Below are positions 1 to 25,623 of a stretch of DNA of 25,623 bases, piece by piece. Position 1 is the stretch's first letter. Every line of letters starts with the position of its first letter. The stretch is from a virus. Where the stretch lies: the IMG/VR virus record IMGVR_UViG_3300008217_000078, positions 1-25,623 of that record. The stretch is one strand, 5' to 3'. The position numbers and the translations under genes were made by a program. The notes beneath the pieces were generated by a model that did no database searches, was not told where the DNA came from, and worked only from the letters and a program-made list of their open reading frames with translations.

Positions 1-2
1 GG

Positions 3-557
3 TGTATAAGAGCGCAGAATTGTATTGAATCTACTACGATGGATTTAACTGGTGATTTGGGTGTTAGTGGGTCTCACCGTAGGGCATCTGGGAGAGATCA
101 TGACCAGTACACAGGAGCCTTATTCCAGGCTACGGGGGTTACTTGTGCCATTACAGGTACTACTTATGTAAGCGCTGTATGGGCAGCTACCACTCATAAG
201 GACACTGCTGTTTACACTCATACAGACACAGAGGCGGGTGTAACGGTTCTAAAAGCTGGTGTTTATAGAGTTACTGTAAATGCTGGTTGGAGAAAAACAA
301 GTACTGCGACTGGGCCTGATTATATTTATACAAACTTAGTGGTTAATGATGCTAAAACTAATCCTTATAAAATATATCATACTTTTGATGTAGCAGGTGG
401 TGGGGTTAATAACGCCGTTAATTCATTTTCTTCCTCTTGGATACTAACCCTATCAGCTAATGATGTGCTTTCTGTAGCGGCTAAAATGGCTGCTGGTACT
501 GGGGCTTACGCCCTGAATACTGCAATTACCTCTTGGAATATGGAGAAACTATCCTAG
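3..557 (+). CDS. C1q-like virion/fibre protein, 5'-truncated
   Basis: 3' end of a probable structural (tail-fibre or capsid-decoration) protein. The frame is open to the left edge, with codons running from position 3 without a stop. The first ATG, at 39, has no Shine-Dalgarno sequence, so the true start most likely lies outside the window. The visible 172 residues after that ATG begin with a glycine-rich polar stretch. They end in a beta-rich module with the spacing of C1q/TNF-like jelly rolls: AGVYRVTVNAGW in the middle, then a tryptophan-led strand (SWILTL) and an alternating hydrophobic strand near LSVAAKM. Such domains commonly cap trimeric fibres. The gene is followed 10 bp later by a small membrane protein. 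The fold is inferred from pattern only; the CDS itself is secure. Confidence 0.72.
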   Translation, partial: CIRAQNCIESTTMDLTGDLGVSGSHRRASGRDHDQYTGALFQATGVTCAITGTTYVSAVWAATTHKDTAVYTHTDTEAGVTVLKAGVYRVTVNAGWRKTSTATGPDYIYTNLVVNDAKTNPYKIYHTFDVAGGGVNNAVNSFSSSWILTLSANDVLSVAAKMAAGTGAYALNTAITSWNMEKLS

Positions 558-567
558 ATACTATAAC

Positions 568-783
568 ATGGCTACTCCAGAAAAAGAAAACGGTTGGGAT
601 GAATGGTCGAAGCACGTTCTATCAGAGCTAAAACGGCAGAATACTAATATTGAAAAACTATTCAGTTCGACTACTCAATGTCGTTTAGAGATAGCCAAGC
701 TTCAGGTGAAATCCTCTGTATGGGGTGGCATTGCTGGCGCAGTGACCGCTATTGCTGCTATCTTTTGGAATAAACTAGTCTAG
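568..783 (+). CDS. Small coiled-coil/membrane protein, XhlA- or holin-like
   Basis: 71-residue protein. A polar N-terminal half containing WDEWSKHVLSELKRQN looks like an amphipathic helix or coiled coil. It is followed by one strongly hydrophobic segment at about residues 52-68 (VWGGIAGAVTAIAAIFW) and a short basic tail. This layout of N-terminal coiled coil plus a single C-terminal membrane anchor is that of XhlA/holin-associated proteins, found in many phages beside fibre or lysis genes. A role in lysis or in membrane association is therefore inferred, not shown. No lysin gene is visible in the window. No clear Shine-Dalgarno sequence precedes the ATG; the leader contains TACTATAA. The 3' end overlaps the minus-strand 75-residue gene by 9 bp. 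Confidence 0.75.
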   Translation: MATPEKENGWDEWSKHVLSELKRQNTNIEKLFSSTTQCRLEIAKLQVKSSVWGGIAGAVTAIAAIFWNKLV

Positions 784-1002
784 CATGTGATTCTGTTTTA
801 ACAGTTTCACTAACCGCCAGATATAAGAATTTTTAAGCCCTTCCAGTTCTGTAAGAATATTTTCTAATTTTCTCAAACCGTTCTCGCTGATTTCTGGGGA
901 GTCTTTGAACGCTGCTAACTCTGCGGTGAGAGATCTAACCTTATCTAAGTCCACCTGATCTAGCTGGCCTTGCTTCTTTTTTAAGTCTTCTATATTTTTC
1001 AT
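775..1002 (-). CDS. 75-residue helical protein following the helicase (UvsW.1-like position)
   Basis: Small, charged, probably all-helical protein with heptad-like leucines over most of its length (for example RSLTAELAAF and LENILTELEGL). Its ATG overlaps the TGA of the UvsW-like helicase (ATGA), so it is probably translated by coupling to it. In T4 the helicase gene uvsW is followed directly by uvsW.1, a 76-residue protein. Equal size and position suggest a counterpart, although I cannot show sequence similarity by eye. It overlaps the small membrane-protein gene at its 3' end by 9 bp. The CDS is plausible because of the ATGA junction and tight packing; its function is unknown. Confidence 0.7.
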   Translation of the reverse strand: MKNIEDLKKKQGQLDQVDLDKVRSLTAELAAFKDSPEISENGLRKLENILTELEGLKNSYIWRLVKLLKQNHMLD

Positions 1003-2366
1003 AGTATTGTAATCTCGTGTCCTTCTTGTATATAATACTTCTTTCTTTTATTAGAGTGCATTTTTAGGTACTTTGCAGAATCTATAAAATCATAAATATA
1101 CACTTTCTCTTTACTGGGGTGAATTCTAAGTGCTCTACCCATAGCTTGTAGTGTGGCTATTTCTGATTTAAGTCCTCTAGCGTTGATGAAATGGGTTATC
1201 TCTTCTATATTAATACCTGTTTGTAAAATCTTAGTTCCTATAAGCACAGACGCTGAATTCTCGTTTAGAAAGTTTGTTATTACTTTATATCTATCACTTA
1301 GGTTATCATCCCCCCATAAACGGTAAGAGTTTGGAATTAGATCGTTTAATATTTGCGCGTGTTCTAATTGTTTTACCAAAATAAGAATCCGTGCTTCGTT
1401 ATTAGAATTACTTATTGAGCTAACAATCTCAGTAATTTTGTTATTTCTATCCTCATTCCTTATGATGAAGGTTTCGTATACATCTCCGTAAGACATATAT
1501 GCATCCTCTCCAGAAGTATTAGGCGTTTTAATTAATTGTATTAAAGGTTTTGACAGCTTTCCTTCTTCTACTAATCCAGAGGTTGAAGTGGTTTCCCAAA
1601 TAGGACCGAAGGCTCCTTCCAGATTAAACTTGGGTATGTCATCTGATGGCGGCGTAGCAGTTAAGCCAAACCTGTATTCGGCTTTTGGGAAAGAGTTTAT
1701 TGCTGCTAAGGTGGTCTTTCCATTAGCGAATTCGTGCACCTCATCCACCATAATCACTTCTGCTGTCTCAAGGTGGGTGTCTAATATTTTATCAATGCTT
1801 TGAACGGTACACAGCATTATATCCCCATAGATATACCCCTCTCCAAAACATAGCCCTACATTGTCAAATCCACAGGCATCTGTTAGAAATTCATAAGTTT
1901 GAGTTAGAAGCTGTTTTGCATTGAAAAGGATTACCATCTGTTTACCAAGTAACGCTTGGACTAATCCTGCCATAATTAAGGTTTTTCCTGACCCAGTTGG
2001 CGCTTTAATGATCCCCCTCTTGTTTTTTAGTGCTTTTTTTATTAGATCTTTTTGGAATGAATAGTAAGAAAAATCCGCAATTTCTTTAGTTTTTGGTGTT
2101 TTTTTAGTATTTTTGTAGGTGTGTTCTAGATCAGGAGTACATTCAATTCTATTTAAATCCCCCAGTATACGCTCTAGGAGGCCTGTTCTGAATACTCCTT
2201 TGTTATTTATATACCTTTGTTTTCCGTCCCAATGCCCTCTCCTGTAGGCGTGTGAAAACTCAGCTCCAGGAATTTTAAAAGTATATAATTCCGACAACGC
2301 TTTAATTAGTTTTGGGTTGTCAGTTTTAAGTTGGGACTTAAGGATTCCAATTTGTACCTTCATCAC
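999..2366 (-). CDS. uvsW: UvsW-like superfamily 2 DNA helicase
   Basis: 455-residue SF2 helicase, close to T4 UvsW (503 aa), which remodels branched DNA and R-loops in recombination-dependent replication. Motifs are in order: Walker A APTGSGKT at 122-129, motif II DEVH at 208-211, motif III TATP at 236-239, and motif VI QAMGRALR at 407-414. The first 100 residues, including GHWDGKQRYIN, precede the motor and match the place of UvsW's small DNA-binding domain. The frame can start at GTG (2366) or the next codon, ATG (2363), which is equally likely; neither has a good Shine-Dalgarno sequence. It is divergent from the gp26-like gene across about 29 bp and is followed by the 75-residue gene through an ATGA overlap. 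In T4, uvsW also lies near genes 25/26, so this neighbourhood may be an old synteny remnant. Confidence 0.95.
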   Translation of the reverse strand: MMKVQIGILKSQLKTDNPKLIKALSELYTFKIPGAEFSHAYRRGHWDGKQRYINNKGVFRTGLLERILGDLNRIECTPDLEHTYKNTKKTPKTKEIADFSYYSFQKDLIKKALKNKRGIIKAPTGSGKTLIMAGLVQALLGKQMVILFNAKQLLTQTYEFLTDACGFDNVGLCFGEGYIYGDIMLCTVQSIDKILDTHLETAEVIMVDEVHEFANGKTTLAAINSFPKAEYRFGLTATPPSDDIPKFNLEGAFGPIWETTSTSGLVEEGKLSKPLIQLIKTPNTSGEDAYMSYGDVYETFIIRNEDRNNKITEIVSSISNSNNEARILILVKQLEHAQILNDLIPNSYRLWGDDNLSDRYKVITNFLNENSASVLIGTKILQTGINIEEITHFINARGLKSEIATLQAMGRALRIHPSKEKVYIYDFIDSAKYLKMHSNKRKKYYIQEGHEITIL

Positions 2367-2395
2367 TACTATAATAGAAAAACAAGGAGAACTTT
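2367..2395. promoter_or_regulatory. Compact divergent start region (helicase / gp26-like gene)
   Basis: Only 29 bp separate the divergent helicase and gp26-like genes. The gap holds the odd palindrome CTATAATAG (2369-2377), which reads as a -10-like TATAAT element on the plus strand and TATTATAG on the minus strand. It also holds a strong plus-strand Shine-Dalgarno sequence AGGAGA (2385-2390), 5 nt before the ATG. A bidirectional promoter is an inference; no -35 element is evident, and phage-encoded promoter specificity is unknown. Confidence 0.35.
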
Positions 2396-3172
2396 ATGCC
2401 AAATATTCCAGTAGAAAAAGTAACTATGCAAGATGGCAGTAAAGAGTCTATCATTGCAGGTATTTTAGAAAACCTACCGCCGCAAGAAGTTATTGAATTA
2501 AATCTTCCCTCTAAGGCTAGATTTTATTCGTTACCTGACCCAGCTAGACCCATTACTATGCGTTCAATGAATTTTGAAGATGAGAAGATGATTGCTTCAA
2601 TGAATTCTAGTCAGACTGATTCGACCGAAGACCCTTTAACCTCGATTCTTAAGAGATGTGTTGATAACTTAAATTTAAAGGATATCCTTATTGTAGATAA
2701 AGTTTATTTAATTTTGAAATTACGAGAAATCTCTTATGGAAATGAGTTTACTGCTAATGTAACATGTGCTGCTTGTCATAAAGCTACGCCTGTAGTCTTT
2801 GATTTGCGTAATCTTCCAATAAATTACTTTGAAGATGATTTCGATTACCCTATTGAAATAGAGCTTCCTGTAGCAAAGAAACAGGCAAAACTAAAACTCC
2901 CCACCGTATCAGATGAGCAGTTCTTGAAAGATGGGGGCCAAGCATTGAATCAACTATGGAGATTTATTGATTCAATTGATGGGCAAACTAACAAAGAAGT
3001 AATTTCGGAACTTCTTAATCTTCTCCCACTTAAAGATGTTCATGCTATGCTAGACGCTATTTCTGGGAATACATACGGGATACAAACTAAGGTTCAATTT
3101 CAGTGCTTTGAATGCAAGGAGAATGCAGTAATTGAATTGCCTATAACTCCTGATTTTTTTACCGTGAACTAG
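2396..3172 (+). CDS. 26: gp26-like baseplate hub/tail assembly protein, 0-frame product
   Basis: 258-residue protein with the layout of the T4 gp26 baseplate-protein family: the LPSKARFY entry motif (37-44), an acidic MNFEDEKM stretch (58-65), then LKLREISYGNEF (107-118) leading into a cysteine knuckle. Two CxxC pairs, C124/C127 and C237/C240, could bind one zinc. In T4, gp26 takes part in forming the baseplate hub. Start ATG with AGGAGA 5 nt upstream. The frame stops 9 nt after a run of seven T, where a -1 frameshift would add 62 residues (described separately). This suggests that the protein and its longer form act as a tail-assembly chaperone pair. The family is fairly certain; the chaperone role is inferred. 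Confidence 0.85.
   Translation: MPNIPVEKVTMQDGSKESIIAGILENLPPQEVIELNLPSKARFYSLPDPARPITMRSMNFEDEKMIASMNSSQTDSTEDPLTSILKRCVDNLNLKDILIVDKVYLILKLREISYGNEFTANVTCAACHKATPVVFDLRNLPINYFEDDFDYPIEIELPVAKKQAKLKLPTVSDEQFLKDGGQALNQLWRFIDSIDGQTNKEVISELLNLLPLKDVHAMLDAISGNTYGIQTKVQFQCFECKENAVIELPITPDFFTVN
3154..3160 (+). promoter_or_regulatory. Slippery heptamer T_TTT_TTT for -1 ribosomal frameshifting
   Basis: Seven consecutive T residues, phased as T TTT TTT in the gp26-like frame (codons D253-F254-F255), fit the X_XXY_YYZ rule. The -1 frame has a TGA at 3151-3153, immediately before the run. The 0 frame stops at 3170-3172. Any switch must therefore occur in this short interval, and this run is the only slippery sequence in it. 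Confidence 0.75.
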
Positions 3173-3348
3173 AAGAGAATTTATCATTAAATTCTTTACT
3201 TCTAGAAGCCTATATACTCGTACACAAGGTAGGTTTTACCTATTCTGATGTTAGAAGTTTGTCTAGAGCTGAGAGACTGACATTTATTAGCTTTTTTGAA
3301 GAAGAAGTAAAACAGCAAAATGAGGCTATACGCAATACTGGAAGGTAA
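3154..3348 (+). CDS. -1 frameshift extension of the gp26-like protein (no start codon of its own)
   Basis: Open frame in -1 phase to the gp26-like gene, bounded by TGA at 3151 and TAA at 3346-3348. It contains no ATG or GTG and no early TTG, so independent translation is very unlikely. Read through the T7 run, it gives ...PDFF-YRELEENLSL... and a fusion of about 317 residues, of which 62 are new. The added part is helical, with EAYILVHKVGFTYSDV, then SLSRAERLTFI and a charged EEEVKQQNEA tail. That pattern of aromatic helix, 'L..xER..FI', then acidic/lysine helix is common in the T-type extensions of phage tail-assembly chaperones. It fills the gap up to the next gene, whose Shine-Dalgarno sequence lies at its end. 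The alternative is one missing T from a sequencing or mutational indel. Confidence 0.8.
   Translation, partial: FFYRELEENLSLNSLLLEAYILVHKVGFTYSDVRSLSRAERLTFISFFEEEVKQQNEAIRNTGR
3169..3205 (+). other. Possible frameshift-stimulating stem-loop
   Basis: CTAGAAG (3169-3175) is perfectly complementary to CTTCTAG (3199-3205), giving a 7-bp stem with a 23-nt AU-rich loop. The stem begins 8 nt after the slippery heptamer, within the spacing usual for -1 frameshift stimulators. It is weak thermodynamically (3 GC pairs), and CTTCTAGAAG is itself a palindrome, so a local duplex between transcripts is another reading. Confidence 0.4.
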
Positions 3349-3351
3349 AAT

Positions 3352-4302
3352 ATGGTTCAATTAGGAAGTTACAACGCAAGTGATAGGCATAACCGCCCCA
3401 ATACTTTACAAAAGGTTCTGCTTAGAGCATTTTTTATTAATGATGGCGCTTATCAAGATCCAGTTGATATAAGCGGAGTAACGATTGTTACAAAGGTTTC
3501 AAATACTTCTCCCGCAACTATTTTAGGCTCCGACGAACTACTCTCAACAGATTTGTCGCAGAGCCAGATTCTTATGCAATTTGGGGGCTTTGCGTCAGGT
3601 CTTGCATCAACTTCTTATACTCCAGTAGTAAACGCAAGTGGGATTTATAAATTTGGAACTGGCGAATACGGCGTAGTTCTGGATAATACTCTATCCTTAT
3701 CTGGGTGGTATGATTTTAATGGATCAGCTTTTGAGGTGGCTAACGCAGCCTCTGCTACTGGAAACTATCTTGATGTTTGGACCGCTAAGCTAGCTGGAGG
3801 GTCGAATTATAAGAGCATCATAAACGAGTTTACTCTTTATGCTGATACCTTCTTTACCATGACCCAGCCTCTGATGCTTAAATCAAGTAACAGATTGGTC
3901 AACAAGCACTTAACTTTAGGCTCTAAAACAGATCTAAAATTCACCACTGAGATTACTGTTGAGAATAAGGATATTGATGAGTCTGTCAAGAACATATTCA
4001 AAGACTCCGTTATCACCAGCGCCATGGTCGAAATTTCCAAAATTAACGACTCCGTTAACTTGCCCTCCCGTGTTGAGGTTTCTGGCTTCTCAGATACAGC
4101 TGCCTTGATAGATGTAACCTCTGATAACACTATAATCTTTACCTGGGATACAGAGGATATTAGGAATCTAGGAACTACAGCAATTGAGCAGACAAAACGA
4201 GAAAATCTTGGCAGCCCTACAGGGACTTATGCAGCCAGAGTCAGCTATAACTTGCTAAATGAAAAAATTATAAGCCCCTTATTTCACTTTATAGTGAGTT
4301 AA
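3352..4302 (+). CDS. Probable virion structural protein of unknown fold
   Basis: 316-residue protein with the low-cysteine, Ser/Thr/Asn-rich, beta-strand-rich composition of phage structural proteins. It has no signal peptide or membrane segment. The first 120 residues contain the short motif SGVTIVTKVSN and a glycine/serine stretch. The second half has alternating strands around FTTEITVENKDIDESVKN and ends in FHFIVS. GGAAGG (3340-3345) lies 6 nt upstream of the ATG and inside the end of the frameshift extension, so the gene is probably coupled to the gp26-like operon. I do not recognise the family. Position between the tail-assembly gene and the tape measure suggests a tail or baseplate component. 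It converges on the primase gene with a 14-bp overlap inside a hairpin. Confidence 0.85.
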   Translation: MVQLGSYNASDRHNRPNTLQKVLLRAFFINDGAYQDPVDISGVTIVTKVSNTSPATILGSDELLSTDLSQSQILMQFGGFASGLASTSYTPVVNASGIYKFGTGEYGVVLDNTLSLSGWYDFNGSAFEVANAASATGNYLDVWTAKLAGGSNYKSIINEFTLYADTFFTMTQPLMLKSSNRLVNKHLTLGSKTDLKFTTEITVENKDIDESVKNIFKDSVITSAMVEISKINDSVNLPSRVEVSGFSDTAALIDVTSDNTIIFTWDTEDIRNLGTTAIEQTKRENLGSPTGTYAARVSYNLLNEKIISPLFHFIVS

Positions 4303-4305
4303 GGG
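4276..4305. terminator. Bidirectional hairpin over the convergent 3' ends
   Basis: CCCTTA (4276-4281) pairs with TAAGGG (4300-4305), and TCACT (4284-4288) pairs with AGTGA (4293-4297) around the tetraloop TTAT. The two stems are separated by a 2x2 internal loop. Downstream is T-rich on both sides: ACTTCTTCATTTT on plus, and GCTTATAATTTTTT on minus. The hairpin contains the stop codons of both convergent genes. Intrinsic termination in both directions is a reasonable reading. Confidence 0.6.
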
Positions 4306-5293
4306 ACTTCTTCATTTTGTAGCTGTAATCATACTTTTGTTGATTAGTTTCAGCGTAGTCTTTTAAATCTACTCCTGAAATGTGAGCTTCGTTCCAATCT
4401 TTAAATTCCGTAGGCGGGTGAAGAATATAAAAACTATTCATTAGTTTTCTCTTCCGTAGCTGGTCTGATTTTTCTATCCCCCTGTAGCCAGCCTCGTCAT
4501 TGTCATATCCTAATACAACCCTACCAGGGAAGTGCCGTAGAATATCCATTTGTAACTCGGATATGTGAGATCCCAAAGTACAGGTCGCGTTGACACCTCG
4601 GATTTGCAGAGATATAGCGTCCAGGGGTCCTTCACAAACTACTAGTTGAGAGGATTCCTCGTCGTAAGGAAATAACATAGCGGAAGGGCGCAAGCCTGTA
4701 GTGGATAGGGGATTTAAATACTTAGGCTCTAAACCCTCTTTTAGACTCCTGGCTTGGAAATAAAATATACTATTATTTTCTATAAAAGGAATTATTAATC
4801 TGTCCCTGTATCTGCCTTTATCAGTAACAAAATACTGTTGCTGCTCTGGGTTATCGAAATTAAACAATTTTCGATCCATAAGGAACAGCCAAGCATCAGG
4901 GTAATCATCATATGATTCTGGTAGAACTTCAAATAGTTTTGTATCTTCAAGTCCGTTTGTTTGAGGCAAGACCTCTATAGCATCTAATAGATCCGATTCA
5001 TCTAGGATCTGATCCCCAGACATAAGAAAACTTTTGAATAGGAGTTCTGCCTGAGCTTTCTTGTAAGTAACCTTCTCTAATTCTGAGTATAGCTTAACGA
5101 AGCTCCCAACATTCCCCGTCTTGAAGCATTGCCAAAGTCCAGTATCCAAATTGATGCTCATGTGACACTTCCAGTCATCCTCTATAAATATAGACGGGAC
5201 AACTAGTTCTTTATTGGAAGCAGAAATTTTCCCAGATTCTGCAAACTTTTCCAGAAGATAGTCTCTAATATATGCGGAGGTGACCATGTTCAT
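4289..5293 (-). CDS. DnaG/gp61-type DNA primase with TOPRIM domain
   Basis: 334 residues from the ATG at 5293, near the length of T4 primase gp61 (342). The frame is open upstream to a TTG at 5314, and another ATG lies at 5287; no Shine-Dalgarno sequence decides among them. The core region has RDRLIIPF (about 163-170) and PKYLNP, as in DnaG. The TOPRIM signature follows: CEGPLD (E221, D225) and DNDEAG (D264, D266), which hold catalytic Mg2+. The N-terminal zinc-ribbon region is degenerate. LWQCFKTG (C56) stands where DnaG has CFxCG, and the usual preceding CPxH pair is absent. It would make RNA primers for lagging-strand synthesis, normally with a gp41-type helicase that is not in this window. 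The 5' end overlaps the divergent nuclease gene; the 3' end overlaps the structural gene by 14 bp. Confidence 0.88.
   Translation of the reverse strand: MNMVTSAYIRDYLLEKFAESGKISASNKELVVPSIFIEDDWKCHMSINLDTGLWQCFKTGNVGSFVKLYSELEKVTYKKAQAELLFKSFLMSGDQILDESDLLDAIEVLPQTNGLEDTKLFEVLPESYDDYPDAWLFLMDRKLFNFDNPEQQQYFVTDKGRYRDRLIIPFIENNSIFYFQARSLKEGLEPKYLNPLSTTGLRPSAMLFPYDEESSQLVVCEGPLDAISLQIRGVNATCTLGSHISELQMDILRHFPGRVVLGYDNDEAGYRGIEKSDQLRKRKLMNSFYILHPPTEFKDWNEAHISGVDLKDYAETNQQKYDYSYKMKKSLNSL
5276..5280 (+). promoter_or_regulatory. Strong Shine-Dalgarno GGAGG that decides the nuclease start
   Basis: GGAGG at 5276-5280 stands 5 nt before the ATG at 5286. An in-frame GTG at 5280 overlaps this site and would have no Shine-Dalgarno sequence of its own, so the ATG is preferred. 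The site lies inside the coding start of the divergent primase gene. Confidence 0.7.
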
Positions 5294-6059
5294 CAATACA
5301 ATATCAGAGTCCAAATACTCAACTTTTCGACAGTGTAAATTAAAATATAGATATCGGTATATTGATCGGTATGAAGAAGATAAGAATACAAATACTGATG
5401 CTTTACATTTTGGATCTTATATTCATAAGATTCTTGAAGAAGGAGTAGAATCTACAACCTTTTCAGAACTAGAGCAAATAGCAGAAAGTCTTAAGACTAA
5501 TTATACTTTTAACGATTCTTATCTTCCTAAGATTAATATTTGTATTAAAAACTTTTTGAAGTTTAATGCTTCTATTACAGGAACAGTCGCTACTGAATTA
5601 GTTTATGAGGTTGAAGCTAAAGGAGACATTACGCTTAACGGTATTATTGACCGTGTGGTAAAAGGAAGAGATGACGGTTATTTAATTATTGATTATAAAA
5701 CTTCAAAAAGAGAAAAGAGCAAGATGGATCTTTATAAAGACACCCAACTCAAGGGTTACTGCTATGCAATTCACAAGCTTTATAATGTTCCAATAGATCA
5801 AATAACTGTTGCCCACTACTACCCTCTTACTGATAACCTAGTAACTTGCCGATACAGCAGCACCCAGATTCACAATTACCTAAAGATGATAGTTGATGAA
5901 GTTTGGCGGATTAGGAAACTTAAGAAGGTTGATTTTTGCCCAAGTGAGAATCAGTTTTGCAACTGGTGTGCATATAAATCAATCTGCCCCGTTTTCAGTG
6001 ACCCGAACGAGGTCGAGGGCAGACTCCAAGAACGAAAGAAACGCTCTAAGAGGAAGTAG
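5286..6059 (+). CDS. Cas4/RecB-like PD-(D/E)XK nuclease with Fe-S cysteines
   Basis: 257-residue nuclease of the Cas4/AddB-RecB type. Numbered from this ATG, the active-site elements are H47 (FGSYIHK), D122 (GIIDR), D136-x-K138 (IIDYKT) and the downstream Q154/Y158 motif (QLKGY). Four cysteines frame the fold as in the 4Fe-4S members: C17 near the N-terminus (FRQC), then C225, C228 and C234 (FCNWCAYKSIC). Such enzymes process DNA ends. In phages they are found among replication/recombination genes, and some are linked to interference with host CRISPR or degradation of host DNA. The exact role here is unknown. The C-terminus is very basic (ERKKRSKRK). It is divergent from the primase, overlapping its 5' end, and overlaps the minus-strand 101-residue gene by 14 bp. 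Confidence 0.9.
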   Translation: MFINTISESKYSTFRQCKLKYRYRYIDRYEEDKNTNTDALHFGSYIHKILEEGVESTTFSELEQIAESLKTNYTFNDSYLPKINICIKNFLKFNASITGTVATELVYEVEAKGDITLNGIIDRVVKGRDDGYLIIDYKTSKREKSKMDLYKDTQLKGYCYAIHKLYNVPIDQITVAHYYPLTDNLVTCRYSSTQIHNYLKMIVDEVWRIRKLKKVDFCPSENQFCNWCAYKSICPVFSDPNEVEGRLQERKKRSKRK

Positions 6060-6351
6060 GGCCTTTTGTTAGCTGTCCTGTAATCACAGGATTATACAAT
6101 TCTATCTCAATAGAATTGAAAAAATTGATTACTACTTCAGGGGAGTATCTCCCTTTCTTCGTGAAGTAGTTGTATAGGGAATTTATCTTAATGGGTTTCC
6201 TGTTAGATAATGCTGTCAGTATTTTGAGCTGAAACAGCTTAATAAACTTTTCTGAGTACTTGTGCTTCCACTTCTCTGTGAAGCTGCTGCTCAAAGTATT
6301 ATCAATTAAATCAATAAAATCAATTATTTCTATGTCTAAATTTCCATACAT
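6046..6351 (-). CDS. 101-residue hypothetical protein
   Basis: Unrecognised small protein. It has an acidic hydrophobic N-terminus (IEIIDFIDLID), a lysine/aromatic middle (KWKHKYSEKFIKLF), then NSLYNYFTKKGRYSPEVVINFF, which looks like helix-turn-helix or winged-helix spacing. No cysteines and no membrane segment. It lies between replication-type genes and is divergent from the 145-residue gene across 39 bp, so it could belong to the minus-strand replication or regulation set. It resembles neither T4 UvsY nor gp33 by eye. No clear Shine-Dalgarno sequence. Compactness and codon use support a real gene; function is unknown. Confidence 0.7.
   Translation of the reverse strand: MYGNLDIEIIDFIDLIDNTLSSSFTEKWKHKYSEKFIKLFQLKILTALSNRKPIKINSLYNYFTKKGRYSPEVVINFFNSIEIELYNPVITGQLTKGPTSS
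6075..6092 (+). terminator. Possible terminator hairpin after the nuclease gene
   Basis: TCCTGT (6076-6081) and ACAGGA (6086-6091) form a perfect 6-bp stem with the loop AATC, plus a flanking G-T pair, about 17 nt past the nuclease stop. No real U-tract follows. It lies inside the end of the minus-strand gene, so termination is only a suggestion. Confidence 0.3.
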
Positions 6352-6390
6352 ATAAAGGGTAACCTATTCCCTATAGTATAATAAAGCATA
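6352..6390. promoter_or_regulatory. Divergent intergenic region with AT-rich dyad
   Basis: 39 bp between divergent genes. It contains AGGG (6356-6359) and CCCT (6369-6372) arms flanked by TATA on both sides (6351-6354, 6377-6380), and the element GTATAATAAAG (6376-6386) directly before the plus-strand ATG. There is no Shine-Dalgarno sequence on the plus strand, so the 145-residue gene either has a very short leader or relies on another initiation signal. Promoter and operator roles are inferred only. Confidence 0.3.
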
Positions 6391-6828
6391 ATGAGAGAAT
6401 TTGTCGAAGAAAATAGAGAATTTTTAGAATTTTTTAATACAAAGCTAACCCCCGCCTTCCGTCGAGGTACTAGACCAACTCCACCTTCGGCATCTAGATT
6501 TAGGCCTGGAAAGGTATTTGCTATAAAATACGATGACGGTAATTGGCGTATGGTTTTTATAGTAGGTAAGCGGGGTAAATCTGTTTATACCCTTTCTACA
6601 ACAAAAAATACTTTAGTCTCGTGCTTTACACTAGGAGGTGTAAGCAACGAAATTATACAGGCAATACTACAAAACCTATATAATAATGAGCAAAAGTCTA
6701 GTTATCTTTGGATTACAAAGAGATTAAAGAAGCTTATAGGTTCTAGAAATTACAGAACTTATAATATTAAAAAGATGGAGTCCATCTTTGAAATTACGAT
6801 GAATATCGAAAAAGAGGAAGCCATATAA
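6391..6828 (+). CDS. 145-residue basic hypothetical protein before the tape measure
   Basis: Unrecognised basic protein. It has a charged helical start (REFVEENREFLEFF), then TPAFRRGTRPTPPSASRFRPGK, a beta segment around FAIKYDDGNWRMVFIVG and YTLSTTKNTLVSC, then helices rich in Lys/Arg/Tyr (ITKRLKKLIGSRNYRTYNIKKM). The many basic and aromatic residues could suit nucleic-acid binding, but a tail-assembly role is equally possible from its place. Its TAA directly abuts the tape-measure ATG (TAAATG), with GAGGAAG upstream serving that gene, so the two are translationally linked. It lacks its own Shine-Dalgarno sequence. Function unknown; the CDS itself is convincing. Confidence 0.8.
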   Translation: MREFVEENREFLEFFNTKLTPAFRRGTRPTPPSASRFRPGKVFAIKYDDGNWRMVFIVGKRGKSVYTLSTTKNTLVSCFTLGGVSNEIIQAILQNLYNNEQKSSYLWITKRLKKLIGSRNYRTYNIKKMESIFEITMNIEKEEAI

Positions 6829-8922
6829 ATGGCAGCACCACTATTAGGAGTACTAGGAAAACTTAGTAGCAGCGTACAGGCAAATACAGCCAAATTGGGT
6901 ACGCTCGCGTCTCTCTTTGGTGATGCTGTTAAAATGCAAACGGCAGCTATCCGCGTTAGTCGGGATATGGGTTCCATCATGGAGAAGGTTGGTAACCTAT
7001 CCAAGGACCTTCCTGCTGGTATAGCAATAGAAACTGAAGCAACTATTGCTGGTATGGAGGCTGGCTTCAGGACATACAACGGGAGCATAAACAAGCTTTG
7101 GACCCAGATGAAGCTTACTGGGCAAAACTCAGCAGCTATGATGAGGCAGTTTAAGAACCTAGAATCTATTACTGGTTTGTCAAATGAAGCTCTTGGAAGC
7201 GTGGCAGAAAAAACTCTTGAGCTAAGTGATACCTATGGGGTTACAACTGAAAGTGTTGTTCAAAGTTTGGGAGCGCTGAGTAAGTCTATTGAAGAAAACT
7301 CCAATATACAGCTTCTTCAAGGAAATAAAGGAGAGGCCTTAACTACTGCTTTAGCTGAAGCAGGAGCGCAACTTGGGCCTGGGTATGAAAAACAACTAAG
7401 TGCATTCGCGCAAATGCTAACTTCTGGTGATGAGGCGGCATTTAGGATGAGATCTTTGGCTGGGTTACAAGATGTGGCGGCTAAGATTGCTAATAATACA
7501 ATAACCGCAGAAGAGCTACTAGCCGCTAACGAAAAAGCCGCCCAATTTACCAGAGACACAATAGGACCAGCTGCGACAACCGGGGCCGTGGCCTCTTATG
7601 GAACTGAACAGGTTATGGGTGCTGTGGCTGGGAATCAGGCGAAGGCTCTACAGGCGAGTCTTAAAATGAGTGAGCAGTTTGCTAAGGGATTAAGTGATGA
7701 GCAAAAAGCTGAAAACTTAGCTAATGCTAAACGAAAAGAGTTTAGTGAAAGCCTTCAAGCCCTTGGTACGAAAACACTAGCTCCTTGGAAAGACATTTTT
7801 ATATCTAATTTTGATAAATTTATGGGTATATTAACCCCTATATTTGGTATTCTTCAAGATCTTGGTTCTTTCGCTAGTACACATATAGGACCAATTCTAT
7901 CTATTCTAGCGGCTGTTACGGAAGTAGCGGTAGGATATATAAGACAATTAGTGACCTTTGGAGAAGGTATATATGAGGAAGTTAGACCAGTACTTATTTC
8001 TATGTCTAAATGGTTATTTGAATTTGTTCAAAAATTTGCTATTATTTTTCGTAATGTTTGGACATTTTTAAAGCCTATATTTATTGGGATCTGGGAAGGG
8101 GTAGTGGGAATGTTAAAAGCTATGGCTGGTCCTATCATGCAATGGATAGATAAGGTAATAGGTTTTTGGGCCGCATTGTCACCAGTTATTATGTCAATAG
8201 CTACAATTTTAGCAGCAAGTTTTAAATTTATCGGAGGTTTTATTGGCAAAATTGTAGGATGGTTTTTTAGTGTATTGGGACCAATATTAGAGTTTATGGG
8301 CAAAGCTTTTGGATTTATTATAAATGTATTGGGACCTATTTTTATGACAATAGCTAAGACTTTAGCAATAGGTTTTAAATTTATCGGAGGTTTTATTAGC
8401 AAAATTGCAGGATGGTTGTTTAGTGTAGCGGGATCAGTAATGGAGTTTATTGGAAAAATACTGTCAGAAATGCGGGTTCTCTTCCTCAATATGGTTAAAA
8501 TGCTAGGACACATAAGGGACTGGTTCCCTGGGGATGGGGGTAAGAAAATTATAAAATGGGCTGAGGCGGAATTAAGGAAAGACGGGCAAGGACCACAAGA
8601 AAAGCAGGTAGAGATTTTCACTAGCATAGAAGATCTGCTGGCGAGTGTAAAGGGATCCACAGAGAAAGTGGCTGAAGAGGGGGTAGAGATTAAAGAGAAG
8701 GCAGTAAGTGTTCTTGGTGTTTCTCAGGACGCTCTGGCTGTAGCAATAGCTGGTATTGTACAGGAGCCCTTCTCAGAAATAGTGGCAATGAATGAAACTC
8801 TAGTAGACGCAATAGATGACCAGACTGGAGTACTAGCGGCTGCGGCCAGCGAAACAACTGAGGCTACCAAAGCACGAATAGCAGGTGGACCAGGACCAAA
8901 ACAACAATTAGCACAGGAATAA
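6829..8922 (+). CDS. Tail tape measure protein
   Basis: 697-residue tape measure, the helical protein that fills the tail tube and sets its length. At about 0.15 nm per residue this would give a tail near 100 nm, similar to T4 (an estimate, not a measurement). The N-terminal 315 residues are Ala/Gln/Glu-rich helix. Residues 319-555 are a long hydrophobic region with many Ile/Phe/Gly, typical of tape measures and thought to interact with the membrane during ejection. The C-terminal 140 residues are again polar and acidic, ending GPGPKQQLAQE. Two 51-residue repeats lie in the hydrophobic part. No lysozyme, lytic transglycosylase or peptidase motif is visible. The downstream order (tube initiator, gp53, hub, spike) supports the call. 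Confidence 0.9.
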   Translation: MAAPLLGVLGKLSSSVQANTAKLGTLASLFGDAVKMQTAAIRVSRDMGSIMEKVGNLSKDLPAGIAIETEATIAGMEAGFRTYNGSINKLWTQMKLTGQNSAAMMRQFKNLESITGLSNEALGSVAEKTLELSDTYGVTTESVVQSLGALSKSIEENSNIQLLQGNKGEALTTALAEAGAQLGPGYEKQLSAFAQMLTSGDEAAFRMRSLAGLQDVAAKIANNTITAEELLAANEKAAQFTRDTIGPAATTGAVASYGTEQVMGAVAGNQAKALQASLKMSEQFAKGLSDEQKAENLANAKRKEFSESLQALGTKTLAPWKDIFISNFDKFMGILTPIFGILQDLGSFASTHIGPILSILAAVTEVAVGYIRQLVTFGEGIYEEVRPVLISMSKWLFEFVQKFAIIFRNVWTFLKPIFIGIWEGVVGMLKAMAGPIMQWIDKVIGFWAALSPVIMSIATILAASFKFIGGFIGKIVGWFFSVLGPILEFMGKAFGFIINVLGPIFMTIAKTLAIGFKFIGGFISKIAGWLFSVAGSVMEFIGKILSEMRVLFLNMVKMLGHIRDWFPGDGGKKIIKWAEAELRKDGQGPQEKQVEIFTSIEDLLASVKGSTEKVAEEGVEIKEKAVSVLGVSQDALAVAIAGIVQEPFSEIVAMNETLVDAIDDQTGVLAAAASETTEATKARIAGGPGPKQQLAQE
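8191..8496 (+). repeat. Tandem 153-bp duplication inside the tape-measure gene
   Basis: Units 8191-8343 and 8344-8496 (51 codons each) both begin with an ATG-led M(S/T)IA motif and share FKFIGGFI-x-KI-x-GW. About 25 of the first 40 residues match. The cores 8221-8274 and 8374-8427 differ at only three of 54 bases, so the duplication is fairly recent or has been kept uniform by gene conversion. Confidence 0.85.
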
Positions 8923-8925
8923 ATT

Positions 8926-9759
8926 ATGGCAGCACCACAAGAGATTAATAATAGACTACTTCCAGAACGATCAGGATTAAAGTTTTTGTTTACTGATGGG
9001 GAAGGGATTAAAGTTATAGCACTTCCTTTTTATCAGAATATATCTGTAAAGGAATCAAAGAAAGCGAGATATGCAAAGTACTCCCCTTTTAGTAGAACTA
9101 GTAATCTTTATACTTATACGGGAGCTGATTCTAGACAAATAAAGGTAGATTTTGTAATGACCCTTCCTCATATAAGGGAGGCTCACCCAGAAGTAGGGAG
9201 AGCTTCTTATTTAACTTATGAAACTGACACTTTTTCGGAGCAACAAAAATTCTTTAATTCCCCGGCAACGGGTTCTTCAAACAAATTTGGGAGCTTCGCT
9301 GGTACTGCTCAGGAATTAGAGGAAGAGTTTATATTTGTTTTAGGGGGAGCAAAGGGACAACAGTTGGGCGGTGATGGTAATGCTGCTAGAAAAAAAGCAA
9401 TAGATGCAATAGCTTATTGGGTTAATATTGTTCGTGCTAGTGTTCTGAATAATGTACACGATCCTGTTTGGGGGCCACCTATCGTAAGATTAACTCACGG
9501 TATTCTTTACAGAGATGTGCCTTGTATAGTGACAGGCTATTCTATTGACTACCCACCAAGAGCTGGATTTGATTTAAAAACACTTCTTCCCCGCGAGATT
9601 AAAATTTCGCTTACCATGGAAGAGCTTCGTATGGGTAACTTTGAAGAATTCAAAGTATACAGTGCACGAGATACAAGTGACAACATTGCTGGGTGGGAGG
9701 CGGTTATTTCCGCTCCTGGGACAACAGACCCACAACCCATTACACAAGGGGGAGTTTAA
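8926..9759 (+). CDS. Baseplate tube-initiator-like protein (gp48/gp54 type)
   Basis: 277-residue protein placed directly after the tape measure and before gp53. It has a beta-rich start with a charged KESKKARYAKYSP patch, a helical middle (ARKKAIDAIAYWVNIVRASV) and a conserved-looking tail: PPIVRLTHGILYRDVPCIVTG, then DLKTLLPREIKISLTMEELR. That final segment, a strand pair followed by 'T.LPR.I.ISL.MEE.R', is what I associate with the tube-cap/tube-initiation proteins of T4-like phages, whose folds derive from the tail-tube barrel. It probably joins the tail tube to the hub. The start has AGGA 7 nt upstream of the ATG (AGGAATAAATTATG). A generic tube-baseplate adaptor is the alternative name. 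Confidence 0.65.
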   Translation: MAAPQEINNRLLPERSGLKFLFTDGEGIKVIALPFYQNISVKESKKARYAKYSPFSRTSNLYTYTGADSRQIKVDFVMTLPHIREAHPEVGRASYLTYETDTFSEQQKFFNSPATGSSNKFGSFAGTAQELEEEFIFVLGGAKGQQLGGDGNAARKKAIDAIAYWVNIVRASVLNNVHDPVWGPPIVRLTHGILYRDVPCIVTGYSIDYPPRAGFDLKTLLPREIKISLTMEELRMGNFEEFKVYSARDTSDNIAGWEAVISAPGTTDPQPITQGGV

Positions 9760-10061
9760 TGGCTAAAGATGATAGGTCTAGGTTTTCCGTGGGTAGTGAC
9801 CCAGTTACCCATAGGGGGCATAATACAATAACAACAGTGGGTAATAAAGATTCTGACAAGTTTATAGAAACTTTAGATTCCTCTTTTGAGTATCAAGTTG
9901 GATTTATTCCTGCTGGTTATGAGCACCGTCCTGATTTGATTTCCAATATCTTTTTTGGAACTCCCGCATATTGGTGGCTGCTTTTAGAAGTTAACAACAT
10001 TACTGATCCTTTTGAAGGTTTTAATGTTGGCGACAGAATTTTAATTCCAACTAAGATATGA
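9759..10061 (+). CDS. 53: gp53-like baseplate wedge protein (LysM-like)
   Basis: 100-residue protein matching the T4 gp53 pattern: YWWLLLEVNNITDPFEGF followed by VGDRILIP, the second half of a LysM-like fold. The family links neighbouring wedges around the hub; in simpler phages a small LysM protein such as P2 gpX holds the same place. I start it at the ATG at 9759, which overlaps the previous stop (taATG) and has GGGGGAG 4 nt upstream. The frame continues upstream to 9693, but that part is out-of-frame reading of the preceding gene. The residues before the LysM-like part are polar and include EYQVGFIPAGYEHRPD. The next gene overlaps by 4 bp (ATGA). Confidence 0.88.
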   Translation: MAKDDRSRFSVGSDPVTHRGHNTITTVGNKDSDKFIETLDSSFEYQVGFIPAGYEHRPDLISNIFFGTPAYWWLLLEVNNITDPFEGFNVGDRILIPTKI

Positions 10062-12340
10062 TTAAAATCCCTACTGTTAATCTGCTTGTTAGTGCTGATA
10101 TTGACGCAGTAAAAGGTCAGATGAGTAATGCAGATGCTATTCAGGCACTAAAACAAAATAAAGACACCTGGCTTTTTAAGAATATTGGAAATCCTAACTT
10201 CTTAAGTTTGACCCACGCTATAGGCGCAGGTGGTGGAAAGAATGTTGCTATAACACTAGAGTTCTTGGATCCTAAAAATGAATTTGAGGAGCGGTTTATG
10301 CAAACTAGTTTTCCTCAAAAGATTGATTCTTTTTTTAATCTAGATGAGTCTAACGAAAGTGTTGCTGAAATTAGCAAACTAGCGGCTACTGATAAAGAGG
10401 GGTTTAAAGCAGAAAAAAGTGAGGCTGCGAGAAAACTTATCGGACAATTTAGTGGGGCTATGGCTGGCGCTGCTAAGAGTTTTCAATCTCAGCAAGCAAA
10501 ACTAGGAGCACGAAGGTTTGTAGTCGCCTACGGGGTTGGGCAGGATTTACGGACATGGGCTGGGCCTTTTGTTGGGTTGCTTGTAAACGCTGAATATGAT
10601 TACAAAGCTAATGGATCAAAGATATTAAAAATTGATATAATAGCAGACTCCTCTCAATTTTTGGAAGGGGGTGGCTCACCCCACCTTCCAGAGGGAGCAC
10701 AGAGAGTAGACTGCCAAGGGTATTCTGATCCAATACTCCTTTCTCAAAAAGGTGGCAAACACCCAGACGCAGACGAGCCTTCTAAAAAAACAGGGTATAA
10801 ACCTCAGACAGAGGAGGTAGGCCCAAGTAGTAATTGTACCGAAGTTATGTATGTGTCTGTAAAGCCAATTCATGATATTGTTGATCAAGCGATTTTACGC
10901 TATGTAGAATCAGCAACTCATTTGCCAGGTAATGTATTATTATTATTACCAAATTTAGATGATATATTTAAAGAACAAGTACAGGTATCAAAAGACGCTC
11001 TTCCTGAGATAGGACCTGGGTGCGAGGATAATGCAGTGCCTGAGGCTCTTGCAGCACTAGTCACAGCCAATAATACTGTACTCTGTGATTTAGGATTTAC
11101 TTTACAAGAAATGCCTAAAGGGGATCAAACAAAAAATGAAACAACTGATACTCTTGATGTAAAAAAACAGGAAGAATTTGACGATGCGATTTGTGCTTTT
11201 CAGCACCAATTAGAAAGTACTAATGCATTAGCCCAAATAAGTAGCCAAGGGTCACCTAATTTTCACGCACCGCTTAAAAAGATATTAGATAATATCACTA
11301 AAGCTGCGGCAGATAAGTACGCTCTTGAATTTGATTACTTTTTTGAAAATAATTTACAAGTATTGAAGTTTTGGAAAGAGCAGGGTATAATTTCAGATGA
11401 TGGTATCGCTGCTTTTGTAATAGGCGAGAAGCGTCTAATTCATACATTTCTTTATCCTCCTGTGAGTGTTTACGCCCAGCCCCCAGAGTACGCAACTAAT
11501 GATAATTATGATACTTTTCATGGGGGTTATCAAAGTAAAATGAGAGAGCTTTCTCACAAACCTTATAACGATTATGATTTTTCTTTTGGAAATCCAAGTG
11601 TAGTTTCTGATGAGTTTGCATTAACGCCAGGATCAGAGGCCGCATCAGAGGTAGAGAAAAGCAATATACCTGTGTTTAAGAGTGGTGTGCCCAATTCAAA
11701 TATACTAAGTTTAAATTTTAAAGATAATAATTTGTACTTTACTATGTTAAATTTTGCATCTCACCAACAGGTAACTACTGCCCTTAAAAGTGGAATGAAA
11801 AAAGCTATTACAACTACTTATGCTAAAGATATTCAAAATATTAAGAAAGCAATAAGTAATTGGTTAGACGATGAGGGAGCTGACGCTATTCAATCATTAG
11901 CCCAAGAGCTAGATCCACAATTTGCTGAGGCCGCAAAACAGGCGGGAGTGGATGATGTCGCCGCAGTATTGTTAAATGGTATGAAAAGTGATAAACGAAA
12001 GGGTGAGCTTAGTGTGGAATTATTACCTCAAGAAGCTAAGAACCCAGCTCAATTAGCATTATCCATGCTACAGTATTGGTATAGTTTGGCAGTAAATATT
12101 TCAATTACAAGTTTACCAATGTTCCATATTTCAAATATAAGTAACTTAAATAAGAAAGCTCTTGTCTTTATTAAAGAACCCCAGATGATGGGGATAAATC
12201 AAGACCCAGACCAAGCACTTACTAGAAAGTGGCTTTCTGGATTATATAGAATGTATGGTTTTAAACATATCATTTCTGGCAAAAAAGTAGAATCATCATT
12301 TGAATTAACTAGGATACCTGTAAAGTCTGAATGGACCTAG
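10058..12340 (+). CDS. Baseplate hub protein (gp27-like, enlarged)
   Basis: 760-residue protein lying between gp53 and the spike, where contractile phages encode the hub on which the spike sits. An early segment has WAGPFVGLLVNAEYDYK followed by a regular strand series (SKILKIDIIADS), as in hub domains that grip the tube. The C-terminus has WLSGLYRMYGFKHIISGKK then FELTRIP, the usual 'y.V.g..H.i....f.L.R' ending of hub proteins. It is about twice the length of T4 gp27 (391). The extra material is a helical, charged middle (about 215-640) with several cysteines (C222, C261 region and others) and no recognised enzyme motif. The start is fixed by ATGA overlap with gp53. Hub identity is inferred from position and terminal motifs. 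Confidence 0.7.
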   Translation: MIKIPTVNLLVSADIDAVKGQMSNADAIQALKQNKDTWLFKNIGNPNFLSLTHAIGAGGGKNVAITLEFLDPKNEFEERFMQTSFPQKIDSFFNLDESNESVAEISKLAATDKEGFKAEKSEAARKLIGQFSGAMAGAAKSFQSQQAKLGARRFVVAYGVGQDLRTWAGPFVGLLVNAEYDYKANGSKILKIDIIADSSQFLEGGGSPHLPEGAQRVDCQGYSDPILLSQKGGKHPDADEPSKKTGYKPQTEEVGPSSNCTEVMYVSVKPIHDIVDQAILRYVESATHLPGNVLLLLPNLDDIFKEQVQVSKDALPEIGPGCEDNAVPEALAALVTANNTVLCDLGFTLQEMPKGDQTKNETTDTLDVKKQEEFDDAICAFQHQLESTNALAQISSQGSPNFHAPLKKILDNITKAAADKYALEFDYFFENNLQVLKFWKEQGIISDDGIAAFVIGEKRLIHTFLYPPVSVYAQPPEYATNDNYDTFHGGYQSKMRELSHKPYNDYDFSFGNPSVVSDEFALTPGSEAASEVEKSNIPVFKSGVPNSNILSLNFKDNNLYFTMLNFASHQQVTTALKSGMKKAITTTYAKDIQNIKKAISNWLDDEGADAIQSLAQELDPQFAEAAKQAGVDDVAAVLLNGMKSDKRKGELSVELLPQEAKNPAQLALSMLQYWYSLAVNISITSLPMFHISNISNLNKKALVFIKEPQMMGINQDPDQALTRKWLSGLYRMYGFKHIISGKKVESSFELTRIPVKSEWT

Positions 12341-12354
12341 GAGTATAATAATTT

Positions 12355-13512
12355 ATGGTAACTGTTAAAAAGGGTATTGTTTCGAGTAATATTGATTATA
12401 CAGGGACTGGTAGATTTTATGCTGATATTCCTGGTATAGGAAATGGGATGCTGATTACTTATGTAAGCCCTGCTCATTCCCCTGGGTCTGGGTTTGTTAT
12501 GATTCCAGAGGAGGGGGCAGAAATACTAGTACAAAGTATTGGGGATGGAAACTGGTATTACATGGGTACAGTTGTTCGTCCACCTGTTAGAAAGCAATCA
12601 AAAGAACAAAACGGTGGTGGTGGAGATAGTCACGGACAATCTCAGACAGCAACTGAGCACAACAGGGTACATGCAAATAATAGCTGTCAATATGAAACAC
12701 GCGGTAAACCTCAGATAATGGCTATTAAGTATGATATTGGTGGTATTGCTATATCCAAAGAATCTACCCCAGAGTTAAAAAATCATTATATCGCTATGGA
12801 GGCTAACTCGGGAAAAGAATTTAAAATTGAAGACAGCCCCAAACAAGACAGTCTTATAATTAAAAATGAACACGATGATATGATACGCCTCTCTGCTAAT
12901 ACAGCAGAGGAAGCAGAGCATACTCCAGTAAGGGGAGTTGATATTCGATCCACAGGGGATCACACATATGAATGTACTGAAGGAACTACCCAACATATTG
13001 TATTCGATGGAAGAGAGTTAATATTAATTAATTGCTCACAGGGGACTAATAAAGCTAGTGCTGATGGTACGGGAAGTGAAGATCAATGGGGAAATATTGA
13101 TCTTGAAAGTACGCTTAAAGATATTAATATTCTTGTAGGCACAGAAGCTGATGATAATATGATAAATCTTTTTGCTATGGGAAATAAGTCTAAAATCCAA
13201 ATAAACAGCAAAGATGTTATTGTGGCTATTGCTGACGGTAATATAACTATAACTAGTAAAAAAGCAGTAGATATAATAGCTGAAGATAATTTAAATTTAC
13301 AATCTAAAAGCGGTTCAATTAACTTAAAAGCAGCAAGTGATATAAAAATACAGGCTGGCGGGTCAGTAGGTATAGATGGTAGTCCTATGATTAATTTAAA
13401 TGAGGGTGTTGGTAATAATGATGGGGCTACAGAAGTAGAGATAGAAGATAACGATTACGACCACCCAAGTAATAGAAATAGCTTAGGTCCACCAAGGAAT
13501 ACACCAGTATAG
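12355..13512 (+). CDS. 5: Baseplate central spike (gp5-like, OB-fold plus beta-helix, no lysozyme)
   Basis: 385-residue spike. Residues 1-80 form an OB-fold-like domain ending in EEGAEILVQSIGDGNWYYMGTV, the signature strand pair of gp5/VgrG/Mu gp45 spikes. A Gly/Ser/His linker (GGGGDSHGQSQ) follows. From about residue 120 the chain becomes a register of short strands (for example INLKAASDIKIQAGGSVGID) typical of the trimeric triple-stranded beta-helix needle. The tail is acidic (EVEIEDNDYDHP). T4 gp5 carries a lysozyme domain between OB and needle. Here there is neither room nor the catalytic E-D-T pattern, so the protein probably pierces without cutting peptidoglycan. AGGAG stands 11 nt before the ATG, rather far. 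Confidence 0.85.
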   Translation: MVTVKKGIVSSNIDYTGTGRFYADIPGIGNGMLITYVSPAHSPGSGFVMIPEEGAEILVQSIGDGNWYYMGTVVRPPVRKQSKEQNGGGGDSHGQSQTATEHNRVHANNSCQYETRGKPQIMAIKYDIGGIAISKESTPELKNHYIAMEANSGKEFKIEDSPKQDSLIIKNEHDDMIRLSANTAEEAEHTPVRGVDIRSTGDHTYECTEGTTQHIVFDGRELILINCSQGTNKASADGTGSEDQWGNIDLESTLKDINILVGTEADDNMINLFAMGNKSKIQINSKDVIVAIADGNITITSKKAVDIIAEDNLNLQSKSGSINLKAASDIKIQAGGSVGIDGSPMINLNEGVGNNDGATEVEIEDNDYDHPSNRNSLGPPRNTPV

Positions 13513-13521
13513 GAAAAAATT

Positions 13522-16263
13522 ATGGTAAATGTTGAAGATTTATTAAAAATACAAGCAGCCAACCCTGGTCAGGGTATATTAAAAACTACTGGAACGGTGT
13601 ATGGTGTGCCCTCTTGTTTGCTTAACATGACTGATGATCTTTTGGGTCTTTTACCCTCAGATTTATTATGGGGACTTGATGAAATACTTGGTAATGCTGC
13701 TGGTGGCGCGTTTAACTACCTTCTTCAATTTTTGAATTGGATTTTGCGGATTCTGGGGATGAAAATGGTCGAAACTCCAAATGGGTTTCAAACTATTCAA
13801 ATAGGAAGTAGTTTGTTTGGAATAAATCCTTTTGATATGGGGGGTATTTTGGGTGGAGGGACTGGCGCTGGAGGTTTATTAGGGGGCTTGCAAAGTGTTT
13901 TGGACGATGCTGGACAGCTATATGGTAACCTTGCTGGGACATACGACCAATTCCAGCAGCTTAAGAGCTGCCTGGACCTCCTACAAGCCAACTTGAACAG
14001 TAAGCCTGAGTCCCTGGCTGGACAACTTCACGAGGCGGTACAGAGCGATCCTGGGGTCCTACAAGCTCTTGTAGGAACACACATTGCCAAGATTGATGGG
14101 GCTCAGGAGTTTATTAAGAGAGCTGCCACAAGTAAAGTGGCTATTGCTAAGATTTTAAGAGAACGAGCACTAAATCCTGAATTAGAGCCTTGCTTTCTTC
14201 CTCAATTTGCAGAACTATTTGAGGGAACTGGAGTTAGGATTTGTGTAGAACAAGAAGATGACAAGTTAGAAACTCCATTCCGTCTTGTTTTTGGCCCTCC
14301 TCAAAGTACAAAAGGACAATTTCTATTAACTGCTGACGGGCTGTATTATGATTCTCAGACTGGTGGTCTGGATGATGTTGGTCTATATCTATCCTCAATG
14401 CAGTTGGAAGATATAGGGGATAAATGGAAATTTGAACATGATCCCAATGTCGGTGGTAAAGGTGTTCAACTTTCTTTGGATAGTATAACTGAGTATGTAG
14501 ATACTTTGTTTGATCCAGCGTTAATTGATGATAGTATTTATTTACAAAAGTATTATGATAATGATACATTTATTGAACATTTAGAGGGACAAAAAAATAA
14601 ATTAGTTTATGATCTATCTTCTAGTTTAACACAGCTAATTGCTGATGAGGGTGCTGATTCTGCTATTGTTGTAAATGCTAGACAATCTTTATACTCTGAA
14701 ATTGGTAGACATAATGATAAACTTAATCGCCGTAAAAAGCAAATCGAAATTAGAGTAAGAACTCCTCAACTCTTTGATCCTGATAATATTCTAGGTTTGG
14801 CTGTGTTTCCTGGGGAAATTCCTGTAAATGATTTTTCGTATTTAGGAAAACTGAATATCGGAATTGCTCTTGAAAAGCAACAAAAACTTGTTTTTGCTGC
14901 TGCTGAAGTAGAAGGGATCGTTTTACCTCTTACTCCTAAGTTTGTAAAAGCGGAACCAAAATCTGAATCACTACAGGTAGAACATCTTACTATCCCTACA
15001 ATTGGTGATGGTGGGATTATACATTCTGCTAGTGCTGCTGGGGACGCTTCGGCACAAGCACATATTTTGAACTTAGTTGATGAAATTACGACTGAGGGAT
15101 TAATAGCAACTTATAATTTCTTAGGCAGTGATACAGTTGCTCCATCCTCAACGGAGTACTTTGTAACAAACTCTACGGATTTATCCATATCTAGTAATGC
15201 CAAACTTGTGGCAAAGTCCTCTGAGTTTGTATTCGCATCTGGTCTTGGGATTCCCTACCTAGGTGGAATTGCTGAGTTTAACCAGACCACCCCCTTCCTC
15301 CCATCTGGGGTGGGGAGCTATGTTCGTCTTCCTGACATTCCCGATTTCAGGAATTTGACCTACGGACTTAATGGATTCTCAGTTGAGACTTGGATTCATG
15401 TTCCAACTCTTTCGTTAGCGGCTACTGGAGCAGACGGGTGGAATGATGCAGGAGCCTCTTCGCTCCATCGCTTAGTTCTATCGTGTGATAATGTTGGTGG
15501 AAATGTTACTTCTATCAATCCGTCTTCAACACTCAATAGTTTTGGATCTCAAAAGACGAGAGGACTTGTTATGGGCTTTACTAAGGATAGGCAGATAACT
15601 TCGGAACAAGGGCCTAGTAATTTACCAGCCGACCACACGGCATTGCGTTTTTTCGTGGCTCCGACGCAATCCATTAATGCCTCTGCTGCTTCGTTTATAG
15701 CGGAGGGAGGGGCTGACGGCTGTACGGCCTCGACAAAATGGTTAAATGCTTCTGTGGATGTTACGACCTCAACTACGGCAGGTACATCATTTGAATCTGC
15801 TTCTTCTACTTTTGTTAACGCCACTATGGTTGCAGATCCTAAAGTTAATGAATTAAGATTCTATCTAGATGGTAACCTTTTGATAACCTCATCTTTGTCC
15901 TATTGTTTTGGACAAAAAAAGCACTTCCCAGTAGCCGTTCCTACATTTACTCAGGGTAATAGTTTTGAGTACGGGGGTTCTTCAACTTCATGGAATGTTA
16001 TTGCGCCCATCTTAGGAGGGGGGCCAAAATGGAACTTTGGTGCTGCCTATTCCTTTACGCCTTGGATTGTTGGAGGAGGATATACAGATGGTAATATGGT
16101 TGATGATAAGGGATTTCATTTTTTGAATGAGTATGGGGGTATAAGCAGCGGGCTAAAGGGCCATGTAGGAAGTTTAAAGTTTTATAAAAAACCCCTAAAT
16201 AATAAAGAGGTACTTCAAAATTACGATGCTCAAAAAGGATTATTTAAGAATATTACAACATAA
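13522..16263 (+). CDS. Large baseplate-associated protein with C-terminal LamG/ConA-like lectin domain
   Basis: 913 residues. The N-terminal 160 are hydrophobic and glycine-rich (FDMGGILGGGTGAGGLLGG), then come helical segments and a charged middle (about 350-460). From about 523 (GLIATYNFLG) to 905 the pattern is a LamG/concanavalin-A-like jelly roll: FSVETWIHVP (near 619), LRFYLDGNLL (near 777) and GHVGSLKFYKKPLNNKEVLQNYDAQ (near 879-900), the usual closing strand plus 'Y..G.' motif. Such domains bind sugars or act as trimer caps. Being encoded between the spike and gp25 suggests a baseplate-attached host-recognition or accessory part. AGGA is 7 nt before the ATG. The lectin module is supported by pattern; ligand and exact location are unknown. 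Confidence 0.78.
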   Translation: MVNVEDLLKIQAANPGQGILKTTGTVYGVPSCLLNMTDDLLGLLPSDLLWGLDEILGNAAGGAFNYLLQFLNWILRILGMKMVETPNGFQTIQIGSSLFGINPFDMGGILGGGTGAGGLLGGLQSVLDDAGQLYGNLAGTYDQFQQLKSCLDLLQANLNSKPESLAGQLHEAVQSDPGVLQALVGTHIAKIDGAQEFIKRAATSKVAIAKILRERALNPELEPCFLPQFAELFEGTGVRICVEQEDDKLETPFRLVFGPPQSTKGQFLLTADGLYYDSQTGGLDDVGLYLSSMQLEDIGDKWKFEHDPNVGGKGVQLSLDSITEYVDTLFDPALIDDSIYLQKYYDNDTFIEHLEGQKNKLVYDLSSSLTQLIADEGADSAIVVNARQSLYSEIGRHNDKLNRRKKQIEIRVRTPQLFDPDNILGLAVFPGEIPVNDFSYLGKLNIGIALEKQQKLVFAAAEVEGIVLPLTPKFVKAEPKSESLQVEHLTIPTIGDGGIIHSASAAGDASAQAHILNLVDEITTEGLIATYNFLGSDTVAPSSTEYFVTNSTDLSISSNAKLVAKSSEFVFASGLGIPYLGGIAEFNQTTPFLPSGVGSYVRLPDIPDFRNLTYGLNGFSVETWIHVPTLSLAATGADGWNDAGASSLHRLVLSCDNVGGNVTSINPSSTLNSFGSQKTRGLVMGFTKDRQITSEQGPSNLPADHTALRFFVAPTQSINASAASFIAEGGADGCTASTKWLNASVDVTTSTTAGTSFESASSTFVNATMVADPKVNELRFYLDGNLLITSSLSYCFGQKKHFPVAVPTFTQGNSFEYGGSSTSWNVIAPILGGGPKWNFGAAYSFTPWIVGGGYTDGNMVDDKGFHFLNEYGGISSGLKGHVGSLKFYKKPLNNKEVLQNYDAQKGLFKNITT

Positions 16264-16721
16264 TGGTAACAGTTAATGTTTATGGTAGGCCTTTAAGTAA
16301 GGCTATACAAGAAGGGATAAAATCCAAAGATGAGCGAATTTTTGGATTTGGTTTTCCATTGGGAAAGAGACTCTCAGGCCCTGCATTTTACAAAGCAGCT
16401 GATGTAGATCTTATTAAAAATAATTTATATCAGCTTTTGGGTACCGACAGAGGGGAGCGAGTAATGCTTCCTAATTATGGTATGAATTTAAGACGCTATC
16501 TTTTTGAGCCTCTTGATGAGATTACATTTGAGAAGATTAAGATGAACATTGTTTCTAATATTGCACAATATTTACCTCAATTGAAAATTCTTAGATTAGG
16601 TGTATTCAAACAAGATGGCGATGTAGGCTTTACTGGTTTACCAGGGTTTGAAATTAAACTAATTTTACAACTTAAAGATAATACTAATGTAATTTTTGAT
16701 ACACAAGTGGAGATAAGATAA
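16263..16721 (+). CDS. 25: Baseplate wedge protein gp25
   Basis: 152-residue member of the GPW/gp25 family, the small sheath-initiating wedge protein present in nearly all contractile injection systems. Hallmarks are IKNNLYQLLGTDRGERVMLPNYGMNL (about 54-80), where 'L.T..GER.M.P.YG..L' is the family core, and the following RRYLFEP. It binds the gp6-gp7 bundle and templates the first sheath ring. The start is taATG, overlapping the previous stop, and it ends with the same taATG junction into gp6. The first 45 residues form a longer N-terminal arm than in minimal members. Confidence 0.96.
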   Translation: MVTVNVYGRPLSKAIQEGIKSKDERIFGFGFPLGKRLSGPAFYKAADVDLIKNNLYQLLGTDRGERVMLPNYGMNLRRYLFEPLDEITFEKIKMNIVSNIAQYLPQLKILRLGVFKQDGDVGFTGLPGFEIKLILQLKDNTNVIFDTQVEIR

Positions 16722-18337
16722 TGGTTTTTTCTGGGACAGTAACATCGGATTTTGAAAAGCTCGTAGTAATTCCAGACGCTAAGAAATCTGAATTTATTGA
16801 TTTTGCGGCTACGGATTTTTCGACTATTCGAAATGCCTTACTTGAATATATCAAAGCAGTTTACCCGCTTGAATATAAAAACTTTAATGAATCAGACCTA
16901 GGTATAATGTTAATTGAATTAATATCTTACATGGGCGCAGTGATGTCTTTGAAAGCAGATATGCTTGCAAATGAAAACTTTTTACGAACGGCTAGAAATA
17001 GAAATAATATACAGAAATTGCTTGAATTAATTGGGGTTAAAATGAAAGGCCCAACTGCCTCAGTTGCACAAGCAAAACTAACTCTAAATTCTGATCCAAC
17101 TTTCGGTGGTGATCTTTCTGACCCCACAAAACTAAAAATTCTCCCTTCTGATCGGACAATATCGGTTACTTCTCCCTTAGATGGTGGACCTGTGAACTAT
17201 ACTGTGTATAAAGTAGTGAATGGTCTGTTAGATTTAGCTAATGATGGGGGCTATATCGAATTGGATGGAGCTACAGAATCAGACAATCCTACTACGACCA
17301 GCAGCGTTTATACAAATCTGGCTTTATTAGAAGGAGGTTTAGTTACAGTAAATGGCACTTTTGATACAACTGATTCTATAAAGAAAATTAATCTAACAGA
17401 GAATCCCGTAATTGAAGGTAGTGTTGAACTATTTGTAGGAGGAACCTTAACTGCGGCATCTGGAGCTTATAAGCAAGTACACAATATCTTCTTTGCTTCT
17501 GGGGCAACGGATAATATTTTTGAAGTTGTATATGATGATGATTTTAAAGCAACTATAGTGCTTGGGGACGGGATTGCTGGGACATCTCCTCCAGCAGGCG
17601 CTAGTTATTATGCAACTTATCGCGTGGGAGGAGGGAAACGAGGTAATATACCCAGTGAGCATATTAATATTGCTATTAGTGTATTAGATGATACTATTCC
17701 AATATCATCAGATTTAGAAAATATTACTTTAGCTACAGGAGGAGCGGACGCTGAAACTACAGAACACGCTAAAAAGTATGCTCCCCTAACCTTTAGGAGA
17801 CAAGATAGATTAGTAACCTTATTTGATTATACTGTTTTTTGTAATGCTTATGTTGGTCCTTTAGGAACAATTGGTAAAGCAAAAGCTGTTACAAGAAATG
17901 CGTTTAGTTCTGCCAATGTTATTGATTTATATGTACTTGAAAAAGCAAGTAGTTCTCAACTACAAAGAGCTACAACTTCTTATAAAAAAGCTTTATTAAC
18001 TGCGGTTAATGAGAAAAAAATGATAACAGATGAAGTTGTACTTGTTGATGGGCTTATTAGAACCCTTGATTTAGTTGTCACTATTAAATTAGATAAAATA
18101 CTTGCCCCCAAAGAAGAGAGTATAAAACAAGCAGCTAGAGAGAAAATTGTAAATTTCTTTATGGTTGATAATTTCGATTTCGGAAAAGCTCTTTCCTTGG
18201 CAGATTTAAATAGAACAATTTTTGAAATACCAGATGTACGGTTCTCTTCTGTTGATAATCTTGATTATGATGTTAAAGTTGATTTTAATGAAATTATTCA
18301 ACTTAATAATTTAACTATTAATGTTGACCTAGTTTGA
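16721..18337 (+). CDS. 6: Baseplate wedge protein gp6 (baseplate J-like)
   Basis: 538-residue wedge protein. Evidence is the N-terminal module YKNFNESDLGIMLIELISYMGAVMSLKADMLANENFL (about 52-90), typical of gp6/Mu gp47/P2 gpJ. Also typical are RRQDRLVTLFDYTVFCNAYVGPLGTIGKAKAV (about 358-388) in the middle and the C-terminal FDFGKALSLADLNRTIFEIPDVRF (about 485-508). Dimers of this protein form the iris that holds the baseplate ring together and opens on contraction. T4 gp6 is 660 aa, so this is a shorter form. It is directly downstream of gp25 (taATG) and ends in a TTGA overlap with the next gene. Confidence 0.95.
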   Translation: MVFSGTVTSDFEKLVVIPDAKKSEFIDFAATDFSTIRNALLEYIKAVYPLEYKNFNESDLGIMLIELISYMGAVMSLKADMLANENFLRTARNRNNIQKLLELIGVKMKGPTASVAQAKLTLNSDPTFGGDLSDPTKLKILPSDRTISVTSPLDGGPVNYTVYKVVNGLLDLANDGGYIELDGATESDNPTTTSSVYTNLALLEGGLVTVNGTFDTTDSIKKINLTENPVIEGSVELFVGGTLTAASGAYKQVHNIFFASGATDNIFEVVYDDDFKATIVLGDGIAGTSPPAGASYYATYRVGGGKRGNIPSEHINIAISVLDDTIPISSDLENITLATGGADAETTEHAKKYAPLTFRRQDRLVTLFDYTVFCNAYVGPLGTIGKAKAVTRNAFSSANVIDLYVLEKASSSQLQRATTSYKKALLTAVNEKKMITDEVVLVDGLIRTLDLVVTIKLDKILAPKEESIKQAAREKIVNFFMVDNFDFGKALSLADLNRTIFEIPDVRFSSVDNLDYDVKVDFNEIIQLNNLTINVDLV

Positions 18338-21300
18338 CCGACAAGTTCCCAGTCTCCAGACCATCTATGGTCGGCCCTTCTAAGAAGGCGAATTACAAAA
18401 GAAATTTTGTAAATGCTTTAGAAATTATTACGCCTGGGGTCTATCTTGAAGAGGATGTTGCACTTAGCTCCAATAGGCTTAATCCAATATCAGAAATACT
18501 AAACTCACATATGGTGGCTGCTAATAATGTCTCAGCTATAGGTCTTGGTATTTCTGCGACAACAAATTATGGACATCTAAGTAGTGTAGATGGGATTTCC
18601 AATTATTTTATTCCGCAAAATAGATTAACAAATATCTCTCCTTTCGATTTTGAAAAATATATACTCAAACCTAATAATTATAGGTTTAGTGATTTTACTT
18701 CTAGCGCAGATTTTAAAAACTTTGTTGATAGCACTCTACTTCCAAATGCAAGATTAAATACTCCCAACGCTGGCACATATGATAGTACCATTACAGGAAC
18801 ACATGAATACTTAATTAAGAATCTTTCTTGGTTGTACTTTTTGAACACCTCTGCTCACGGTAGTTTAGCCACAGACCCATCTTCTATTGTTAGTGACCTT
18901 ATTGTTAAAAATATTTTTACAGGAGTTACTCTTACTTTGGAAGAGGCTCTCCCAGCATTTGCAGAGTATATTTGGAAAAATTACGAAACTTGTTCAACAT
19001 TTAGAAGTCTTCAATTAATTCCTAATGATTTTCTAGCAGGCACAGGAACTTACACAAGCGGTACGCAGCAACTAGATAAGCTTAAAACTTTAGTTTCTGT
19101 TTTATATTCTAGTTCTGAAACTGATAAACAAGATTTACATATAAAAACAGCTTTTGATAATTTTATAACTGCGTCTATTATATTGGATGATACAGAATCC
19201 AATGGTCCTTTTTATAAGTTTATAAAAGCTTTAGGCTTTTATCTTTCTGATCTTAATGAAGAAACGCAAAAATTATCACTTATATATGATATACAGAATG
19301 TACCAGAAGAGTACCTTGAGTTAGTTGCTGAGTTAATTGGATGGAGATTCTTCGGGCCTGATCCTGATCGCTGGAGAGTACAGTTGCAAAGTGCGGTTAA
19401 TATTTATAAAGCTACTGGTACTAAAAAAGCGTTGCAATATGGTATTGATTCAATTTTTGCGCAGGGAACTTATAATATAGAAAATAATATTACAGAGGTT
19501 TATGAATCCTATATTCCTTTTCTACTGTATTATGCTTTGGCAACAGAATCACCTCTCTACACTTCATTAAATGATTATACTTTACAAAAAGCTATTGATT
19601 TAAATATTGCCGAATATAACTCCTCCTCATTAACTGGTAATATTGAACTAGCGGTTGACCATATTATCTTACAGCTAGTTAAGTTTTTTCCTGAATATTT
19701 TCCTTTTGGAAAGGGAACTTTCCCAACCTTCTTTGGCGATCTTGAGGTTATAAGTACTGGAGAAGCTCACGAAGGTTCTCACTTCTTTGAGCAGGGAAAG
19801 GTGTGGGCTGGGGATCCTCCCCTATCTTCTTCAAGTATTGAATTGCAGTACAAGGGGGATGAAAATTTCAAATTTAATTATCGTGACCGCACATTCCCCA
19901 TACCCCCGTTTGAAGAATATAAGTACTATAAAGATGCATATGTAACAGAATCAATGTTGCTTATGATTGTTGATATACTGACCTGTACTTTTGGTGTGCG
20001 TAAACAGTTTGCTTTAGAGCTTGCAGATCATATCCGTACCTATACTAATAATCAAAATGGAGATTTGCTTTACCTTGATAATGGGTGGTTATTTTTTACA
20101 GAAAACTTAGTTACTCCTACTAATGAAGATTATCTTTTTAAATGGATTGGAAATGAAGCGAATGTCTCAGGATTAGAGGATAAGGATAAGTATATCAGTT
20201 TATGGAACGGCAAATCATCTCATATTAAAATACTTCTTGATGCTGATTCCTTTGATTTTACAAGTGATGATTTGGATATAAATGGATCTCAATTATTATT
20301 TCAAATAGCTAGAGTTGTTAACGATTTTATCCCAGCACATGCTATTCCAGATCTTTATCTTAGTACTTCCGCGATAGATGATGAAGTAATAACCGATACG
20401 AGTGCAATTGGATTGCATTTTGATAAACGAGAATACTTTGCTGGTTTTAGTCCTAGTGCGTTAGCTTTTGCTAGGGGAGGAATTTATGGTACAAACTTCC
20501 ATAGTAGTGGTAATGCTTTTGGTCGTAAAGCTGTAAATACCGTTCGTGATTTATCCCAAGAAGACGCAACAGGAGCAGCAGATGATCCCATAATTGCTCA
20601 CAGGACAGCATGGCGAAGACGCAATTATAAAAACAGTCTTCCTAAGGACGGGTACTATGACCGTACTGGCTTTAATATGCCAAACAGTTTTGAAGCTTCA
20701 ACATTAGAAAAGACTACTGTATCGTCATTGGGATTTTTACCTTTAGGATATATTTCGTATAATGGAATTTATCAAAACGCCGCTGATGTTAATAATCTTC
20801 ATGCTGTTTGGGATCCATGTGAAAACTTAGATTCGTCTAATACCTTTTTTGAAGCCGACACAAGTAACACCTTCCCATGTCGTGGTTTATTGACCCAGCC
20901 TGTGTCATCGAACTATTACAATAACCGAGGTCAGCTCCATGAGTCTATTGCTCTTATGCATAGACTTAATGAAAAAAAGAAATTTGTTGAATCTGAAAAG
21001 ATTTTATTGGAGAATTTTGAAGATTTTGCTCCATCAGCTGATTGGGTAAATCAAGTTCTAAGTATTGCTAATAGCGGAACTAATGCAAATACTTTTGGTC
21101 CGAACTCTGAAGATGAGTGGTATAACTTTGCATGGGGTAGAGGTATTCAAAAATTATATAAAGATTATATGAACTCTAGTAAATTTGATAGACATCATAC
21201 CAGACCAGACCTTCTAACGAATTTGTCTGGCGGTCCTGATATAATATCACATACTTACACAGGAGCACTGCATAATGGATACTTTAATATTAATGGCTCT

Positions 21301-22653
21301 GGGGTAAATGCTAACCCTTATTCAGCCTTGGTAGCTTCTTCTTTTGCTACCTCCGATAGTTTACATATTGGCTACGATGATGGTTCTGGAATTCTTAGCT
21401 TCCTTACAATAGATGAAGCGATTTTTGGAACAAGTTCTGTAAGCTCCTTAAATGAAAGTGGAGTATTTGATGGATCCAATTTAATTCTATCTGATTTATC
21501 ATCAATCTTTCAAGTTGAATTACGAAATTCACATATACTAAGCGGTGTGGAATTTGTTATTACAGCTGAATCTTTAATAAATCCAGATAATGGTTTTAGA
21601 ATTTTTGAAGTTGATCCTATCTATGCTAACCAAACTTCGGATAATTATTTAATTAAAAATAGAGTAATTAAGTGCAAAAATATAGATGGACTTACTAGAT
21701 TACGGTTCCCAATTAAGGGAAATTACGGAGTATTGAAAGATAATTTCTTAATTCCTGAACACGAATATGAAGTATCTATTAATCATTTAGTTGGTGAAGA
21801 AGCAGGTACTAGTTTTGGTGGTGCATCATTAGGCGTATTCATTCATACGCAGCCAGAAGGAGATCAAGATCTATTTTGGATTTGGTCACCTGAGGGTGAG
21901 TGGGTAATGTCGGATGCTTCTGCTATTAATAAAACTGCTGTACTTGAGAAGTATTCTCATGTAAATACTTTACCTGTTATTATTCCTCCACCAGAAATTT
22001 CAGATTTCTCTTCCATAAATACAACCCTTGGGTGTATAGATGAGTTTGAAGTAGATAGTTCGGCTAATGTAAACAATAATCCTGCTGCCTTGAAAAAGAT
22101 AACTGAATCTGATTTTTCAAAATTTAATATAAAATTCGATACTTTTAATCAACCTATAGCTGTTCCTCCAAAATATTATGGAATTGGAGGTGTTGGTCAC
22201 TGTTCAGGTAATGGGGCTATAGAACAAGTACATAGGCTAAATCAAGCTTATGTTTTTGAAGTTTATATGATGCCTAATTATCAAAATCTAGAGAAATATT
22301 TACTATTAGATTATGTTTCTGTCAAAGACCTAACCTTACAGGATAGGGCTAAGATTAAACTACCTATAAGTAATGAAGTACTAACTCCAGAAGAGCTGGG
22401 TACGCCTTTTAATCCTTACTGTAGAGGACAAAAAGAGATAGTCTTGGAGCCAGATGAATTATTAACTATCCTACGCTTCTTTAATAAGATGGTAGATGAT
22501 AGAGGTAGTCGCGATGCCGCTGTAACTGCTTCTACTTTTGAAACTGGTGGCGGTAGTAGGTTGAACTACAGGGAACATCCTAAGTGGGATGAAATAATAA
22601 CAGCAGCTGATGCCAATCATGGGCAGCTGACATCAATTCAGGTAGATAATTAA
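18334..22653 (+). CDS. Giant gp7/P2 gpI-like baseplate wedge protein
   Basis: 1439 residues if started at the TTG of a TTGA overlap with gp6. The first ATG is at 18367, eleven codons later, and neither has a Shine-Dalgarno sequence. At about 320-375 there is a segment of the tail protein I type: VPEEYLELVAELIG, then DRWRVQLQSAVNIYKATGTKKALQYGI ('..R..L..A...Y..KGT..AL'). This family occupies the place of T4 gp7, which binds gp6 and gp25 in each wedge. The remaining 1000 residues are beta-rich with few charged repeats, and no catalytic motif is recognised. The gene is much longer than P2 gpI (176 aa) and longer than T4 gp7 (1032 aa), so it probably also builds the baseplate periphery or fibre attachment. 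Its stop overlaps the next start (taATG). Confidence 0.82.
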   Translation: MTDKFPVSRPSMVGPSKKANYKRNFVNALEIITPGVYLEEDVALSSNRLNPISEILNSHMVAANNVSAIGLGISATTNYGHLSSVDGISNYFIPQNRLTNISPFDFEKYILKPNNYRFSDFTSSADFKNFVDSTLLPNARLNTPNAGTYDSTITGTHEYLIKNLSWLYFLNTSAHGSLATDPSSIVSDLIVKNIFTGVTLTLEEALPAFAEYIWKNYETCSTFRSLQLIPNDFLAGTGTYTSGTQQLDKLKTLVSVLYSSSETDKQDLHIKTAFDNFITASIILDDTESNGPFYKFIKALGFYLSDLNEETQKLSLIYDIQNVPEEYLELVAELIGWRFFGPDPDRWRVQLQSAVNIYKATGTKKALQYGIDSIFAQGTYNIENNITEVYESYIPFLLYYALATESPLYTSLNDYTLQKAIDLNIAEYNSSSLTGNIELAVDHIILQLVKFFPEYFPFGKGTFPTFFGDLEVISTGEAHEGSHFFEQGKVWAGDPPLSSSSIELQYKGDENFKFNYRDRTFPIPPFEEYKYYKDAYVTESMLLMIVDILTCTFGVRKQFALELADHIRTYTNNQNGDLLYLDNGWLFFTENLVTPTNEDYLFKWIGNEANVSGLEDKDKYISLWNGKSSHIKILLDADSFDFTSDDLDINGSQLLFQIARVVNDFIPAHAIPDLYLSTSAIDDEVITDTSAIGLHFDKREYFAGFSPSALAFARGGIYGTNFHSSGNAFGRKAVNTVRDLSQEDATGAADDPIIAHRTAWRRRNYKNSLPKDGYYDRTGFNMPNSFEASTLEKTTVSSLGFLPLGYISYNGIYQNAADVNNLHAVWDPCENLDSSNTFFEADTSNTFPCRGLLTQPVSSNYYNNRGQLHESIALMHRLNEKKKFVESEKILLENFEDFAPSADWVNQVLSIANSGTNANTFGPNSEDEWYNFAWGRGIQKLYKDYMNSSKFDRHHTRPDLLTNLSGGPDIISHTYTGALHNGYFNINGSGVNANPYSALVASSFATSDSLHIGYDDGSGILSFLTIDEAIFGTSSVSSLNESGVFDGSNLILSDLSSIFQVELRNSHILSGVEFVITAESLINPDNGFRIFEVDPIYANQTSDNYLIKNRVIKCKNIDGLTRLRFPIKGNYGVLKDNFLIPEHEYEVSINHLVGEEAGTSFGGASLGVFIHTQPEGDQDLFWIWSPEGEWVMSDASAINKTAVLEKYSHVNTLPVIIPPPEISDFSSINTTLGCIDEFEVDSSANVNNNPAALKKITESDFSKFNIKFDTFNQPIAVPPKYYGIGGVGHCSGNGAIEQVHRLNQAYVFEVYMMPNYQNLEKYLLLDYVSVKDLTLQDRAKIKLPISNEVLTPEELGTPFNPYCRGQKEIVLEPDELLTILRFFNKMVDDRGSRDAAVTASTFETGGGSRLNYREHPKWDEIITAADANHGQLTSIQVDN

Positions 22654-24455
22654 TGAGAGGCACCGTAGAAATATACCAAGATTATGGAGCTGATAACCAG
22701 AAAATGGTTTATCAGGAAGGTAACCTATTGGTCGATGGTGCGGGTAGTTTGATTGTAGATATGCTTACAACTTCTCCAAGTTTATCAGCACTACCTTCTG
22801 CATCCAGTCTGCTAGATACTTCTAACTATACCATACAAGCTATGTCCTTTGGTAAGGCTGAATCTGGTTATCAGAAAAATGCTCATACTTATCTTGGTAG
22901 TAAAAAAAACCTGTTAGCGTATTCTGAGGAGTTTGACAATACGGATGCTGGGGGGTGGGGCCATGGTGGAGGTGTTTATCTTCAAGTTTCTGCTGACCAA
23001 ATCCCAGGACCATACGGAGGTACTTCTGCTGCGGAATTGTTTTTAGATACAAGTCCTGAATATCCTACACCTCAGGGTAATACGGCTGTACACCAACGAT
23101 TTGAGATTCCAGTATCTGGGGCAGCATATACTGGTTCCATATTCGTTAAATCTACAGCCGGCACCCTTAATGATCAGGAACTAATACTAGCTGTAAAATA
23201 TAAAGGGGATGCGGGGGCAAATGTAGCTCATACTCAAGCTACTTTCAAATGGGTTGATAACAGACTTGTGTTCGTTAGTGCTGCGAAAGGGGGAAGTGGG
23301 GATCATCAGAATAGGGCGCATGTAGAAGAACTGTCCGATGGTTGGTGGAGAATTGGTGTAACAAGAAATTGGCCTATTAATCAGACTGTGTATCAAGTAG
23401 CTTTTGAATTTTTTCCAACTGGTTGGACTACAGCCGAAACATCTCCCAATCCCAATAATACAGGATCAGTTTATGCGTGGGGGGCTCAACTAGAATTAGG
23501 AGATCATATAACCTCCTATCAGAAGTCTGAAGGTCCTAGATTTGTAGCCAATCAAAACTCTATATTTTCTACCAGCTCAGTTGGAGAGGATATTATTCGC
23601 ACAGTTGAACGGTATGGGGCATCTAGTTATATTCCTGAAGATTCCTTACCAAGTTATCCAAGTCCGTTAGACAATAGGCTTGAAAAAGACACTAGAACTG
23701 CCGCAGAAATAGAAACTGGACTTGATAATTCTGTTGGGCATAATTTAAATGTTGTACCCTATAGGGATCAAATTCTTTCTAATTTTATATCAGTAAGTTC
23801 TTATGATACAGACGAAGGGCTTGGTATAACTGGTCCTTATGTATCCTCCCTTGGGTATTTCATGGGTTGTTATCCAGAGGGGTCTGGTACTGGTGGTAGT
23901 CCCTGGGTTCTAGTTCGTAGTTTTGATGGAAGCTTTGTAACTAGTCCAAGCGCACATGCAATAACTAATGCTGCTGCTACTGAAGTATCTGCTACAATAG
24001 TAAGTGGTGTTTACAACAGCGTATTCAATGATGCTAGTTCTATGGATACTTCTGGTTTTGTGGGTAAGGTCTTTGATCCAAATCAAGCTATAGCGCCTTT
24101 AGGAAGTAATAGCTTGTCAGGCATAGTTGTATCTTCTGATAATACTTTTTCTGGGGCTGGTGGGGCGGTAGCTTATATGGTAACAATTGGTTCTGGAGAT
24201 GTAGGGTATAGTAATTTCTATGGGGGTATATATAATATGGGTTTGTGGGTGATAGATAATAAAGCCACACTTGCTGAAGGTAATACTCCTCCTTATTCCT
24301 TTAGTCCCCTAAATAATCCTAGGAAATATAAACTATTTTCTAAAAAAACATTAAACGAGAATTTATGTAAGATCACTGATTCAGGAATTGCGCCGTACCT
24401 TTATGGGTCTGGACAGCATAAGGATCTTACTATTATATGGAGACTAAACTTTTAA
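22653..24455 (+). CDS. Distal baseplate/fibre-adaptor protein with inserted carbohydrate-binding-like domain
   Basis: 600 residues. The ends match the next gene in layout: an N-terminal 'NLLVDGAGSLIVDML' box, followed by YTIQAMSFG, and a C-terminal DLTIIWRLNF. Between them, residues about 84-294 form a beta-sandwich module resembling phage CBM-like domains. It begins KNLLAYSEEFDN, has VKSTAG and GWWRIGVTRNW inside, and closes with YAWGAQLELGDHITSYQ ('yaWGAQLE.G...TSY'). The following linker (PEDSLPSYPSPLDNRLEKDTR) resembles flexible connectors. This suggests a wedge/fibre-adaptor scaffold that has taken in a sugar-binding insert for host attachment. The start overlaps the previous stop (taATG). 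The ligand and the exact structural role are unknown. Confidence 0.75.
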   Translation: MRGTVEIYQDYGADNQKMVYQEGNLLVDGAGSLIVDMLTTSPSLSALPSASSLLDTSNYTIQAMSFGKAESGYQKNAHTYLGSKKNLLAYSEEFDNTDAGGWGHGGGVYLQVSADQIPGPYGGTSAAELFLDTSPEYPTPQGNTAVHQRFEIPVSGAAYTGSIFVKSTAGTLNDQELILAVKYKGDAGANVAHTQATFKWVDNRLVFVSAAKGGSGDHQNRAHVEELSDGWWRIGVTRNWPINQTVYQVAFEFFPTGWTTAETSPNPNNTGSVYAWGAQLELGDHITSYQKSEGPRFVANQNSIFSTSSVGEDIIRTVERYGASSYIPEDSLPSYPSPLDNRLEKDTRTAAEIETGLDNSVGHNLNVVPYRDQILSNFISVSSYDTDEGLGITGPYVSSLGYFMGCYPEGSGTGGSPWVLVRSFDGSFVTSPSAHAITNAAATEVSATIVSGVYNSVFNDASSMDTSGFVGKVFDPNQAIAPLGSNSLSGIVVSSDNTFSGAGGAVAYMVTIGSGDVGYSNFYGGIYNMGLWVIDNKATLAEGNTPPYSFSPLNNPRKYKLFSKKTLNENLCKITDSGIAPYLYGSGQHKDLTIIWRLNF

Positions 24456-25106
24456 ATGAATTTTATAGAAGAATTAGAAATCACTGGCCATCTACAAATA
24501 ATTAAATTATTTAGAGATGGTACAGAGGAGATGGTTTATGACGATCATAATGTCATTACTTCGGGTATGGGTGTAGGCCTTAGTTACTTTTTTACTGGAT
24601 CGGGTTCTAAAAATATAATGGACTATCAGATTGATCGTTTTCAGATCGGAGTTTCTGGTCCTAACCCTACTGATCCAGCAAGTTCTATATTCGCACTAAG
24701 TGGCGCTCTTGAAACTTTGGAAGCGTATGGTGGGACCTCATCTAAGCTAATTCTTGAAGAGCATAAACAAGTTTTGGATACCGCAATTGATGTTTCTCCA
24801 ACTAATAAAGTATTTGCAGTTATCCCAGCTAAACATGTATCTCGTCTTAGTGACACGGGGGTTCGCTATATGCTTGTTCTTGATGAAGAAGCCTGTATAT
24901 CAGCTGATGTGGGGACAGTGGGTAGTACTGTAGATGTCGTAGCGGGTCCTGGGAAAGGGGCATTAAATGAGGTTGCTTTATTTATGAAAAACCCTATGGC
25001 TCGTGTTGGAGACAATGCCTCAATAATGGTTGCTTATCGTACTTTTAGTGATATCGTTAAAACGAATGATTTTTCGTTAGTATTTAGATGGAACATTAAT
25101 TTCTAG
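24456..25106 (+). CDS. Distal baseplate protein, simpler paralogue of the preceding gene
   Basis: 216 residues. The start (LQIIKLFRDGTEEMVYDDHNVITSGMG) and end (FSLVFRWNINF) correspond to the N- and C-terminal boxes of the gene before it, without the carbohydrate-binding-like insert. Its middle contains YQIDRFQIGVSG, parallel to the neighbour's YTIQAMSFG. The two probably arose by duplication or share a common scaffold fold of unknown name, and are likely built into the same baseplate layer. The ATG follows the previous TAA without a gap (TAAATG), and the next gene starts 2 nt after the stop. Confidence 0.75.
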   Translation: MNFIEELEITGHLQIIKLFRDGTEEMVYDDHNVITSGMGVGLSYFFTGSGSKNIMDYQIDRFQIGVSGPNPTDPASSIFALSGALETLEAYGGTSSKLILEEHKQVLDTAIDVSPTNKVFAVIPAKHVSRLSDTGVRYMLVLDEEACISADVGTVGSTVDVVAGPGKGALNEVALFMKNPMARVGDNASIMVAYRTFSDIVKTNDFSLVFRWNINF

Positions 25107-25108
25107 TT

Positions 25109-25623
25109 ATGCCTTTCCTCCCAAATGACCACTACACCACAAGTGGAGATGTTAAACTTTTAAACTCTTGGAGGGCAGATGTCTATAAGTTTGACACAAG
25201 CTCTTTCTATAACTGGGAACAGGATAATGAGCCTATTCATGACCTAGAAGAGCGTACTCACTTATTGTGGGAGCGTGAGGGGTATCCAACCTCTTCTGTC
25301 CCAGGCCTAGCCCTAGCAGTTTCCGCTGATGCTGACGATTCAGCGTTAGAATGTAACCCCAATTTATTTACTGATGTCAGTTCGGCCATTAAAGCGTTAC
25401 CTGAAGTCTTACGATTCCCCGTTATTCTTGAAGTAGCATCTTATGGAGACTTGGGCACTTTAGAGCTTAATAACTTGAAGTGTGCTCAGGGTGGATCTCT
25501 TGAGATTATAAACAGAAACTTTGCCAAAATTTATTCTTCAGGTGCTGCTATAGAGCATACTACCACCTTTCCTTATTCTGTAACTAGTATAACTTCTGCT
25601 GATGTTAGCACTACTTTTGTTGA
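25109..25623 (+). CDS. Structural protein, 3'-truncated by the window edge
   Basis: The frame opens at the ATG at 25109, 2 nt after the previous stop, and runs open for 171 codons to the edge. Early residues contain WRADVYKFDTSSFYNWEQDNEPIHDLEERTHLLW (about 22-55). That is a 'WEQDN.PI.DLE.R' box I associate with structural proteins of T4-like phages from aquatic settings. It is followed by SSAIKALPEVLRFPVILEVASYGDLGTLELNN and GGSLEIINRNF, whose short regular strands suggest a beta-helix. It is probably a baseplate-to-fibre or fibre protein. The function is inferred from context only, and most of the protein is probably missing. Confidence 0.75.
   Translation, partial: MPFLPNDHYTTSGDVKLLNSWRADVYKFDTSSFYNWEQDNEPIHDLEERTHLLWEREGYPTSSVPGLALAVSADADDSALECNPNLFTDVSSAIKALPEVLRFPVILEVASYGDLGTLELNNLKCAQGGSLEIINRNFAKIYSSGAAIEHTTTFPYSVTSITSADVSTTFV

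Follow-up and report, generated by a model that had tools for sequence, protein, structure and literature searches.

A gp26-like gene of an uncultured contractile-tailed phage probably encodes short and long forms of a tail-assembly chaperone through a −1 frameshift

The gene at positions 2396–3172 of the window (the whole 25,623-base fragment of an uncultured virus that was analysed here) very probably encodes, to judge from its sequence, the tail-assembly chaperone (TAC) of a contractile-tailed phage, made as a short form and, by a −1 frameshift, as a long form. A programmed −1 shift on this gp26-like gene had been proposed in an earlier, sequence-only reading of the same DNA, and comparative support for it is strong, since the arrangement recurs in 80 of 80 relatives and in 80 of 80 cyanophage loci and the −1 frame is under purifying selection. 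The idea of a frameshifted TAC gene is not new: the identification of TAC genes in T4-like phages dates from 2022 (Vladimirov, Gautam & Davidson, Virology 566:9-15, as cited in PMC12846349 and PMC10885494), so that the window gene, as far as these citing papers relate the discovery, belongs to an already described family and is a divergent addition to it.

The window possesses a contractile-tail module that includes, besides the gp26-like protein, the tape measure protein and gp53-, gp25- and Baseplate_J-like genes. A UvsW-like helicase gene (999–2366, minus strand) lies just upstream of the chaperone gene, and a Toprim/DnaG-like primase fragment (4289–5314, minus strand) and a PD-(D/E)XK (Cas4-like) nuclease gene (5280–6059, plus strand) are located between the chaperone gene and that of the tape measure protein. 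The baseplate region contains an ORF of 1439 aa (18334–22653) that begins with TTG and matches no Pfam family; searches for Rfam families and tRNA genes found none in the window.

The product of the plus-strand gene 2396–3172, the putative short form (TAC-N), is 258 aa long and matches the Pfam family PF12322 T4_baseplate (E = 1.5e-20; 74.3 bits against a Pfam gathering cut-off of 24.5) and phrog_150, baseplate hub (4.7e-24). Two CxxC pairs in it point to possible zinc binding. No relative with a solved structure was found for the short form by sequence; the AlphaFold model (pLDDT 85.9) gave, for residues 29–115, a top structural match to B. subtilis YqbN (PDB code 3KLU) with a Z-score of 5.9, a value in the range under 8 where, as the tool warns, a match may reflect a merely common arrangement, and the next match scored 3.3. 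YqbN is an XkdN-like phage tail chaperone, and its resemblance to the modelled short form is thus consistent with a TAC-N fold, although the match is weak.

The end of the short form (3151–3172) reads TGATTTTTTTACCGTGAACTAG. The sequence-only reading described it correctly in the main: the 0 frame ends in GAT TTT TTT ACC GTG AAC TAG, with the stop codon at 3170–3172 on the plus strand terminating the short form; the seven Ts at 3154–3160 form a slippery heptamer whose phase, T_TTT_TTT, suits a tandem slip into the −1 frame; and the −1 frame, blocked by TGA at 3151–3153, is open from 3154 to the TAA at 3346–3348. The 7-bp stem envisaged 8 nt downstream was placed properly and does form the base of a structure, but its extent was understated, as the RNA folds into a 15-bp stem with one 3-nt bulge (3169–3205, plus strand; MFE −13.8 kcal/mol, z −4.96), in which 3169–3183 pair with 3188–3195 and 3199–3205. 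A spacer of 8 nt (3161–3168) separates the hairpin from the slip site. This hairpin is likely to be the stimulator of the −1 shift.

A search of viral contigs with the window protein alone found no relative, and an alignment of eight sequences was too diverged to serve as a query; a two-sequence alignment of the window protein and LR756511 retrieved 80 relatives of 28–58% identity. The alignment of homologues proposed in the sequence-only reading bears out the conservation of heptamer, −1 frame and extension: TTTTTT[T/C] stands in phase 10–46 nt before the stop codon, together with a −1 extension of the same family, in all 80. The heptamer cannot be attributed to chance, because among the other ORFs of 100 aa or more in these loci, used as a control, only 3 of 499 contain an in-phase T6[T/C] within 50 nt of the stop. 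In most relatives it is T6C and not T7. Within the window clade the consensus of the extension is FFxxEL...LLLEAYILVKxxxFTYxDVKxMTRxERxxFLxLL. Among cyanophage gp26 loci, collected with S-RIM8 as the query, TTTTTTC lies exactly 10 nt before the stop and is accompanied by a homologous −1 extension in 80 of 80. A T6 site with a −1 extension is also present in MED4-213, Pelagibacter phage Mosig, BUCT-ZZ01, Stenotrophomonas phage Moby, Rhizobium phage RHph_I46, Vibrio phage K571, VH7D, Aeromonas phage AsFcp_2, OLIVR5, ORM_20, Atu_ph07, XacN1 and LR756511.

A run of seven Ts is a classic place for a sequencing or assembly error, and a lost or extra T in the homopolymer might have split one intact gene. 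The same two-frame layout in 80 of 80 independent contigs, most with T6C in place of T7, and again in the 80 cyanophage loci and in isolate genomes, refutes such an indel error, which had been named beforehand as the outcome that would count against a frameshift, and leaves it a negligible probability. The run could in principle also provoke slippage of the RNA polymerase, so that the fusion would originate in transcription and not on the ribosome; the six Ts followed by C in most relatives, the strict tandem-codon phase and the position of the window hairpin at the ribosomal spacing of 8 nt make this very improbable.

Selection on the −1 frame was estimated for the region past the 0-frame stop in 626 pairs of window relatives with 70–97% nucleotide identity. 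The synonymous substitution that was to be looked for in the −1 part is evident, with a dN/dS of 0.143 (pN 0.138, pS 0.568) in this frame against 1.01 in the 0 frame and 1.96 in the +1 frame. The cyanophages show the same contrast among frames (−1 frame: pN 0.141, pS 0.745). Their codon usage around the site is also uniform: the codon preceding the Phe pair has T as its last base in 80 of 80 sequences, and the first Phe codon of this hinge is TTT in 80 of 80, compared to 72% TTT elsewhere in these genes, counts which come from related sequences and are not independent. Hairpins recur 3′ of the heptamer in relatives (mean z −1.24; 19 of 53 below −2), but some relatives have only a weak one or none at all. 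It is the heptamer that never varies, the hairpin being an accessory that differs from one relative to another.

The region of the −1 frame between 3154 and 3348 (plus strand) comprises 64 codons and TAA and is assigned, from the dN/dS values, a family match to phrog_634 and a helical model, to a putative TAC-C domain similar to the C-terminal domain of gp51. The model is a compact, small helical domain with a pLDDT of 91.5. The sequence-only reading had found no start codon in this frame, and indeed there is neither ATG nor GTG; one TTG does occur at 3259, past the halfway point. The matter bears on whether the extension might be a separate small gene, ‘gp51’, as which public cyanophage records annotate it, translated by ribosomes that re-initiate close to where the gp26-like gene stops. 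It is annotated separately in S-RIM8, MED4-213 and Mosig, and a stop/start overlap exists in Moby, RHph_I46 and K571, as well as in VP-1 and D528, which have no heptamer. Among 61 distinct window-clade sequences, however, none contains ATG or GTG within codons 1–12 of the extension, and these codons belong to the conserved domain, so re-initiation cannot yield the whole domain; moreover, the heptamer is retained in all 80 relatives, and the homologous T4 gp51 is a fusion. Re-initiation is therefore given very little probability here, and both it and sequencing error are excluded as general explanations. The assertion that a frameshift at this gene is not standard annotation holds: cyanophage records list the extension as a separate ‘gp51’ of 45–54 aa, and the records of SP-15 and LIS04 miss it. 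The tiny ‘gp51’ genes of cyanophages and the unannotated gaps in other phages are thus to be annotated as the second half of a frameshifted chaperone.

The Ackermannviridae-type gp26 ends of VP-1, Salmonella phage SP1 and Vibrio phage D528 are without the heptamer, and in VP-1 and D528 the −1 extension comes after a TAATG stop/start overlap; these two phages may therefore use re-initiation or a different slip.

Used alone, the window extension gave no tblastn match in the phage collection, no significant Pfam match, no match to phrog_634 and, in a Foldseek search of viral models, nothing at E < 0.001; the Foldseek matches at E 0.1–3 include P-HM1 Gp51, the ZZ1 ‘baseplate hub assembly catalyst’ and tail-assembly chaperones, and are suggestive only. 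Family-level comparisons are more informative. PF12322 matches both T4 gp26 (8.8e-64) and T4 gp51 (3.9e-52), and gp51 has an extra C-terminal stretch, with phrog_634 (‘baseplate hub assembly catalyst’) matching its residues 147–246. The same phrog_634 matches the −1 extension of ORM_20 (3.5e-9) and, within the window extension family, 30 of 45 members (best 5.2e-6). Hhalign gave 93.9% for the window-clade against the T4-superfamily extensions, 95.8% for the T4-superfamily extensions against the C-termini of T4 and RB43 gp51, and 80.5% for the window-clade extensions against these C-termini; the lone T4 gp51 C-terminal sequence aligned weakly with the window family profile (16%). Judging from such profile comparisons, the window extension and the C-terminal part of T4 gp51 are homologues.

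T4 gp26 and gp51 are paralogues, one corresponding to the short form and the other to the short form plus the extension. Complete genomes of T4 and RB43 have two PF12322 genes, and each of the 13 other phages examined has one; T4, with gp26 short and gp51 extended, thus keeps the two forms on separate genes, where a single gene would supply both in the window. The guess that the state of the window is related to T4 genes 26 and 51 stands in its essentials, since gp51 is a gp26-like domain fused in frame to the same kind of extension and T4 gp26 lacks a slippery site; the two genes are adjacent, as had been supposed, but lie on opposite strands. The T4 gp26 gene ends in GAG TTC TTT GAG TTA CTA TAA, where the Phe pair is present and the slippery site is gone. 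G-T frameshifting has been described as conserved in long-tailed phages ‘except T4’ (2016 review, PMC5009743), and the explanation of this seeming exception to the lambda-type G/GT frameshifting, namely that short and long forms are two paralogous genes, is strengthened by these data. VH7D and AsFcp_2 are Straboviridae with a single PF12322 gene and a preserved T6C site, so the two-gene state of T4 is not universal in this family.

Most ribosomes would terminate at the TAG at 3170–3172 and release TAC-N of 258 aa. The hairpin at 3169–3205 would pause a minority whose Phe-tRNAs occupy TTT TTT at 3155–3160; these would slip one base backwards and read ...PDFF-YRELEENL... up to the TAA at 3346, giving TAC-NC of about 317 aa. 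On the model of lambda gpG/gpGT, TAC-N may coat the tape measure protein, and the small helical C-terminal domain of TAC-NC may recruit tail-tube subunits; neither form would need to stay in the virion. The anatomy of the site, its conservation, the coding selection on the −1 frame and the homology of the parts to T4 gp26 and the gp51 C-terminus are shown by the sequences; we infer the occurrence of shifting in the window gene, its rate, and, from lambda (PMC5009743), the presumed contacts of the chaperone with the tape measure and the tube. The expected client is encoded at 6829–8922 on the plus strand (phrog_167, tail length tape measure, 4.3e-6). About 3.5 kb separates it from the gp26-like gene in the window, with the primase-like, nuclease and other genes in between.

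The protein might, alternatively, be a chaperone of the baseplate hub only, with two forms that do not act on the tape measure; T4 gp26 and gp51 are classically named hub assembly chaperones (PMC3004832). In SP-15 and LIS04, however, the gp26-like gene is situated exactly between the tail tube and tape measure genes, the canonical place, and the scheme of short and long isoforms is that of tape-measure chaperones, so a role confined to the hub appears unlikely. The T4 hub contains the tape measure protein gp29, and the hub and tape-measure descriptions may therefore be compatible.

The frameshifted tail-assembly chaperone of the window can be compared with several known systems. It shares with the T4-like gp26 (TAC-N)/gp51 (TAC-NC) family the PF12322 short form and the homologous C-terminal extension, and the cyanophages and other single-gene groups have, as in the window, a −1 site, of the T6C type; T4 differs in having two genes and no shift. 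The short form of the window is approximately 17–20% identical to that of cyanophages and represents a divergent lineage of uncultured phages, to which the frameshifted-chaperone scheme is hereby extended. Genes 26 and 51 are reportedly named in the abstract of the 2022 study of Vladimirov, Gautam and Davidson. Some T4-like phages have one short and one long fused gene, according to the summary of that study in PMC10885494, and PMC12846349 states that slippery poly-T runs are known from the TAC-N genes of T4-like phages. The TAC genes of Vandenendeviridae and Andersonviridae, e.g., that of phage Adele (PMC12846349), likewise have a −1 shift at a run of Ts and an extension missed by annotation, but their slippery motif is GTTTTT. 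Lambda gpG/gpGT resemble the window proteins in comprising a short form and a rare long form made by a −1 frameshift near the gene end; no sequence relation was detected between them, and the window site is poly-T and its short form contains two CxxC pairs. In lambda the slip occurs at GGGAAAG. Two candidate relatives of the T domain were considered, P2 GpE and the contractile-injection-system family DUF6760; the extension gave no Pfam match to them, and a scan of bacterial genomes with the SP-15 protein yielded no relatives, so that a relationship to either is not claimed here.

The relatives in SP-15, LIS04 and Streptococcus phage GXN1 form a sister clade; of its members with the stop covered, all but one distant hit (−1, T7) have the extension in the +1 frame. 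Among 27 distinct ends of the clade, 22 have the Phe codon TTT at the second position of the hinge, which is F-F or a variant of this pair, and the next codon begins with C in 19. Where this codon is Arg CGN, it is CGT in 14 of 17 cases, compared to 41 of 311 Arg codons (13%) elsewhere in the genes. Between SP-15 and LIS04 the +1 frame has a pS of 0.94 and a pN of 0.29, and the order is reversed in the other frames. The usual slip site of the clade is GAR TTY TTT CGT. A −2 slip was considered as its general mechanism and rejected, because TTC TTT, present in many members, does not allow re-pairing after a shift of −2. The TTT CGT site with its +1 extension is similar to the +1 site of influenza A PA-X, UCC_UUU_CGU (PMC8310308), from which it differs in genes, hosts and ribosomes, and the resemblance concerns the sister clade and not the window. 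No description of UUU CGU frameshifting in phages was found in the literature searched, and the +1 extension at UUU_CGU in the clade of Bacillus phage SP-15 and Listeria phage LIS04 is possibly new.

We lean, by a narrow preference, to the view that one orthologous chaperone family switched the direction of its frameshift at the conserved C-terminal Phe-Phe hinge, with a −1 shift at U_UUU_UUY for the window clade and for the T4 superfamily, a +1 shift at UUU_CGN for the Thornevirus clade (SP-15/LIS04/GXN1) and none after duplication in T4 and RB43; the hinge dipeptide would be the reason why slippage arose repeatedly. The +1 variant would make these phages a natural series in which a recoding site changes direction and the protein products are kept. 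A subgroup of the SP-15 clade ends in TTA TTT AAT CCC AGT instead and may shift at CCC.
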